A stretch of 64,000 nt of DNA from Chitinophaga pinensis DSM 2588. Its GTDB lineage: Bacteria > Bacteroidota > Bacteroidia > Chitinophagales > Chitinophagaceae. The notes under the pieces were generated by a model. The model was not told the DNA's origin and ran no database searches. It saw only the letters and a list, made by a program, of their open reading frames with translations. The stretch lies in NCBI RefSeq assembly GCF_000024005.1, contig NC_013132.1:8302001-8366000 (forward strand). The letters run 5' to 3'. Numbering within the stretch: position 1 is the stretch's first letter; every line of letters begins with the position of its first letter. Below are positions 1-64,000 of this stretch, piece after piece. A program made the position numbers and the translations under genes.

Positions 1-1205
1 GGATCTTCTGTCAGTTGCTTGATAGACAGGCTCATCTTACGCTCTTCTTTGCTCAGTGTTACTACCACTGCTTCGTATTCTTCACCTAATTTGAAGAATT
101 CTTTAGCGTTGATAGGAGTAGAAGCCCAAGAGATCTCAGATACGTGTACCAGACCTTCTACACCAGGCAGAATTTCCAGGAATGCACCGTAATCTTCGAT
201 GTTCACTACCTTACCTTTTACGCGCGCACCTTCAGTGATGTGTGCAGGCAGGGTATCCCATGGGTGCGGAGTGAGTTGTTTGTAACCAAGGCTGATACGT
301 TTTTTCTCGTCGTCGAAGTCCAGTACAACCACATTGATCTTCTGATCCATCTGGAGTACTTCGCTTGGATGGGAGATACGTCCCCAGCTGATGTCGGTGA
401 TGTACAGCAGACCATCCAGACCACCCAGGTCGATGAATGCGCCGAAATCGGTGATATTTTTGATAGTACCTTCCAGAACCTGGCCTTTTTCCAGTTTGGA
501 GATAATATCCACTCTCTGCTGTTCGATATCGCTTTCGATAAGCGCTTTGTGAGATACAACGGCATTTCTGATGGCTTCGTTAACCTTAACCACTTTGAAT
601 TCCATTGTTTTGCTTACAAACTGGTCGTAGTCTGTAACAGGCTTAACATCGATCTGAGAACCTGGCAGGAATGTTTCCATACCATAAACGTCTACGATCA
701 AGCCGCCTTTGGTTTTGCTGGTAACAGTACCAGTAACCACTTCGCCGGTTTTGTAAACTTCCACGATTTTTTCCCAAGCACGCTGTTGACGAGCCTGTTT
801 ACGGCTCAGGTGCAGGTTACCATCGCGGTCTTCTTTTTCAACTACCAGTACTTCAACCTCGTCTCCTACTTTCAGACCCTGCAGGTCACGGAATTCGTTC
901 AGTGAAATCAGACCGTCAGATTTGAAACCGATGTTGATCACTACGTCTGTTTTGGTTAAACCAACTACAGTACCAGTGAGCAGACCGTTTTCTTCAATCA
1001 CTTTGAAAGTGTTGTCGTACGTTGCATCGTACTTCGCTTTCTCATCCTGACTATAAGATGATACGTTACGTTTGTCTACGCTCCAGTCGAAATCATCGTG
1101 AGCTGTAGCCACAACTGGCGCATTTGTTGTCGCTGTTGCCTGAGCTGCTGCTGCAGGTGCCTGTTGTTCAGCGTTTTGTTCGTTAGAAATGTTGTTTTCT
1201 GCCAA
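1..1205 (-). CDS. rpsA: 30S ribosomal protein S1 (partial, 3' end outside window)
   Basis: Ribosomal protein S1 binds mRNA on the 30S subunit. The gene runs off the left edge, so about 401 codons are visible. After an Ala/Gln/Thr-rich tail (residues 1-55) come four S1 OB-fold repeats; the third and fourth carry ITDFGAFIDL...LLYITDISW and IEDYGAFLEI...LVHVSEISW. There is no in-frame ATG near the expected start. I chose the TTG at 1203-1205 (followed by AENNIS) because it lies 9 nt after a perfect AGGAGG, and a TATCTTTG promoter element sits further upstream. The function is certain from the repeats; the TTG start is an inference. Confidence 0.95.
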   Translation of the reverse strand, partial: MAENNISNEQNAEQQAPAAAAQATATTNAPVVATAHDDFDWSVDKRNVSSYSQDEKAKYDATYDNTFKVIEENGLLTGTVVGLTKTDVVINIGFKSDGLISLNEFRDLQGLKVGDEVEVLVVEKEDRDGNLHLSRKQARQQRAWEKIVEVYKTGEVVTGTVTSKTKGGLIVDVYGMETFLPGSQIDVKPVTDYDQFVSKTMEFKVVKVNEAIRNAVVSHKALIESDIEQQRVDIISKLEKGQVLEGTIKNITDFGAFIDLGGLDGLLYITDISWGRISHPSEVLQMDQKINVVVLDFDDEKKRISLGYKQLTPHPWDTLPAHITEGARVKGKVVNIEDYGAFLEILPGVEGLVHVSEISWASTPINAKEFFKLGEEYEAVVVTLSKEERKMSLSIKQLTED

Positions 1206-1214
1206 AATTTGGTT

Positions 1215-1220
1215 CCTCCT
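1215..1220 (-). promoter_or_regulatory. Strong Shine-Dalgarno of rpsA
   Basis: On the minus strand the sequence reads AAAAGGAGGAACC, with AGGAGG 9 nt before the TTG start. Such a full anti-SD match is unusual in Bacteroidota, where most genes lack one. It decides the start of rpsA. Confidence 0.7.
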
Positions 1221-1270
1221 TTTGTTAGTTCCCTCCGGATTTTTAGGGCCCGGAAGTTTAAGTTGGACGG

Positions 1271-1278
1271 CAAAGATA
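1271..1278 (-). promoter_or_regulatory. Putative promoter -7 element of rpsA
   Basis: TATCTTTG on the minus strand matches the Bacteroidota -7 consensus TAnnTTTG. It would give a leader of about 60 nt that contains the Shine-Dalgarno. No clear TTTG -33 element is seen, so this is a moderate call. Confidence 0.45.
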
Positions 1279-1426
1279 ATTAATAATCACTAAAAAATCA
1301 GCATTTTTCACATGTTTAACGTGTCTGCAACCTCTTCCATCCCAGTGCCTCCTTAGCGCTGTTCCGGCAAAAAAAATGTACTGTTAAATCGGTATACGAT
1401 TGCAGATTTTGTACTAATTTTCAAGT

Positions 1427-2305
1427 ATGAACGGGACCTCATTCAGCGCTGATATTCGCTACTGGCTTAGACAAGGAAACACAATTAATCTTCTTCTTTT
1501 CTGGAATGTAATTGTTTTCCTCGTCGTGGGAATTGTGTACCTGATCGGCAAAATAGCTCCATCAACCGGTTTCATTTCCCTTTTTATTGCTGACAATCTC
1601 TCTATACACTCCAATGTGTTCGCTTTTCTTAGAAAGCCCTGGGGATTAGTCACTTATATGTTTACGCATTTCGAATTCCTGCATATTCTCTTTAATATGC
1701 TCAACCTTTACTGGTTTGGGAATATCTTCAGATCATTCCTGGGCAACCAGCGTATACTGCCACTTTACCTGCTCGGCGGTATAGCGGGTGGTCTTGCCTA
1801 TCTCCTGGTCTATAACCTGGTATTTGGCGGCGCCAACGTTCCCATGATCGGCGCTTCGGCATCTGTAATGGCCATCCTGATCGCCTGTGCTACCAAACTG
1901 CCCAATTATGAGATCGGCCTGCTCCTGATCGGTACCATCCGGTTGAAATGGCTGGCCATCATCGTGATCGTGCTGGACCTGGTATCCCTGACCCAGGGAA
2001 ACATCGGTGGCATAACCGCTCATATGGGTGGCGCTCTCTTCGGCTTTATCTATATACAGCTTCTCAATAACGGCACAGACCTGGGACAACCTTTGATCTG
2101 GCTTTTTAACAGACCTGCACGTAGCGCAAACGCCCGACGCCGATCTTTCAAACCGAAAAAATCTCCGCTCAAGGTGGTAAAACCAGGTATGGAAGAAAAT
2201 AAACAACTCCGGCTGGATCAGCTCCTCGACAAGATTAACGACAACGGCATCGAAAGCCTCAGTCCTGAAGAAAGAGCCTGGTTAAAGAAAATGAGCCAGG
2301 AATAG
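1427..2305 (+). CDS. Rhomboid family intramembrane serine protease
   Basis: Rhomboid proteases cut transmembrane substrates inside the membrane. The 292-residue protein has about six hydrophobic segments between residues 20 and 215. All family motifs are present: H86-x3-N90 (HILFN), the catalytic GxSx motif GASA with Ser144, and catalytic His199 in AHMGGALFG. A basic linker (residues 222-250) leads to a short soluble tail ending in LDKINDNGIESLSPEERAWL, a tail common in Bacteroidota rhomboids. The gene stands alone between rpsA (divergent) and ispH, which starts 46 nt downstream and may be co-transcribed. The substrate is unknown. Confidence 0.93.
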   Translation: MNGTSFSADIRYWLRQGNTINLLLFWNVIVFLVVGIVYLIGKIAPSTGFISLFIADNLSIHSNVFAFLRKPWGLVTYMFTHFEFLHILFNMLNLYWFGNIFRSFLGNQRILPLYLLGGIAGGLAYLLVYNLVFGGANVPMIGASASVMAILIACATKLPNYEIGLLLIGTIRLKWLAIIVIVLDLVSLTQGNIGGITAHMGGALFGFIYIQLLNNGTDLGQPLIWLFNRPARSANARRRSFKPKKSPLKVVKPGMEENKQLRLDQLLDKINDNGIESLSPEERAWLKKMSQE

Positions 2306-2351
2306 CCGGCCCTGCCTACCAGCCATTCAAAATATGTAACTTCGCCGCCAG

Positions 2352-3578
2352 ATGAAAACATTTAACGTTCCTATTATATATCGCAGTCCGCTGATCACGG
2401 CGATCAAAAACCGCCGTAAGCAGCAGGACCGTATGAAAAAGGATTTTACGCCAACCGTACTGGATTTCGGTCCATTGAAAATATTACTGGCCCGTCACTT
2501 TGGCTTCTGCTATGGCGTGGAAAATGCCATCGAAATTGCCTTTAAGACAGTAGAAGCCAATCCTGGCAAAAGGATCTTCCTGCTCAGTGAAATGATCCAC
2601 AATCCACATGTTAATAACGACCTGCTGGAAAAAGGGGTACAATTCATCATGGACACAGCCGGCACACAACTGGTGCCATGGGAATCACTGACGCCTGAAG
2701 ATATCGTGATTATCCCGGCCTTCGGCACCACCCTGGAAATCGAAGAGAAGCTGAGCTCCCTGGGCATTGCTCCTTTGCAATACAATACGACCTGTCCTTT
2801 TGTGGAAAGAGTGTGGAACAAGGCAGAACAGATCGGTAAGCAGTCTTACAGCGTGATCGTACATGGTAAACCTGGTCATGAGGAAACCCGTGCTACCTTC
2901 TCCCATAGCCGCAGCAATACGCCGACCGTCGTTGTAAAAGATATAAAAGAAGCTCAGTTATTAGCCACCTTTATCACCGGAGAGAAAAACCCGGAAGAAT
3001 TTTATATCCTCTTCAAAGGACAATACTCCCCGGGGTTTGATGTCATCAATGACCTGCAACGCGTAGGGGTGGTGAACCAGACCACTATGCTGGCTACGGA
3101 AACCCAGGCGATCGCTGATTATATCAAAAATGTAATCATGGACAGATATAGCCTCGATGCTTCCAATGTCAGTGAACGCTTTGCCGATACCCGCGATACC
3201 CTCTGTTATGCCACCAATGACAACCAGAGCGCCGTTACCGGTCTGCTGGAAGAATCTGCCGACCTGGCGATTGTTGTGGGCGGTTATAACAGTTCCAATA
3301 CTTCTCACCTGGTAGAACTCTGCGAAGTGAAACTGCCTACCTATTTCATCTCTTCTGAGGAGAAACTGGTCAATGCCGAAGAAGTACATCACTGGGATTT
3401 CCATCACAAACAGGAATTACACAGCCGGGCTTTCCTGCCTGAAAAAGAGCAGGTAACCATTATGCTGACGAGTGGCGCTTCCTGTCCGGATGCGATGGTC
3501 GAAGCAGTGATCAGAAGGCTCTTGTCTTTTTATAAGCTGGAAGATAAAATGGAAGAAGTAGCAGCGACATTCGAATAA
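2352..3578 (+). CDS. ispH: 4-hydroxy-3-methylbut-2-enyl diphosphate reductase
   Basis: IspH (LytB) catalyses the last MEP-pathway step, reducing HMBPP to IPP and DMAPP with a [4Fe-4S] cluster. The three cluster cysteines are visible: C53 (HFGFCYGV), C148 (NTTCPFV) and C378 (SGASCPD). Substrate-binding motifs include SEMIHNPHVN and ATETQAIAD. At 408 residues it is longer than E. coli IspH (316), as in many Bacteroidota, with an N-terminal extension and internal insertions. The first ATG is used; an alternative is Met28 at 2433. A clear terminator follows at 3607-3634. Cytosolic; function secure. Confidence 0.96.
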   Translation: MKTFNVPIIYRSPLITAIKNRRKQQDRMKKDFTPTVLDFGPLKILLARHFGFCYGVENAIEIAFKTVEANPGKRIFLLSEMIHNPHVNNDLLEKGVQFIMDTAGTQLVPWESLTPEDIVIIPAFGTTLEIEEKLSSLGIAPLQYNTTCPFVERVWNKAEQIGKQSYSVIVHGKPGHEETRATFSHSRSNTPTVVVKDIKEAQLLATFITGEKNPEEFYILFKGQYSPGFDVINDLQRVGVVNQTTMLATETQAIADYIKNVIMDRYSLDASNVSERFADTRDTLCYATNDNQSAVTGLLEESADLAIVVGGYNSSNTSHLVELCEVKLPTYFISSEEKLVNAEEVHHWDFHHKQELHSRAFLPEKEQVTIMLTSGASCPDAMVEAVIRRLLSFYKLEDKMEEVAATFE

Positions 3579-3606
3579 TCGCAACGATATAAAACATGAT
3601 AAAAGC

Positions 3607-3634
3607 AAAAAAGACACCAGGCGGTGTCTTTTTT
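3607..3634 (+). terminator. Rho-independent terminator after ispH
   Basis: Six-base-pair GACACC/GGTGTC stem with an AGGC loop, flanked by an A-tract before and a T6 tract after. It lies about 30 nt past the ispH stop. Confidence 0.85.
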
Positions 3635-3795
3635 CTTTGGGGCTAATCAATGCTAGTAATGCAGAGAAAAAAAATTTTATATCGTAATAAGTTTAAACCT
3701 GAGTCAAAAGTAGTTTTTCAGACGTATGCCCGCAACAGAGAATTATTATCCGGTGGTCTATTTCCTGTAAGTGGCGTAAAACAGATTAAATCTGG

Positions 3796-4572
3796 TTAGA
3801 ACTGCATCGCTTTTTTCAGGAAATCGGCCTTCCTTCTTCGTGAAATTTCCACCTGCGTACCGTCACTCATCAGTGCAAAACCGCCCTCACCCTGTATATA
3901 AGATTGCATCTGCTGTAAATTGATCAGGTGTGAATTATGCACCCTGAAAAAATCTACATCCGTTAACAGCTCCTCAAATTCCTTTAACGGTCTGGATACC
4001 ATGAGGTTCTTTTTATCTGTAAAAAAGATACGGGTATAGTTGCCGGTCGATTCGCAGCGTACTATATTCTGTACCGGCATAAAAACCAGTCCGTTAATGG
4101 TTGGGAGCGCTATTTTCTTATGTGTCTGATGCAGCGTTTTCATATTCTGGAGGAACACTTCGATGGGAGAAGTGGTCATCTCCGGTTGTCCATTGCCGGT
4201 GTTACTGCTGCGACGGGCGATACATTTCTGGATAGCATCCTGTAACTCTTTCACACTGAAAGGTTTCAACAGGTAGTCCAGTGCATTGAACTTGATTGCT
4301 TTCAGGGCGTACTGTTCATAGGCAGTAGTGAATATTACATCAAAAGTGATCTTATCGAACATTTTCAGCAACTCAAAGCCATTCTGATGTGGCATTTCCA
4401 CATCGAGGAACACAACATCCGGCTGTAATTCCGTTATCAGTTCCTTTGCTTCCTTTACACTATTCACGCCTCCCAGGACAGTCACCTCCGGACATTTCTT
4501 CTGAAGCATTGTCTGAAGAGCATCTATACAGTGTTGCTCATCATCAACGATGATTGCTTTAATTTCGCTCAT
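3796..4572 (-). CDS. LytTR-family response regulator
   Basis: Two-component response regulator of the LytR/AlgR type. The N-terminal receiver (residues 1-125) has acidic D10/D11, phospho-acceptor D57 in VVFLDVEMP, and the LKPF lysine motif. The C-terminal LytTR DNA-binding domain (about 150-258) shows PVQNIVRCESTGNYTRIFF, SRPLKEFEELL and FFRVHNSHLINL. It lies 18 nt downstream of the sensor kinase gene, so the two form an operon and a signalling pair. The target genes are not apparent. Family call secure. Confidence 0.94.
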   Translation of the reverse strand: MSEIKAIIVDDEQHCIDALQTMLQKKCPEVTVLGGVNSVKEAKELITELQPDVVFLDVEMPHQNGFELLKMFDKITFDVIFTTAYEQYALKAIKFNALDYLLKPFSVKELQDAIQKCIARRSSNTGNGQPEMTTSPIEVFLQNMKTLHQTHKKIALPTINGLVFMPVQNIVRCESTGNYTRIFFTDKKNLMVSRPLKEFEELLTDVDFFRVHNSHLINLQQMQSYIQGEGGFALMSDGTQVEISRRRKADFLKKAMQF

Positions 4573-4590
4573 GCTGTCTGTGTAGGTTTT

Positions 4591-6543
4591 TTAAAATATA
4601 AATTCCACCGGTAAGATGAGTGTCACCTTTGTACCCAATGCTTTACCTGTCTCATCTTCCAGGTCTATGATCGTCACATCTGCTTCTTTGGTATTGTTGA
4701 TCTTCCTGATGAGGTCTATACGGCCTTCTGTTACTTTCATGCCCATTGAGCGATGGGTCTGTCCCTTTTTTTCCTTTATTTCTATTGCCTTTTTCCGTCC
4801 TATACCATTATCTGTGACCGTACAGGTCAGGGTTTTTCCTTTCAGTGTGACTTCTATATCCAACATGCCCCGGCCGGATTTATGTACCAGACCATGCCAG
4901 ATTGCATTCTCTACATATGGTTGAATGATCATTGGTGGGATCATTACTTCTTCTTCGTTAATATCGTCTGCTACAGTGATCTGGTATTCAAATACGTCAT
5001 TACAGCGCAACTTCTCCAGGTCCAGGTACAGGCGTAATGATTCCAGTTCCTTATTCAAAGATATGAATGTGTACTGCGTATTATCAAGTATCATTCTCAT
5101 TAAACGGGAAAATTTCGTCAGATAGTCCGACGCTTCTTCCTGGTTATTACTCCAGATAAACCGGTGAATGGAACTCAGCGAATTGAAAATGAAGTGAGGA
5201 TTCATCTGTGCACGCAGGGAACGCAGCTCCAGTTGCAGGGTCTGCTTTTTGGTTTCCAGGTTTCTGTGCCGGATATAGAAGAAACCACCTACCCCCAGCA
5301 TCAGTATAAAGCCTGCCATTGACAGGGTATAGACTACATTTCGCCGGGTACGCAGTTCACTCATTTGTTTGTCATGTTCCAAAGACTTGATCTGGTTGTC
5401 TTTACGGTCTACTTCATAGATCGCCTGTGTCTGTGCCCATGCCAGGGAAGACTTTTCATTGATCAGACTATCCTTGTATACCAGCGACTTGTCCAACGCT
5501 TCCATGGAATGTTTAAAATCACCCGATGCTTTGAAGTCGCCGGCCATCGCCTTATACGCCTCCATCAGCAGGTATTTAAACCGCCAGATCAGGCTGAGGT
5601 TAATAGACTGCATGAAATATTTCCGGGCTTCTTCGTGTTTACCCTGGAGGCTCCACAGCTTTCCGATGTTGAGGTAACTTTCGGCGACATGCACTTTATC
5701 GTCTACATTTCCATTCACTTCCAGTGCCTTATTCAGATATTCCAGGGCACGGGCGTAGTCTTTTTTCTCCTGGTAGACTGATCCGAGGGAGTTATAGCAG
5801 ATAGCCAATCCGACACTATTATCAAGTTGTTGATTGACCGCCAGAGATTTTTTATAGTATTCGATGGCCAGATCCAGTTTTTTCAGACCCTGGTAGGCGT
5901 AGCCGATATTGCCGAGGTTAATAGCGACGCCCAGGTTATTCTTGCTTTGTCGTTCCAGTTCGAGGGCCTTTTCAAAGTGGTTGATTGCTTCCGCGTATTT
6001 TTCGGTGGAGAGATGAATATTCCCGATGCTATTGATAGCGATACAGATATTACGGACGTCATTGATCTTTTCTGCTAATTGGAGCGCCCTGAAATGGTAG
6101 TCGAATGCCTTTTCCAGCTGATCGTCCATACGGCGGTAATCGACGCCGGTGTTATTCAGGGCAATACAAAGCCAGAGATCATTTCTTGCTTCTTCAGCGT
6201 ATTTAACAGCTTTCTGATGATAATCGGCGGCGAGGAGATATTCCGATTTATTTCTTTTGGAGGTGCCGGTCTCGTTGTATGCATTGAAAGCGCCACGCGC
6301 ATATTTCATGCGCAGCGAAAGTGTAATTGCCTCCTGAAAAAAGGGGTTTTCTGTCCCACGTTTATCAAAGTACCGTCCCAGCGATCTGCCTTTATCAATC
6401 AACCAGTTCACTTTACCAGTATCACCGGGAAGCCGTCGGGCAGAATCGAGTGTGCGGAATACAAGCACTGAATCCTGTGCCTGAATATCATTCCCTTTTA
6501 CCAACAATAGCAAGAAAAGTAGATAGAAATAGCCTTTAAACAT
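4591..6543 (-). CDS. TPR-containing sensor histidine kinase (LytS/His_kinase type)
   Basis: Sensor kinase partner of the LytTR regulator just downstream. A signal peptide (residues 1-22, ending DIQAQ) is followed by about seven tetratricopeptide repeats (roughly 80-370) in the periplasm, one membrane segment near 405-425 (LSMAGFILMLGVGGFF), then the kinase. Phospho-acceptor His450 lies in LRAQMNPHFIFNSL, typical of the His_kinase family, with an N-box at N546 (IIQPYVENAIWHG) and a G-box DNGIGRKKA. At 650 residues the length is normal for these Bacteroidota TPR kinases. The stimulus is unknown. Confidence 0.93.
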   Translation of the reverse strand: MFKGYFYLLFLLLLVKGNDIQAQDSVLVFRTLDSARRLPGDTGKVNWLIDKGRSLGRYFDKRGTENPFFQEAITLSLRMKYARGAFNAYNETGTSKRNKSEYLLAADYHQKAVKYAEEARNDLWLCIALNNTGVDYRRMDDQLEKAFDYHFRALQLAEKINDVRNICIAINSIGNIHLSTEKYAEAINHFEKALELERQSKNNLGVAINLGNIGYAYQGLKKLDLAIEYYKKSLAVNQQLDNSVGLAICYNSLGSVYQEKKDYARALEYLNKALEVNGNVDDKVHVAESYLNIGKLWSLQGKHEEARKYFMQSINLSLIWRFKYLLMEAYKAMAGDFKASGDFKHSMEALDKSLVYKDSLINEKSSLAWAQTQAIYEVDRKDNQIKSLEHDKQMSELRTRRNVVYTLSMAGFILMLGVGGFFYIRHRNLETKKQTLQLELRSLRAQMNPHFIFNSLSSIHRFIWSNNQEEASDYLTKFSRLMRMILDNTQYTFISLNKELESLRLYLDLEKLRCNDVFEYQITVADDINEEEVMIPPMIIQPYVENAIWHGLVHKSGRGMLDIEVTLKGKTLTCTVTDNGIGRKKAIEIKEKKGQTHRSMGMKVTEGRIDLIRKINNTKEADVTIIDLEDETGKALGTKVTLILPVEFIF

Positions 6544-6841
6544 GCATCAGCCGGGTAATACCACAAGTTAATTAAAAAAGCGAAAGGGCGAAAGAATTCG
6601 CCCCTTCTTCCTATTAACCGAATACACCTACTGAAAATATGGAACAAAGCAGGCATCCCTGCCCTGCACCACATTAAGTTTAATAAATATCAGCCCACAA
6701 AGCCACGATATATATAAAATATAGTTTAGTAACGGTTAATAGCAACAGGTCTATGGATATAGTTATACTAAGATCTGTTGAGACCTTATACGACTTCTCT
6801 TGACCACGTTGGGTATAATATATTGTAAACGGCACACTGTT

Positions 6842-7000
6842 ATGAACCGGTCAACACGATACAATAAAAAATTGCAGGAAATTCGAGAGGATGTGGAAAA
6901 TTACCGAAAGGGTTTCTCCCCGGTATCTGACCGGGAACACAACAAATTTAAAAAGGATTTCTTAAAACTAAAAAATAATTTCAGGATTGCACCAAAGTAG
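6842..7000 (+). CDS. Small basic hypothetical protein
   Basis: Reading frame of 52 codons beginning MNRSTRYNKK and rich in Lys, Asn and Glu; predicted to be helical and soluble. An upstream TTG (6800) could add 14 residues. Its 3' end overlaps the end of cmk on the other strand by 20 bases. I do not recognise a family. The hydrophilic composition argues for a real gene, but length and lack of a clear promoter keep confidence low. Confidence 0.35.
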   Translation: MNRSTRYNKKLQEIREDVENYRKGFSPVSDREHNKFKKDFLKLKNNFRIAPK

Positions 7001-7667
7001 CGTCTTCTACCCACTGAATTACCAGTTTCAGCTGTTCATCCTGGCTTAGTTGGCTGTTATCCAGAATAATGGCATCTTCTGCTTTTCTGAGGGGGCTGAT
7101 TTCCCGGTTGGTATCGATATAATCCCTGAGTTCCAGGTTTTCCTTTACCTCATGAATGCTGATATTCTTGTTTTTCGCATAGAGTTCCTTAAAACGGCGT
7201 TCTACACGGATAGCTGCATCAGCGGTCATGAATATTTTCAGTTCTGCGTCCGGGAATACGGTTGTACCGATATCCCTTCCGTCCATTACGATTCCTTTTT
7301 TAACGCCCATTTTCTGTTGCTGGGCCACTGCGAATTCGCGCACTTCTTTTACGGCGGCTACTTCGCTCACTTTCTCCGCGACGAGCATTTCCCGGATCAT
7401 GTGCTCTACATTTTCCCCGTTGAGGGTAATTTCAGAGACCTGAGAGATCGGGTTGAATTCAAATTCCAGGTGGATGTCATGTAAAGCTTCCTTTACAGCA
7501 TCATGGTTTGTCCAGTCCACCCGGTTCTGAATAAAATAAAGGGTAATTGCACGATACATGGCGCCACTGTCAATGTAGACGTAGTCCAGCTGCGCTGCCA
7601 ATTGTTTTGCCAGCGTACTCTTTCCACATGAAGAATAACCATCGATCGTGATAATAATCTTTTTCAA
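6981..7667 (-). CDS. cmk: Cytidylate kinase
   Basis: CMP/dCMP kinase of pyrimidine nucleotide metabolism. The Walker A loop GYSSCGKST lies at residues 10-18; the CMP-binding segment DSGAMYRAITLY and the conserved VMDGRDIGTTVFPDA motif follow, then the lid RRFKELYAKN and REISPLRKAEDA. At 228 residues it has the normal length and starts at the first ATG. It stands alone on the minus strand, about 70 nt from the secreted protein gene downstream. Function secure. Confidence 0.96.
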   Translation of the reverse strand: MKKIIITIDGYSSCGKSTLAKQLAAQLDYVYIDSGAMYRAITLYFIQNRVDWTNHDAVKEALHDIHLEFEFNPISQVSEITLNGENVEHMIREMLVAEKVSEVAAVKEVREFAVAQQQKMGVKKGIVMDGRDIGTTVFPDAELKIFMTADAAIRVERRFKELYAKNKNISIHEVKENLELRDYIDTNREISPLRKAEDAIILDNSQLSQDEQLKLVIQWVEDATLVQS

Positions 7668-7740
7668 AACCCCTTTTATTAAATGCTGTATGAAGTAATA
7701 GACGGTGTAAAGTTAAAGGAAAAATGGAATATCATCAGCA

Positions 7741-9312
7741 TCAATGGTCTATTACGACAACTTTGCAGACATAGGCTTGTTTTCCGCTGTCTTTATGCGT
7801 CAATACCAGGAAGTAAGTACCTGTAGGCATGTCTCTGATATTCAATTCGCTCTGACCCACCATTTCCGTTTTACGGATCTGCTGACCCCATGTATCGAAT
7901 ATCTGTACGATCAGCGGTGTCTTAATACCTTTGACAGTTACTTTAAACTGACCATAGTTCGGGTTCGGGAATACAGTTGCCTGGATCAATGGCCCTACTT
8001 CTCTCACGTCTGTATACACATATTTTCCGGTAGCGGATACAGCCTTTATACGGTAATAGCTCCAGCCATCGTAATCATTGGTATCCTGATAATAGTAATC
8101 CAGGCGGGTTGTGCTGTAGCCGTTCGGCGCTTTGGTCGCCACAGTAGCGATTTTCTTAAATACCGTTTCATTATCCAGCATACGCTCGATTTCAAATACG
8201 GCATTGTTGGTTTCGCGGGTAGTAGCCCACACGATATCCACGAGTGAATAGCTGATCCGATACGCGTTGAAATGTATGAAATCAGCCGGGAGATAACTAT
8301 AAGATAAGGATGCCAGTTTGGCGAAATAAGTATTGTTTCCAATGCCAGCCATGCCACGGGAATGCATGGTAGCAGACTGACGCATAGGTTGCGTGGTCAG
8401 GGTGCCAGGCCCCATATTGTCGTTGGCCGAAGTACGCAGTTCCCAGTTACGGTCTGTGAAGGCGCTGATATAACTACTGGAACGATTCAAACGATATTCA
8501 GGTGCTTCATCAGCATCCATATGTTGTAACGCAACGGCGGTTATGCCGGTACCATTCCCTTCCTGACCAAGGTTCCATGTTTTAAACACGACACTGTCAT
8601 ACACTGTTCTGCCGGCGATAGCCTGGGTGTATACGCTGTCGAACACTCTTGCTTTAAAGTCCTCCGGACTTCCTTCATATCTCACACCTGCAGGTGCATA
8701 GTTAGTGGCATTGGTTCCTACAGGAAATACTACCTGTCCGGCAGTGCTGCTCAACTTTGCACGATACAGGAATCCACCACCTGTTTCCGGTCCGGTAACG
8801 ATAAAACGCTGATCACTGTAACCGGTGATCTTACCAGGATTATTCACACCTACCTGCAGGTTCCATCCATTCAGATAGACGTGACCGTTGGTGAGCTGTA
8901 AAGTATTTCTTACCTGCAGGTCATTCAGATCTGCGAGGATGATGCCGTTGGTATTACTGACTTCCAGATTAGGAAAGCTGGGACCTGCTTTAGCGGCTAC
9001 ATTATATCCACCGGCAACGATCTGCTGTCCTTTATTACCGGCAAAGCGGAAGGTACCGCCTGTCCCATCTTTACCGGAAGTGCTTTCATCTGACAATAAA
9101 GCGGTATAACCATTTGTCCATTGTTTCCCCAGGAAATAAAGCACGGAGGCCGGACTTGAGCCAAGCGTTCCATCATTGGTCACATCGCCAAAGAAGGCAA
9201 CATTCCCAAAGCTCCATACTTTACCATCAGCAGGAATATAGGCAGCCTGCTGGGCATGTATGGTATTGATTGAGAGAACCAGAAAACATAATATGAGTAA
9301 ATATCTCTTCAT
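7741..9312 (-). CDS. Secreted protein with type IX (Por) C-terminal sorting domain
   Basis: A 523-residue protein with a Sec signal peptide (about 1-20, ending TIHAQ), a beta-rich body starting with a G/T/N-rich repeat region (about 25-200), and a C-terminal T9SS type A sorting domain (about 445-523) showing VFPNPNYGQFKV, GIKTPLIVQIFDTWGQ and MPTGTYFLVLTH. It should be exported by Sec, then moved across the outer membrane and anchored by the PorU machinery. No catalytic domain is recognised. It lies 43 nt downstream of the large repeat protein gene and probably shares its transcript. Confidence 0.85.
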   Translation of the reverse strand: MKRYLLILCFLVLSINTIHAQQAAYIPADGKVWSFGNVAFFGDVTNDGTLGSSPASVLYFLGKQWTNGYTALLSDESTSGKDGTGGTFRFAGNKGQQIVAGGYNVAAKAGPSFPNLEVSNTNGIILADLNDLQVRNTLQLTNGHVYLNGWNLQVGVNNPGKITGYSDQRFIVTGPETGGGFLYRAKLSSTAGQVVFPVGTNATNYAPAGVRYEGSPEDFKARVFDSVYTQAIAGRTVYDSVVFKTWNLGQEGNGTGITAVALQHMDADEAPEYRLNRSSSYISAFTDRNWELRTSANDNMGPGTLTTQPMRQSATMHSRGMAGIGNNTYFAKLASLSYSYLPADFIHFNAYRISYSLVDIVWATTRETNNAVFEIERMLDNETVFKKIATVATKAPNGYSTTRLDYYYQDTNDYDGWSYYRIKAVSATGKYVYTDVREVGPLIQATVFPNPNYGQFKVTVKGIKTPLIVQIFDTWGQQIRKTEMVGQSELNIRDMPTGTYFLVLTHKDSGKQAYVCKVVVIDH

Positions 9313-9355
9313 GCAGGTATTATGCTTTTAGTATCGCTTCCTGTGCTTTTAATTG

Positions 9356-12112
9356 TTATTGAACAAAGGATGTAACAATCCATCTGCTATCAGTACCGGA
9401 ATAGATCAGTGTAACGGAACCCTGGCCTGAGGTAACAATATTTCCGCTATTGGTAAGTATCCTGTTAGCAGCCGTAATACCACCTCCGGTATTTTCGTTA
9501 GAGATCGTCATATTCTGACCTGTCGAATTGTACAGGGTAATCATACGACCATCCGATCCTCCGGCAATACTGGTAATTGTAAAGCTGTTATTCGGACCGG
9601 TAATTCTGTAAAAAGTATTATTGCCGATATTGATGTTATTATTGTTGTTATTACTGAGGTTTAAAGCGCCTGTTCCAACAGACAGTGTAGTAAACGTACC
9701 ACTCGCAGGCGTATTATCACCAATGGGTGTATTATCAATAGAAGTTGCCTTTGTAACATCTCCATTGCTTGCTACTACCAGTGGTGTACCACTACCTGAG
9801 GACAGGTTGGTGATACGAATCGCATCATTGTTCGCATTGATATGCAGACGTTTTGCCGGAGTTGCACCACCAAGACCGATTCCCACATTCAGGTTCTGTA
9901 ATCTCATGATCTCTGTGAAGGTGGGTCCTGTATAATTATAGCTTTTGAAAACGATCGGTTCGTCGCCATCGTCACCAATGATAAATTCAAAACCACCGGC
10001 GTTATTAGTACCTGTAGCGCCAAACTCAAAATAGTCGGTACCTGCGGAGCAACCTTTCATACGGAAGTTACCATCCGCATTTGTCCACATTTTAGGTTTA
10101 TAAAAATTCACTGATGCAGGTACGGCGAACTGCAATGCAGAACGCAGGTGGGTCACCATTTCATCGTTATCAGTATAGTCGGTATAGCCTTCTGTCAGTC
10201 CTAGTGTTTGTCTGCGGCCAAATTCCAGCAATGGGGCATTGTTGGATCTGATCACCATTTTATTGTCGTCAGTTGTACCGAGGAACTGGTTATTTGCATC
10301 TACTCCACTGTTACCTGTGATCAGCCAGTTACTTGCAGCGGCATTCTGCGTCACGATCACATCGCCATTGTTATTGATTGATAATACCTTGCTGTTGTAA
10401 GGTTGTACGGTGGCACTGTTCAATGCTCTCAGGCGCAGCCCCGAAACACCGGTACCAGCTACCGTACCACCTACATCCAGCGTATTACCAGGTGCGTTGA
10501 CACCTACGCCCAGACGGTTGTTAGTATTATCCCAGAAGAAGTTGGCATTCTTTTGAGATATGAGACCACCGCTACCGGCAAACAATACAGAACCTGCTGT
10601 CATGGTTTGCACAGAAAGATTATTACCTATCGTACCGTTACCATTAATGGAGAAGTTAGCTGTTTGTGTACCGGAAGATATGTTCTGAATATAGTTGCCG
10701 GAGCCAGCAGGAAGATCAGCAGCAGCGAGTGCAGCACCAGTCGTTACACGACCTTTGGCATCAACTGTTACTTTAGTATAGGTACCTGCCGTTACGCCAC
10801 TGTTGGCGAGTGTTACGGGGATACTGGTCGTACCGCTACCTGTTGCATCACCAGTTAAAGTGATTGTGGTAGAAGAAGCGGAAGGCGTATAATATTCGAA
10901 GCCGTTACCGCCGCTGTTCACACGGATGGATTGTCCGGCAGTACCGAAATAGTTCAGTCCCAGCCCACCTCTTGCGATCGGGAATACGCCATTGATGATC
11001 TTACTGGCATCAAGACCAGGAATATCGGTATCCTGTAATGTGGTACCATAAGTCACCCTCCCTTTTGCATCGGTGGTTACTTTCGTATAGGTGCCGGCGG
11101 TACCCACATTTACGAGGGAAGTATTTACAGAATAAAAGTTGCCGGTCGCTGTCACATCACCATTAAAGTTTGGTGTGGAAGTTAGGGCTACATAGTCATT
11201 TGACCATTCAATGCCACTTCCATCGGCTTTTACTTTCATCACATCTTTCGGCGAACCGAGGTAGTTAATCCCGGTACCACCCTGTGCTACAGGTAATACA
11301 CCACTGGTGATCTTACCTGCATCTATATTAGGAATATCGTTACCATCCAGCGCTCTGAAAGACGGCGCCCCCGATCCAAATACCGGAGAAGCGAAGAACA
11401 GCCGTTGTGACTGGTTGTTGAATGTTGCGGTTAAAGTGCCGGAAGTAGTTACCGGGCTGTTTGTCACTGTGAATATAGAAGGTAATGATAAGCCCACGGA
11501 AGTTACCGTACCAGATCCACCGGCAGTCACTGCTTTAGGTATCCAGGTACTGGTTGCATTGTCCCATGTCAGTACATCATTATTAGCAGGTGCATTATTG
11601 GAAATATTCCGTCCCCGGAGCTGTAGAGCATTCCAGAGATCGGTTGTATTTAAAGCTGAGATCACACCAGCTGCGGTGATATTGATACCGGTACCGGCAC
11701 TGAATGCAGCTCTTGCTCTGGCATCAGTGTAGTACAGGTTAACAGACTCAGTAATATTGTTGGTGGTTAATGTTACAGCAGGACCAGTTTGTCCGTTTAC
11801 GGATGTAATACCGGTGGTAGTGGCGGTTTCATCGATCAGTTTTCTCCAGATACCATTTTTCCTGACATAGAGCATCTTGTCAGGAACATAGTAAATGATC
11901 ATACCATCAGGTGCAGCGTTCAATGGAGCAACGCTATAATCACTTACACGGGGCAATAATAAGCCCTGTTTATCACTATTCAGGTCTAACAATGCAGATT
12001 TCTCGATCACTGTTGGAGCGGATCCCAATTTTAATTGCTGTGCGTGTGCCAATACGGGAAGTAAGAAAGCACACAAGCTCAGGAGACCGCCGCGACAATT
12101 CAATATTTTCAT
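9356..12112 (-). CDS. Large beta-repeat, tail-fibre-like surface protein
   Basis: A 918-residue exported protein with a signal peptide (residues 1-25, ending LAHAQ). Residues 26-95 match the start of the neighbouring 607-residue protein (SALLDLNSDKQGLLLPR). The body has repeats such as GTYTKVTTDAKGRVT and GTYTKVTVDAKGRVT, each followed by a DIPGLDASKI or AADLPAGSG segment and an ARGGLG or AQGGTG turn, a pattern seen in phage tail fibres and bacterial adhesins. The C-terminus ends in ILTNSGNIVTSGQGSVTLIY, tail-spike-like. No sorting domain is visible. Probable adhesin or sheath component; function unproven. Confidence 0.75.
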   Translation of the reverse strand: MKILNCRGGLLSLCAFLLPVLAHAQQLKLGSAPTVIEKSALLDLNSDKQGLLLPRVSDYSVAPLNAAPDGMIIYYVPDKMLYVRKNGIWRKLIDETATTTGITSVNGQTGPAVTLTTNNITESVNLYYTDARARAAFSAGTGINITAAGVISALNTTDLWNALQLRGRNISNNAPANNDVLTWDNATSTWIPKAVTAGGSGTVTSVGLSLPSIFTVTNSPVTTSGTLTATFNNQSQRLFFASPVFGSGAPSFRALDGNDIPNIDAGKITSGVLPVAQGGTGINYLGSPKDVMKVKADGSGIEWSNDYVALTSTPNFNGDVTATGNFYSVNTSLVNVGTAGTYTKVTTDAKGRVTYGTTLQDTDIPGLDASKIINGVFPIARGGLGLNYFGTAGQSIRVNSGGNGFEYYTPSASSTTITLTGDATGSGTTSIPVTLANSGVTAGTYTKVTVDAKGRVTTGAALAAADLPAGSGNYIQNISSGTQTANFSINGNGTIGNNLSVQTMTAGSVLFAGSGGLISQKNANFFWDNTNNRLGVGVNAPGNTLDVGGTVAGTGVSGLRLRALNSATVQPYNSKVLSINNNGDVIVTQNAAASNWLITGNSGVDANNQFLGTTDDNKMVIRSNNAPLLEFGRRQTLGLTEGYTDYTDNDEMVTHLRSALQFAVPASVNFYKPKMWTNADGNFRMKGCSAGTDYFEFGATGTNNAGGFEFIIGDDGDEPIVFKSYNYTGPTFTEIMRLQNLNVGIGLGGATPAKRLHINANNDAIRITNLSSGSGTPLVVASNGDVTKATSIDNTPIGDNTPASGTFTTLSVGTGALNLSNNNNNNINIGNNTFYRITGPNNSFTITSIAGGSDGRMITLYNSTGQNMTISNENTGGGITAANRILTNSGNIVTSGQGSVTLIYSGTDSRWIVTSFVQ

Positions 12113-12157
12113 AGGTCTTTATAGGTAGGTTACTGGAAATACAGCGTAATAATGAAT

Positions 12158-12186
12158 AACAGGAGCAGCCTGTTGCTGCTCCTGTT
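12158..12186 (-). terminator. Hairpin between the two repeat-protein genes
   Basis: Perfect 12-bp inverted repeat AACAGGAGCAGC / GCTGCTCCTGTT with a 5-nt CTGTT loop, just past the stop of the 607-residue gene. The U-tract on the minus strand is poor, so it may be a terminator, an attenuator or an mRNA-stabilising hairpin. Confidence 0.55.
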
Positions 12187-12200
12187 AAATAAGATCCTTA

Positions 12201-14024
12201 TTATTTCCTGATGATGTACCAGTCAACACCGTCAGTCTGTACTGTAATGAAAGTCCAGTCGTTGTAGATCATGTAATCAGCACCGCCTTCGATCGTACCA
12301 GCAGCTGGCTGGATCTTCACGGCTTTGTTGATATCACCTGTACCTACCTTTTTGATAGTGTATATACGACCAGCGATTGCAGCAGCAGGAGCAGGCAGTG
12401 TGATTGTCAGTGCGCCACTTGTTGCATCAGCCAGTACTGTGTTATCAGTATCGGTTAATGTATAGGATACAGCTGTCTTGTAAATTCTCATCTGTACGGA
12501 ACCGTTTACCTGCAGCGTTGAGTTGGCAGGAGCGTTAGTACCTACGGCTACAGCAGCTGCGAAACTTTTGTTACCCGCAAAGCTCTGGTTACCTGTTGAT
12601 ACCACACCTCGTTGAGCGACAGTATGAGAAGCGTCTACGGCACTTGCATTGGGCAGGTTGAACGACACATCGTTTGTAGTTGCCTGGATATCGAAGTTTG
12701 TACCTAGGCTGTCAGTTTTGAAATTCACATTCACATTATCAGTAGTGCCTGTACCTGCTTTGATTGTGCGGATCGCTTTTGCGATAGCGTCGAGATCAAA
12801 AGGTCTTTTAGTCACGGTGCTACCTTCACGTACCAATACATCATAAGATGTAGCGGTAGCTGCGTTTGCCACTGAGGTCAGGTCTACAGTACCATTGAGA
12901 GTGGTTGCATTGGTTACTGCCAGTGTATTCAATGTAGTTGCTCCGGTTACAGTGAGGTTGTTACCTAAGTTGGCAGCGCCGGCTACACCGAGTGTACCGC
13001 CAACTGTGGTGGCGCCGGTCAGTGTAGAAGTACCCGCTACGGACAGGTTATTACCCAAGGTAGCAGCACCGGTTACATTCAGGGTATTGCCTACTGTAGT
13101 TGCACCGTTGAAGGTCTTGTCGCCACCGAAAGTTTGTACGCCGGTGGTTACGATACCAGCCTGTGTAGCGCTGGCAGCAACCAGTTCTAATTTATAGCTG
13201 GCAGTAGCAGCATCATAAGAGATACGGCCACCTCTGTTTACTTCAGCAGCAGCAACAGTGGTGATGAAGTCAGCGATAGACAGGTTATTACCGCTAGAGA
13301 GTGCCTGTAATTTATCCCAATCAGATTTCTTCAGGAAACCGTAGGTAGCAGTAGTAGATGGCGCCAGGATCGGTGCATTTACGGTTACTTCACCTGTTGC
13401 AACGTTTTCTGTCACGTTGAATGCTGCATTTGCAGAGTCAGCGGTGGTTTTGATGTTATTGAACAGGGTATTGAAGGCTGTCTGCGGTAATGTTCTTTTA
13501 GACACGATACCAGCTGCACTCAGCATGATCACTTCTAAAGTAGTGTTATCCGCATTCACTGTGGAGAGTTTCACCTGTCTGTCAGCCTGTATGCCGATTG
13601 CTTCCACACCGTTGGTACGGATGGACAGTGGCTGTGCGTCGGCAGTACCGATGTAGTCAGCAGCAGTCGTGCCTGTATTACCTTTCAGGCTCCAGTTAGC
13701 CAGCGCGTCAGCAGTACTTGCTATTTTCACCCAGGCGCCTGCTTTTCTCATGTAGATACCTTCTGTGGTGGCGGTACCGCTTGCCAGGTATACAACCATT
13801 CCGTCCACGGGATCAGTTCCGATAGCGGCGTCGATAGCTGTAAAGTTTGGTATTCTTGGTAATAAGAGACCCTGCTTGGTACTACTCAGCTCAAGAATAG
13901 CTGATTTTGTGATCTGAGAGGGGTTGTCACCAATCTTCATCTGAGCGTTGGCGGCAGTAGCTGCCAGCGTGATGCCACCAGCCAGAACGAGTGTACGGGA
14001 AGTGTTACGTATAACTGATTTCAT
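12201..14024 (-). CDS. Beta-repeat surface protein, paralogue of the downstream gene
   Basis: A 607-residue exported protein with a signal peptide (1-27, ending TAANAQ). Residues 28-110 repeat the module of its neighbour (SAILELSSTKQGLLLPR, then DGMVVYLASGTA and RKAGAWVKI). The middle (about 300-390) is a run of 13-15-residue repeats of the kind VTGAATLGNNLSVAGTST. The C-terminus (about 520-607) resembles a phage tail-spike end: LPAPAAAIAGRIYTIKKVG, then YNDWTFITVQTDGVDWYI. Probably a fibrous surface protein. A long 5' intergenic region with a palindrome lies upstream. Confidence 0.75.
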   Translation of the reverse strand: MKSVIRNTSRTLVLAGGITLAATAANAQMKIGDNPSQITKSAILELSSTKQGLLLPRIPNFTAIDAAIGTDPVDGMVVYLASGTATTEGIYMRKAGAWVKIASTADALANWSLKGNTGTTAADYIGTADAQPLSIRTNGVEAIGIQADRQVKLSTVNADNTTLEVIMLSAAGIVSKRTLPQTAFNTLFNNIKTTADSANAAFNVTENVATGEVTVNAPILAPSTTATYGFLKKSDWDKLQALSSGNNLSIADFITTVAAAEVNRGGRISYDAATASYKLELVAASATQAGIVTTGVQTFGGDKTFNGATTVGNTLNVTGAATLGNNLSVAGTSTLTGATTVGGTLGVAGAANLGNNLTVTGATTLNTLAVTNATTLNGTVDLTSVANAATATSYDVLVREGSTVTKRPFDLDAIAKAIRTIKAGTGTTDNVNVNFKTDSLGTNFDIQATTNDVSFNLPNASAVDASHTVAQRGVVSTGNQSFAGNKSFAAAVAVGTNAPANSTLQVNGSVQMRIYKTAVSYTLTDTDNTVLADATSGALTITLPAPAAAIAGRIYTIKKVGTGDINKAVKIQPAAGTIEGGADYMIYNDWTFITVQTDGVDWYIIRK

Positions 14025-14804
14025 AGTATAGGGATAGATAGATTTTATTATTTATGCTATTAATTATTTGTTCTGATGTAATTGCAAACGAAGCCCACCA
14101 TGATTGGATCATGCACATCTATAGCCTGATAGTTTATTCTTGTTATAAACTACACAGACCAATCACCCGCGTTTGCCAGGCACTCAGTTTTTCAGTAAAA
14201 AAGTCAGGTTAAAAAAGTTAGTGGATGTATTTATTGTTCACATGTCTGTTTACGAAACGATATGCTGATGCTAAGTGAAACAGCCTTAGCAGTATTGTAT
14301 GGTGCAAATATCTAATATTATTAACAATCATGTTATGACATGAACGTATGATTTTGATTCATAAAGGCGTTTTACATAGTATTGATTTTCATTTGTTTAT
14401 TTTTTAAATATATGAGGAGCACTGATTACCATATCCCTGAATTCAGGGATATAGCAGTTAGATAACACGTTCATGTTATGTTTTAGGTAAGTATCGGATA
14501 ATCATATAAGTATCTGATGAGTTGCTGCTGATAGTACTCTTTAATGGCTTTCGTTTAATTGGCTTCTTACTGCGGGTTGAGGTAGGACGCCGGGCTAAGA
14601 CCCTTTGTTTCCACCTCAATCCATTCGCTGGTCACGCCTGTCACCTTTGTAATAGTCATATATAGGTCTTGTATAAATATCGTTATCGGTATTGTTGTTG
14701 TTATTGTTTTATTGAAGGGGGTATGCGTATTATCGGTGGTTGGATGTATGAATATCGTCTTTGGGAGGTATTAGCTGCTTTTTATGGGAAGGGTAAACAA
14801 AAAA
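14025..14804. other. Long intergenic region upstream of the repeat-protein cluster
   Basis: About 780 AT-rich bases without a convincing gene. It contains the 22-bp palindrome at 14431-14452, a small TCATGT-TATG-ACATGA hairpin near 14330-14345, and a possible 9-bp stem formed by GGTTGAGGT near 14576 and ACCTCAATC near 14612. It should hold the promoter of the minus-strand cluster, but I see no clean TAnnTTTG match. Confidence 0.6.
14431..14452. promoter_or_regulatory. Perfect 22-bp palindrome
   Basis: ATATCCCTGAA followed directly by its reverse complement TTCAGGGATAT, with an EcoRI-like centre. It lies about 410 bp upstream of the repeat-protein start and could be an operator for a dimeric regulator. 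Its role is unknown. Confidence 0.45.
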
Positions 14805-14828
14805 AATCCCGGACTTACATCCGGGATT
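14805..14828 (-). terminator. Terminator after clpC
   Basis: Nine-base-pair stem AATCCCGGA / TCCGGGATT with a 6-nt loop, followed on the minus strand by a T-tract. It lies about 30 nt past the clpC stop. Confidence 0.85.
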
Positions 14829-14860
14829 TTTATCAAAACATTTCTATCAACTATGGCTTA

Positions 14861-17395
14861 TTATGCCTCTGATTTTTCGGATTTGTTACTCTTTGAAGAG
14901 TTCTTTAAAGTGAAGATCAGTTTCTGATTTTCCTTGTCCAGATCTGCAATGAGGACATCTCCGTTATGGATGTTCATATTCAGAATTTCCTCTGCCAGTG
15001 GGTCTTCCAGGTATTTCTGGATGGCTCTGTGCAGCGGACGGGCGCCGAACTGCTGATCGTAACCTTTCTCTGCCAGGAAGCCTTTGGCTTCTTCTGTCAG
15101 TTCCAGGCTGAAGCCCAGGTTCTGAAGGCGTTTCAGTACACTCTGCATAGTGATATCTATGATGGTATAGATATGTTCTTTGCTCAGAGAGTTGAATATG
15201 ATCACATCATCGATACGGTTCAGGAACTCAGGAGAGAAGGTACGTTTCAGTGCTTTTTCAATTACTGATTTAGTATTGTCTTCTTCTGTGTTTGCTTTTG
15301 CGGAGGTAGTGAAACCAACGCCTGCACCGAAATCTTTCAGCTGACGTACACCGATGTTAGACGTCATGATGATAAGGGTGTTCTTGAAATCCACCTTACG
15401 ACCAAGACCGTCGGTCAGGATACCATCGTCCAGTACCTGTAACAGGATGTTGTAGATGTCAGGGTGAGCTTTCTCGATTTCATCCAGGAGAATTACAGAA
15501 TAAGGTTTGCGGCGTACTTTTTCAGTCAGCTGACCACCTTCTTCATAACCAACGTATCCCGGAGGCGCACCTATCAGACGGCTTACGGAGAATTTCTCCA
15601 TGTATTCACTCATATCGATGCGGATGAGGCTATCTTCTGAGTCGAACATATAACGTGCGAGGGATTTTGCCAGCTCGGTTTTACCAACCCCGGTAGGACC
15701 CAGGAAGATGAAAGTACCGATTGGTTTCTTAGGATCTTTCAACCCTACCCTGTTACGCTGAATCGCCTTTGTAACTTTCGAGATGGCTTCGTCCTGACCA
15801 ACTACAGCGCCTTTCAGGTCTTCACCCATACGACGGAGTTTTTCAGTTTCAGCCTGTACCATGCGTTTAACAGGAATACCTGTCATCATGCTTACTACTT
15901 CTGCGATAGCTTCCTCGTCGATCGGATAACGTTTATGCTTCACTTCTTCTTCCCAAACGTTCTTAGCCTTTTCCAGGTCTTCTCCGAGTTTCTTTTCGGT
16001 ATCGCGTAATGCAGCAGCTTCTTCAAAACGCTGGCTTTTTACGACTTTATTTTTTTCCTGCTTGATGTCTTCGATCTGTTTTTCCAGGTCGAGGATATTT
16101 TGCGGAACATTGATATTTTTCAGGTGTACTCTTGCGCCTACTTCATCCAGTACGTCGATCGCCTTATCAGGTAACAGACGGTCTGTCATGTAACGGTCGC
16201 TGAGTTTTACACACGCTTCAATCGCATCCTGAGAATAGCTTACGTTATGGTATTCTTCGTAGCGTGGTTTGATATTATTCAGGATCTGAATAGTTTCATC
16301 CACGGTTGGAGGTTCTACCATTACTTTCTGGAAACGACGGTCTAACGCGCCATCTTTCTCAATGTACATACGGTACTCATCGAGGGTAGATGCACCGATG
16401 CACTGGAGTTCTCCACGAGCCAGGGCCGGTTTGAAGATGTTGGAAGCGTCCAGGGAACCTGAAGCACCACCTGCACCTACAATGGTATGGATCTCGTCGA
16501 TGAACAGGATCACATCACGGTTCTTTTCCAGTTCGTTCATGATGGCTTTCATCCTTTCTTCGAACTGTCCGCGATATTTTGTTCCCGCTACCAGCGCCGC
16601 CAGATCAAGGCTTACCACGCGTTTGTCAAACAGTACACGGGATACTTTACGCTGTACGATACGCAGCGCGAGGCCTTCCACGATAGCTGTTTTACCAACA
16701 CCCGGTTCACCGATAAGGATCGGATTGTTCTTCTTACGGCGGGATAATATCTGCGATACACGCTCAATTTCCTGCTCGCGACCAACAATAGGGTCTAAGC
16801 TGCCACTCTCGGCCAGCTTGGTAATATCCCTGCCGAAATTATCCAGCACAGGGGTTTTGGACTTGGTATTGGTTTGTTTAGCCTTGGAGGCAAAGCTCTT
16901 ACGCTCATCTTCAAACTCCTCTTCTCCAGGATCATCAAACTCTGCCTTAGGATCGGCTGATTTTACGAAGCCCAGTTCGTTTTTAAAAGTGTCGTAATCC
17001 ACGTCAAACTGTTGTAAGATTTGTGTACAAACGTTTTCTTTATTCTTGAGGATTGAAAGCATTAAATGCTCGGTTTCCACGGTTGGGCTTTTGAGGGCTT
17101 TTGCCTCGAGCACGGTAACACGTATAACCTTTTCTGCCTGCCTTGTAAGCGGTAGACTGTTGATATTGGCAATATTTTTTCCTGTCTTATCTTTTACGGC
17201 CAACTCAACCTCTTTACGAAGTTCATAAAGGTCTACATTTAAGGCCTGCAGAATTTTAACAGCTGTCCCTTCCCCTTCTCGAATTATGCCTAGCAGCAGG
17301 TGCTCTGTGCCGATGAAATCATTTCCCAAGCGTAAAGCTTCCTCTCTGCTAAACGAAATGATCTCCTTTACTTGCGGTGAAAAATTCTGGTCCAT
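14861..17395 (-). CDS. clpC: ATP-dependent Clp protease ATP-binding subunit ClpC
   Basis: Hsp100/AAA+ unfoldase that feeds substrates to ClpP. Order of domains in 844 residues: two Clp_N repeats (1-145), linker, AAA1 with Walker [14 protein letters not shown] and Walker [11 protein letters not shown], a UVR/coiled-coil middle region (about 415-475, [15 protein letters not shown]), and AAA2 with [13 protein letters not shown] and [17 protein letters not shown] tripeptide (GAGVGFTTS) sits where ClpC/ClpA carry the ClpP-docking loop. The UVR middle region marks it as ClpC rather than ClpB or ClpA. It is monocistronic, ending in a strong terminator. Confidence 0.96.
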
Positions 17396-17589
17396 TGTGA
17401 GAATATTAAATTATTAAAACCCTTACGGGGACTTGCTTATACAATATTAGCAAATAATTTTGATTTACCTTTACCCTAACACTTTAATAGTACAAGTGTA
17501 CAATTGAGGGCTGTTAAGTAAGAAGAAGGCTGTTATTTGGCAGGATTCCCGATTACTTATTTACTAACTTATAAAAGAAAATCTTACTT

Positions 17590-17964
17590 ATGGAATTCAA
17601 AATTGATACCAAAGAAAAAATCCTGATCGTACAGCCTCAAATTACGCAACTGGATGCTAATTTGTCAGCCGGGTTTACCAGGGAGGTATCAGAATTACCA
17701 GGTCTGGATGGACGTAACCTTATACTGGACATGGCATTAGTGGAAAAAGCCGATGCAGAAGGGATTAAAGCCATTTTAACAGTATATCACCAGCAGTATG
17801 ACAGCGGACTGTCTTGCGCGGTAACCGGCCTTAACAGCACTTTAACAAATGAGCTTAAAATCGCCGATGAATCGGCGTATAACCTTGTCCCTACAATGTC
17901 TGAAGCCATTGACATGGTCATGATGGAAGATCTTGAAAGGGAATTATTGCAGGATGAGGAATAA
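17590..17964 (+). CDS. STAS-domain protein
   Basis: A 124-residue protein that is essentially one STAS (anti-sigma-factor antagonist-like) domain: beta strands IDTKEKILIVQPQ, the switch region NLILDMALVEKADAEGIKAI, and a helical end. The usual phosphorylatable Ser/Thr in the D-S/T-G-type switch is replaced by A-D-A-E-G, so phospho-control of the classic SpoIIAA kind is unlikely. No cognate kinase or anti-sigma gene is adjacent. It precedes rnz by about 100 nt. Confidence 0.75.
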   Translation: MEFKIDTKEKILIVQPQITQLDANLSAGFTREVSELPGLDGRNLILDMALVEKADAEGIKAILTVYHQQYDSGLSCAVTGLNSTLTNELKIADESAYNLVPTMSEAIDMVMMEDLERELLQDEE

Positions 17965-18068
17965 TTTTTTCCCTGCTCTCACATTGGTGCCCTATTTTTC
18001 CGGAATGTGGAATTCAATTCCATTTCCCGGAATAAATAAGGATTTTTGGTAAATATTTTTTTTCGTTC

Positions 18069-18977
18069 ATGTTTGCAGTCACCATTTTAGGTAATAACTC
18101 AGCTCTTCCCACGTTAGAAAGACATCCGACGGCTCAGATAGTGACATGTAATGATCAGCTGATACTGGTGGATTGCGGAGAAGGCACACAATTACAGTTT
18201 GCACGTTATAAGATCAGAAGAAGCCGCCTGAGATATATTTTCATCAGCCACCTTCACGGAGATCATTATTTCGGCCTTATAGGGCTTATAAACAGCCTTA
18301 GTCTGCTCGGACGGCAAGACCCCTTAACAGTGTTTGCCCCGCCCGAACTGGAGGCTATTTTACGGCTCCAGATGGAATGCTCCGGTACCGTCCTGCAGTT
18401 TGAGTTACAATTTGTACCACTACTGGAAGAGAACCAGGGAGTTATTCTTGAAGATAAGGATCTGAAAGTCAGCTTCTTCCCTACCCAACACCGTATTCCC
18501 TGCTATGGATTTGCCTTTGAAATGCAGAAACGCAAGCGGAAGATCATTCCTGATCAGGCCAAAGTGTATGAGATACCAGCCGCTTACTTCAGCAAACTAC
18601 AGCAAGGCGCGGATTATCACAGGAAAGATGGTTTAATCGTGAAAAATGACTGGGTTACCCTGGCGCCGCCTACAGGTAAAAAGTATGTTTATTACGCAGA
18701 TACGCGTTTTTCTGAGGATCTGATCCCTTTTGCGAAAAATGCTGATCTGGTGTACCATGAGACCACCTACCTGCACAATCTGGCAGAAAGAGCGGCAGAA
18801 AGGTTTCATAGTACAACTGTGGAAGCAGCCACACTGGCATTAAAGGCCAATGCCCACCGGCTCATTATAGGGCATTTCTCTTCGAAATACACCGACCTGA
18901 CGCCATTTGAGGCTGAATGCCGGGAAGTATTCCCCAATTCCGAACTCGCGCTGGAAGGTGTCAGTTATATTATCTGA
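18069..18977 (+). CDS. rnz: Ribonuclease Z
   Basis: Endonuclease that matures tRNA 3' ends, of the metallo-beta-lactamase fold. The zinc-binding motif HLHGDHYFGL is clear, with further ligands in the DTRFSED and IGHFSSKYTDL regions. The N-terminus VTILGNNSALPTLERHPTAQ is typical of the short bacterial RNase Z. At 302 residues the length is normal. It converges on dapA across a bidirectional terminator. Function secure. Confidence 0.95.
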   Translation: MFAVTILGNNSALPTLERHPTAQIVTCNDQLILVDCGEGTQLQFARYKIRRSRLRYIFISHLHGDHYFGLIGLINSLSLLGRQDPLTVFAPPELEAILRLQMECSGTVLQFELQFVPLLEENQGVILEDKDLKVSFFPTQHRIPCYGFAFEMQKRKRKIIPDQAKVYEIPAAYFSKLQQGADYHRKDGLIVKNDWVTLAPPTGKKYVYYADTRFSEDLIPFAKNADLVYHETTYLHNLAERAAERFHSTTVEAATLALKANAHRLIIGHFSSKYTDLTPFEAECREVFPNSELALEGVSYII

Positions 18978-19002
18978 CCCCTCCACCTACCGCATAAAAC
19001 AC

Positions 19003-19035
19003 AGCACCCCGTCCTGCCAGGCAGAACGGGGTGCT
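19003..19035. terminator. Bidirectional terminator between rnz and dapA
   Basis: Perfect 10-bp stem AGCACCCCGT / ACGGGGTGCT with a 13-nt loop that itself contains CTGCC/GGCAG. It lies between converging stop codons. Confidence 0.85.
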
Positions 19036-19056
19036 TTATTTCTACCGCTCAGCGGT

Positions 19057-19935
19057 TTACTTGTAGTTTTTGTTGAAAGCGGCGATACGGCTGTGTAAAC
19101 CTGCGCTTACCGGTACTACCGGCAGGCGGAATACATTTTCGATCAGGCCACCTTCTGCCATGAATGCTTTTACACCGGCAGGGTTATTCTCTTCAAACAT
19201 CAGATCGAAGGAATCCTGCAGTTTGTAATGCAGCTCACGGGCTTTTACGTTATCGCTGGCCAGTGCTGCCTTCACCATGTCAGCTACATCCTTTGCGAAG
19301 TAGTTAGCTGCCACAGAGATCAGTCCGTCCATACCTGTTGCGATCTGAGGGAATGCCAGTGCATCGTCACCGCTGACAACCAGGAAATCCTTTGGTTTGT
19401 CCTTGATGATCTGCATACACTGCATCATGTCACCGCTGGCTTCTTTCATTGCCACGATGTTGCCTACCTCATTCGCCAGGCGCAGGGTTGTCTGCGCAGT
19501 CATGTTACGACCTGTTCTTCCAGGTACGTTGTACAGGATGATCGGCTTAGGAGATGCAGCAGCAACGGCCTTATAGTGTTGGAACAATCCTTCCTGGCTG
19601 GGCTTACTGTAGTAGGGAGCAACGCTCAGTACAGCAGCAGCTTCGTCCAGCGGACAGGTTTCGAGTCGCTTGACAACGTCGCGGGTATTGTAGTCACCAA
19701 TGCCTACAACCACCGGTACACGTTTATTCACCTTTTCGAAGGTAAATTTCATAATGTCCAGCTTCTCTTCTGAGCTAAGTGTAGGAGTTTCTCCGGTGGT
19801 CCCCAGGGATACTACGTAGTCAACCCCGCCGGAAATCACATGATCAATCACTTTTTCCAAAGCATTCCAGTCGATGCTTTCGTCTTTTTTAAAGGGCGTA
19901 ACCAGTGCCACACCGGTGCCTTTCAATTGTTCCAT
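19057..19935 (-). CDS. dapA: 4-hydroxy-tetrahydrodipicolinate synthase
   Basis: Condenses pyruvate with aspartate semialdehyde in lysine/diaminopimelate synthesis. Motifs: the Thr pair in SLGTTGETPTLS, the catalytic Tyr in ILYNVPGRTGRN, and the Schiff-base Lys in IVAMKEASGDM. The 292-residue length is normal. It lies on the minus strand about 100 nt after accA, so the two may be co-transcribed although they belong to different pathways. Function secure. Confidence 0.96.
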   Translation of the reverse strand: MEQLKGTGVALVTPFKKDESIDWNALEKVIDHVISGGVDYVVSLGTTGETPTLSSEEKLDIMKFTFEKVNKRVPVVVGIGDYNTRDVVKRLETCPLDEAAAVLSVAPYYSKPSQEGLFQHYKAVAAASPKPIILYNVPGRTGRNMTAQTTLRLANEVGNIVAMKEASGDMMQCMQIIKDKPKDFLVVSGDDALAFPQIATGMDGLISVAANYFAKDVADMVKAALASDNVKARELHYKLQDSFDLMFEENNPAGVKAFMAEGGLIENVFRLPVVPVSAGLHSRIAAFNKNYK

Positions 19936-20036
19936 ATTGAGTGTAGATTCCAGATAACAAATTCCAAATCGCCCTCTTTATCAATCGTAAAGAGGTGCAA
20001 AGATTATAATTTGGAATGGTATATAACGAAATATTT

Positions 20037-20990
20037 TTAGCGTTCTTCAAAAAAGCCCATGTTGCTGAACTTATCGATACGCTGCTCGATACGGGTATCG
20101 GCGTCGATCTTTTTCAGTTCTGCCAGGGTATCCTTGATCTTCTTCTTGAGAATATCCGCCATTTCGTCCGGATTCACATGCGCGCCACCGAGCGGTTCTT
20201 TGATGACACCGTCCACCAGGCCAAAGCGGCTCATATGGTCGGAAGTCAGCTTCAGTTCTTCAGCAGCCTTCTCTTTGAAATTCCAGCTACGCCAGAGGAT
20301 CGTGGAACAGTTTTCCGGAGAAATTACTGTATACCAGCTGTTTTCCAGCATCAGGATCCTGTCGCCGATACCGATCCCCAGTGCACCACCCGAAGCACCT
20401 TCACCGATGATGATACAGATAACCGGCACCCGTAATTTCACCATTTCGAAAATATTGCGGGCGATGGCTTCTCCCTGTCCGCGCTCTTCAGCTTCGAGAC
20501 CAGGGTAAGCACCAGGCGTATCTATCAGGGTAACAATAGGCTTGTTGAACTTTTCAGCCAGTTTCATGAGGCGAAGCGCCTTTCTGTAACCTTCCGGGTT
20601 AGCCATGCCAAAGTTGCGGATCTGACGCATTTTGGTATTTATCCCCTTCTGCTGACCAATGAACATGACTGTTTCACCATCAAGCTCGGCGAATCCACCG
20701 ACCATGGCTTTATCGTCTTTCACATTCCTGTCGCCGTGCAGCTCCACGAAATTGGTACACATCTTCTCGATGTAGGCGAGGGTATAGGGCCTATCGGGAT
20801 GCCTACTGAGCAGTACCTTCTGGTAACTGGTCAGGTGGTCGTACACCTCAAGGCGGGTATCAGCGATCTTCTGCTCATACTCCTTTACAGTAGCTGTAAC
20901 GTCTACACCTGACTTTGCGCCATTCTCCTTCAGTTTTGCCAACTGATCATACAGGTCCTCAATAGGTTTCTCAAAATCCAGGAATTGCAT
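20037..20990 (-). CDS. accA: Acetyl-CoA carboxylase carboxyltransferase subunit alpha
   Basis: Alpha half of the carboxyltransferase that makes malonyl-CoA for fatty acid synthesis; it pairs with AccD, which is not in this window. A helical N-terminus ([17 protein letters not shown]) leads to the crotonase fold with [36 protein letters not shown] and the oxyanion-hole segment [15 protein letters not shown]. The 317-residue length is normal. Function secure. Confidence 0.96.
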
Positions 20991-21055
20991 ATTTGTGTAT
21001 AAAATTGGTTAAAGTACGCTGTAAAGATAAACGCTAAAATATTTTTTAAAAAAGA

Positions 21056-21088
21056 TTTGCAAAATTGATTTGTTTGTCGCTATCTTTG
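21056..21088 (+). promoter_or_regulatory. Promoter of the first tRNA-Asp
   Basis: TTTG at 21056-21059 and TATCTTTG at 21081-21088, separated by 21 nt, fit the Bacteroidota -33/-7 pattern. The tRNA starts 20 nt after the -7 box. Confidence 0.7.
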
Positions 21089-21108
21089 CTGCCCCGAAAA
21101 CAAGGGAA

Positions 21109-21182
21109 GGATCAGTAGTTCAGTTGGTTAGAATGCCGCCCTGTCACGGCGGAGGTCGCGGGTTCGAGTCCCGTCTGGTCCG
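21109..21182 (+). tRNA. tRNA-Asp (GTC)
   Basis: Complete cloverleaf: acceptor GGATCAG/CTGGTCC, anticodon arm CCGCC-CTGTCAC-GGCGG with anticodon GTC, T-arm GCGGGTTCGAGTCCCGT and discriminator G. The 3' CCA is not fully encoded (GCA follows). It is identical to the copy at 56821-56894. Confidence 0.97.
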
Positions 21183-21190
21183 CAAGCTTT

Positions 21191-21226
21191 AAGCCTTCAA
21201 GTCGAAAGATTTGGAGGCTTTTTTGT
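21191..21226 (+). terminator. Terminator of the first tRNA-Asp
   Basis: AAGCCT/AGGCTT stem, extended after one mismatch by CAA/TTG, with a 10-nt loop and a T6 tract. Confidence 0.75.
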
Positions 21227-21250
21227 TTTTAATGATTGAAAATGAAGTTA

Positions 21251-21427
21251 TTAGCAAGTTATAGATAAATGCGTTATTATTTCTTCGGGATCGCCCTTTA
21301 ATTGTTCTTTCTTCATTTTGCCTGCCTTATGATCCGGATTTGCTGCGATCACCTTATCAGGATATGACAAGGCCTGTGCGCCATATTTTTTTTCTGCAGC
21401 TGTTTTACCCAGGTCCAATAATGAAAC
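21251..21427 (-). pseudogene. Possible remnant of a decayed gene
   Basis: On the minus strand 58 codons after an in-frame TGA read as a plausible protein end (EKKYGAQALSYPDKVIAANP, then KKEQLKGDPEEII), with coding-like codon use but no start codon. The rest of 21227-21563 shows nothing else recognisable. It may be the tail of a gene broken near the tRNA; I do not recognise the family. Confidence 0.25.
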
Positions 21428-21563
21428 TCATAATTTTCCAACTGGCATAATCTTCGTTTTGTCGTGCTTGTCAGTAATGAATTAAAAATCCACCCTTGCA
21501 AACTTCCGCTTCTTAAAGAAACACCATGGCAAATTTTCTGCGGCGCCCCCTCTTAAACTTCCG

Positions 21564-21845
21564 CTAAATAGCAAACAGATGCATACTTGTAACTGCCTCA
21601 TTGAATAACATACACGCTTCTATAACGCTTAGCTTTTTCGTTTCTGCACTATTCAATGCCAGTGCCAAAACCCTGTAAGAGAAAATAATGGTAAGTAGCT
21701 CTTGGGGCCAACTGAAGCAAAATGTCCCGACTGAGACTGTCATAACCTGTATGGGATATTTAGACCCAAACATTCTGGCAATATACTTCATATGTGGTAA
21801 GATTTCCGCAGGATTATACCGGAGACCGCCTATTAAGGCGCTCAT
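21564..21845 (-). CDS. Hypothetical protein
   Basis: Open frame of 93 codons from an ATG (MSALIGGL), extendable to 109 codons from a TTG at 21893. It contains aromatic and hydrophobic stretches (VSVGTFCFSWPQELLTIIF) and no motif I recognise. It lies in the variable stretch between tRNA-Asp and the YihY gene, divergent from the latter. It may be real or a fossil. Confidence 0.35.
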   Translation of the reverse strand: MSALIGGLRYNPAEILPHMKYIARMFGSKYPIQVMTVSVGTFCFSWPQELLTIIFSYRVLALALNSAETKKLSVIEACMLFNEAVTSMHLFAI

Positions 21846-21928
21846 ATCATCGGTATTATTTTGGATGCAACATTGGATATCAGCTGATCGCAAAGCTAAT
21901 TACTTAAACATGACGTAACCCTGATAAT

Positions 21929-22897
21929 ATGACAATAAGAAGCTATTTTACCAAGAAATCGTTTAAAGACTATTTTACGATCCTTAAAGCGGCCTTCACC
22001 GGTTTTATGGATGATATGGCTCTTAAATTCAGCGCATCACTGGCTTATTACACCGTTTTTTCCTTAGCGCCACTATTACTCCTGCTCATCTCACTGGCAG
22101 GTGTTTTCCTCAGTCGTGACGTTATACAAACTAAAGTATTTTCAGAGATCAATGGAATTGTTGGTAATGAGGCGGCCCTGCAGGTGCAGGAAATGATCCG
22201 TAACCTTGAAATGACCGGAAAATCCACCATCTCGGTAATAATCGGTGTGGTTACTCTTATTATTGGTGCTACGACGGTATTTGGTGAAATCCAGCAATCT
22301 ATCAATATCATCTGGCAGGTAAAGCCAAAGCCTAAAAAAGGATGGCTGAAAATAATCAAAGATCGCCTGCTATCAGGCTCTATGATTGTAACGCTTGGTT
22401 TCCTGCTTTTAGTTTCCCTTGTCCTGAATGGGGCACTGGATGCTATTAGTGACCGGTTAAAGCACTTCCTGCCTGACGTAACTGTAACGCTTTTTACTAT
22501 TATCAGTTATATAATCAGCTTTATGATTATTTCGATACTATTCGGTGTAATCTTCAAAGTATTGCCAGATGCTAAAATTAGTTGGAAGGATGTTCGCTCA
22601 GGTGCGTTCTTTACTGCCGTACTATTTATGATCGGAAGGCTGGTAATCGGCATTTATATTGAAAAATCCGCCACTAGTTCTACCTATGGTGCTGCAGGCT
22701 CCCTGATCGTTATAATGCTATGGATTTATTATACAGCAGCTATTCTATATTTCGGGGCCGAATTCACCCGTGCGTATGCAGATTTCAACGGGAAACGCAT
22801 AGAGCCGGCTGACTATGCGGTGCATGTGGAACAGAAAGAGGAAGAAAAAGATGTAGCCGTCGTTCCTCCTAAACATGAAATCGGCAAAAGCGATTAA
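21929..22897 (+). CDS. YihY/BrkB family inner-membrane protein
   Basis: A 322-residue protein of the BrkB family (once called RNase BN, but not a nuclease). It has about six membrane segments; signature segments are FSASLAYYTVFSLAPLLLLL, the ISVIIGVVTLIIGATTVFGE helix and SSTYGAAGSLIVIMLWIYY. A charged cytosolic tail (residues 290-322, Glu/Lys-rich) follows. The family's physiological role is uncertain (possible transport). It stands alone. Confidence 0.9.
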   Translation: MTIRSYFTKKSFKDYFTILKAAFTGFMDDMALKFSASLAYYTVFSLAPLLLLLISLAGVFLSRDVIQTKVFSEINGIVGNEAALQVQEMIRNLEMTGKSTISVIIGVVTLIIGATTVFGEIQQSINIIWQVKPKPKKGWLKIIKDRLLSGSMIVTLGFLLLVSLVLNGALDAISDRLKHFLPDVTVTLFTIISYIISFMIISILFGVIFKVLPDAKISWKDVRSGAFFTAVLFMIGRLVIGIYIEKSATSSTYGAAGSLIVIMLWIYYTAAILYFGAEFTRAYADFNGKRIEPADYAVHVEQKEEEKDVAVVPPKHEIGKSD

Positions 22898-22924
22898 TTG
22901 ATAAATTTATTTGTATTCCTGTGT

Positions 22925-23914
22925 CTAGGATAAGCCGTAGAAGCGCTGCAAAAGACCCGTACGCTTCTTTATCAGGGTATTACCCATTGGTTCAAAACTA
23001 TACACCTCCTTACCGTTTTGCTTAACGACAAACCGGAAAGGTTGTCTCAAGACATGTGTCAGGTGATATATTGTAAGGAGCTCGGCCAGATCTTCATGCC
23101 AGCTCGCGGTGCTGTAAAGTGATACGAACGGCGTTTGAGCGAGTCCCGCGTAAACGCTGGCAGCTTCTGTCAACAGGAAAAGCCGGCCACCAGGCCTAAA
23201 GCGGCTTTGCAACACTATCGAATCTCTTACCAGCCAGTCGTAACTATTAATATTCTTCCACACGTCTTTCGAAAAATTCGCGGTAAAAACATTTCGCTGC
23301 GCTTTACCTGATACGGTATCTGCCGAAATAAGATGCAGTGACCCGTCCACCACATGTGTCCCCTCATGCAACATTACATATGTCAATGCATGTAGTCCGC
23401 CTGCCTGTATCGACACCGACACCGTAGAATCGCCTCCTGCAAAGCAGGTTCGTTCTTTCTCCGTTACCCATTCAGAAATGGTCTGATGAAGAATCCCTGA
23501 GCGGAAAGTTATATGATAAAGATTGATGTCTTCATCCCTGGTGACCGGCGATGTCAACGCCGTATTGGGCATATTGTCCAGAAAGCTGATGCTTTTCAGG
23601 TGTTGCTTCAGCACACGCTGATGCAATAACGGGAGTGCGTCAAAAGCGTCGGATATGATTGCAATCTCTTCATCTGTCAAATGATGTTCCGTCGGCGCCA
23701 TGCCGGCATCTCTGAACTTTTTCAGAACGTCATCCGGAGTATCCGTCACCCGTGAGAGCAAAGAGCTGTTTGGATTAAGGTTGTATTGATGCTGAACATC
23801 TCGCAGTTGTTTAGTCTGGGCTACACTTTGTAATGCGGTAAAAGATGTAATAGCTAAAAGGCCAAGTATACTATTGGTCTTAATAGATCTGAACAAATGA
23901 ATCAAACATTTCAT
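22925..23914 (-). CDS. Secreted protein with HEGTH zinc-peptidase-like motif
   Basis: A 329-residue exported protein; signal peptide about 1-33 (ending SVAQ). Residues 175-190 read HALTYVMLHEGTHVVDG, with H183-E184-x-x-H187 fitting the HExxH zinc motif of metallopeptidases. A later WHEDLAELLTIYHLTH segment could give the third ligand. The rest is not recognised. It has no close operon partner; the acyltransferase gene upstream on the same strand starts far away. Best call is a putative periplasmic or surface metallopeptidase; activity is inferred from the motif alone. Confidence 0.6.
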   Translation of the reverse strand: MKCLIHLFRSIKTNSILGLLAITSFTALQSVAQTKQLRDVQHQYNLNPNSSLLSRVTDTPDDVLKKFRDAGMAPTEHHLTDEEIAIISDAFDALPLLHQRVLKQHLKSISFLDNMPNTALTSPVTRDEDINLYHITFRSGILHQTISEWVTEKERTCFAGGDSTVSVSIQAGGLHALTYVMLHEGTHVVDGSLHLISADTVSGKAQRNVFTANFSKDVWKNINSYDWLVRDSIVLQSRFRPGGRLFLLTEAASVYAGLAQTPFVSLYSTASWHEDLAELLTIYHLTHVLRQPFRFVVKQNGKEVYSFEPMGNTLIKKRTGLLQRFYGLS

Positions 23915-24087
23915 AAGCTACTAAATAGAAGTGTCAGTTACGCCGGACCGTTTAACGGCGCCAGGTTCTTATACCAAATGGCTATTCCAGAGATAAATTA
24001 CAAATACGGATTTACAAATCAAACAGGGAAAAATTTATCCCTATTTGATTTGCCTATAGCAGTTTTATCAGTTATAAAGGAGTATAT

Positions 24088-25200
24088 TTATTTTAACTTC
24101 TTACGCAGCCAGGCTCGTACCGGTTCATCAAATAGTTTCAAACTCGCATATGCGACTGCGATCGCCCCTAAAAAGGTCGCTAACGCATATGGCCAGGACG
24201 CTGCCATTGTTATACCTTTGTGGTCACTCACCCATCCCACATAGAAATAAACCAGTGTATAATGGGTCATGTACAACGGATATGATATATCTCCCAGTAA
24301 TTTGCAGATCTTATATTCCCTGTTGCCAGTCACCTTCGCTCCGGCTCCGATCAGCACTATTAAAGGGAACACCAGAATGATACATGCTGATTCGTACAGA
24401 CCATTCATCCATAAATGATCAGCGCCGCCGATACGAGGCATAAACAGTATAGCAGCTACCAATATTGTACACCATAGAAAAGCATTTTTGATATGTACCG
24501 GTTTTCCTATCCTTGACAGTAATAGTCCTGCAAAAAATGGATACATTACCCGCGTCATCCCTACTTTCACCTGTTCTACTGTTAATGTCCAGCCACCGGT
24601 TACATCACCATTGGCATTGGTGACAGCAAAATATACCAGCGCCGCCGCCGCTAAACTCACCAGGATAGATAAAGCCCAATTGGGGAATTTTCTGACCCCT
24701 AATGCGTATAAAATATTGGCGATGTATTCAAAAAATAAAGACCATCCCACGCTGTTTAAGGGATGCATCTCCTGCCAGCCACGTATGTCCATAGACAATG
24801 GAACCGGCAATATGGTATACCCTATCACCATCACAAGCAGCATTTTCCATACAGGCACCGTATGGATCAATGGCCATATAGCAGATTCCGTAAAATAGAA
24901 GCCTATCGCGCCCAGCGTCATACCGAGAATAACCAGCGGCTGCAGCCGCTCAAACCGACGTCTTAAAAATGTGCCTATTGTAAGTTTATCCCATCTGTCA
25001 TCGTATGCGTAGCCGATAACATAACCGGAGAGCAGAAAGAAAAAGTCGACAGCAAGATAACCGTGATTGATCCATTGGGTAAGGTGACTCGTGGCATGTG
25101 GCTCACAAAGGTGGAACCATACAACTATGATCGCAGCCACACCTCGTAATCCGTCTAATACCTGGTAATGAGGTTTAGTAGGAAGGGCGTTGTTGTTCAT
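24088..25200 (-). CDS. OafA/YrhL-type acyltransferase
   Basis: Membrane acyltransferase 3 family (370 residues, about 10 membrane helices) that typically O-acetylates sugars of surface polysaccharides. The start YQVLDGLRGVAAIIVVWFH contains the family histidine, followed by DFFFLLSGYVIGYAYD and LRRRFERLQPL. The C-terminal GDISYPLYMTHYTLVYFY is also typical. It is a paralogue of the gene at 44487-45623 (same domain order, VLDGLRG/ILDGLRG starts). It lies 81 nt downstream of the glutaminase-like gene but is separated by a hairpin. The substrate is unknown. Confidence 0.9.
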   Translation of the reverse strand: MNNNALPTKPHYQVLDGLRGVAAIIVVWFHLCEPHATSHLTQWINHGYLAVDFFFLLSGYVIGYAYDDRWDKLTIGTFLRRRFERLQPLVILGMTLGAIGFYFTESAIWPLIHTVPVWKMLLVMVIGYTILPVPLSMDIRGWQEMHPLNSVGWSLFFEYIANILYALGVRKFPNWALSILVSLAAAALVYFAVTNANGDVTGGWTLTVEQVKVGMTRVMYPFFAGLLLSRIGKPVHIKNAFLWCTILVAAILFMPRIGGADHLWMNGLYESACIILVFPLIVLIGAGAKVTGNREYKICKLLGDISYPLYMTHYTLVYFYVGWVSDHKGITMAASWPYALATFLGAIAVAYASLKLFDEPVRAWLRKKLK

Positions 25201-25222
25201 TGAATTTGCTTATAGCATGAAA

Positions 25223-25260
25223 TACAGCAACTATCAATTGTGTAATTGATAGTTGCTGTA
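25223..25260 (-). terminator. Hairpin after the glutaminase-like gene
   Basis: Perfect 17-bp stem TACAGCAACTATCAATT / AATTGATAGTTGCTGTA with a GTGT loop. It lies between the stop of the upstream gene and the start of the acyltransferase. The U-tract on the minus strand is weak. Confidence 0.65.
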
Positions 25261-25281
25261 CAGACCTGTATTTTAATCGTA

Positions 25282-27747
25282 TTAGTTAATATGTAATTTG
25301 TCAGCCAAGACTTTCATGTAGAATCCGCCTACAACACTTCTTGCTTTGAAGTTTTCACGGATACCTGTTTCTGAATCGTAGAAATCATTGAGCGGTACAC
25401 GGGATGGCGTCTCTAATGCATGTATATAAAGCGGTTTGATCAATGCTTCAAACTGCTCTTTCTCCGGAGCAAAAGTGGCTGTCCATACAATCCAGTCATT
25501 CTTGGTATAGGATTTACGGCTATCCAGTGGTATACCAAATTTATTACCTTTTGTGAGATAGTACTTTGTCTCTGTGTCATAAACCTTTTGCGGGAACAAA
25601 TTGAGATTTAATACTTTGTCCCATATCAAATTGTATTTCTGGCTCCAGGTATTTTTATTGTCGAATGTCAGCGCATAGTGATCTCCGGCGTCCGCCATCT
25701 CTATCCATTTTGGCACCATGCTTTCAGCAATAGCACGGTATTTCTTCGCTGATTCCTGCTCGCCCAGTTGTTCCGCCATTTGTGCATAACAGCCAATCGC
25801 AACAATTGCTTTAACAGATAAATTGGCATTACGTGCAAGATGACCTGCGAAATCATCTGTACATAGCTGTGTTTTAGGATCCAGACCTTCTTTGGTCAGA
25901 TAATCCACCCAGGTGGTCAGCGTTTGCCAATGTTTTTTAGCGTAGTCTGTATTTTTCTGTGCTTTAGTGATAGCAGCACATAAAATGATCATGTTACCTG
26001 ACTCTTCCACCGGCATAGGTTCGCCGTAAGTCTGACCATTTGCTTTGGGATATGTTCCCAGGTCATGTGCAGCCCATGGATGTGGATATTTACCGGTCTC
26101 ACTGAAGTGGAATATACCTGTTAGCATACCCTGCATCAGTTCCGGGTTATAAATGAGATAAAGCGGTGCAGAAGGATATGTTACATCCACCGTATTAATG
26201 AAACCACCACTATTATTTTCTTTTGACAACCACAGTAATTCACCGTCCGGACTTTTAACCAGGGTATGTGCTGCAATACTCTGACGATAAGCTAATACAC
26301 AGATATGCGCATATTCCTCACCACCTGATTTCAGGGCCGTAGCATATACTTCTTTATCAAAATCACCACATCTTTGCATGACAGCGTTATATTCATTGTC
26401 AGCACTGATCAGCTGCCCTTCCATGGTTTCGTTGCCGGCAGCGTTCCACCAGGGTCTTAAGTTATTATTGAAATACTGAACAGCATAGATCTCGTCGTAC
26501 CCGAGTTCAACAAAACGTTCTACTTTATTACTGCCGACAGTACCAAAAGGAATAACTGTGTTCAGTGATAATGATTTTCCTTCTGTAGCGGATGATGCCG
26601 TTACACCTTTTTTAAAGGTCTCTACCGCATCAGCACCTTTTGTAATATACTGGATGGTCCCCTTATTCTTCTGAGCAGCTACATAAAAGTATCCCCAGTC
26701 GATACGCATATCATCAGCGCCCTTTTCAAGTACGGGCTGATCTTTGGTACCTACCTTTAAAACAGACAGGTTACCTGCATCATAACGTTTTGCAGCAACC
26801 AGCTGAGAAGGCTGATACACCGCAATGTCAGATGATGCGCCTAAGAAGACTTTTACAGCATGTTGCTTCCCATCATTTGCTTTCACTCCATAGGTAATGT
26901 AGGATACGGGCCGGGATAACAATTTCAGATCATTCAGCAAAAGCGGTGAAGTGAATTTGAGTTCCAGATCGATATTACCGGCGGTAAACTCATAGGTGGT
27001 TTGTGTTGCAGCAATATCTACTTTTGTTTGTTGTGCAACCTGGTTTTCACCTAAAGCGCTCTTTTGTTTATCTACCAAACCGAAATCCAGGTAACGTCCT
27101 CCGGCACTATTCGCAAGATGAATGGCAATGGTATTTTGACCTACTTTCAGCATGCTTTTATTAACGGGCAGGTATTTGAAATTACTCGTCCAGCCGGTTG
27201 TTTCATAAATCTTGCTGCCATTAAGGAATACTTCGACATTATCATCATGATTGAGCTTTAACAGCAAATCATTGATACCGGCCACATTCTTCACTGTGAA
27301 ATTCCTCCTAACCCAAATGTTATCGGACTTCCACAATGTTTTCACATTCTTTTCATCATCGCCAAATGGCGCCGGACCAGACTTCCAGTTGGTCGTCTTG
27401 TAATCCTGTGAAGTCCAGCTTGCATCAGGCTGGGTTTCTGTATAACTTACCTCATAAGGCATTTCATCAGCCGCAGCCAATATCGTCTTATATTTTGTTA
27501 CCTCTTTCCCCAAAAAACGATAGACCTTTCCATCTACACTGATCATCCCCAACAACGAATGATCCGCTCCCGTCCAGTGCGTCGTTGTCGAATTGTTTAA
27601 CTGATCTGTATTTGACCAGATACTAAAGTTTGGATTGTGAGTAATCAGTGGATACGCAGGCGCTATTCTTTCCTGTGCCTGAATCTGAGAAGTGTAAAAT
27701 AAACAAGCAAGTACGCTGAGACCTCTTAATCTGTTGAACTTGATCAT
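25282..27747 (-). CDS. Glutaminase A-like secreted protein (DUF4965/DUF5127/DUF1793)
   Basis: An 821-residue exported protein with a signal peptide (1-24, ending QIQAQ). The start YPLITHNPNFSIWSNTDQLN matches the glutaminase A (GtaA-like) family, whose members carry DUF5127, DUF4965 and DUF1793 regions. Residues 105-235 form an inserted jelly-roll like those in glycosidases (APFGDDEKNVKTLWKSDNIW, then HDDNVEVFLNG). The C-terminal helical part (about 450-810) shows the alpha/alpha-barrel-like KAIVAIGCYAQMAEQLG. Enzymatic activity on glutamine has been shown for fungal relatives only; here the substrate is uncertain. Confidence 0.8.
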   Translation of the reverse strand: MIKFNRLRGLSVLACLFYTSQIQAQERIAPAYPLITHNPNFSIWSNTDQLNNSTTTHWTGADHSLLGMISVDGKVYRFLGKEVTKYKTILAAADEMPYEVSYTETQPDASWTSQDYKTTNWKSGPAPFGDDEKNVKTLWKSDNIWVRRNFTVKNVAGINDLLLKLNHDDNVEVFLNGSKIYETTGWTSNFKYLPVNKSMLKVGQNTIAIHLANSAGGRYLDFGLVDKQKSALGENQVAQQTKVDIAATQTTYEFTAGNIDLELKFTSPLLLNDLKLLSRPVSYITYGVKANDGKQHAVKVFLGASSDIAVYQPSQLVAAKRYDAGNLSVLKVGTKDQPVLEKGADDMRIDWGYFYVAAQKNKGTIQYITKGADAVETFKKGVTASSATEGKSLSLNTVIPFGTVGSNKVERFVELGYDEIYAVQYFNNNLRPWWNAAGNETMEGQLISADNEYNAVMQRCGDFDKEVYATALKSGGEEYAHICVLAYRQSIAAHTLVKSPDGELLWLSKENNSGGFINTVDVTYPSAPLYLIYNPELMQGMLTGIFHFSETGKYPHPWAAHDLGTYPKANGQTYGEPMPVEESGNMIILCAAITKAQKNTDYAKKHWQTLTTWVDYLTKEGLDPKTQLCTDDFAGHLARNANLSVKAIVAIGCYAQMAEQLGEQESAKKYRAIAESMVPKWIEMADAGDHYALTFDNKNTWSQKYNLIWDKVLNLNLFPQKVYDTETKYYLTKGNKFGIPLDSRKSYTKNDWIVWTATFAPEKEQFEALIKPLYIHALETPSRVPLNDFYDSETGIRENFKARSVVGGFYMKVLADKLHIN

Positions 27748-27965
27748 CTTAGATTTTTGTAAATTTTGGAATTTTAGCGGGTTAAATTAGATAACCGGAA
27801 TTTTTGTATTTATGATTTCCGTGCCAAGATTAAAATAATTCAGGTCAATTTTGCATGTTTTTGCAATTTTCTCGGAGATAGGCTTCTTTATGATTTTATT
27901 TTAGTGATATTGAAGCAACGTGGGTAGAAATTCGTTTTGATAATATTATTTTGAGGAGGAGCCCC

Positions 27966-30806
27966 TTACTCCGTCTTTTTCCCAAATTTCCTGGGGTAAA
28001 AGGCCACTGACAACATAAAATATTGTTGCAATACGTTACTCCTGCTTTCGGAAAGCATGTTCTTATCCCCTGTCACAATAAAGCCCTTATTCTGGTGCAA
28101 CAGATCGAGTGCTGATAAACGCAGTTCCAGATTATTTGCCGGTAACATCCGGTAAGCGGTAGTGGCATTCCATACCAGATATGTATTCGGTTGTGATGTA
28201 GAAGCTGTAATCCTGTTCAGGTTGATGTTACTGCCAACGGTTAATCTCCGGGTACAGGAGACGCGGGTTCCCAGGATGGTCGTCCAGAAATCGCTGCTAT
28301 AGGAATTAGTGCTGATACTACTTGTCTGCTTTGATGCGTAATGATAATAGTACTGCTGCAGTTCAACGATGCAATAATCGCGAAAGGCATAAAACAGTCT
28401 TAACCCACTGTTATTAGTAAAGACCTTTGAGGAATACCAGATATTATTGATACTATTGGGAATCCTGCTAAAATTAAAAGCCGTATTGAATTTTAACTGT
28501 AGCTGGCTCCCTCCTATTTTATAAGCCCGTTGCGCACTCCCGCTGATATTCGCAAAGCGGTAACCATTCACATTAATCGTGTAATGTCGTGTTCGTCCGA
28601 GGCTGTCTGTGATCGTGCTATCGGAGAAATAATGATTGATCGTACCGTATGAAAGAGCCAGTCCATAGCGAAAGTCGTTATTAGACATATAGTTGCTCCT
28701 GCTGTATTCATAGGTGATACTTCTCTTATCAAAAGGTTTTAAGCGATCATTTCCCAATGACAGATAATAAGCCACCGCACTATCTACCAAGGGATACAAC
28801 TGGTTCACATCAGGATAACCTGCTTCCTTTCTGACGTAGAGGTTGTGCGTCTCATGGTAGTGACCGTCATTATAGTGATCATAGGTGACGGCACCCACAG
28901 GAATGAATTTCGCATATCGCCTGGTAAATTGCTGAAACAAGGCGGATGATTTATTCTGCTGATACAGGAATTGTTCTCTGAAAGTGAATTGAATACTCAG
29001 GTGTTTTGTGTACCGGTTGGAAAGAATCTTAACGAATTCCTTCTTTAATTTCAAAGCAGGCAGTTCATTGATGGCTGTAAATGTGCTGTTATTGGTCAGG
29101 TAATTATTGAGCAGGTATTTTCCCGTAGCGCTATCCCTGTCCTGTACCCTGCTCTCTGCATCACGTTTATTGAAGTCCAGGTTATTGCTGGCAGAAAACT
29201 GTATAAAGGACGAACGGTTGAAAAGAAGCCGGAAAAGGTCATCAGCAGCCAGATAGGTTTTATGGTTAACATTATCCTCCTTGTTATCATACCGCCGTTC
29301 TGTTCTTATATAAACGTCACTATCCGCCACGGCAAAGAATGCATTGTTAACCGCGCGTACATTCTGAAGATGTGTGATATCCAGGGTATACTTTGCAGAC
29401 ACTGCCTTATCTCCGGAGCTTGCTTTTTTACCATAATAGTCGTCCCCTACAGAAAAAGAGAGCTGGTGCCTCGACTCGTCATTGGAATTACTGTTAATAT
29501 TGCCGCTTTTCTTTTCTCCTGCAGCGTTAAATATCCCGCTAACATTTTCAATGCTCCCGTTCACTTTTCCATATACCACATCTGCATCTATTACAAAGTT
29601 ATTATGGTCGTTCTTTTTCTTATAATCCAATGCCGCTTTGTGTAAAGACCTGCGCTCATTATTAACGGCGGTATCCAGCTGTAATTGCGAACTTTCATTC
29701 AGCAGATAATTCAGGGTACTGGTATTACTGGCTACAGTGGAATAGTTACTGTTAAAAAAATAGTCGGCATTCAACTGATTTAACTCTTTCGCATTTGGCT
29801 TAAGGCTAAAATCCTTTTTGAACATCCCTCCTATCGCTCCTGGGCGGTTCTCACCCGCGATATTGAAATCCGGCTGGTATTCGATATCTGTCCCGCTGCC
29901 TTTAAAGGTGCTGTTACGCATAATCGTGTTGGCATCCGTAGCAATCTTATTCACATTATTCGCATTCGCTACGATCGCCATCTGGATAGACGGCGTAAAG
30001 GCATTTAAAGCCAAATCCGCCTCATAATGTTTCTCAGGGGCATATCCGGCGGCCACCTTCCCGAAATGCCCGGAATGACGTCCATTCTTGAGTTTAATGT
30101 TGATTTCGGTGATAGAATCGATCTGATTCTTTTTATCCGCATCTACCTGATACACCTGGATCTTCTGAACGGCATCTTTGGAAATATTCTGAATGGCTAT
30201 TTTTGCATCTCCGGAGAAAAATGACTTTCCGTCCACTTTCAGGCTTTTGATCTCCTTGCCGTTGACCGTAATCGTCCCGTCTGCCCATACAATCACTCCC
30301 GGGAGTTTCTTTAACAGGTCTTCCACTACTGCGTTTTTTTCCAGGGCAAAAGCATCTGAGTTAAACTCCAGGGTATCACCATTCATCCTTACCGGTACAA
30401 CAGCTTTGACCACTACTTCCCGTAAGTCAACGGGGTCTTCGGCAGACCGTCTTTCCAGCTGGTAATTTGCCAGAAACGAACCGGCACCCTGGGGTACCAC
30501 CAATGGTGCATACCGCAGCCGATAACCCGTCTGCGAAACAATTACATACAGGTCGGTTACCAGTGGAAGCCCTACAAAATGATAACGACCGAAGTTGTTC
30601 GTCAGCTGATAGGCCAACAACGAGGAATCCTGTTGCCGGTATACGGCAATCGTGGCAGATTTCAAATTGATACGAAAAGCCGAATCCCTGACCACTCCTT
30701 CCACATCCCGGACCCGCGAGGTATCCTGTGCACGCCCCTGTAATGATAACAGGAAGCATACCAGTGATAGTATCCAGCCGATATGTGTACCGGATTTAAA
30801 GGCCAT
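27966..30806 (-). CDS. Outer-membrane beta-barrel (TonB-receptor-like) protein
   Basis: A 946-residue outer-membrane protein: signal peptide (1-26, ending GRAQ), a carboxypeptidase-regulatory-like domain (about 28-115), a plug-like domain (about 120-230, NAVVEDLLKKLPGVIVWADG then VDGKSFFSGDAKIA), and a long barrel (230-946). It belongs to the outer membrane beta-barrel family that resembles TonB-dependent receptors. Its start overlaps the end of the upstream beta-propeller gene by 11 nt, so the two are translationally coupled; it is the last gene of the operon. It may import or present the product made upstream. Confidence 0.85.
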   Translation of the reverse strand: MAFKSGTHIGWILSLVCFLLSLQGRAQDTSRVRDVEGVVRDSAFRINLKSATIAVYRQQDSSLLAYQLTNNFGRYHFVGLPLVTDLYVIVSQTGYRLRYAPLVVPQGAGSFLANYQLERRSAEDPVDLREVVVKAVVPVRMNGDTLEFNSDAFALEKNAVVEDLLKKLPGVIVWADGTITVNGKEIKSLKVDGKSFFSGDAKIAIQNISKDAVQKIQVYQVDADKKNQIDSITEINIKLKNGRHSGHFGKVAAGYAPEKHYEADLALNAFTPSIQMAIVANANNVNKIATDANTIMRNSTFKGSGTDIEYQPDFNIAGENRPGAIGGMFKKDFSLKPNAKELNQLNADYFFNSNYSTVASNTSTLNYLLNESSQLQLDTAVNNERRSLHKAALDYKKKNDHNNFVIDADVVYGKVNGSIENVSGIFNAAGEKKSGNINSNSNDESRHQLSFSVGDDYYGKKASSGDKAVSAKYTLDITHLQNVRAVNNAFFAVADSDVYIRTERRYDNKEDNVNHKTYLAADDLFRLLFNRSSFIQFSASNNLDFNKRDAESRVQDRDSATGKYLLNNYLTNNSTFTAINELPALKLKKEFVKILSNRYTKHLSIQFTFREQFLYQQNKSSALFQQFTRRYAKFIPVGAVTYDHYNDGHYHETHNLYVRKEAGYPDVNQLYPLVDSAVAYYLSLGNDRLKPFDKRSITYEYSRSNYMSNNDFRYGLALSYGTINHYFSDSTITDSLGRTRHYTINVNGYRFANISGSAQRAYKIGGSQLQLKFNTAFNFSRIPNSINNIWYSSKVFTNNSGLRLFYAFRDYCIVELQQYYYHYASKQTSSISTNSYSSDFWTTILGTRVSCTRRLTVGSNINLNRITASTSQPNTYLVWNATTAYRMLPANNLELRLSALDLLHQNKGFIVTGDKNMLSESRSNVLQQYFMLSVAFYPRKFGKKTE

Positions 30807-32052
30807 TTTTCAACTTCATTTCAATAATGACAGGATTTCCTTTGGAGTTCCCTGATGACAGGTATGTCTTTAGTGCCGGGTCAGATTTCCACAATTTCTG
30901 TTTATCTGTTTTAATGGCATTGAACAGCTGAAATGCTGCCACTTCGTTGTATACGTAACCTTTATTAATCGTTCCGATCCCATTGTTGGCAATAGGCAGA
31001 AAATAAGACTGCTTATCCGGTGTAATGGCGTCGAAGGAGTATAAGGTCTGGCTGGTTAATGAATATAAGTAATAGTTTGAAAGGGATACCGTATTGGTCG
31101 CATATTCCAGGAATAACAGCAGATAACTATCGTAGGTACCTACACAACTCACTTTTGTAATAATGCGTTTCCCGCTGAGGTAATAGTCTGTACTATCGAT
31201 ATCGTTAAATACTTTTTTGTTGTTAAACACTTGAGCCTCCGGAACCATGGCAGCAGGGAAGATAAACTGATAGCTGGATACTTTCAGGGAATCGTCTATC
31301 AGCCGCAGCGTGTAGTCCAGGTAACGGCTCCAGGAAGATGCCGTCGCCATAGACGCATTATAGTCAAATCCTCTATAGGCATTCCGCTTTAAGAAACGAT
31401 CATCCGGATCTACAGGAAGTATTCCTCCTGTGATCGTATCGAAATTATGCAGCAGATAAAAATAGCTTGGTTCTTTATAATGCGTTTCCAGTTTACTTTC
31501 CGGGAAGAAATTATTGGAACACAAAAAGGTATTGGCTGATACCGCAAAGAACTGATCACTCAGGCCAGTCGTAAATGCGGGCAAGGCTTGTTTTTTCTTC
31601 ACTTTTCCATCCGCAGCAAATACCACCAGCCAATGACTGTTTTTACGATAGTTATGATATACTACATTGATTTCATCGTTTGTCTTATTCAGCTGGAACC
31701 GGCTCAATACATTGTATTTATCGGCAGTCCAGTCATCGACAGGTAATTCACGGATTTTGCTGATATACTTTCCTTGTTTACTGAAGATATAAATGGCCTT
31801 CGTGTCATAATCGAAAAAAACAAAGTAATTGTCGCTTACCTGCAGGTGACTGATAAATCCGAATATGCTTTCTTTTTTTGTCTCAAGTGGTATATATCTC
31901 ACTGAATCACAGAAATCAGCCACATTACCGCCCATGGCATCCCTCGGACTGACCCTGATGCTGGTGAGTTCCTCTGATCTGTTATTTTGCTGTGCCTGAC
32001 CCTGGTGGATAATACTGAGTGAGAAGATCAGCAGTAACAGACAGGTCTTCAT
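30796..32052 (-). CDS. Six-bladed beta-propeller protein
   Basis: Exported beta-propeller of the Bacteroidota 6-bladed family (DUF5128-like). I use Met18 of the longer frame (32052) because a clean signal peptide, KTCLLLLIFSLSI...GQAQ, starts there; the ATG at 32103 would instead overlap the upstream stop by 4 nt. Motifs: CDSVRYIPLETKKESIFGFI, DYDTKAIYIFSKQGKYISKI and GTINKGYVYNE. It is homologous in layout to the lipoprotein propeller at 34577-35791 in the same operon. Probably faces the outer surface or periplasm and binds a ligand; no enzyme motif is seen. Confidence 0.8.
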   Translation of the reverse strand: MKTCLLLLIFSLSIIHQGQAQQNNRSEELTSIRVSPRDAMGGNVADFCDSVRYIPLETKKESIFGFISHLQVSDNYFVFFDYDTKAIYIFSKQGKYISKIRELPVDDWTADKYNVLSRFQLNKTNDEINVVYHNYRKNSHWLVVFAADGKVKKKQALPAFTTGLSDQFFAVSANTFLCSNNFFPESKLETHYKEPSYFYLLHNFDTITGGILPVDPDDRFLKRNAYRGFDYNASMATASSWSRYLDYTLRLIDDSLKVSSYQFIFPAAMVPEAQVFNNKKVFNDIDSTDYYLSGKRIITKVSCVGTYDSYLLLFLEYATNTVSLSNYYLYSLTSQTLYSFDAITPDKQSYFLPIANNGIGTINKGYVYNEVAAFQLFNAIKTDKQKLWKSDPALKTYLSSGNSKGNPVIIEMKLKNGL

Positions 32053-32099
32053 TCTTCGATTTTTCCGGTTAATAGGACAATCCATGGTAGCTGTGCTGT

Positions 32100-33581
32100 T
32101 CAAGGTTTTAAATTATCATAAAGTAGCATCTTATCACTATATAAGACGGGTTGTATTTCCATTGTCTTATGCAGACCCAGTTGCTTAATCAATTGCGTGG
32201 TGTTATAATCTTTCAGCTTGTCTGGCGTGGCGACCAGCACGATGCGTTTGTTTTTAAAAACGTCTATATTCAAATAATCCAACACAAGGTCCAGCGTATA
32301 GTACCGGATGTTCTTCTCTGCATAAAAATTTTCTTTCACGCCCAGTTCCCATATCGGATCATAAGGATGACAGTTATTTTCAAATATGAGATACACCTCC
32401 TCAGATCTGCATTTGCGATGAATATAATAGGTAAGGTCTTTGTCAGAAGCGCCGGGTAACTTACGGGTTAAGCAGGTTAATGCGACGAGGTTGTAAATAC
32501 CAAAAACAACCATCAGCGACACCGCTCCTTTTGTGGCAAAGAAGCCTTTTTGCTTTTCCAGGAACACAATAACCGTCAGCAACAGATAAGGGATGAAGTG
32601 CATCAATGGGAACATAAACCGGGTTTCCTTATGGGGAACGATCAGGTGTCCGATGATGAAAGGAACGATTATCCAGAGTAGTATGTTTTTGTAATCAATG
32701 CATAAAATTGCTAAGCCCAGCATTGCAAAAACAGCCACTCCCCATCCCATATCAGAGAACAGCATCCACAGGTAACTGAGTACCGTCATTGTACCAAACT
32801 CGGAAGCCCTGTCATGGACAATATTGACAAGAAAATACTGGTAAGCGGCGAATACAAATTTATTGTACAGCCAGCGGTCCGTGAGTACTTCGAGTAACAG
32901 TGGAATAATAAGTATCGAAATGTAAATCAACATCTCCCTGCCCTTCTCTCTCTTTACAAACAGCATCCAACCGATCACGCCCAGCACACAAAATGCAGAC
33001 TGAAAGCGGATCGTGAAAGCCAGTCCCAGAAAAAAGGCACTGGCATATATCAAACGGCGCTGTTTGTCTTTCTCTTTGCTGTAGCCTGCCATTAACAGGG
33101 ATACTGTCATCAGCAGACACATGGCGCTCCAGTTCTCAGCAGAGAAACGTACACTAAGATATGGGAAAAACCATATAAAAAAAGTAGCCAGCAGGAAAAA
33201 CAGCTGGTGTCCATTGCCGGCTGGAACTGACTTAACCGATACTTTATAAAAAAAGTACTTACATGGCAGGATCAGCAGTACGGATAGCAACCTTAATACA
33301 AACGCCAGGATATAGGGATCTTTTATGTTCAGTACATAACAGCTCCTGCATATAAGGAATGCGATAAATGGCTGAATGCCCGACCTGATACCAGCCTGAT
33401 ATTCCCATGCCAGGGTCTTTACATCAGACAATCCCATTTTAAAAAATGCAAATTCGATTATCTGATAATGTTCATCATAGTGGTAGTATCCTTTGCTAAT
33501 CCAGGCAGTGATCCCATATAATAACAGGGCCAATACAGGAATGACTCTGTTTATAAGCCATGGTGGCATTGCGACAGACAT
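32100..33581 (-). CDS. GT22-like integral-membrane mannosyltransferase
   Basis: A 493-residue protein with about ten membrane helices. The first periplasmic loop reads YYHYDEHYQIIEFAFFKMG then LAWEYQAGIRSGIQPFI, which matches the acidic-loop and WEY...RS.I.P pattern of GT22 (Alg9/PIG-B-like) glycosyltransferases that use polyprenyl-phosphate sugars. A C-terminal soluble domain (about 390-493) follows. Its start shares one base with the DUF1573 stop (TAATG), showing coupling. The acceptor may be a protein or glycan of this operon; the sugar is not known. Confidence 0.7.
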   Translation of the reverse strand: MSVAMPPWLINRVIPVLALLLYGITAWISKGYYHYDEHYQIIEFAFFKMGLSDVKTLAWEYQAGIRSGIQPFIAFLICRSCYVLNIKDPYILAFVLRLLSVLLILPCKYFFYKVSVKSVPAGNGHQLFFLLATFFIWFFPYLSVRFSAENWSAMCLLMTVSLLMAGYSKEKDKQRRLIYASAFFLGLAFTIRFQSAFCVLGVIGWMLFVKREKGREMLIYISILIIPLLLEVLTDRWLYNKFVFAAYQYFLVNIVHDRASEFGTMTVLSYLWMLFSDMGWGVAVFAMLGLAILCIDYKNILLWIIVPFIIGHLIVPHKETRFMFPLMHFIPYLLLTVIVFLEKQKGFFATKGAVSLMVVFGIYNLVALTCLTRKLPGASDKDLTYYIHRKCRSEEVYLIFENNCHPYDPIWELGVKENFYAEKNIRYYTLDLVLDYLNIDVFKNKRIVLVATPDKLKDYNTTQLIKQLGLHKTMEIQPVLYSDKMLLYDNLKP

Positions 33582-33967
33582 TATATAAAGCGGCCTCTGA
33601 CAACAATGCCCACCGGTTCTTTCATTTCCTTAAACCGGATGAATGATTTCTTCCTGATCGACCCTTTAGGAGGATTATCCACTTTGTATGTAATGATACC
33701 CTTCTCATTCGGATAAATCACCTTTTCGCGGGGCGATGCTGTAAAGCAGGAGCATTCATTATTAATCTCAAGGATTGTCAGCGGCTCCTTTGAGACGTTG
33801 ATAAACATAATAAGACCTACATAAGGTTTATTGGCAGGTAAATTATTAAAGTTGACTTCCGTCATTAAAAATTTGGCCTTTCCGATTATTTTTGGATCTG
33901 ACTTTTTCTGTGCGGTTACGGCCAGCGACCATAACATCATGAGTAAGCATGTATATAAGGGCTTCAT
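33581..33967 (-). CDS. DUF1573 protein
   Basis: A short exported protein (128 residues) with signal peptide 1-19 (ending AVTAQ) and a single Ig-like DUF1573 domain: LTILEINNECSCFTASPREK, then YPNEKGIITYKVDN and KSFIRF. DUF1573 proteins are frequent in Bacteroidota beside exported small proteins and thioredoxin-like genes; their role is unsettled. It is joined by one-base overlaps to both neighbours, so all three genes are translated as a unit. Two close cysteines (ECSC) may be metal-binding or disulfide-forming. Confidence 0.85.
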   Translation of the reverse strand: MKPLYTCLLMMLWSLAVTAQKKSDPKIIGKAKFLMTEVNFNNLPANKPYVGLIMFINVSKEPLTILEINNECSCFTASPREKVIYPNEKGIITYKVDNPPKGSIRKKSFIRFKEMKEPVGIVVRGRFI

Positions 33968-34584
33968 TAGATCTTTTTTAAGAAATCAGCAATATATTCA
34001 GGTACATCCTTTACCGGGAAGAAAAAACGGTCAGCTTTTAATGCCGGGTCAAGTGTGAAGAGGTAAGGGCTGATCGCACTTTCAGCAGGGAACGGCAGAC
34101 GGCCACAGGTGTAAATACGGCTAGTGAAATTGATTTTCTGAAAATGGAACTTCCGGGCTGCATTGCTGGTAAAATTACCTAATACAACAATCTGTGTCTT
34201 TGCTGTATCGACAGGTATCCGTTTGAATGCGACAAAGATGGAATCAATACAATCGCCACAATATCGATCGTCTATTCTAAGAAAAAGATTGGTCTTGCCT
34301 TCATCTATCAGGGAATAGATATTCATAGAGTCTTTTCCTGACCAGACCATAAAGTCCTGTGGTACCTGCCCTCCGTCGCTAATCCTGGCATTCTCTCCAG
34401 CGGCATGGACCTCGTGGGCCAGGATCTCCTCCCTTGTCAGATTAGCATGGTGATGGTCGTGCATTTTTTCAGCAAAAGGCAGATCTGCCAGTTCGATATT
34501 GTTCGCCCTCATCAGGAGATTAAGGTATAGCAATAAGCCGGCGGACATGACTATTGTCAGAATGAGAATATTACGATTACTCAT
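33967..34584 (-). CDS. Membrane-anchored thioredoxin-like protein
   Basis: A 205-residue protein with an N-terminal anchor (residues 5-24) and a His-rich stretch (EKMHDHHHANL). Residues 98-125 carry TNLFLRIDDRYCGDCIDSIF, with C109-x-x-C112 placed as in thioredoxin-fold proteins. The CGDC pair suggests a periplasmic thiol redox role, perhaps on the six-cysteine protein encoded upstream. The start overlaps the beta-propeller stop by 8 nt. The family is not certain because the fold is inferred from one motif and length. Confidence 0.6.
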   Translation of the reverse strand: MSNRNILILTIVMSAGLLLYLNLLMRANNIELADLPFAEKMHDHHHANLTREEILAHEVHAAGENARISDGGQVPQDFMVWSGKDSMNIYSLIDEGKTNLFLRIDDRYCGDCIDSIFVAFKRIPVDTAKTQIVVLGNFTSNAARKFHFQKINFTSRIYTCGRLPFPAESAISPYLFTLDPALKADRFFFPVKDVPEYIADFLKKI

Positions 34585-35791
34585 GTTTTAACTTTATAAG
34601 TGCCAGCACAACAGTTTCAGGATTCTGAGAGATCTGGTTTAACAGTTCCTTCTTTTTACCGACAATTTTCAAGCTGTCTATTTCCTTCGTTTCACGCATA
34701 ATTTCGAGGTCGTCCAGCATACGTTGGTTATCCACCTGCGTAATAAGTTCATTGCTTGTTATGCAATAGTTCGGACCAGCTGTTACATAAATATTATCAA
34801 AGTCATTCTTGAATCCATTGCCTGATACCGTATGGTCTGTTTTCAAATCGTAATAATAATTCAGGATCCGTCCTCCTTTAACCGTGTATTCACCCAGAAT
34901 AAACCTGTCTGTGATAAGGGGTATTTCATCATTGGCGCAGGAGCTGGACCTGGCTGTCAGGTATTGATCAGGTGTGTGGGCCGTGTAAATGCCACGTCTG
35001 GAATAGTTATTAGAGTTGTAGTCGTAAACAGCGAAGTTCTTCAGAAGATGTTCTTTCGCATCCAGCTGAAGGATGGTATCAATGTAAGGAGATTGAAAAT
35101 AAACTTCGTGACTGGCTGCATTAACGCGGAAATATACACTGGGATTGGGCATCGTAAAATTGGGATTACGAATGGTATTAAACCAACCCTTTACAAATAA
35201 ACCGGTGCTATCCAACAGACACAAACGGTAGTTATGAAAAGGTTCTTCTTTTTCAACACGGTCTATCTCCCGGTAACATAAAAAGCCGTCGTCTATTTTC
35301 TGCACAAATGAAAAGTATCCTTTGGCAAGTTGCATCTTCTGCAGGTATTTTCCATTCTTATCAAAAGAATAAACCTGGTTCTGGTTTGCGCTGTACACAT
35401 ACAGAACACCTTTTTCAGCATCAACAGATACATCTTCGATAGAATATGGCGCTGTCGGAGAATCCAGGTCACGGAATATTTTCGCAAGCTGATTCCCCTG
35501 CTTATCAAATATGTAAATTCCTTTTGAAAGGTTTTTGTCAAAGACTACGATATGATCCTGTAAAGGAAGGATTTTGGTGATCTTGCCGATCAGCTCATTT
35601 GAATCCAGTTTCAGGGATATGTAACCAATCGAGTCTCCGAATTCACTCAATCGCAATCCATCTACGTGCTTGAACGAACTTATCTTTGAATTGGGCCGGA
35701 TGATGGTTCCGTTTTCTTTTGCTTCCTTGCCCGCGCAGGATATTGAGAAGACTGCAAAACAAGCAACGACGAGTATATGCAAACACTTCAT
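34577..35791 (-). CDS. Six-bladed beta-propeller lipoprotein
   Basis: A 404-residue lipoprotein; lipobox FSISCAGK puts the lipidated Cys near residue 20. The propeller shows LRLSEFGDSIGYISLKLDSN, VFDKNLSKGIYIFDKQGNQL and QNQVYSFDKNGKYLQKM, the family signature that recurs in the gene at 30796. A helical tail (about 365-404) ends the protein. It lies directly downstream of the small Ser/Gly-rich protein gene, separated by a hairpin, and overlaps the thioredoxin-like gene. This supports a role in surface display or binding of that small protein. Confidence 0.8.
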   Translation of the reverse strand: MKCLHILVVACFAVFSISCAGKEAKENGTIIRPNSKISSFKHVDGLRLSEFGDSIGYISLKLDSNELIGKITKILPLQDHIVVFDKNLSKGIYIFDKQGNQLAKIFRDLDSPTAPYSIEDVSVDAEKGVLYVYSANQNQVYSFDKNGKYLQKMQLAKGYFSFVQKIDDGFLCYREIDRVEKEEPFHNYRLCLLDSTGLFVKGWFNTIRNPNFTMPNPSVYFRVNAASHEVYFQSPYIDTILQLDAKEHLLKNFAVYDYNSNNYSRRGIYTAHTPDQYLTARSSSCANDEIPLITDRFILGEYTVKGGRILNYYYDLKTDHTVSGNGFKNDFDNIYVTAGPNYCITSNELITQVDNQRMLDDLEIMRETKEIDSLKIVGKKKELLNQISQNPETVVLALIKLKHE

Positions 35792-35834
35792 AGCTATATT
35801 ATATTGGGTAAAGTTCCAGGTATATTTGAGAAGA

Positions 35835-35867
35835 ACGCTTAAGGCATGTTATACATGCCTCAAGCGT
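35835..35867 (-). terminator. Hairpin between small-protein gene and propeller gene
   Basis: ACGCTTAAGGCATG pairs with CATGCCTCAAGCGT (14 bp, one mismatch) around a 5-nt loop. On the minus strand it follows the small-protein stop by 26 nt and is followed only by a weak U-rich stretch, so it may attenuate rather than stop transcription. Confidence 0.65.
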
Positions 35868-35893
35868 ATTAAAGATGTAATAAAGCAGTCAGC

Positions 35894-36349
35894 TTAGTTG
35901 GAAGTACCACCACCTGTACCACCACCGGATTGGGAAGTAGAGCAGGCATAAGCGCTACAATGGTCGCCGCTGTTGCTGGAAGACTTACAGGTATTTTCAA
36001 TACCGGAGAAGCTGTAAGTTTCATAGGAAATGCTACCTCCAGGGCTGGTACCGGCAGAACCGCTTACAGAGATTTTTCTTTTTACAGTACAGGTACAATG
36101 CGATGGATTGTCTCTGTTGTAAGTCGCAGTAGTGATAGTCGCGGTAGGACAAGCTGTAGGAACCGGATCACTACCGGAATCACCACCGCTGCTACCTGAA
36201 GAAGAACCATTGGAAGATCCTGTCTGTGCCAGAACGGATTGGCTCAGATGAATGGTGGGCAAACCATAATCAAGCAGCGCAAGGTGCAGATTGGTGATCA
36301 GCAAAAAGCAAGCTGCCAGAATCGCAAGGTACTTTGTTACTTTTTTCAT
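35894..36349 (-). CDS. Small exported Ser/Gly-rich six-cysteine protein
   Basis: A 151-residue protein of no family I can name with confidence. A hydrophobic export segment (7-35) ends in SQSVLAQ, a long leader reminiscent of NVEALA-type precursors of Bacteroidota. The mature part begins with a Ser/Gly-rich linker (TGSSNGSSSGSSGGDSGSD, 43-61), then a core with six Cys (67, 85, 87, 121, 131, 136), and a Gly-rich tail (SGGGTGGGTSN). Ser/Thr density and paired Cys suit an O-glycosylated, disulfide-bonded secreted peptide. Its neighbours (glycosyltransferases, thioredoxin-like, propellers) fit this reading. Confidence 0.7.
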   Translation of the reverse strand: MKKVTKYLAILAACFLLITNLHLALLDYGLPTIHLSQSVLAQTGSSNGSSSGSSGGDSGSDPVPTACPTATITTATYNRDNPSHCTCTVKRKISVSGSAGTSPGGSISYETYSFSGIENTCKSSSNSGDHCSAYACSTSQSGGGTGGGTSN

Positions 36350-36423
36350 TTTTTGGCTTTATTTGGTTGAGGAATTGTTATCCCGGCGTTGGGTTTATTT
36401 GCCGGAATTAGGTTCTGATAAGG

Positions 36424-37737
36424 TTATTCAAGCTGTTCTACAGGCAGATCTTTTCGATTTTTAAGAATAGTTTTCAGTTCCTTTTTAAGGACGTGTGAGT
36501 TTTCCCATACCTGGACACGTTGATTCGTATACAAACACAGGTAGCCGAAATAAAGCATACATGCCGGCACGATGACCTTTCTGGCATTGCTATACTTTGT
36601 ACTGAATAATAACTGGTAGGCAAAATGAGCGATCAATGCAAATACGGCTACAGAGCTTACATATACATATCTGTCTGCGATGATAGAAAAGCGGGACATG
36701 GGAATGATGTGTAATACCACCAGCAAATTGATAATAAAGAATATTACACCCCATTGCAATATCCGCGATTTTGAATAGCGCATAACGAATATGATCAGCA
36801 AAATAATAGCCAGTGGATATGACCAGTAAATAGGAGACATCTTTTCAGTTACCAGGTTAGGGAACGGATATATATAAGAGAGTTTGATCGGTATTACGCA
36901 TTTAATAAAGTATTCACAGAGCGCGTATCCCCCAAAACAGATACGCTGGTAAAGAGGAAACTGTACTTTCGGTGTCAGCACGCCCTGCATGTTATTAAAC
37001 TGTGACAGGATGGTGATGACGCCAAAGAATACCGTCATCAGCAGAAAAGGAATCTTTTCCCGGAGACGTTTGACAGCCTCTTTTCTTTGATATATAAAAA
37101 AGTCTATCAGGATCAAGGTCAGCGGGAACACAAGCGCCTGTTCCTTTGCCCAGAAGGAGGTAACAAAACACAGCAAGGTTAGAATGAAATAGCTGCGTTT
37201 ATGCTGTTCGGCATATAATAAATAACAGTATAAGCCCAGGAAGTAGAAAAGGCTGTACAGCATTACTTTCGATGCAGAGAGCCATACGACACTTTCTACA
37301 TTGAATGGGTGTATGAGAAAGAGACATATCGTTCCTATTGAGACGAAACGGATTTCTTCTACCGGCACCATGGCTGACATCGTCAGGAATTTCGACATAA
37401 ACTTATATATCACCCATGCATTCAGCAGGTGAACAATAAGGCCCGCTATGTGAAAGGCGATAGAATTGTAGCCGAATGCAGCATATATTAATGTATAGTA
37501 AAACTGATTAACGGGTGAATACTGACCTTCGTAGAAGTCTGTCAATATACTCCTGAAGTTGATCATACTGAAACCGCCTTCAGTATACCAGTTTTGCACA
37601 ACCCACTGGTCATCCCAGTTGGTTTGAAAGTTGAGGCTGCGGATATGCGCATATACGCAAAGGGTCAATAAAGCTAACAGCAGGAATACGAGCTTGTCCT
37701 TCCTGAGATAGCTAATGTACAGGGTATATGTTTTCAT
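36424..37737 (-). CDS. TMTC-like polytopic glycosyltransferase (GT39/GT105-type)
   Basis: A 437-residue membrane protein with about ten helices. The first loop NWDDQWVVQN has the acidic pair of C-type (GT-C) glycosyltransferases. The segment HPFNVESVVWLSASKVML and WAKEQALVFPLTLILID closely follow the TMTC (protein O-mannosyltransferase) pattern. I start at Met (37737) because the 30 residues upstream are unlike a membrane protein start. It is the first gene of the minus-strand operon, 75 nt before the Ser/Gly-rich protein gene. The donor sugar and acceptor are inferred, not shown. Confidence 0.7.
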   Translation of the reverse strand: MKTYTLYISYLRKDKLVFLLLALLTLCVYAHIRSLNFQTNWDDQWVVQNWYTEGGFSMINFRSILTDFYEGQYSPVNQFYYTLIYAAFGYNSIAFHIAGLIVHLLNAWVIYKFMSKFLTMSAMVPVEEIRFVSIGTICLFLIHPFNVESVVWLSASKVMLYSLFYFLGLYCYLLYAEQHKRSYFILTLLCFVTSFWAKEQALVFPLTLILIDFFIYQRKEAVKRLREKIPFLLMTVFFGVITILSQFNNMQGVLTPKVQFPLYQRICFGGYALCEYFIKCVIPIKLSYIYPFPNLVTEKMSPIYWSYPLAIILLIIFVMRYSKSRILQWGVIFFIINLLVVLHIIPMSRFSIIADRYVYVSSVAVFALIAHFAYQLLFSTKYSNARKVIVPACMLYFGYLCLYTNQRVQVWENSHVLKKELKTILKNRKDLPVEQLE

Positions 37738-38170
37738 ACGTTTGGTTGAACGCTTTTCATAATGGCATATGATACCCCCCGTGACTGATAGCCGCGCAAC
37801 GTCCCCCGGGATTTTTACCGGAAACAACAGATCAGGATACTTATACTTTTGTATCAGTACACTTAGGTAACAATAAGTCTTTTGTAGTCTGGAGTCGGGT
37901 TATAAAGGAATGTGTTTTTACATATGGGTATTTAAATGGTATTTGGGCTTTTAGCAATAACAAGTTAAGATAATAACTTAGAAAAAGCAATATCGCTGAA
38001 AAAAAAAGAAAGATTTATTTCAGCGGAGTGTTTAAAACAAAAAAGGTGTCAGCAATGACATCTAGTATAATTATATTGATGGAACTTGTTAGATATTTTT
38101 TACGCGAACTTTCGCCAGCCACTTTTTAGCGTCTTCCAACTTTTCAGACTTTATCAAATCCCCGCAACTC
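37738..38170. other. Intergenic region upstream of the operon
   Basis: AT-rich, no convincing gene. Contains a CGCTGAAA / TTTCAGCG inverted repeat near 37993-38030. On the minus strand, just beyond the oxidoreductase stop, 38089-38165 gives a coding-like stretch (LIKSEKLEDAKKWLAKVRV) with no start codon. Confidence 0.5.
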
Positions 38171-38809
38171 TTAAAAGTCGAAGATCTTATCCAATGATAT
38201 GACGTGTTTTCCTGCCGGAAGTACTCCTGGCGCCTTTGCCAATTTTTCTGCCAATATATATGTATCTAATGGGCGATGCTTCCTCAGTAATCCTATACGA
38301 TTTAAAAACTTCAGTATCGCTGCAAATACATGCTCTCCTGCCCTGTCTGTATCTTTTCTTAATAACATCCCAGGCTTAAATATGACACACTGATCAAATG
38401 CGAGCTTGCTAACATCTTCCTCTAACTTACCTTTCATGTTAGAATAAAAGATTTTACTCCTGGGTGAAGCGCCAAATGCGGACACCAACACGGCTTTCGG
38501 CACACCATTTCTCTTTGCTATCTCTGCGAATTTCAAAGGAATCTCGTAATCAATATGCCACTGTTTCTCTTTTGAGCCAGCCGTTTTTAAGGTACTTCCC
38601 ATACAGTTGAACCAGACATCTCCCCTGATGGCATCTGCCACATCTTCCAGTTTATCAAAATCAGTCATTATCTCGGTCAGTCGCGGATGACTGATTCCGG
38701 CGGAGCGACGTACGAATATCACGACTTCCGTATATGCAGGGTTCTGCAACAGTATATTGGTAAGGTCTTTTCCGGTCGCTCCGGTAGCCCCGATGATCAG
38801 CGCTTTCAT
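38171..38809 (-). CDS. NAD(P)-binding oxidoreductase (HTATIP2-like Rossmann protein)
   Basis: A 212-residue atypical short-chain dehydrogenase. The N-terminal dinucleotide motif is LIIGATGATGKDLTNIL. It continues with WFNCMGSTLKTAGSK and VLVSAFGASPRSKIFY (the S...Y..K region: YSNMKGKLE). It resembles HTATIP2/YbjT-like proteins, whose substrates are mostly unknown. It lies on the same strand as the flavodoxin-like oxidoreductase and the Crp/Fnr gene upstream, and may be part of that small redox-responsive set. Confidence 0.85.
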   Translation of the reverse strand: MKALIIGATGATGKDLTNILLQNPAYTEVVIFVRRSAGISHPRLTEIMTDFDKLEDVADAIRGDVWFNCMGSTLKTAGSKEKQWHIDYEIPLKFAEIAKRNGVPKAVLVSAFGASPRSKIFYSNMKGKLEEDVSKLAFDQCVIFKPGMLLRKDTDRAGEHVFAAILKFLNRIGLLRKHRPLDTYILAEKLAKAPGVLPAGKHVISLDKIFDF

Positions 38810-38896
38810 ATTTATACTTTTCGAATTAACAACTTATTAAATATAACTCTTTTCAACTTACCAGGAGTCATATGCTATTCATTGCACTTGTTGCGT

Positions 38897-39484
38897 TTAC
38901 CTGAACTGCCGGCCCAGTTGTTCTACTTTTTTCAGCCAGCTGTTACGCAGTTTTTCGGTTGATTTCCTCATGAATCCGAAAGTAGAAAACCGGATAGGAT
39001 CAAATCCTACATATCCGAAGATGATCGACTTGAGGATCTGATATTGTGATGCACGATAGATCAGGTAGAACCACCATTTGGGTGTATCCATTGTTACAAG
39101 TAAGCGCATACTTTTTCCTTTCAGTAGTTTTTCGGGAAAGACTTTACCTGACTGATGCTTAAAGGCAAATCCGGGTAGTAACACCCTGTCAAGAAAACCT
39201 TTGGCCAGGGCAGGCATAAAACCCCACCAGTTGGGATAAGCCATCACCACATGGTCAGCCCATTGTAGTTGTTGCTGTGCTGTGAGCAGGTCATCTTCCA
39301 GCTGCATAGTTTCGCCGGTTTTATAGCCGTCTGCAAGATTTACATCAAAACGCAGTTTTGATATGTAGATGGTCTGTGTGTTTGCGCCGGCACTTTCCAC
39401 ACCTTTACGATAGGCATCAAGCAGTGCGTTACAGAAAGAATTTTCTGAAGGATGACCGAGTATAAGTAAGATATTCTTTGCCAT
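38897..39484 (-). CDS. NAD(P)H-dependent oxidoreductase, flavodoxin-like fold
   Basis: A 195-residue NAD(P)H dehydrogenase (quinone) of the MdaB/KefF-like group, binding FMN or FAD. Motifs: NILLILGHPSENSFCNALLD (phosphate loop), QWADHVVMAYPNWWGFMPA (isoalloxazine region) and LVTMDTPKWW. I use the internal ATG (39484, MAKNILL) rather than the ATG at 39556, which would add 24 residues across the palindrome at 39540. It follows the Crp/Fnr gene and is a likely target of it. Confidence 0.88.
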   Translation of the reverse strand: MAKNILLILGHPSENSFCNALLDAYRKGVESAGANTQTIYISKLRFDVNLADGYKTGETMQLEDDLLTAQQQLQWADHVVMAYPNWWGFMPALAKGFLDRVLLPGFAFKHQSGKVFPEKLLKGKSMRLLVTMDTPKWWFYLIYRASQYQILKSIIFGYVGFDPIRFSTFGFMRKSTEKLRNSWLKKVEQLGRQFR

Positions 39485-39539
39485 TGCAGTTTGTTTTAAG
39501 TTGATACTGCAAAGCTCCGGTATATATGGAAGGTGGACC

Positions 39540-39555
39540 TGACGCAAATGCGTCA
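39540..39555. promoter_or_regulatory. CRP/FNR-spaced palindrome upstream of the oxidoreductase
   Basis: TGACG-CAAATG-CGTCA: perfect 5-bp half-sites with the 6-bp spacer used by CRP (TGTGA-N6-TCACA). The two spacer ends also pair, so the palindrome is 16 bp. It lies 56 bp before the oxidoreductase ATG and just after the Crp/Fnr stop codon. Confidence 0.6.
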
Positions 39556-39559
39556 AAAA

Positions 39560-40150
39560 CTATTTATGGGCTATTTTCTGGCGAATACGGGTAAGTGTCT
39601 GTCGCTCGATACCCAGGTAGCTGGAAAGATGGGATAGCGAGACCCTGTTGAATAAGCGGGCATGATGTGTTGCGAAATCAAGATAACGTTCTTCAGCGGT
39701 CTGAAATACAAAGCTTTCAATACGCGCCTGCTGTCTTTTTAAGATCTCTTCAGCCACCAGGCGACCATACCTTTCAAACTTCGGATATTGCTGGTATATC
39801 CATTGCAGGTCATCAAATTTAAGACAGAGGAATGTGGCCGGTTCCAGGCATTGAATGGTATAGCTGCTGGGTTGCCGGCTGATAAAAGCCGGGTAATGCG
39901 TCGCATAGTCTCCCTCTGCATAGAAACCAACATTGATCTCATTCCCGTTAAGATCCACAAAAAAAGAACGGATAAGCCCTTTGGTAACGAAGCCTAAGGA
40001 TTGCTGTACTTTACCTGATTGAATAAAAATGTCTTTCTTATCCAATTCCTGCAGGGTCAGTTTTGCGGCAAACTGTGACAGTTCTTCCTCCCGTAAATCG
40101 GGGCAGATGGCTTTGATTGAACGTAAATATATTTCAGTGTCTGCCTGCAT
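39560..40150 (-). CDS. Crp/Fnr family transcriptional regulator
   Basis: A 196-residue regulator with an N-terminal cyclic-nucleotide-binding-like beta-roll (about 20-120; GKVQQSLGFVTKGLIRSFF, GFYAEGDYATHYPAF) and a C-terminal Crp-type helix-turn-helix (SLSHLSSYLGIERQTLTRIR). It lacks an iron-sulfur Cys cluster, so it is not a classic FNR. It lies just upstream of an NAD(P)H oxidoreductase, with a palindrome of CRP spacing in between, which suggests local control. The effector is unknown. Confidence 0.9.
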   Translation of the reverse strand: MQADTEIYLRSIKAICPDLREEELSQFAAKLTLQELDKKDIFIQSGKVQQSLGFVTKGLIRSFFVDLNGNEINVGFYAEGDYATHYPAFISRQPSSYTIQCLEPATFLCLKFDDLQWIYQQYPKFERYGRLVAEEILKRQQARIESFVFQTAEERYLDFATHHARLFNRVSLSHLSSYLGIERQTLTRIRQKIAHK

Positions 40151-40318
40151 AGCTGAGTTGTTTTACCAGGTTATTCGTCCTGCGGGTACAGAGATACCTG
40201 TATAAAGTAAATATAACACTTAGCAGCCTGTTATTACACGAATATGTAGCTGGCATATTACCGACCTGCTTCTTTTTTCCATCAAAAAGTTCCATCTTTA
40301 TTGAAATCCTCCTATACC

Positions 40319-40786
40319 ATGAGTTTCTTCAAACGTTTCTTCAACAAGAAAAAAACCCTTATCCAATGTCCCCGATGCCTGGGCAAAGGACATGTCGATG
40401 CGGACGATATCAAAAGACTTGGAAGAGAGTTAACCTGGCGGCCTGGTTCCTGTGCCTATTGCAATGCAAAAGGTGAAGTTGCTGCCGATATAATCGACAA
40501 GATTAATCCGGGAGAAGCATACCTGGTCAACAACCTGTCTGAAAAAGAAAGACTGGCATTGATCGAAGGACACCCGGAAGCCAGGGAGAGAATGAAACGC
40601 TTTAAAATAAACGTCGATAGGTTTATACAGGACATTGTCACGCTGCATTTTGTAAGGAAGCTTGACTCCAGACAGATTGCCGAATTATTCCTGGAATCCG
40701 CTGAGGGTTTAAGTGCAGAAGATTATGCGCAGGAAGAAAAAGACCTGATTGCCTACATTGAGAAAGTAATAGCCCGTCATAACTAA
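40319..40786 (+). CDS. Zinc-ribbon (DnaJ-zinc-finger-like) hypothetical protein
   Basis: A 155-residue cytosolic protein. Two Cys pairs, C17-x-x-C20 (CPRCLGKGH) and C45-x-x-C48 (CAYCNAKGE), resemble one CxxCxGxG module of the DnaJ zinc finger. A helical C-terminal half follows (DSRQIAELFLESAEGLSAED). I start at the ATG at 40319 (MSFFKRFF); a TTG at 40301 would add six residues. No partner gene lies close by. The role is unknown; the zinc site is inferred from the Cys spacing. Confidence 0.7.
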   Translation: MSFFKRFFNKKKTLIQCPRCLGKGHVDADDIKRLGRELTWRPGSCAYCNAKGEVAADIIDKINPGEAYLVNNLSEKERLALIEGHPEARERMKRFKINVDRFIQDIVTLHFVRKLDSRQIAELFLESAEGLSAEDYAQEEKDLIAYIEKVIARHN

Positions 40787-41045
40787 TCATTCAGGTACTA
40801 AATATGCTGTTTATCCCGGCGATACCACCTGTTTACCGGCCGTATACATGTATCATAGGTGGACTTGATCAGGTATTGCCCCTCTACCGGGAAATTACAG
40901 GAGCCAATCACCTACAAAGACTAAAACGGGTTGTTTACACAATAGGCAGGAAGCCGTAGAACACATCTACAGCGGTTATAGAAAGATTATCAACAGGTAA
41001 CATTCAATGGTATTTTATCAAAATAATCGCTGTGGCAGGCTTCTC

Positions 41046-41513
41046 TCATTCCCGTTGAACAACCAACTGGCGTATTGGTGTATATCCGCCGCCCACTGAC
41101 AGATGTTGTATCGTTGGTGCAGCCGGATGCGTGATGTTATGCACCTTATTTTGCACTCCTGGCGGAACGACTGCAATAATATCGGCTGCCAGGTATTGCC
41201 TGTTACAGTAAGGGCGATCTTCAGACATCGCGGTTATCTGCATTGTCACCAGCAGCGTTCCTTCGCCAGTTATATTTATGGGGACTTCAGTACCTGAGAA
41301 AGGCCTGGCGGGGTCTATTGTCAACTGGTGTATGGCTGTCCCTGTCACCTGATCAGCCAGAAAATCGATACGGGTCACTATCACTTTTACTTCCCAGGAG
41401 GAGATGCCCTTATGTTGTATCAGATCCTGCGGGGGAATATGCAGGCTTCCATCATCAGCCAGTAAAGGCGCTAGCCATTTCAGTCCCTGAAAAGGAGATG
41501 TTAATAATTTCAA
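41046..41513 (-). CDS. Hypothetical protein
   Basis: Open frame of 155 codons starting MKLLTSPFQG with mixed beta-like composition (SSWEVKVIVTRIDFLADQVT, EGTLLVTMQITAM). No signal peptide and no motif I recognise. It is divergent from the choice-of-anchor gene downstream. Composition looks coding but other frames in the region are also open, so it is not certain. Confidence 0.5.
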   Translation of the reverse strand: MKLLTSPFQGLKWLAPLLADDGSLHIPPQDLIQHKGISSWEVKVIVTRIDFLADQVTGTAIHQLTIDPARPFSGTEVPINITGEGTLLVTMQITAMSEDRPYCNRQYLAADIIAVVPPGVQNKVHNITHPAAPTIQHLSVGGGYTPIRQLVVQRE

Positions 41514-41579
41514 AACCTTGCCTTAACATTAAGTTCATCTGCCTTCTGTACTCTTGCCGCCTCAAACCTATATGCAAAT

Positions 41580-43085
41580 ATGAAATTGAAACACTTGTTA
41601 CCGTTTGCCATTATGGCTATCCTTGCGGCCTGTTCAAAAGATGACAACCCTAATGAACCAACCGTTAATGAAGATCCTTCCACGTTCGCAGAAATTGGCA
41701 CATTAGACATCGGTGAAGCAGGTGCAGCTGAAATCAGCGCTTACGATCCGACTACTAAAAGACTGTTTGTTGTCAATAACGGCGGTGTTAATAAGATCGA
41801 TGTGATAGATCTGAGCGATCCTGGTAACATGAAGGTGATCCACTCCATTCCTACCAACAGCGGTGCGGTAAACAGCGTATCTGTATACGAGGGTAAACTG
41901 GCGGCTGCTATTGAAGCTGTGGATAAACAACAACCAGGCAGAGTAACCGTTTATAATACCAATAGCTACGCAGAGATCAAGACCATCGCTACCGGCGCAT
42001 TACCAGATATGGTAACCTTCAGCCCGGATGGTAAATATATTCTGACTGCCAATGAAGGCGAACCAAATGCAGATTATACAAACGATCCGGTAGGTTCTGT
42101 TTCTGTGATCAGCGTAAGCGATAACTACAGCGTTGTAAACATCGACTTCAGCAGCTTCGCATCACAGCAGACAGCCCTGCAGCAGAAAGGTCTCCGCGTA
42201 TTCGGTCCGAATGCTTCTTTCGCACAGGATATGGAACCGGAATATATTGCCGTATCACCGGATTCTAAAACTGCCTGGGTAACCCTGCAGGAAAATAACG
42301 CGATCGCAAAGATCGACCTGACCACTAAAACTGCGACAAACATCTTCCCATTGGGTTTCAAAGACTATAACCAGGATGCAGATGCGATCGATCCTTCTGA
42401 TAAGGATAACGCCATTGCTTTCGGTAAATGGCCGGTAAAAGGCATCTATATGCCAGATGCGATTGCCGTTTTACAAACAGATGGTGGTATTCCTTACCTG
42501 TTCACCGCAAACGAAGGTGATGTACGTGAATACACCGCTTTTGCAGAAGCAAAACGCGTTAAAAGCCTTACCCTGGATGCAACTGCATTTCCTAATGCAG
42601 CTGACCTACAGAACGATGCTAAACTTGGCCGTCTGAACGTAACGACTACCCTTGGCGATGTTAACGGTGATGGTATCTATGAATCACTGTACTCCTTCGG
42701 TGCACGTTCTTTCAGCGTATGGAACGGTACCAGCGGTGCACTGGTATATGACAGCAAAAATGAACTGGAAACAAAAGTAAATGCTGCTGGTTATTATGAC
42801 GACAACCGTAGTGATGATAAAGGTGTGGAACCGGAAGGTATCACCCTGGGTAAAGTAGGTAACAGAAATATTGCTTTCGTGGGCATGGAAAGAGTAGATG
42901 CAGTTGCTGTGTATGATGTGACCAAACCAGAAGCGCCATCCTTCCTCCAGCTCCTCAAATCAGGTGATGCACCGGAAGGCGTGTTGTTTGTATCAGCAGC
43001 GAATAGCCCCACCGGCAAGAGCCTGCTGATCGTGAGCAGCGAAGATGACGGCGTATTAAAAGTATATTCTCCGAAGACTTTATAA
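41580..43085 (+). CDS. Choice-of-anchor I family lipoprotein
   Basis: A 501-residue surface lipoprotein: lipobox ILAACSKDD with Cys19, then a seven-bladed-propeller-like body of the choice-of-anchor I family (often annotated alkaline-phosphatase-like). Signatures: KRLFVVNNGGVNKIDVIDLS, SPDGKYILTANEGEPNADYT, PEYIAVSPDSKTAWVTLQEN and KGVEPEGITLGKVGNRNIAF. Family members are anchored to the cell surface in different ways; here by lipid. It is monocistronic and ends in a strong terminator. Role and substrate are unknown. Confidence 0.88.
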   Translation: MKLKHLLPFAIMAILAACSKDDNPNEPTVNEDPSTFAEIGTLDIGEAGAAEISAYDPTTKRLFVVNNGGVNKIDVIDLSDPGNMKVIHSIPTNSGAVNSVSVYEGKLAAAIEAVDKQQPGRVTVYNTNSYAEIKTIATGALPDMVTFSPDGKYILTANEGEPNADYTNDPVGSVSVISVSDNYSVVNIDFSSFASQQTALQQKGLRVFGPNASFAQDMEPEYIAVSPDSKTAWVTLQENNAIAKIDLTTKTATNIFPLGFKDYNQDADAIDPSDKDNAIAFGKWPVKGIYMPDAIAVLQTDGGIPYLFTANEGDVREYTAFAEAKRVKSLTLDATAFPNAADLQNDAKLGRLNVTTTLGDVNGDGIYESLYSFGARSFSVWNGTSGALVYDSKNELETKVNAAGYYDDNRSDDKGVEPEGITLGKVGNRNIAFVGMERVDAVAVYDVTKPEAPSFLQLLKSGDAPEGVLFVSAANSPTGKSLLIVSSEDDGVLKVYSPKTL

Positions 43086-43101
43086 TCGTCTCCGGTAACT
43101 G

Positions 43102-43148
43102 ATAAGCAAAGGGCCATCTCAAATGAATTGAGATGGCCCTTTGCTTAT
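43102..43148. terminator. Strong bidirectional terminator
   Basis: Perfect 21-bp stem (43102-43122 with 43128-43148, loop ATGAA) just past the choice-of-anchor stop. A minus-strand reading frame ends 8 nt beyond it, so the hairpin could serve both strands. Confidence 0.85.
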
Positions 43149-43155
43149 AGTGCTA

Positions 43156-43278
43156 TTATTTCCGTTTCGCTTCTCTTCCGCTAACAATATTGCCTTTCGA
43201 AGAGAAAACGCCTGCATGTTGCGTTCCCAGGTAAATAACATGCTTGTGAAAGATCAGGGCTGCCGGATTTGCAGCCAC
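43156..43278 (-). CDS. Possible 40-residue protein
   Basis: Minus-strand frame read from a GTG at 43278 (AANPAALIFHKHVIYLGTQH, ending REAKRK) with coding-like codon use. It ends next to the bidirectional terminator and overlaps the promoter of the J-domain gene on the other strand. No family recognised; an upstream ATG at 43362 would give 68 residues. Doubtful but better than a random frame. Confidence 0.3.
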   Translation of the reverse strand: MAANPAALIFHKHVIYLGTQHAGVFSSKGNIVSGREAKRK

Positions 43279-43302
43279 GACGCGGTTTCTTTTGTAACTT
43301 TG
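43268..43302 (+). promoter_or_regulatory. Promoter of the J-domain gene
   Basis: TTTG at 43268-43271 and TAACTTTG at 43295-43302 with a 23-nt gap match the Bacteroidota -33/-7 pattern, 16 nt before the ATG. Confidence 0.65.
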
Positions 43303-43318
43303 CGCTAAAGCAGGGAAT

Positions 43319-44374
43319 ATGTCGCAGGAACTGAATAAACGATCCGGAGACCTGATGATCAATCAATCAGAGAAAGCCGGACTTAGTAAAGAACAACAGA
43401 CCTTTAATAAACTCATACAGAAGATAGCCCAGCTACGGCAGGAGCTGAAAGATACCACTGCCACCCTCGACAAGCAGTTACAGCATTTCCTGAAACAGAT
43501 CTATCCGCTGATGCAACAGGTGGTTGGTCTGCGGTCTGCCGTCGTAGTACTGATGAATGAGTTTATGACTATTTCCAAAGGACTCTCCGGACATGAAAAA
43601 GAAGCCCTCCGACTACTGATTATCAATCAGCTGCATGAAATATTCCGCTATCAGCAGGAAGATCCTGAAGGCGAATTACTGGAGATTTTCAATGTCCTGT
43701 CTGACATTACCTACCAGGATCTGACAGAACAATACCTTGCTAAATTAAGAGCGGCTGCCGCTGCAAAAGAAAAGGAGGAGGAAACTGCTGACACAACGTT
43801 GCCAATGAAGACAACTGAACTGGAAGCAGCCGGCAGCAATAAACGGAAGACGAAACAGCAGTTACAGAAAGAAGAAAAAGAACGCCTGCTGGAAGAGCTG
43901 CGCAGGAAGAATGTACACCATCTGTACAGACAACTGGCCAAAGTATTTCATCCGGATCTGGAACAGGATCCTGAAAGGATACAGCAAAAAGAAGAACTCA
44001 TGAAACAGCTGACTATCGCCAGGGAAAAAGGGGACCTGCTGTCAATGCTGGAACTGGAACTTAACTGGATTCAGCAGGAAGACAGGCATCCGGATCAGCT
44101 GACCAATGAGAAACTGCGCCTGTATAATACCACCTTACAGGAACAGGTGAAAGACCTGCAACAACAGATCAGTAACCTGTTCCATCACCCCAGATATGCA
44201 TTTTTACAAGGATTCGCAAAAAATGTACAAGGTGTGCGGTTCATTGACTGGAAAACGGAAAAGAATAACCTCGACAATCTCGCACAGGGATTGAAAGAAA
44301 TCATTGCAGGTTTATCCATGGATACCAAGAATGCACTGAAAGTACTGAAAGGTGTATTAAAATGGAATAGCTAG
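43319..44374 (+). CDS. J-domain (DnaJ-like) co-chaperone with coiled-coil
   Basis: A 351-residue soluble protein. A long helical, Gln/Lys/Glu-rich region comes first, then a J-domain-like segment at about residues 195-250: HLYRQLAKVFHPDLEQDPER with the essential HPD tripeptide, followed by a helix (KEELMKQLTIAREKGD). A further coiled coil (about 255-300, NTTLQEQVKDLQQQISNLF) ends it. It should stimulate an Hsp70 (DnaK). The J domain sits in the middle rather than at the N-terminus, and no Gly/Phe or zinc region is present, so it is a class C J-protein with unknown clients. Confidence 0.8.
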   Translation: MSQELNKRSGDLMINQSEKAGLSKEQQTFNKLIQKIAQLRQELKDTTATLDKQLQHFLKQIYPLMQQVVGLRSAVVVLMNEFMTISKGLSGHEKEALRLLIINQLHEIFRYQQEDPEGELLEIFNVLSDITYQDLTEQYLAKLRAAAAAKEKEEETADTTLPMKTTELEAAGSNKRKTKQQLQKEEKERLLEELRRKNVHHLYRQLAKVFHPDLEQDPERIQQKEELMKQLTIAREKGDLLSMLELELNWIQQEDRHPDQLTNEKLRLYNTTLQEQVKDLQQQISNLFHHPRYAFLQGFAKNVQGVRFIDWKTEKNNLDNLAQGLKEIIAGLSMDTKNALKVLKGVLKWNS

Positions 44375-44418
44375 TACCTTTCAATATCCATCCTTTTTAC
44401 CGGCAGTGTAGTAAGGGC

Positions 44419-44449
44419 TTGCATCTTAGCAGATTAAGCCGCATATTTG
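44419..44449 (+). promoter_or_regulatory. Putative promoter of the acyltransferase
   Basis: TTG at 44419-44421 and CATATTTG at 44442-44449 (one mismatch to TAnnTTTG), with a 20-nt gap, 37 nt before the ATG. Confidence 0.4.
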
Positions 44450-44486
44450 CGCCCAGGTCTCAATATTCCACAATTAAAAGAAAGTC

Positions 44487-45623
44487 ATGCACGTAAACAG
44501 GACACAGGATCCTCATGTAATTACTAAACCACATTTCGAAATCCTAGACGGGCTCAGGGGGCTTGCCGCCATTGCAGTAGTCATTTTCCACTTCATGGAG
44601 ATTGCCGTTCCCGATTATCACAATAGCTTCATTTCACATTCGTATCTCGCTGTCGATTTCTTTTTCTGTCTATCCGGATTTGTCATCGCTTATGCCTATG
44701 ACACTAAAATCGCGCAGATAGGTCTTGTCGAATTTATGAAACTCCGCCTTATCCGCCTGCATCCGCTGGTGGTCATCGGCGCTGTGATTGGGTTGACCGT
44801 CTTCATCTTCGATCCATTCAGCAATCTCTATCAGATCTATGCCAGCAAAACATTGCTGGTGTTTCTTTCTGCCAGTCTGATGATTCCTTATCCACTGGTA
44901 AAGGAGCGATACTTCAATCTTTTCCATCTGAATCCTCCTACCTGGTCATTGTTCTGGGAATACATCGCCAACATCTTTTATGCATTAGTGCTGGTGAGGA
45001 TAAAGAATAACAAGCTACTCTGGGTACTGACGATCCTTGCTGCAGGTGCATTATTCTATGCCTCTCAACAAGCAAAGTTCCTCGCTGTGGGATGGGGTGG
45101 TGATAATGTTTCCGCTGGTGCTGCCAGGGTCGCTTTTTCCTTTCTGGCCGGCATACTGGCTTTTCGCTCCGGTAAGATCATACGTTCCAAAATCGGCTTT
45201 ATTCCAATCGGGATATTACTGCTGGCAACCTTTATGATTCCTTTTTCGGAAAAGTATAACTGGTATCTTGATCCGCTGGTAGTCATTTTCTTTTTTCCTT
45301 TCCTTGTATTGCTGGGAGCCGGTGCGCAAACGAATAACTTCAGCCATAAAATCTGTAAGTTTTCCGGGGATATCTCCTATCCGCTGTATATGATCCACTA
45401 TCCTTTCATCTGGCTGTTTATGAGCTATGTGGAGAAGTATAAACCTACCTTACCGACAATGGTATGGATCATGATAGCCGGTACAGTTGCATTGACAATA
45501 ATGGCTTATCTGGTGTTGCAATACATTGACACACCGATCCGTAAATGGCTGAAGAACAGAAGAACCGTTCCTGCTGTTGCCGTGGTGGCGCAGACAGCAA
45601 AAGTTGAGCGTCAGCATTCGTAA
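44487..45623 (+). CDS. OafA/YrhL-type acyltransferase
   Basis: A 378-residue membrane acyltransferase 3 protein with about ten helices, paralogous to the gene at 24088-25200. Motifs: FEILDGLRGLAAIAVVIFHF (family His), SHSYLAVDFFFCLSGFVIAY, RLHPLVVIGAVIGL and SGDISYPLYMIHYPF. It likely transfers acetyl or another acyl group to a surface sugar. It is followed by a 28-bp terminator hairpin shared with the converging BamA-like gene. Substrate unknown. Confidence 0.9.
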   Translation: MHVNRTQDPHVITKPHFEILDGLRGLAAIAVVIFHFMEIAVPDYHNSFISHSYLAVDFFFCLSGFVIAYAYDTKIAQIGLVEFMKLRLIRLHPLVVIGAVIGLTVFIFDPFSNLYQIYASKTLLVFLSASLMIPYPLVKERYFNLFHLNPPTWSLFWEYIANIFYALVLVRIKNNKLLWVLTILAAGALFYASQQAKFLAVGWGGDNVSAGAARVAFSFLAGILAFRSGKIIRSKIGFIPIGILLLATFMIPFSEKYNWYLDPLVVIFFFPFLVLLGAGAQTNNFSHKICKFSGDISYPLYMIHYPFIWLFMSYVEKYKPTLPTMVWIMIAGTVALTIMAYLVLQYIDTPIRKWLKNRRTVPAVAVVAQTAKVERQHS

Positions 45624-45631
45624 GAGATAAG

Positions 45632-45693
45632 TAAGATATTTAAAAGAGGATGGTCCGCTGTACGGCGGACCATCCTCTTTTAAATATCTTACT
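45632..45693. terminator. Bidirectional terminator, 28-bp stem
   Basis: Perfect 28-bp inverted repeat (45632-45659 with 45666-45693) with a 6-nt loop between converging genes. AT-rich outer ends serve as A/T tracts in both directions. Confidence 0.85.
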
Positions 45694-45710
45694 GCATTGC
45701 TGCTATCCCA

Positions 45711-47057
45711 TTAAAACGCTTCATTCAAACCAAGGAAGAAGCCTCTTGCACCAAACTTACCCCAGGCATAATCAAGACATAAATTTGTACGTGTTACCTT
45801 ATTGAACAGGATACGTAATCCGCCGCCACCGCCGGGTTGTAATACCTGGTATATTTTAGTGCCTGATTCATCGTTGGTAGTTTGCAGATGAAAGAACGCT
45901 ACACCACTGATTAAATTATTACGCAGTATCGGGAAGCGGTATTCCATCTCTGCATAACTATATTGTGTGCCTTTAAAGTATCCCACGGTATATCCCCTTC
46001 CGCTACGGAAATTGGGGTCTTTACCGGTACCTGGTAATTCAAGATATGGTATATTACCTGCCAGCAGGAATGAGTTCCAGTTCCAGAATGCGAGGACATG
46101 TTCAGGATGTTGTTTTGACAGACTCACATATTTTCTGAAATCTGTAGAAAACTGTAATGCGTTTCGCGTACTACCTAACCAGGTCTGGTTAGCCCTGAAA
46201 CCTGCGTCTAAGTACATTCCTTTATAAGCCCTGTTCTGGTTATCACGGGTAGTATACTGCACATTAAACAGCAGCCCGTTCGCCATATAATGCGCTCTTT
46301 TGAAACCATGACTGTCGCTGTAGATATTGTAGGGCGTCGGACCATTAGTGGAATCTCTTTCATCAATTTTCCTGCGGATATCAAAGGATACTCCGCCGCC
46401 TAAAAAGAGTCCTTTACTCACTTCTTTATACACTTTTTCACGGAAGTTGTAAAACTGTGCATGTAAGCCCCTGGGTTTACGATCAGGATTGTTTAGTACG
46501 TGTTCCAATGCCGTACCTTCCGTTGCCCTGCCAATACCCAGGCCATAGTCGGGAGTAACCGTCTTTGCCGCTACCAGGCTTCCCTGGAAGTTCCACTTAT
46601 TACCCGATGTATAAATATTATGGCTAATATAGAAATAAATAATTCCTTTTGTGGTAATGGAAGCGGAAGTAGCCCCTACTGACATAAGTGTATTGGGGTC
46701 ACTGCCGAACTTTTTACCGGCTACTGCCTTAATCCCTATCTGAGCCCCGATACTGGGATTTGCAGCCACATTAGGGATGACAATGATCCCTGAGCGGGTT
46801 TTCCCTGTCAGATCGGTTTTTTTGTGTAAAATACCCCTTACAAGGTCACCCAGGTCATATTGTGACGACAGATCTTCTCCCTGCTTCGCAGCTTTCACAC
46901 GATCTGTGGTAGTAGAATCCGTTTTTAGGGTATCAACTGGTGTGGGTGTTTGTCCGTAGGTCTGCCCATACAGACAAAGAAATAGAGCACATAACAGGGT
47001 GGTTATCCACCTGCGTTGGGGGTGCCCCTGGCCGTTTGCTTTGCTGAGATGTAACAA
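45711..47057 (-). CDS. BamA/TamA-like (surface antigen) outer-membrane barrel
   Basis: A 448-residue outer-membrane protein: signal peptide ending near YGQ (about residue 35), a short Ser/Thr/Lys linker, then a 16-strand-like barrel of the Omp85 surface-antigen family. Signatures: IIVIPNVAANPSIGAQIGIK, NVQYTTRDNQNRAYKGMYLD, TQYSYAEMEYRFPI and the end SGVAFFHLQTTNDES, GGGGGLRILFNKVTRTNLCL. It has no POTRA domains, so it is a truncated-type Omp85 and not BamA itself. The substrate is unknown. Confidence 0.85.
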   Translation of the reverse strand: MLHLSKANGQGHPQRRWITTLLCALFLCLYGQTYGQTPTPVDTLKTDSTTTDRVKAAKQGEDLSSQYDLGDLVRGILHKKTDLTGKTRSGIIVIPNVAANPSIGAQIGIKAVAGKKFGSDPNTLMSVGATSASITTKGIIYFYISHNIYTSGNKWNFQGSLVAAKTVTPDYGLGIGRATEGTALEHVLNNPDRKPRGLHAQFYNFREKVYKEVSKGLFLGGGVSFDIRRKIDERDSTNGPTPYNIYSDSHGFKRAHYMANGLLFNVQYTTRDNQNRAYKGMYLDAGFRANQTWLGSTRNALQFSTDFRKYVSLSKQHPEHVLAFWNWNSFLLAGNIPYLELPGTGKDPNFRSGRGYTVGYFKGTQYSYAEMEYRFPILRNNLISGVAFFHLQTTNDESGTKIYQVLQPGGGGGLRILFNKVTRTNLCLDYAWGKFGARGFFLGLNEAF

Positions 47058-47232
47058 TACTAAATATGGTTTATGCTTGTGAGTCGCTGTTCCTGGGATC
47101 AGGTTACAAATTTTAAACCAAGTTATACTGTGTGTATCAGGGGAATATAGTACACATCAGTCCGGTACGAAGTAATTGCATCATCAGGAGACAGGAAAAA
47201 AGGCAAAAGGACGTATTCAGGTATTGCTTTGA

Positions 47233-47295
47233 TATTTACTATCCTTCGTTCATCCTTCGTTGCATGAACGAAGGATGAACGAAGGATAGTAAATA
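47233..47295 (-). repeat. 29-bp perfect hairpin built from tandem 11-mers
   Basis: Arms 47233-47261 and 47267-47295 pair perfectly around a GCATG loop. Each arm contains ATCCTTCGTTC followed by ATCCTTCGTT, that is two near-identical direct repeats inside the inverted repeat. It lies about 30 nt past the LOG-family stop; without a U-tract it is an odd terminator. Confidence 0.7.
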
Positions 47296-47326
47296 CTTAA
47301 CTAAGATCAGAACGGATTATAGGGAG

Positions 47327-47896
47327 TTATTTCACCCATTTTGAATGATATTCTACCTGCTGATTCATGACTTTATGCAGCAGACTTTCCGGCTCATTAT
47401 CAAAAATAAGTGAATTGAACTGGTGCTCTGATAGGAATCCTTCCTGGGACATGGAGGCCAGCAGGTCGCGGAACTTATCGTAGAAACCATTGATATTCAA
47501 CATACCGCAAGGTTTGGCATGTAATCCCAGCTGTGCCCAGGTAAATACTTCCACAATTTCTTCCAGTGTGCCGATTCCGCCGGGTATTGCGACGAAATAA
47601 TCAGATAAGTTGGCCATCATCGCTTTGCGTTCATGCATAGTACTCACAATGTGCAGTTCTGTGAGGTTTTTATGCCCTACTTCCCTGTCTCTCAGCTTCT
47701 CAGGTAATACACCGATCACTTGTCCGCCAAGAGCCAATACTTCATCGGCAATCAGTCCCATCAAACCAACAGCTGCGCCGCCGTATACCAGTCGCAGATT
47801 ATTTTTTACGATACAACGGGCCAGTTCAATAGTGGCTTCCTTGTAGACAGGATCTTTACCGAAATTAGACCCGCAAAAGATAGCTATACTTTTCAT
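47327..47896 (-). CDS. LOG family phosphoribohydrolase (TIGR00730-type)
   Basis: A 189-residue Rossmann-fold protein of the LOG family, whose members release free base from cytokinin or nucleoside 5'-monophosphates. Motifs: SIAIFCGSNFGKDPVYKEAT, the LVYGGAAVGLMGLIADEV loop, HERKAMMANLSD and the catalytic PGGIGTLEEIVEVFTWAQLG. Length and motifs fit. Two copies of a GACAAATGTC palindrome lie directly upstream of the ATG and may be operators. Its physiological substrate in bacteria is uncertain. Confidence 0.93.
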   Translation of the reverse strand: MKSIAIFCGSNFGKDPVYKEATIELARCIVKNNLRLVYGGAAVGLMGLIADEVLALGGQVIGVLPEKLRDREVGHKNLTELHIVSTMHERKAMMANLSDYFVAIPGGIGTLEEIVEVFTWAQLGLHAKPCGMLNINGFYDKFRDLLASMSQEGFLSEHQFNSLIFDNEPESLLHKVMNQQVEYHSKWVK

Positions 47897-47898
47897 CT

Positions 47899-47943
47899 GA
47901 CAAATGTCGGGATTAATCTGTCAGCAAACGGGACAAATGTCCC
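47899..47943. promoter_or_regulatory. Two GACAAATGTC operator-like boxes upstream of the LOG gene
   Basis: GACAAATGTC at 47899-47908 and again inside GGGACAAATGTCCC at 47930-47943. The centres are 33 bp apart, about three helical turns. The first box begins 3 nt from the ATG on the minus strand. Confidence 0.45.
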
Positions 47944-47951
47944 TTAAAAAA

Positions 47952-47983
47952 AACAGGAGATACCAGTGACGGTACCTCCTGTT
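47952..47983 (-). terminator. Terminator after the metallophosphoesterase gene
   Basis: AACAGGAGGTACC...GGTATCTCCTGTT stem on the minus strand followed by T8, about 20 nt past the stop codon. Confidence 0.8.
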
Positions 47984-48004
47984 ACGCATGATAGGTTTTA
48001 ACTA

Positions 48005-49861
48005 TTAATAAGTCAGACACACCAGCCGTCCATCCGCAGAACAGGTAATAACGGTATGTGCATCTACCGCAGTAATGTTATTCAGCAGACAGTTAGAGAT
48101 TTTATGTCGCCATAATACCGCGCCGTCTTTTGCGGCCAATGCTGATATGATACCTGACTGAGAAGGGATATACACAACATCCTGGTATTGGTTAATGGCA
48201 GTCGGACAAATCTCATAGCCCATCTCCAATGGAGAGCGCCATATCACTTCCTGACCGGAGGCATGTGTATCCAGTCCGAGTATATGCCCCTGCATCGTTT
48301 TGACATATACTTTGTTACTATCCGCAGAGAGTCCCATCGACTCACGTACCCACTCCTGCTTATCATGTTTACGCCATAGTACCTGACCGGTAGCGGCATC
48401 TAATGCCGTCAGATACTGGTCAGGCGCTGCAATAAACACACGGCCGCCGGTGGCTACCGGCCAGCAGGCCGCTGCAGAGAACATCCTGTTAGTAGCGCCA
48501 CTGTTCCAGGTCCACACACGTTTACCGGTAGCTGCATCAAGCGCATAGAAGTCATTACCCCAGGACCCGAAATAAACCTTATCCTGGTAAATTAACGGAC
48601 GAGTCTGTACGAAGTTATGTACGCTATCAAAATCCCACTGTAATTTTCCATCCGCAATATTGTAAGCTCTACAATGTCCATCAGAAGCGGCTACGATTGC
48701 CAGTCCTTTGTACAAGGCAGCGGAAGCGACGATAGCCTTATCAGCAGATTGTCGCCAGCGTAACTTACCGGTATTCAGATCAAGACAATAGACCTGTGCG
48801 TCTGTACCTGGTACAATTACTTTGTTATCATAAATCAGTGGTGTTGAATAGATTTTCCCTTTTGTTTTGAACTGCCAGATCGTTTTACCCGAAGCCAGGT
48901 GTACCGCTTTAATCTGCCCGGTTGTATTGGAATACACTACCTTCCCATCTGCAATGGCTACTCCCCCACCGATATCGCCTGGTTCCTGCACACTCCATCT
49001 CTCTTTTACCTGTGTGTATTGGCTGTTGACCGCATAAGAAGGTCTATGTGGATTTGCTACCCATTGTGGCGTAGCCGCTACAGGGATACTCACCGTATGC
49101 CAGGCTGGTAAGGTCGCGCCACCAGGTACGCGTTCATTGAATACAAGGGAGTCATGCACCAGAGAGATGATATTGTAAGCGCCGGTATCTGCTTTTGCGC
49201 GCAGGTTGGAGCGGCACATAATACCCGGTATGCCTTCAAAATCGTATTTCCTGTTTGCATGTCCATGACCACAAAGGATGGCTTTCAGATTTCTGTCTTT
49301 CAACATTTCCAGTTGTTCATACCAATTGTTAAGCGCCGAATCCTGTGGATAGTGATTAACAAATATGACAGGTACTTTTTTATCCTTCTCTTTACGCAAT
49401 TGTTCTTTCAGCCAGGTCAGGTCTTCTCTGGGAACCTGTCCGGGGCCCATCCGCATATTAGGTCCGCAACTGGTACCGAGGAACCAGTAACCTTTATAGC
49501 GGAAGCTGAATGTTTCACCACCAAACACATTCAGAAAGGTATTACAACCACTTTCTGACCAGTTGGAGTCATGATTGCCAGGTACGATGTACCAGGGTTT
49601 ATTCAGTTTACTGATAATGCTTTTTGCGAGTTGTATCTCTTCATCGGAACCAAACTCCGTGATATCTCCGGAGAAAAGTACAAAGGCGATATCCGGATGA
49701 TTGTTGATATCAAGTACGGTACGTTCAAGATCTTCTGCCCCGCTTTTGTTACCAATATGTGTATCGGAGGCCAATGCAAAACGGAACAATGTATCCTGCG
49801 CGTTTACACGTATGGTGGCCAGTAAAATCAGCAGGAGATAAATCAGTTTTCTCATATACAA
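48005..49861 (-). CDS. Metallophosphoesterase fused to PQQ-like beta-propeller
   Basis: A 618-residue exported enzyme; signal peptide about 1-21 (ending RVNAQ). The N-terminal calcineurin-like phosphoesterase (25-250) has all metal motifs: ASDTHIG, SGDITEFG, VPGNHDSNW, VNHYPQD and ILCGHGHANR. The C-terminal half (290-618) is a PQQ-like propeller with the tryptophan-docking repeats ASGKTIWQF, NTGKLRWRQ, ADGKLQWDF, ATGKRVWTW, ATGQVLWRK and KDGAVLWRH. It starts 8 nt after SusD, so it is the enzyme of the SusCD operon. Likely a periplasmic or surface phosphomono- or diesterase; the propeller role is inferred as binding or display. Confidence 0.9.
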   Translation of the reverse strand: MYMRKLIYLLLILLATIRVNAQDTLFRFALASDTHIGNKSGAEDLERTVLDINNHPDIAFVLFSGDITEFGSDEEIQLAKSIISKLNKPWYIVPGNHDSNWSESGCNTFLNVFGGETFSFRYKGYWFLGTSCGPNMRMGPGQVPREDLTWLKEQLRKEKDKKVPVIFVNHYPQDSALNNWYEQLEMLKDRNLKAILCGHGHANRKYDFEGIPGIMCRSNLRAKADTGAYNIISLVHDSLVFNERVPGGATLPAWHTVSIPVAATPQWVANPHRPSYAVNSQYTQVKERWSVQEPGDIGGGVAIADGKVVYSNTTGQIKAVHLASGKTIWQFKTKGKIYSTPLIYDNKVIVPGTDAQVYCLDLNTGKLRWRQSADKAIVASAALYKGLAIVAASDGHCRAYNIADGKLQWDFDSVHNFVQTRPLIYQDKVYFGSWGNDFYALDAATGKRVWTWNSGATNRMFSAAACWPVATGGRVFIAAPDQYLTALDAATGQVLWRKHDKQEWVRESMGLSADSNKVYVKTMQGHILGLDTHASGQEVIWRSPLEMGYEICPTAINQYQDVVYIPSQSGIISALAAKDGAVLWRHKISNCLLNNITAVDAHTVITCSADGRLVCLTY

Positions 49862-49868
49862 TTTCAGT

Positions 49869-51599
49869 TTATTGCTCCCAGCCTGGGTTCTGTTGCAGAT
49901 TCGTATTTAATAATAATTCAGTCAGTGGTAAAGGAAACAGATAATGCTTCGGATCGTCAAAGTGTTTATTAGCACCTGGATGAACGATCAGGTTCCCCTT
50001 ATCGCCATCACTCAGTCCTCTGTCAGGTTGCAGTACAAAATACTGTAAAGCTTTATCCGGGGAAGCGGGCTTGGTTAGTACAATCGCCAGGTCATTCTTT
50101 CCATCCTGATCCAGGTCATATACCCCCACACCAGGGAACCAGGCGCCTTTGAAGTCCTGCGCCAGTAAAGGTCCCCGTTTCCAGCGCATCAGGTCCTGAT
50201 AACGGAATCCTTCCATAGCCAGCTCTACTCTTCTTTCACGGCGTACTTCCAGGATAACGGGATCAGTAATATTATACTCGGTCTGTAACAAAGGGTCTGC
50301 TTTCAATGTAGCGACCTGCATTGCCGGCATACCAGCACGTTTACGGATCAGATTCACAGAGGCGTCGGCTTCCGCCTGTGCAAATTGTTTTAACTCTGCT
50401 TTTGCTTCCGCATAATTTAACAATACTTCCGCATATCTGAATATAGGGAGGTCATTTGTATTGGTATTATTACCATCCTGGTCAGTGCCTGTTACAAATT
50501 TGATACACTGGTAACCGGTCATTGCATTGGAATAATCAGGTACCAGGGTGGCCGTCGTATTGATACGTTTATAACCAGGCGTGCGGATGGTTTGTGTCAG
50601 ACGGGGATCTCTGCCTTTGATTTCTTCCCAGTAAGGAGTCGTTGCATAACCAGGTTGCGCAGAGAAGGCGGTTCCATCACTCATCAGATAACTATTGATC
50701 AATGTTTTGGTCAGTCCGGGTGCGCTCAAGGTAGAAGTCAGAAATTGTCCGTTAGCACCATGGGTTTTAGTCAATGTACGGTCATATACCCTTGCGAGGA
50801 TATATTCATCCGCATTGGCTACATCCTCAGTAAAAAGATTCGCGTAATCCACATTCGGATTGTTCGTTGTGTACAACTTATATAAACCGCTCTGCATCAC
50901 CTGTTGTGCGGCATCCACACTTTGCAGTAACAGTTCAGTGGCACCGCCCTGGTTATTTTCAGTATGATAAATACGGTAAGTTCCTTCAAACAGACAAACC
51001 CTTGACTTCAATACCAGTGCGGCCCATTTCGTGATACGGGAAGTATTTTTAGCTGTTTTGATATTGGCTGCGGCATAGTTAAGATCAGCAATGATACTAT
51101 CTACCACCAGCTTACGCGGATCACGTCCTTTGTATAATTCCGGACTGTTCGCTTCCAGCGGATCACTATACCAGGGTACATCACCAAAACGCTGCACTTT
51201 GGTGAAATAAAACATCGCCCGGAAGAAACGTGCAATACCGGCATAATGTGCTTTAATAGAATCACTCACTGCTGCTTTCTGGTAATGGGCGAGAAAATAA
51301 TTGACGTTGCGCAGGTCCGACCAGGTCCACTGTGCGGCAGATGCATCTGTCTGCACAATGGTACGGCCAGCCACTACATCACCTATCACAGCCGGTTCCA
51401 CATTGTCGCTGGTAATATCTGCGGAATAGATATCAGTACCAGGCAACATGGCATAGAAGCTATTGGTATAGAGAGTAAGGTCTTTTTCATTATTGAAAAA
51501 AGAACCAGGATCTATGTCACTGATGGGCTGTCTGTCGAGGAAGTCCTTCTTACAGGCGGACAGCGTCAGTATTGATAGCGCGAATAATATCCTTTTCAT
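49869..51599 (-). CDS. SusD/RagB family nutrient-binding outer-membrane lipoprotein
   Basis: A 576-residue surface lipoprotein of the SusD family; lipobox LTLSACKKD. Signatures: FLDRQPISDIDPGSFFNNEK, the central helices IARFFRAMFYFTKVQRFGDV and the C-terminal LPIFRYAEVLLNYAEAKAEL, VRRERRVELAMEGFRYQDLM and RWK. It caps the SusC transporter encoded just upstream (29 nt gap) and binds the imported ligand. The ligand is unknown; the only enzyme in the locus is a phosphoesterase. Confidence 0.96.
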   Translation of the reverse strand: MKRILFALSILTLSACKKDFLDRQPISDIDPGSFFNNEKDLTLYTNSFYAMLPGTDIYSADITSDNVEPAVIGDVVAGRTIVQTDASAAQWTWSDLRNVNYFLAHYQKAAVSDSIKAHYAGIARFFRAMFYFTKVQRFGDVPWYSDPLEANSPELYKGRDPRKLVVDSIIADLNYAAANIKTAKNTSRITKWAALVLKSRVCLFEGTYRIYHTENNQGGATELLLQSVDAAQQVMQSGLYKLYTTNNPNVDYANLFTEDVANADEYILARVYDRTLTKTHGANGQFLTSTLSAPGLTKTLINSYLMSDGTAFSAQPGYATTPYWEEIKGRDPRLTQTIRTPGYKRINTTATLVPDYSNAMTGYQCIKFVTGTDQDGNNTNTNDLPIFRYAEVLLNYAEAKAELKQFAQAEADASVNLIRKRAGMPAMQVATLKADPLLQTEYNITDPVILEVRRERRVELAMEGFRYQDLMRWKRGPLLAQDFKGAWFPGVGVYDLDQDGKNDLAIVLTKPASPDKALQYFVLQPDRGLSDGDKGNLIVHPGANKHFDDPKHYLFPLPLTELLLNTNLQQNPGWEQ

Positions 51600-51628
51600 G
51601 AAAATATGTTTAAACGATTCGTCTGCAA

Positions 51629-54600
51629 TTAGAAATTAACTTCAAGTCCGAAGGTGTACGTACGTTGTACCGGGTACAGGAACCCGTTACCATTAGCAGT
51701 ATTCGTATCTACCTTATCGCTGATGGCTTCCGGATCGAAGACTTTAGAGAGGTGTGTGAATTCAAACAGGTTCTGGCCGGAGAAGAAGACTTTTGCAGTG
51801 CTGATACCGGCTTTTCTTGTCCAGTTAACCGGTAAAATGTATCCCAGCGATACGTTCTTGACTCTCAGATAAGCGGCATTCTGCAAATAACGTGTCTGTG
51901 CCACACCTAACTGACGGGTGTTATTCAAAGCATCATAGGCTCTGAGTCTTGGAAAATAAGCATTCCTGTTTTCAGGTGTCCAGTAATCATTGTTGATGTG
52001 ATCATATACCGGTTGATTCCAGCGGTTATAAAAGCCCCAGAAATTACCTGCTTCCACACCCGGCCAGAAGTCCATCTTGCCGATACCTTGTAAGAATACA
52101 TCCAGCGATACACCATTCCAGCTGGCTCCTGCACCAAAGCCAAAGGCATAACGCGGCATACTATTACCGATCTTGTACATATCGCCCGGATCGTTCACGG
52201 TGTTTTTGCCATTGTCGATTTTCTTATCTCCATTGAGATCAGCAAACTTCAGATCACCAGCCAGCGGGTGACCATTCAGGCTGTAAGAAGTACTTTGTAC
52301 ACGTTGCTGGTTCACATCATATTTCAGGTATTCATCATCGGACTGAAAAAAGCCGAGCGTTTTATATCCCCAGATCTCGCCAATCTCTTCGCCGATATAA
52401 TGATTGATCAGTGACTTGTTGGGGTTGTCAAATTTGGTGATGAAAGACCTGCTGTCAGACAAAACAAAAGAGAAGTTATAGGAAAAAGGTTTGTTACCTA
52501 ACTGAAACTGATCATGCCATTTCGCAGAGAACTCCCATCCTTTGGTAGACAGATCTGCTGCATTTTCCTTTGGTGCGGAAGCCCCGAGTACTGCGGGTAA
52601 GGTCTTGCCCTGGGTCAGCATCTTTGTTGTTTTCCGGTTATACCAGTCGAACCCGATATCCATCCGGCTGTTCAGTGTGGAGAAGTCAATCCCGAAGTCG
52701 AGTGTGGTCGCTGTTTCCCAGGTAAAATGTAAGGGCAGTAAACCAGGCGCATTGATCCCTAAAGGTTGTGCACCGTCGAGGATATCGGTGATCTTATACA
52801 CACTCATTGGATTGGTAAAAGCATAAGCAGCTACCTGCTGGTTTCCCAGGGAACCATAAGACGCACGGAGTTTCAGGTTATTGAATACCTTCTTTGCGGG
52901 TGCAAAGAAAGGCTCACGCGACACGATCCAGCCTGCAGATACGGAAGGAAAAAAGCCATAACGACTGGAATCCGGGAAACGGGAGGAACCATCATAGCGA
53001 CCGTTGAACTCCAGTAAATACCGGTCTTTAAAGTCATAGTTCAATCGGTAGAACAAACCACGGATGGCCCATTCTTCTTTGGTATCCCCTACTGTGGCAA
53101 TACCGCTGGCCAGGTTCAGCGCACCTTTATCCGGTGTGATATTACCATCTCTTCTGGCAGAGAAGGTTTCATATTTATTCATTTCCTGGTTAAAACCCAG
53201 TAGTCCTTTCAGGTGATGCTGGCCTAGTCTGCGTTCGTATTCGGCATAGAGGTTCACTACCTGGTCAAAGTTTTCGGTATAAGCAGACTGATAATAATCC
53301 GTAGCGGTGAATGGAGACACGGTACCCGGTCTTACTTCATAATACACACTGTTGGTCTGTATGTCGTTACGGTCCTGGGTAGCCAGCACGGTATAATCAC
53401 CATTTATACGCAATGTGTTATCAAGAAAGTTGGTGGAAAAACCGATGGTGTTTTTTAGTTGCCGGTCCTTTATGTTCGTACGACCACCTTTTTCCAACTG
53501 TCCGAACGTAACGGCGCCGGCCTGTGTATAATAGCCATTCGGTGTACGGATCGCTTCGTAGGGGTTGGCAAACAGGGAGAGGTAGCGGTAAATATTGTAA
53601 CCACCAGATACAAACTTATCAGGCGCATCATAGGCGCCCTGTGCCATTTCCACGTTATCATATATTTTGAGCCAGTCGGCCACCTGGTTATCCAGTTTCA
53701 GGCGGAGGTTGTAACGTTTATAGTCGTCCGTCGCCACCTTAAAGGAACCTTGTTGTTTGAGGTATCCGGCCGAGAGGTAATAGTTGGTATTGCCTTTACC
53801 ACCAGCGACACTGACAAAGTGTTTGGAGAAAGCCTGTTGTTTGTTGTAAAACAGGTCGTACCAGTCTGTGTTAGCGCCACGGATAAAATTGCCGGTAGCA
53901 TCTACACCCAGTTCAGGCAGAGAAGGATCTGCTTTTCTTTTCTGCAGATATTCGATCACCGCCAGCATACCCGGTGCATCAGAACCAGCATAGCCTTTAT
54001 ATGCATCATTCTGAATAGTGGCAGCTTCCAGCGGATCTTTGATCACCTGTGGCAAGCGGGTGGGTGTACCCCATCCAAAGTTACCGGAGTAACGTACCTG
54101 TAACTGGCCGCTTTTGGCTTTACGCGTAGTGACGAGGATCACACCATAAGCAGCACGCGCACCATAGATAGCAGCAGAAGCTGCGTCTTTAAGGACGGTC
54201 ACGCTGGCTACATCTTCAGGATTGACAAGATTGATATCACCAGGCGTACCGTCTATGAGGATCAGCGGACTACCCGTATTGATAGAAGTAAAACCACGTA
54301 CGTTAAAGGTAGCTGCTCTACCTGGCTGACCATCACCGAAGGTAATGTTCAGGTTGGGAATAGCGCCCTGGAGCGCCTGACCGATACTGGTTACTGGTCT
54401 GTTTTCAAATACTTCCTGTCCTACCTGGGCGATCGCACCGGTGACTTCCGACTTTTTTTGTGTACCATAACCGACTACGACTACCTGTGCAAGCGAGTCG
54501 TCTTTCTGACGCATTCTTACAATCAGGTTGATGGTTTCCCCTTTTTTGATGATATAGCCATCCAGCTGTTGCGGTTTATAGCCGACGGAGCTGAAACTGA

Positions 54601-54856
54601 AGTTATAGCGTTCCCCTGCATTCAGGTTATCAAAATGAAACCATCCCTTTTCATCGGTCATCTGAAAGACGGGCTTACTGCCATTGGTCTGTAAGGCTCT
54701 GACGGTAACACCTGGTATCTTTTCTCCCTGCGGATCGAGTACGATACCCGTTATATCTGGCTTCGCCTGTGCATACGACAGAGCGGGCGCCATAAAGGGC
54801 AGCAGCCATAGCAGCAGGCGTAAAAATGGAAAATGCTGGTAAAATGTTTTCGTCAT
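51629..54856 (-). CDS. SusC/RagA family TonB-linked outer-membrane protein
   Basis: A 1075-residue transporter read from the internal ATG at 54856 (signal peptide ending LSYAQ). After a carboxypeptidase-regulatory-like domain (about 30-115) comes the SusC plug with VVVGYGTQKKSEVTGAI and NVRGFTSINTGSPLILIDG, then the barrel to the C-terminus (RTYTFGLEVNF). No STN domain lies before the CTD-like domain, although a FecR/sigma pair is encoded upstream. It imports an unknown ligand with its SusD partner. Confidence 0.96.
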   Translation of the reverse strand: MTKTFYQHFPFLRLLLWLLPFMAPALSYAQAKPDITGIVLDPQGEKIPGVTVRALQTNGSKPVFQMTDEKGWFHFDNLNAGERYNFSFSSVGYKPQQLDGYIIKKGETINLIVRMRQKDDSLAQVVVVGYGTQKKSEVTGAIAQVGQEVFENRPVTSIGQALQGAIPNLNITFGDGQPGRAATFNVRGFTSINTGSPLILIDGTPGDINLVNPEDVASVTVLKDAASAAIYGARAAYGVILVTTRKAKSGQLQVRYSGNFGWGTPTRLPQVIKDPLEAATIQNDAYKGYAGSDAPGMLAVIEYLQKRKADPSLPELGVDATGNFIRGANTDWYDLFYNKQQAFSKHFVSVAGGKGNTNYYLSAGYLKQQGSFKVATDDYKRYNLRLKLDNQVADWLKIYDNVEMAQGAYDAPDKFVSGGYNIYRYLSLFANPYEAIRTPNGYYTQAGAVTFGQLEKGGRTNIKDRQLKNTIGFSTNFLDNTLRINGDYTVLATQDRNDIQTNSVYYEVRPGTVSPFTATDYYQSAYTENFDQVVNLYAEYERRLGQHHLKGLLGFNQEMNKYETFSARRDGNITPDKGALNLASGIATVGDTKEEWAIRGLFYRLNYDFKDRYLLEFNGRYDGSSRFPDSSRYGFFPSVSAGWIVSREPFFAPAKKVFNNLKLRASYGSLGNQQVAAYAFTNPMSVYKITDILDGAQPLGINAPGLLPLHFTWETATTLDFGIDFSTLNSRMDIGFDWYNRKTTKMLTQGKTLPAVLGASAPKENAADLSTKGWEFSAKWHDQFQLGNKPFSYNFSFVLSDSRSFITKFDNPNKSLINHYIGEEIGEIWGYKTLGFFQSDDEYLKYDVNQQRVQSTSYSLNGHPLAGDLKFADLNGDKKIDNGKNTVNDPGDMYKIGNSMPRYAFGFGAGASWNGVSLDVFLQGIGKMDFWPGVEAGNFWGFYNRWNQPVYDHINNDYWTPENRNAYFPRLRAYDALNNTRQLGVAQTRYLQNAAYLRVKNVSLGYILPVNWTRKAGISTAKVFFSGQNLFEFTHLSKVFDPEAISDKVDTNTANGNGFLYPVQRTYTFGLEVNF

Positions 54857-54937
54857 AAAGGTCAGTTTTAAGACAATACAATCCCTGGCCACAACTGCGG
54901 CCTGTTTTTTAGTTGGTAATAGAATGTGATCGTTTTT

Positions 54938-55957
54938 TTATTTCTTTAAGAGGAATCCTCCTTCAGCCGTACGCTCTAAAGTCAGATCATTCAATAATGC
55001 TATATTTTCCAATATTTCTGCTGGTGTATCGGATGTTGTGAATTCCGCTGTTACCCTGATATGTTGCAGACGTTTTGCGTCACAGGTGATTTTTATATTG
55101 AAATGTTGTTCCAGCTGTTGCAGGATCTGCGGTAATGGCTGCTGATGGAATACGAGGCTATTAGAAGCCACTTCTTGTCCGGTGACAGGTTCTCGTCCCA
55201 ATACAGCCGGTTTATTCACCAGCGGCTCTCTTTTACTGCTGATATCGTACACCAAAGACTCTCCAGGCTGCAGAAATACCTTATTAAAGCTGGCGATGCC
55301 TGTCTGCGGATGTACGACCACTTTTCCGCTATATAGTTTTACAGTCACCTTAGTACCCTTTTCATTGACCCCAAAGACAGTACCCAATGCCGTGACAACA
55401 GTATTACCGGCATAAACGGTAAATGGTCTGTCTTTGTCTTTTGCCACATCAAACTTTGCCTTTCCTTTTAACCACAGTTCGCGTTTATCTTTTTCGAAGC
55501 CTGTTTTACAGCGTAGTGTACTTCCTGCTCCCAGTTCGACATGCGAACTGTCGTCCATGAGCAGCTGTTTCGGCTGTTTGCCGTTATTCGTATACTCCTT
55601 CCAGGTAACAGCAGGCGAACTTTCCATGGCAAGCGATGCTTCTCGTTTATCCTGTTGGATAAATAAGGCGCCTGTCAATACGATGATACCTGTCAGTACA
55701 GCTGCCGCTGCGATCCGCTTCCAGATCATCCTGTTACGCGCATACTTATCCACATCCTGCTGTATATTGGCGAATACGCGTTGCAATACGGCCGGATGTA
55801 GTTTACCATCAGGACGGAAATGATCCCAGTCTGACTCCATCAGCAGGTCTTCCATTTCCTCCGGATGTTCACGCAAATACGCCATGACGGTACGATGTTC
55901 TTCTTCCGTACATACTCCTTTGATAAATCTTGCGTATAGGTCTGGTGATAATGCCAT
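54938..55957 (-). CDS. FecR family anti-sigma factor
   Basis: A 339-residue inner-membrane anti-sigma factor: N-terminal cytosolic helical domain (1-75, CTEEEHRTVMAYLREHPEEM), one membrane segment (about 82-105, IAAAAVLTGIIVLTGALFI), the FecR domain (about 130-235, GKAKFDVAKDKDRPFTVYAG then VTALGTVFGV) and a C-terminal STN-like DUF4974 (about 270-339, LPQILQQLEQHFNIKI). It should hold the sigma factor encoded just upstream and release it when the SusC protein is loaded. Operon order is sigma, FecR, SusC, SusD, phosphoesterase. Confidence 0.95.
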   Translation of the reverse strand: MALSPDLYARFIKGVCTEEEHRTVMAYLREHPEEMEDLLMESDWDHFRPDGKLHPAVLQRVFANIQQDVDKYARNRMIWKRIAAAAVLTGIIVLTGALFIQQDKREASLAMESSPAVTWKEYTNNGKQPKQLLMDDSSHVELGAGSTLRCKTGFEKDKRELWLKGKAKFDVAKDKDRPFTVYAGNTVVTALGTVFGVNEKGTKVTVKLYSGKVVVHPQTGIASFNKVFLQPGESLVYDISSKREPLVNKPAVLGREPVTGQEVASNSLVFHQQPLPQILQQLEQHFNIKITCDAKRLQHIRVTAEFTTSDTPAEILENIALLNDLTLERTAEGGFLLKK

Positions 55958-56041
55958 GGCAGCTGCTCATTTGCTAATACTACGTTTAACAGAAGCCGAT
56001 CCCTTACTGGTAACAATTTGTTCACATTGCCCGGGTAAGGG

Positions 56042-56569
56042 TTACATGATCGTAAAAAGGAGCAGTACGCGTCTGAGTTGTTTGAGTGCTTTAGAGATAT
56101 GGACTTCTACTGTCTTTGGGGAGATAGACAGCATATCGGATATTTCTTTATGAGAAAAACCATCAATGCGGCTAAGCATGAAAACTTTCTTACGTACAGG
56201 GGGTAGTTTATCTATTTCAAGGTGTAATTGCTGTACGGCTTCTTTATTTGCAGGGGCGGTATAGGTTTCTCCGTTTAGTACTTCTGCAGTATAGGACTGC
56301 ATAAAAGCTTTATGCTGCCTTTCCTTTCTCATGAGGTCTATGAGGGCAGTTTTTGCAATACGGAAGATCTGTGCCGATAAAGTATAGTCAGCAGACAAAC
56401 CTTTTCTATATCGCCAAAGCTTGACGAAGGTCGTCTGTAATAACTCTTCGGACCAAAGTTGAGACCCCGTATGTTTCAGGAAGTAGAAGTACAGTTTTTC
56501 ATTATAAGCATTATATACCTGCTCAAAGATCAATGTATCCCCTTCCTTTAATGCAAGTATATCTTCCAC
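56042..56569 (-). CDS. ECF RNA polymerase sigma-70 factor (Bacteroidetes family 1)
   Basis: A 175-residue ECF sigma factor. Sigma-2 region (about 10-75: DTLIFEQVYNAYNEKLYFYF, LLQTTFVKLWRYRKGL) and sigma-4 helix-turn-helix (about 120-170: RIDGFSHKEISDMLSISPKT). It is the TIGR02985-type partner of the FecR anti-sigma downstream (84 nt gap) and probably drives the SusCD operon, an autoregulatory arrangement normal for the phylum. Confidence 0.95.
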   Translation of the reverse strand: MEDILALKEGDTLIFEQVYNAYNEKLYFYFLKHTGSQLWSEELLQTTFVKLWRYRKGLSADYTLSAQIFRIAKTALIDLMRKERQHKAFMQSYTAEVLNGETYTAPANKEAVQQLHLEIDKLPPVRKKVFMLSRIDGFSHKEISDMLSISPKTVEVHISKALKQLRRVLLLFTIM

Positions 56570-56755
56570 GAACTGGCATTTTCGGCAGAGGCAAAGTTTG
56601 CAAATTCTACAGAAAAGTGCTTATTAATAAATGATTAAGGATTGGTGGAAATGTGTGTTTACAAAACTCCATAACATGTGGGAAGGCTTTGCGAAAAAAT
56701 AAAATACCGCCCAAACCCTTGCCGGTAGCTGATCTAAAAATATTTCTACTTTTTA

Positions 56756-56787
56756 TTTGTTGAATTAAAATATTTATCCAATATTTG
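56756..56787 (+). promoter_or_regulatory. Promoter of the second tRNA-Asp
   Basis: TTTG at 56756-56759 and AATATTTG at 56780-56787 (one mismatch to TAnnTTTG), with a 20-nt gap, 33 nt before the tRNA. Confidence 0.5.
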
Positions 56788-56820
56788 CACCCCGATCGAA
56801 CGAAAGGGAAACGGAGAAAA

Positions 56821-56894
56821 GGATCAGTAGTTCAGTTGGTTAGAATGCCGCCCTGTCACGGCGGAGGTCGCGGGTTCGAGTCCCGTCTGGTCCG
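56821..56894 (+). tRNA. tRNA-Asp (GTC), second identical copy
   Basis: All 74 bases equal the copy at 21109-21182, including anticodon GTC and the unencoded CA end. The flanks differ, so this is a separate transcription unit. Confidence 0.97.
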
Positions 56895-56897
56895 CAG

Positions 56898-56943
56898 AAA
56901 CCGGTTTTTTGAAAGTAATTTCAGAAAACCGGTTTTCTTTTTT
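56898..56943 (+). terminator. Terminator of the second tRNA-Asp
   Basis: AAACCGGTTTT / AAAACCGGTTT stem (11 bp) with a 16-nt loop and a T-rich tail. Confidence 0.75.
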
Positions 56944-57139
56944 TTGCTCAATCCCAATTAATCTTGCTTTCAACATTATCAATAAAGTTCTTCTTATCGC
57001 TTAATCCCAAAAATGCGAGAAACAGAACAAGCAGCGAACAGTTGCACCTATTCGCTTAATGATTTGATTCAAGAGAAAATTAAACTGTAAGCATTAAGAG
57101 AAGAAACTGGTATCATATCATCTGTGTTATAATTAGCTT

Positions 57140-58672
57140 TTATTCCATTTCTTTTACCAGTAATTCTTCAACAGATCGTTTCTCAGAAGAAAAACTAATA
57201 CCTATTGCAATTTTTTTTCTCTTATCTAACTGATATGAACGTAAATATCCTTTCTCAAAAATCTGATTCAGAGCACTTTGTGCTGTTCCATTCAGTTTCA
57301 ATTCTATCGCAAAAATATTTTGTTCCGTAAATACCAAAATATCGCATCTACCAGTTGCACTGTGTACTTCGCTACGTACATCAAGACCTAAGCGCTTAAA
57401 GGATAGATGTACTATGATATGAAAGATTGATTCGCTTTCTGCTTTCCAATGATCATAAGGAATAGTTGACAAAAGTACATCCAATGCTTTCATTATTTGA
57501 GGAATATTATTATTCTTCAATGCCTCACCCAAATCATTTGTAACAGCCAAAGAATCATTACCGGGAAAAACATTTCTGTAAGCGCTTAGTAATGCATCTG
57601 TCAAACTCTCTTCCACTTCCGAATTCGGATATCCCAACTCATACAATCTATTATTCGCGTTGTATCCCTTTATAGTCAGATAGCCTGTTTGGAACAATAC
57701 CGGCACAACAGCAATATGTTCGACATTAAAGTTGCTTAAAGCATTTTCTCCGATATATACATTTTCCAGATCAAACTCTTTATTGCGCTTCATCAGATTC
57801 ACCAACCAGGTGGGTGTACCCGTTTGAAACCAATAATTCCTAAAATCACGGCCATCCATATATTTCAATACAGAAAACGGGTTATACACCCGTTCAGCAT
57901 CTTCATGCCAGGCATAACCATTGTACCATAACTTCAATTTAGTTAATAAATCAGACTGATGCTGCTGTATTTCAGCTATCTCATCCTTAAAATTCGTCTG
58001 AAGTTCCTCCTGCGTAATACCGGCAATAGTGGCATAATTACGGTGGATTGTAATGTCATTCAGGTTATTTAAATCAGAAAAAATACTAACCTTAGGAAAC
58101 CTGCTCACACCGGTAATCAACAACAAACGGATATATTCATCAGCATCCTTGAGTACAGAATAAAAACTTTTAATTACAGAGCGGTTCTCCTCAACCTTCT
58201 CTAAATCTTCCAGGTAGTCTGTAATGGGCTTATCATACTCATCGATCAGGATCACGACTCTGTCATTCTTAGCAACTTTTCTGATCAACTCTCTGAACTT
58301 CAATGCAAGGCTATCTTCAACTAATTGGACATCAAATGCTTTCGCCAAAAAATCAAGCTCCCGGCTAAGGGCTTCAATCAGTCCCAATTCTTTGTAGGCA
58401 ATATGACTGAATCGAAGGTGTATCACCGGATGCTTCTGTTCCCAATTCCATTGATCATGGATCCAAAGACCTTCAAATAGTTCTTTATTACCACTGAAAA
58501 TCTCCTTAATCGTAGACAGTAAGAGGGATTTGCCAAAACGCCTTGGACGACTCAGGAAATAGTAATTACCGGAGTCGATTAGTTTATAGATTGATTGAGT
58601 TTTATCGACATATAGAAAACCCTCCTTTCTTATTTTCCTAAAATCCTGTAAGCCAATTGGATACTTCCTCAT
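57140..58672 (-). CDS. AAA-like ATPase with PD-(D/E)XK nuclease domain
   Basis: A 510-residue protein of the AAA-ATPase_like/PDDEXK_9 family, common in multiple copies in Bacteroidota and often near mobile regions. Order: N-terminal PIGLQDFRKIRKEGFLYVDK, Walker A RPRRFGKSLL (42-51), Walker B VVILIDEYDKP (about 143), and a C-terminal nuclease-like core GRCDILVFTEQNIFAIELKL with the D...ExK set. The biological role is unclear. It sits next to tRNA-Asp, which may hint at past mobility. A TATCTTTG element touches its start. Confidence 0.9.
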   Translation of the reverse strand: MRKYPIGLQDFRKIRKEGFLYVDKTQSIYKLIDSGNYYFLSRPRRFGKSLLLSTIKEIFSGNKELFEGLWIHDQWNWEQKHPVIHLRFSHIAYKELGLIEALSRELDFLAKAFDVQLVEDSLALKFRELIRKVAKNDRVVILIDEYDKPITDYLEDLEKVEENRSVIKSFYSVLKDADEYIRLLLITGVSRFPKVSIFSDLNNLNDITIHRNYATIAGITQEELQTNFKDEIAEIQQHQSDLLTKLKLWYNGYAWHEDAERVYNPFSVLKYMDGRDFRNYWFQTGTPTWLVNLMKRNKEFDLENVYIGENALSNFNVEHIAVVPVLFQTGYLTIKGYNANNRLYELGYPNSEVEESLTDALLSAYRNVFPGNDSLAVTNDLGEALKNNNIPQIMKALDVLLSTIPYDHWKAESESIFHIIVHLSFKRLGLDVRSEVHSATGRCDILVFTEQNIFAIELKLNGTAQSALNQIFEKGYLRSYQLDKRKKIAIGISFSSEKRSVEELLVKEME

Positions 58673-58677
58673 GTAAA

Positions 58678-58685
58678 CAAAGATA
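58678..58685 (-). promoter_or_regulatory. -7 element overlapping the ATPase start
   Basis: TATCTTTG on the minus strand, only 6 nt before the start codon, implying an almost leaderless mRNA if used. No clear -33 element. Confidence 0.35.
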
Positions 58686-58815
58686 AATAAATTTTTATGC
58701 CCTATGCCTGGCAGCTACCGCTTCACATCCTCTTGCAAGAAATTGGGAACCACTTGGGCTTGTTTTATTAAAAGACCTGCATTTTCTTCAGGAGGCTTGA
58801 TCAATAATATAGCAT

Positions 58816-58823
58816 TATCTTTG
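58816..58823 (+). promoter_or_regulatory. -7 element of the luciferase-like oxidoreductase gene
   Basis: TATCTTTG lies 30 nt before the ATG at 58854, inside the longer upstream open frame. It supports the shorter start. A weak TTG is at 58797. Confidence 0.5.
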
Positions 58824-58853
58824 AAAAGGATATTCGCCATTGAAGAGAGACAT

Positions 58854-59876
58854 ATGAAGAAAATAGGATTTTTATCGTTTGGACATTGGTCTAATCACCC
58901 AGCCTATAAAACGCGTACGGCGAGTGATACACTACTTCAATCTATTGATCTAGCTGTTGCTGCCGAGGCCATCGGCTTAGACGGTGCTTACTTTCGCGTA
59001 CATCATTTTGCGGCTCAGTTAGCCTCTCCGTTCCCTTTGCTTGCTGCTATCGGCGCTAAAACAAAGAGCATAGAGATCGGAACAGGTGTTATTGACATGC
59101 GTTATGAAAACCCGTTGTATATGGTGGAGGACGCCGGAGCTGCCGACTTAATTTCGGGCGGCCGATTACAGCTGGGAATCAGCAGAGGGTCGCCTGAACA
59201 GGTAATTGACGGATGGCGTTATTTTGGGTATGAACCAGCTGAAGGGGAAACTGACGCAGACATGGGACGCAGGAAAGCGTTGGCGTTTCTGGATAAACTC
59301 AACGGAGTTGGATTTGCAGCCCCCAATCCATACCCAATGTTTCCTAATCCGCCAGGATTATTACGATTGGAACCTTACTCTGAACAATTGAAGGATCGTA
59401 TCTGGTGGGGAGCAGGATCCAATGCTACTGCTATATGGGCAGCTGAAAACGGAATGAACCTTCAAAGTTCCACCTTGAAATTCGATGAAAGTGGCAAACC
59501 ATTCCATGTACAACAAGCAGAGCAGATCAGGTTGTACAAAGAAGCGTGGAAAAACGCAGGACATCAGCGACAACCAAGGGTTTCAGTGAGTCGGTCTATT
59601 TTTGCATTGATTAATGATCAGGATAGATATTTCTTCGGACAGGAAACGAATAGAGTTGACAAAGTTGGTTTTATTGAAAGTGACAAACGCGCTATTTTCG
59701 GAAGAAGCTATGCCGGAGAACCGGATCAGCTTATCAGGGAGCTGGCCCAGGACGAAGCTATTCAGGAAGCTGATACACTTCTCTTAACCATTCCAAACAC
59801 CCTGGGAGTTGATTACAACATACATGTTCTGTCATCCATCCTGGAGCATGTCGCTCCCGGATTAGGTTGGCGTTAA
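58854..59876 (+). CDS. LLM class flavin-dependent oxidoreductase
   Basis: A 340-residue luciferase-like monooxygenase-fold protein (FMN or F420 type). Motifs: KKIGFLSFGHWSNH, VAAEAIGLDGAYFRVHHFA, IGTGVIDMRYENPLYMVEDA and LISGGRLQLGISRGSPEQVI. The start at 58854 is preferred over the longer frame from 58704 because the added 50 residues are low in coding character and contain the promoter. It stands alone and ends in a strong terminator. Substrate unknown. Confidence 0.92.
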   Translation: MKKIGFLSFGHWSNHPAYKTRTASDTLLQSIDLAVAAEAIGLDGAYFRVHHFAAQLASPFPLLAAIGAKTKSIEIGTGVIDMRYENPLYMVEDAGAADLISGGRLQLGISRGSPEQVIDGWRYFGYEPAEGETDADMGRRKALAFLDKLNGVGFAAPNPYPMFPNPPGLLRLEPYSEQLKDRIWWGAGSNATAIWAAENGMNLQSSTLKFDESGKPFHVQQAEQIRLYKEAWKNAGHQRQPRVSVSRSIFALINDQDRYFFGQETNRVDKVGFIESDKRAIFGRSYAGEPDQLIRELAQDEAIQEADTLLLTIPNTLGVDYNIHVLSSILEHVAPGLGWR

Positions 59877-59933
59877 AAATCGCTGTAAATAAAAGAACTG
59901 CGCAAAGGCGGTTCTTTTATTTACAGCGATTTT
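59877..59933 (+). terminator. Long-stem terminator after the oxidoreductase
   Basis: About 22-bp stem AAATCGCTGTAAATAAAAGA.../...TCTTTTATTTACAGCGATTT directly after the stop codon, with a 12-nt loop. Confidence 0.85.
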
Positions 59934-60517
59934 AAGTTTTCCAAAAATATAGTCACTGGCAACTGCTATGGTGTCTACTATAAGTATTATTACCATAAAT
60001 ACTGTTATAACCTGAGTGCTAGACCTGAGTAGCATCGCGGTAATATCAAGTGGCCTATCTATTTATAAATTGAGTACAAGTATTCCCGAAGCTCAACAAT
60101 TCCTCCTCAAATTGTAACTACGCTTTTCCACAATATGTGATAGCCTTTCTGCCCCATATCACTGAGTATAAAAACAGACAATCTACTGATGTTATCCATT
60201 TTAGACCTTATACATCTATTCTATATGTGTGTGGTGTGATTTCCACCATCAATCCTTTTTGAATATGATTATCAAATAGTTACAACTCGCATTTCCATAT
60301 CTCACTTATTCCCATCCCCAATCTGCCTGTAACACTTCCACACCTACTAAAACCAACAATTCAATTACATGAATTAGTAATCAATCTATTACGAAATTAA
60401 GTATGGTATAAACCATTTATGTGGCACCACAGTCATCAGCTACGGCATACTTATTGGCTAAAACATCAATGCGTTTATTTTGTATATATTTTTTTACGCA
60501 AATATTTGGTAATACCT
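59934..60517. other. Intergenic region before the sigma-like gene
   Basis: AT-rich, no gene or repeat recognised. At its right end TTTG (60479-60482) and AATATTTG (60501-60508), 18 nt apart, may be the promoter of the sigma-like gene, giving a very short leader. Confidence 0.5.
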
Positions 60518-61669
60518 ATGCTACAGCAACTTACAAATTTGCCGGACAATGAACTGATGGCCAGAGCAAGAAAACTGAAAGATGAAGAAGCAGCAGGAAT
60601 ATTGCTCGAAAGATATAGTCATTTACTGGCAGCAGTCTCTTTACCTTCTTTGAATAGTTACGGTAATACACCGGACGATTTCTTCCCCTCGCTTTTGCGA
60701 CGACTGTTTTACAGTCTGCAAACGCAGACCATTCCCAAGCTGGGCGAATGGATGCAGTTCTTTATAAAGTCACAGGGAAACAGGACAACTAAAAACACCT
60801 TCTTTTTCCCGTCTTCCGCATCGAGTGATATCACGCGGCTGGAGTATAAAGTGGAAAAAGCGAACACGAACCTCTTGCAGAAACAGCAGCTTACATCCAC
60901 TATGGATGCTGCGTTTGATCAGCTGGATGAAGCCGACAGGGATCTGTTACATGAATTCTACTTTGAGCAGAAAACATTTGCAGAAATAGCGGCTGAACAG
61001 GGCTACACCATCGAAGAGGTCAGAACAATGGTCAAAAGTGCCAAACAGGAACTGGCTTCTCTCTCTCTGGCAAACCTGGAAACAGCCAAAGCAAGAGATG
61101 GAAAACCTGTAGCGGATACCGTACCTGAGCAAACTGTGACGCCAGTGTACGCAAGATCTGCCAAACGGGAAAAAGATAGCAATCAGGCAGGGGCTACATT
61201 AGAAATACAGGAACAGGTTACCAGCCCGGGGCGTGCAAGATCTGCGAAGCGGAAAAAAGACACCGTACAGGAAGGGGCAGTATTAGAAATAGAGGAAGGT
61301 GTTGTTAGTCCCGCCCCTGCAAAAGCTACAAGGCGAAAAAAAGAAACGATACAGGAACATGCAACACTGGAAATACAGGAACACACCGTTGTTGTGAGAC
61401 CTGCAAGATCAACCAAACGAAAAAAAGAAATTAGTCAGGAAGAGGCAATACTGGAAATACAGGGGCAACACACAAATGTAGCATATACAGCACCTGCACA
61501 ACAGGAAACGATGATGCAAGGGTACGAAAAACTGGGAAAACGGACACACCATAGGAATTTGGGATATATAAAAATTGAAAAACAAGAACAAGTTATAACT
61601 CCGGGATATGCAAAATTTGGACAACAAGGACAAGATATTAAAGATCTTCAGCAGGGTTCATTGTTTTAA
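60518..61669 (+). CDS. Sigma-like protein with four 28-residue C-terminal repeats
   Basis: A 383-residue protein. I start at Met 60518 (MLQQLTNLPDNEL), after a membrane-like but unlikely upstream extension from 60419. Residues 1-190 look like a divergent ECF sigma factor: DEEAAGILLERYSHLLAAVS (sigma-2-like) and DLLHEFYFEQKTFAEIAAEQ then TIEEVRTMVKSAKQEL (sigma-4 helix-turn-helix). Residues 211-322 are four in-phase 28-residue repeats with basic patches such as ARSAKRKKD and acidic LEIQE runs; a fifth degenerate unit follows. Its end overlaps the anti-sigma-like gene by 62 nt in another frame. Confidence 0.7.
   Translation: MLQQLTNLPDNELMARARKLKDEEAAGILLERYSHLLAAVSLPSLNSYGNTPDDFFPSLLRRLFYSLQTQTIPKLGEWMQFFIKSQGNRTTKNTFFFPSSASSDITRLEYKVEKANTNLLQKQQLTSTMDAAFDQLDEADRDLLHEFYFEQKTFAEIAAEQGYTIEEVRTMVKSAKQELASLSLANLETAKARDGKPVADTVPEQTVTPVYARSAKREKDSNQAGATLEIQEQVTSPGRARSAKRKKDTVQEGAVLEIEEGVVSPAPAKATRRKKETIQEHATLEIQEHTVVVRPARSTKRKKEISQEEAILEIQGQHTNVAYTAPAQQETMMQGYEKLGKRTHHRNLGYIKIEKQEQVITPGYAKFGQQGQDIKDLQQGSLF
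61148..61483 (+). repeat. Four 84-bp in-frame tandem repeats
   Basis: Units at 61148, 61232, 61316 and 61400, each 84 bp, encode the pattern xARSxKRKKExxQExAxLEI followed by QExxxxxx. Divergence between units shows they are old rather than freshly duplicated. A degenerate fifth unit lies at the C-terminus. Confidence 0.9.
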
Positions 61670-62441
61670 TAAAGATCAGCTGCCACGTTATGTAGATGGC
61701 CGTTTAACACATGTTGAAAAACACCTGCTGGAACAGCACCTCGTCAATTGTGAACTTTGTAGTGATGCCGTCGAGATTCTCCAAAAGCCGAAATTCAATA
61801 CGCAATATCAAGCGATGGGTCAGAGAGTACAACAATATATTCGTAATAGTACCGACATCGCGCCCCAGCTGCATGAAACAGAGCGTTACCAAAAGAAAAT
61901 AGAAATTACAGAAAGCTTTTTAACTTATTTCTGGGGAGCAGTAGCAGGCATACTGGTACTTGGTCTTTTCTACATTATCCAGAAACAGGTAAAAAAAGAA
62001 AACAAGCAACACTCTTTTGCCACTATAGAAAACATTCATACCCCTGCGGCCAGTACTGAACCTCAGGCAGCAATTGGTAAGGCACACGTAGTATCTGCGG
62101 CTACGCTTTCTACCAACACTGCCCGTCAACTGCCAAAAGATACTGGCAAGGCTGCGGCAGTATCGGTCGTAATAGCAGATGAAAATGCAGATTCGGATAA
62201 GGTCCTTTATAAAACGGCAATGAGTTACTATCATGAGGGTAGTCTTGATGAAGCAATGTCCCGTTTTACACAGTTAACCGCCGATTCAGGCAGTCGTTAC
62301 AGGGAACTAGCACATTATCAACTGGCGATGTGTTACAAATTCAAGCACCAAAAAGTCAAAGCGCGTCATATGTTCAGAGAATTAGTGGAAATGAATGGCC
62401 GGATGAAGAAAAGAGCGCAATTAGCATTAAACAAGCTTTAA
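61608..62441 (+). CDS. Zinc-finger anti-sigma-like membrane protein with TPR tail
   Basis: A 277-residue protein. The N-terminal zinc-finger anti-sigma (zf-HC2-like) motif is RYVDGRLTHVEKHLLEQHLV then NCELC, with H44-x3-C48-x2-C51. One membrane segment lies at about 105-125 (FLTYFWGAVAGILVLGLFY). After a Thr/Ala-rich periplasmic linker the C-terminus (about 195-277) forms TPR-like helices (KTAMSYYHEGSLDEAMSRF). The 62-nt overlap with the sigma-like gene points to translational coupling and a regulator-antiregulator pair. No other in-frame start is available. Confidence 0.75.
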   Translation: MQNLDNKDKILKIFSRVHCFNKDQLPRYVDGRLTHVEKHLLEQHLVNCELCSDAVEILQKPKFNTQYQAMGQRVQQYIRNSTDIAPQLHETERYQKKIEITESFLTYFWGAVAGILVLGLFYIIQKQVKKENKQHSFATIENIHTPAASTEPQAAIGKAHVVSAATLSTNTARQLPKDTGKAAAVSVVIADENADSDKVLYKTAMSYYHEGSLDEAMSRFTQLTADSGSRYRELAHYQLAMCYKFKHQKVKARHMFRELVEMNGRMKKRAQLALNKL

Positions 62442-62466
62442 CTATTGTTCGTGATACAGCAAACAG

Positions 62467-62497
62467 AGAAGCTGTCTGACATAGCAAAGCAGCTTCT
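62467..62497 (+). terminator. Terminator after the anti-sigma-like gene
   Basis: AGAAGCTG / CAGCTTCT 8-bp stem with a 15-nt loop and TTTTG tail. It lies between converging genes. Confidence 0.7.
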
Positions 62498-62502
62498 TTT
62501 GT

Positions 62503-63531
62503 TTATTTATTGAGTATATACAATGCCAATTCGTCTCTGGACAACACATACAGTCGTTCGCCTCTGATATAATAAGACAAGACTTTTCTTTTATCCTCAG
62601 GGATATAAAAGCTACCGGCATACGCACCTGTAGAAAGGAGATATGTATCTAATACAGGGTATAGTCTGAATACACTTTCGTCTTCATTGTCTGCGCGAAG
62701 GTCTGATTCAATAAACAGCAGCTGCTCATTTGCAAAAGCGCGTTTATTCACCTTTGCGCGTGGTGAGGAGGCATATAGTTTTTGCATTTCTCCAGTTCCC
62801 CGTTGGGTCACCTGGATGTTGCTATTGAAGACAGTATCAATGGTGGTTTGTTTATATTTCAATTTCATATCACTATCCATACAGTAAATGCCATTCTCAA
62901 AGTAAGGTATATAAAACAGTTGCGTTTTCTTTGCATCAGCACATAAAATACCATCGCTGGAGAAACCCGCATCTGCCCTTTCAGATAATACGCCGGACTT
63001 ATATCGTACACCACTGCGGGTGTTGATACGGATAAAGAAGGGGCGCGAACTACCCGCTTCAAATCCTCTTATCACGATAAGAGAATCGGATAACATCAGG
63101 GACTTTATAAAAGGCGCGGAGGATAATTTTATGGAATCTATTCCTGGCTGATGTAAGCCTTTGGAAAACATCATACCACTATTATACTCATGAGCATAGA
63201 TATGGTCGCCATGAGCGAAAAAATTTATTGGAGGTCTCAACTGCCTATCAATGCCGAGAGCTATCGTATCGGTGATATGCAGGTTTTCATCAAGACGATA
63301 AACCTGCTGATGCGAAGGTGCTGATAAATAAAGCGCATCGTCTGTACCAAATAATCTTTCAACTGCCAATGGGAATGTGGATGAAGATTGTTTATGTACA
63401 TTCATTGCCAGCCATTGCCGCTTAAAACCATTCTTTTTATCATTAGGCAAACCTGCTACTGTTACCAGTATAACCAGACAGGCCAATGCAGCCAGCATGG
63501 TACTGCTGATAAGAAATAAAGTTCGTTTCAT
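62503..63531 (-). CDS. Membrane-anchored beta-propeller-like protein
   Basis: A 342-residue protein; hydrophobic N-terminal anchor (4-27), no good lipobox. The rest reads as a beta-propeller: GTDDALYLSAPSHQQVYRLD, FFAHGDHIYAHEYNS, LFYIPYFENGIYCMDSDMKL and YYIRGERLYVLSRDELALYI. It follows a small exported cysteine protein gene, with a hairpin between. The same order is seen at 34577-36349. Role unknown, presumably ligand binding at the cell surface. Confidence 0.7.
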   Translation of the reverse strand: MKRTLFLISSTMLAALACLVILVTVAGLPNDKKNGFKRQWLAMNVHKQSSSTFPLAVERLFGTDDALYLSAPSHQQVYRLDENLHITDTIALGIDRQLRPPINFFAHGDHIYAHEYNSGMMFSKGLHQPGIDSIKLSSAPFIKSLMLSDSLIVIRGFEAGSSRPFFIRINTRSGVRYKSGVLSERADAGFSSDGILCADAKKTQLFYIPYFENGIYCMDSDMKLKYKQTTIDTVFNSNIQVTQRGTGEMQKLYASSPRAKVNKRAFANEQLLFIESDLRADNEDESVFRLYPVLDTYLLSTGAYAGSFYIPEDKRKVLSYYIRGERLYVLSRDELALYILNK

Positions 63532-63551
63532 AGTTTATAAAAAAATAGCTG

Positions 63552-63581
63552 AACGGAGACTACCCGCCAGTAGTCTCCGTT
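63552..63581 (-). terminator. Hairpin between small-protein gene and propeller gene (second locus)
   Basis: Perfect 12-bp stem AACGGAGACTAC / GTAGTCTCCGTT with a 6-nt loop; on the minus strand a T7 run follows after 6 nt. Its position matches the hairpin at 35835-35867. Confidence 0.75.
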
Positions 63582-63675
63582 GATGAATAGGTGACCAGGC
63601 AGTTCATCGCTACCCGGCATCGTTGCGTCGCATTTCCTTCAGCGGCATTGCTACTGTGAGCAGCACCAGCTATGA

Positions 63676-63993
63676 TCAGAGATCAGTCAGAAATACTTCC
63701 CAAACGTATGTATTACCAGCTGACTGGAAAGTAGTAGCACAGCAGAAGTAGCCATCACCACTGCAATTGGCAGCAGTATTAGGATCGGCTGCATTTTTTA
63801 CGGTGTTTCCGAATGACAAAATGAGGTTACCACCATAGGTAGCTGTACGATCTGCCGGTAATCCGGGGATAGTGACAGTCCTGTAGCAAACACCCTGTGT
63901 CTTTTTAATAATAGTTCCTGCGTTGGTAGAGAGGGTTAATCCAACGGCAGCAAAAGCTACCAGTGCAGCAAGGCTGATCTTCATCTTTTTCAT
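63676..63993 (-). CDS. Small exported four-cysteine protein (DUF6520-like)
   Basis: A 105-residue exported protein. The leader KKMKISLAALVAFAAVGLTL then STNAG resembles DUF6520-family leaders of Bacteroidota, often found in clusters with propeller or redox genes. Mature Cys at 36, 77, 84 and 85 (GVCYRT, NCSGDGYFCCAT). It is the first gene of a pair with the propeller downstream; upstream lies the window edge, so further genes may be missing. The role is unknown. Confidence 0.65.
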   Translation of the reverse strand: MKKMKISLAALVAFAAVGLTLSTNAGTIIKKTQGVCYRTVTIPGLPADRTATYGGNLILSFGNTVKNAADPNTAANCSGDGYFCCATTFQSAGNTYVWEVFLTDL

Positions 63994-64000
63994 GACGTAT

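What the first reader, a model, noticed from the sequence alone, without database searches (positions are those of the whole stretch)
27966..37737. Operon linking an exported Cys/Ser-Gly protein to two glycosyltransferases, two propellers, a thioredoxin-like protein, DUF1573 and an outer-membrane barrel
Eight minus-strand genes run from the TMTC-like glycosyltransferase to the outer-membrane barrel. Five junctions overlap or touch (8 nt, two TAATG fusions, a possible ATGA, 11 nt), so they act as one unit. Seen directly: order, overlaps, signal peptides, CGDC, lipobox, GT-C-like loops. Known: TMTC and GT22 proteins use polyprenyl-phosphate sugars; DUF1573 and 6-bladed propellers recur beside small exported proteins in Bacteroidota. 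Inference: the genes make, glycosylate, oxidise and display or re-import a secreted glycopeptide.
Basis: partly seen in the sequence, partly recalled or inferred. Interest (0 to 1): 0.82.

Follow-up and report, generated by a model that had tools for sequence, protein, structure and literature searches.

The report
Glycosyltransferase cassette for small exported proteins
This soil bacterium carries a gene cassette, shared in recurring versions across the Bacteroidota, that pairs a sugar-transferring membrane enzyme with a small exported protein, and it probably attaches sugars to that protein outside the cytoplasm, which could make it a new protein-glycosylation system.

Summary
The eight-gene minus-strand unit is real and not chance. 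Its first enzyme is a GT-C membrane glycosyltransferase by predicted fold and motifs, related to TMTCs but without TPR repeats. Its relatives form one clade (49 of 50); 20 control loci around TPR-bearing TMTC-like genes hold no propeller, small protein, CxxC protein or GT22.

In 79 Chitinophaga genomes the small exported protein (16 hits, E<=1e-3) and GT22 (12 hits, E<=1e-10) were found only in the 21 genomes with the short TMTC-like gene, each within 8 kb of it. The core TMTC-like enzyme / small protein / DUF5128 propeller recurs in Pedobacter, Mucilaginibacter, Algoriphagus and Bacteroidales. The small proteins share a leader-like N-terminus, diverge afterwards, have even cysteine numbers (24 of 25) and are followed by a strong RNA hairpin (22 of 25).

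Best explanation: an extracytoplasmic glycosylation and folding cassette for one abundant small exported protein. That this protein is the acceptor is inferred: its Ser/Thr tract tracks GT22 (post hoc) but the TMTC-like enzyme only weakly. Oxidation, display and re-import are untested. No description was found in ten paper searches.

The parts
36424..37737 (-). TPR-less TMTC-like GT-C glycosyltransferase (437 aa from ATG 37737; the ORF extends to a TTG at 37827)
35894..36349 (-). Small exported protein, 151 aa: signal sequence, leader-like N-L-H-L-A...Y-G-L...L-A-Q segment, Ser/Gly tract, six Cys after the signal sequence
   Evidence: no Pfam or NCBIfam family above cut-off
35835..35867 (-). 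RNA hairpin (15 bp, loop 3) directly after the small gene, before the propeller gene
   Evidence: -24.7 kcal/mol, z -5.4, 0 of 200 shuffles as good; hairpin under -14 kcal/mol after the small gene in 22 of 25 loci
34577..35791 (-). 6-bladed beta-propeller lipoprotein (DUF5128), core partner
   Evidence: PF17170 2.7e-21; lipobox-like pattern in 16 of 19 propellers directly downstream of a small gene
33967..34584 (-). Thioredoxin-fold protein with N-terminal hydrophobic helix, CGDC
33581..33967 (-). DUF1573 exported protein (variable accessory)
   Evidence: PF07610 4.6e-10; at the cassette in 3 of 21 TMTC-bearing genomes, twice in one ORF with the CxxC domain
32100..33581 (-). GT22 (Alg9-like) GT-C glycosyltransferase
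   Evidence: PF03901 8.4e-29; 12 hits at E<=1e-10 in 79 genus genomes, all within 8 kb of a short TMTC-like gene
30796..32052 (-). Second 6-bladed propeller with a signal-peptide-like start (ORF open to TTG 32103)
   Evidence: PF17170 5.4e-15; a propeller gene adjoins the barrel gene in 12 of 13 distinct barrel-bearing loci, counted by eye (not in L023)
27966..30806 (-). Outer-membrane barrel with CarboxypepD-like N-terminus (optional module)
   Evidence: among 13 aligned members: CarbopepD_reg_2 11, OMP_b-brl_3 8, Plug 1

Best explanation
This is a dedicated cassette for making, glycosylating and folding one abundant small exported protein in the cell envelope. The small protein leaves through Sec with a conserved N-terminal segment (N-L-Q-Y-A...Y-G-I in the family, N-L-H-L-A...Y-G-L here). 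In the periplasm the TMTC-like GT-C enzyme, and in this version GT22 as well, transfer sugar from a polyprenyl-phosphate donor, most likely onto the Ser/Thr/Gly tract after the leader. The CxxC protein handles its disulfides. The lipoprotein propeller is the constant partner, probably a chaperone, receptor or anchor. The second propeller plus barrel, or in other genomes an RND pump, is the exchangeable outer-membrane step. A hairpin after the small gene lets it be made in excess of its machinery. Shown by computation: linkage, GT-C fold and motifs, thioredoxin fold, leader, hairpin. Inferred: acceptor identity, donor, sugar, disulfide direction, expression effect of the hairpin, and the roles of propellers and barrel.
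For: (1) In 79 Chitinophaga genomes 21 hold a short TMTC-like gene. The small-protein profile (E<=1e-3) hits 16 genomes and PF03901 (E<=1e-10) hits 12, all among those 21 and all beside it: small-protein gaps 86-524 bp in 15 of 16 and 6.0 kb in one; GT22 gaps 0.2-7.5 kb (hypergeometric 9e-13 and 6e-9, shared ancestry not corrected). (2) Of 50 non-redundant short-TMTC loci, within 8 kb: DUF5128 propeller 34, small protein 27, CxxC protein 20, GT22 22 (33, 25, 20, 22 at E<=1e-5). Twenty control loci around TPR-bearing TMTC-like genes have 0 of each, also at E<=1e-3; they have one GT2 and one barrel. (3) Short proteins are one clade, 49 of 50, support 0.95. (4) GT-C fold. As strings, DD (first 110 residues) in 49, KE[QT] in 45 and [ED]RxxY in 48 of 50, like motifs M1, M4 and M7 placed at the DPM and metal sites of human TMTCs (PMC7801869, passages). 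(5) Donor-type genes: GT2 in 13 of 50 and GtrA in 2 of 50 loci, and GtrA fused to GT22 in L076. (6) Ser/Thr tract (at least half of a 20-residue window) in 8 of 9 GT22+ and 4 of 16 GT22- small-protein clusters at TMTC loci, MWU p 0.008, post hoc. (7) Even mature Cys count in 24 of 25. (8) Hairpin after the small gene in 22 of 25 versus 33 of 147 other ORF ends.
Against: No modification has been seen. Ser/Thr richness separates small proteins with a short TMTC-like gene (36) from those without (16) only weakly: overall p 0.067, best S+T window p 0.016, S+T+G window p 0.10, uncorrected. A group of W/Y-rich, 2-Cys small proteins beside the enzyme (L058, L060-L063) has no strong Ser/Thr tract (0.25-0.45). 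Seven of 50 loci (Mucilaginibacter, Pedobacter, Chryseobacterium) have no such small protein and sit beside a 400-520 aa, apparently exported protein (LIPO410) and another apparently polytopic protein, so the enzyme may have other acceptors. Six further loci (L038, L052, L053, L057, L081, L084) have none of propeller, small protein or CxxC protein in the stretch held. G006 has a poly-Ser small protein and propeller but no short TMTC-like gene, though GT2, apparently polytopic proteins and a signal peptidase are in its locus. The GT2 excess (13/50 versus 1/20) is only p 0.054. In 20 long relatives DD and [ED]RxxY occur in 19 each and KE[QT] in 4, so the first two are not specific to this clade.
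Confidence: 0.58

Rival explanations
1. The GT-C enzymes glycosylate another envelope molecule (a glycolipid, as ArnT does, or the propellers and barrel), and the small protein is a partner, such as a carbohydrate-binding or adhesive factor delivered by the same cassette.
Against: The leader-bearing small protein was found only beside the short TMTC-like gene in 79 genomes, and the Ser/Thr tract tracks GT22.
Confidence: 0.2
2. A glycosylated bacteriocin-like or toxin-like peptide system: the small protein is a released antagonist, the GT-Cs modify it, and the propeller lipoprotein is an immunity or docking factor.
For: Patchy distribution (21 of 79 genomes), fast-diverging mature part, cysteine pattern, and RND pump and adaptor beside 12 and 10 of 50 loci.
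Against: The window protein matches no Pfam or NCBIfam family above cut-off, bacteriocins included; glycocins use a cytoplasmic glycosyltransferase (recalled); the wider cassette also carries CBM domains, which suggest binding rather than killing. Not tested further.
Confidence: 0.15
3. Adjacent genes in a variable glycan island with no common product; the co-occurrence reflects joint transfer only.
For: Patchy presence and reassorting gene content.
Against: Overlapping genes, phylum-wide recurrence, one clade with the same partners, and 0 of 20 in controls.
Confidence: 0.04

Closest known systems
TMTC1-4 (animal ER O-mannosyltransferases with TPR repeats) and TPR-bearing bacterial TMTC-like proteins
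   Same: GT-C fold and DD, KE[TQ], [ED]RxxY strings (motifs from PMC7801869, abstract and passages seen)
   Different: No TPR and no DUF1736 Pfam match in 36 members, DW string in 11 of 50, own signature Q-[YF]-x-P-x-N (48 of 50 versus 0 of 20 long ones); linked to a small exported protein
PMT/ArnT/Stt3 class of GT-C enzymes
   Different: 6-13% sequence identity; acceptor and sugar unknown
NVEALA small exported proteins of Bacteroidales (PF14055)
   Same: Small exported Cys-containing proteins with an N-terminal signature; this resemblance is recalled and was not tested by alignment
   Different: No Pfam match in the window protein or in 10 other small proteins, six from TMTC loci and four from TMTC-less cassettes; 0 of 198 phylum genomes over cut-off, so the family was hardly sampled
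Glycocins (O/S-glycosylated RiPPs; abstracts seen in the listing)
   Same: Small Cys-containing peptide encoded beside a glycosyltransferase
   Different: Here polytopic GT-C enzymes, expected to act outside the cytoplasm, and a Sec-type signal; no ABC exporter among the ten window proteins scanned

Membership tests
GT-C glycosyltransferase superfamily | GT-C multi-helix fold | tested here: met
GT-C glycosyltransferase superfamily | Acidic motif near the start (first outer loop by analogy) | tested here: met
   DD in 49 of 50; D42 D43 invariant in 36 aligned sequences
GT-C glycosyltransferase superfamily | Use of a polyprenyl-phosphate sugar donor | not testable with these tools
   only context: GT2 in 13/50 and GtrA in 2/50 loci
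TMTC family proper | C-terminal TPR repeats | tested here: not met
   no TPR match in 36 members; 4 of 4 scanned long controls match TPR
TMTC family proper | DUF1736 segment with DW motif | tested here: not met
   no DUF1736 match in 36 members; DW string in 11 of 50
TMTC family proper | KE[TQ] and [ED]RxxY motifs | tested here: met
   45 and 48 of 50, as strings anywhere in the protein
Glyco_transf_22 (PF03901) | Pfam gathering score | tested here: met
   101.4 bits against a cut-off of 23.8
DUF5128 6-bladed propeller (PF17170) | Pfam gathering score | tested here: met
   76.5 and 55.8 bits against 22.9
ResA/TlpA-type thiol-disulfide oxidoreductases | Thioredoxin fold with CxxC and an N-terminal membrane helix | tested here: met
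ResA/TlpA-type thiol-disulfide oxidoreductases | Reductase or oxidase activity | not testable with these tools
   needs biochemistry
NVEALA (PF14055) | Pfam match | tested here: not met
   no match in the window protein or 10 other small proteins
Glycocin | Cytoplasmic GT2 (SunS-like, recalled) in the cluster | tested here: not met
   none among the ten window proteins scanned, eight cassette genes and two downstream, and no GT2-profile hit within 8 kb; GT2 does occur in 13 of 50 related loci

The most novel reading that the evidence does not exclude
A phylum-wide, leader-guided periplasmic protein-glycosylation class: a TPR-less TMTC-like GT-C lineage that recognises the N-L-Q-Y-A...Y-G-I segment of one co-encoded small exported protein and sugar-coats its Ser/Thr tract, with GT22 extending or adding sugars, while the mature domain is freely exchanged. 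In effect a glyco-RiPP-like system made outside the cytoplasm.
Probability: 0.33. Interest if true: 0.85.

Novelty: new variant of a known kind. Interest (0 to 1): 0.66.

Why it matters
If true, Bacteroidota have a dedicated protein-glycosylation route, separate from their general O-glycosylation (recalled), in which a GT-C enzyme, its acceptor and sometimes its donor enzymes are encoded together. That gives a compact, testable pair for how a GT-C enzyme picks a protein acceptor. It would also give a working context to DUF5128 propellers, DUF1573 and the CxxC proteins beside them, for which Pfam names no function.

Tried and rejected
Chance clustering: rejected by the controls. Membership in TMTC proper and in NVEALA: not met, see Membership tests. 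The general rule 'short TMTC-like gene present means Ser/Thr-rich small protein' was tested and is weak; only the GT22 version holds, and it was found after looking. The GT22+ exception there is L047, where the GT22 hit is split over two ORFs about 7 kb from the TMTC-like gene. DUF1573 as a core part was not upheld (3 of 21 genomes); my own iterated DUF1573 profile drifted onto CxxC proteins, so its labels there are not counts of DUF1573. Viral-contig scan with GT22: no relative. First genome-contig scan with the window TMTC-like protein alone: nothing; repeated with an alignment. PDB sequence searches with TMTC-like and barrel profiles: no match. PF14055 in 198 genomes gave two sub-threshold hits; their 3-kb loci showed no cassette gene. 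The small-protein alignment searched against the large protein database gave only 8 proteins, of 8000 candidates scored, so breadth rests on the genome searches. Literature: NVEALA, DUF5128, '6-bladed beta-propeller' with Chitinophaga, CBM14 terms and GT-C/Bacteroidetes/secreted-peptide terms gave 0 papers; DUF1573+propeller gave one transcriptome paper, of which I saw two passages with gene lists; some searches gave listings in whose titles and abstract starts I saw nothing on the cassette; PMC7801869 was seen in abstract and passages.

Dropped rows and limits: of 62 TMTC hits over 300 aa, 12 duplicates were removed (50 kept); a 100-aa fragment in L092 was left out. Of 27 TMTC-small pairs, L073 and L075 were dropped before the hairpin and cysteine counts because their hits are membrane segments. 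The leader table uses the 17 of 21 non-redundant rows that fit my anchor pattern, so columns 0-4 are conditioned on it; the window's own protein (N-L-H-L-A) did not fit and is not in that table. The 20 control loci were picked by hand from the long matches listed; two are shorter than 13 kb. First-stage counts used E<=1e-3 for cassette profiles and E<=1e-5 for controls; one search repeats both at matched thresholds. In some searches only up to four candidates per genome were scored, so those tallies are lower bounds. The 147 background ORF ends were not checked to be genes, and shuffles kept only single-base composition. Related loci are not independent in any count.
Full report
WHERE IT IS. 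The window lies in a single 9,127,347-base contig. That length matches the genome of Chitinophaga pinensis DSM 2588 as I recall it; no call names the strain. The genus is Chitinophaga because contigs of same-genus G handles have the lengths of named Chitinophaga records (for example 3,535,658 bases: G183:C1, C. polysaccharea).

OBSERVATION. The eight minus-strand ORFs and their overlaps are as described, apart from the GT22/second-propeller junction, which reads TTGA with ATG starts about 14 or 47 nt further on. Pfam supports DUF5128 in both propellers, DUF1573 and Glyco_transf_22. The barrel and the CxxC protein match families only through some relatives (11 and 8 of 13; 2 and 1 of 19).

CONSERVATION. 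A CxxC-protein search matched 16 of 79 Chitinophaga genomes, the window's included. The 20-kb neighbourhoods showed the same genes recurring in different combinations. Profiles of the TMTC-like enzyme then found 22 copies in 21 of 79 Chitinophaga genomes, matches in 72 of 394 family and 29 of 395 phylum genomes (most of those outside the genus are longer proteins), and 35 named loci across Bacteroidota, including Pedobacter, Mucilaginibacter, Chryseobacterium, Algoriphagus, Arenibacter, Tannerellaceae, Muribaculaceae and Cyclobacteriaceae. After removal of duplicates 50 loci remained. Within 8 kb of the TMTC-like gene: DUF5128 propeller 34, small protein 27, GT22 22, CxxC protein 20, GT2 13, RND pump 12, barrel 8 of 50. 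In 20 control loci around TPR-bearing TMTC-like genes: propeller 0, small protein 0, CxxC 0, GT22 0, RND 0, GT2 1, barrel 1. At matched thresholds the picture is the same (33, 25, 22, 20 of 50 at E<=1e-5; 0 in controls at E<=1e-3). In a FastTree tree 49 of 50 short proteins form one clade (support 0.95); L057 falls among the long ones. Twelve of the 50 loci have none of propeller, small protein or CxxC protein in the stretch held; some of these are cut by contig ends.

REVERSE TEST. To avoid the bias of anchoring on one gene, the small-protein profile and the Pfam GT22 model were run over the same 79 whole genomes. The small protein was found 16 times, in 16 genomes, all TMTC-bearing and all beside that gene (15 within 524 bp, one at 6.0 kb). 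GT22 was found 12 times at E<=1e-10, in 12 genomes, all beside it (0.2 to 7.5 kb). The small-protein profile was built mainly from TMTC-adjacent members, so it may miss unlike ones; the GT22 model is independent. TMTC-bearing genomes without a small-protein hit are G151, G153, G163, G177 and G200; three of these (L036, L033, L047) have a different small exported-looking protein, seen by eye.

DONOR GENES. A GT2 lies within 8 kb in 13 of 50 loci; the two scanned are Pfam Glycos_transf_2 (5.6e-22, 2.5e-34), and 'DPM1-like' is my own label. In five loci (L079, L081, L083, L085, L089) it overlaps the TMTC-like gene by 3 to 22 bases. A GtrA profile hits L052 and L065; Pfam confirms GtrA in L052 and, fused to GT22, in L076. 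Such genes usually supply polyprenyl-phosphate sugars (established knowledge). The GT2 excess over controls is not significant alone (p 0.054), and the window cassette has no such gene, so donor supply here would come from elsewhere.

THE SMALL PROTEIN. Members share K-x2-G-I...A-L-x2-N-L-Q-Y-A-x3-Y-[GD]-I about 20 residues from the start and then diverge; Y, [GD] and [IL] at +8 to +10, which were not used as anchor, are each kept in 13 of 17 rows. Mature cysteine numbers are even in 24 of 25, as expected for disulfide-bonded proteins; the sequences are related, so these are not independent cases. The Ser/Thr tract reaches at least 50% of a 20-residue window in 8 of 9 sequence clusters with GT22 at the locus and in 4 of 16 without (MWU p 0.008, post hoc). 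The simpler comparison of 36 TMTC-locus and 16 TMTC-less small proteins is weak (p 0.067, 0.016 and 0.10 for three measures). Small proteins of related TMTC-less cassettes carry other domains (CBM_1, CBM_14) or short Cys-rich sequences.

HAIRPIN. Directly after the window's small gene is a 15-bp hairpin (-24.7 kcal/mol, 0 of 200 dinucleotide shuffles as stable). A hairpin under -14 kcal/mol follows the small gene in 22 of 25 loci, with differing sequences, against 7 of 25 after the TMTC-like gene and 33 of 147 other ORF ends. It also follows 9 of 16 TMTC-less small genes and 7 of 11 others in TMTC loci. The likely effect, inferred, is that the small protein's message is stabilised or partly terminated there, so that it is made in excess.

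MECHANISM AND RIVALS. The best-supported reading is an extracytoplasmic glycosylation and folding cassette for the small protein. Linkage and enzyme class are shown computationally; the acceptor is inferred from linkage, leader and the GT22-tract correlation. The main rival is that the GT-Cs act on another envelope molecule. The LIPO410 variant (7 of 50 loci, in Mucilaginibacter, Pedobacter and Chryseobacterium), which lacks the small protein, keeps that rival alive.

NOVELTY. No paper describing the combination was found with the ten searches used, all in an open-licence library. The parts are known families; the clade, the leader and the linkage appear undescribed in what I could search. I rate it a new variant of a known kind.

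Noticed in passing
L022:7183-7584 and L034:11385-11786; look-alikes in L025 near 7102-7989: Small exported proteins with a fungal-type cellulose-binding domain (CBM_1, 4.9e-12 and 7.3e-14) next to a DUF5128 propeller, CxxC protein and RND-type genes in Chitinophaga genomes; the two L025 copies look alike but were not scanned.
   Followed up: partly
L027:6771-7262: Small exported protein with an animal-type chitin-binding peritrophin-A domain (CBM_14, 7.2e-16) upstream of a propeller/CxxC pair.
   Followed up: partly
L143:6485-8061: A signal peptidase (PF10502, 5.4e-35) is encoded directly upstream of a poly-Ser small exported protein in a TMTC-less cassette that also has GT2 and three apparently polytopic proteins without Pfam match.
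   Followed up: partly
L068, L073, L074, L075, L077, L078, L080: Variant loci in Mucilaginibacter, Pedobacter and Chryseobacterium: GT22, an apparently polytopic protein, short TMTC-like enzyme and a 400-520 aa protein (LIPO410) without Pfam match in the one member scanned, and no small protein.
   Followed up: no
L047:1473-2958: The GT22 hit is split over two neighbouring ORFs, as if the gene were broken, in a locus whose small protein lacks the Ser/Thr tract.
   Followed up: no
window 21109-21183 and 56821-56895: Two tRNA-Asp (gtc) genes with the same Rfam score, 35.7 kb apart on the same strand.
   Followed up: no
window 25282-27747: Glutaminase A-like protein (GtaA_6_Hairpin, DUF5127, DUF4964), same strand, the next gene downstream of the barrel gene.
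   Followed up: no
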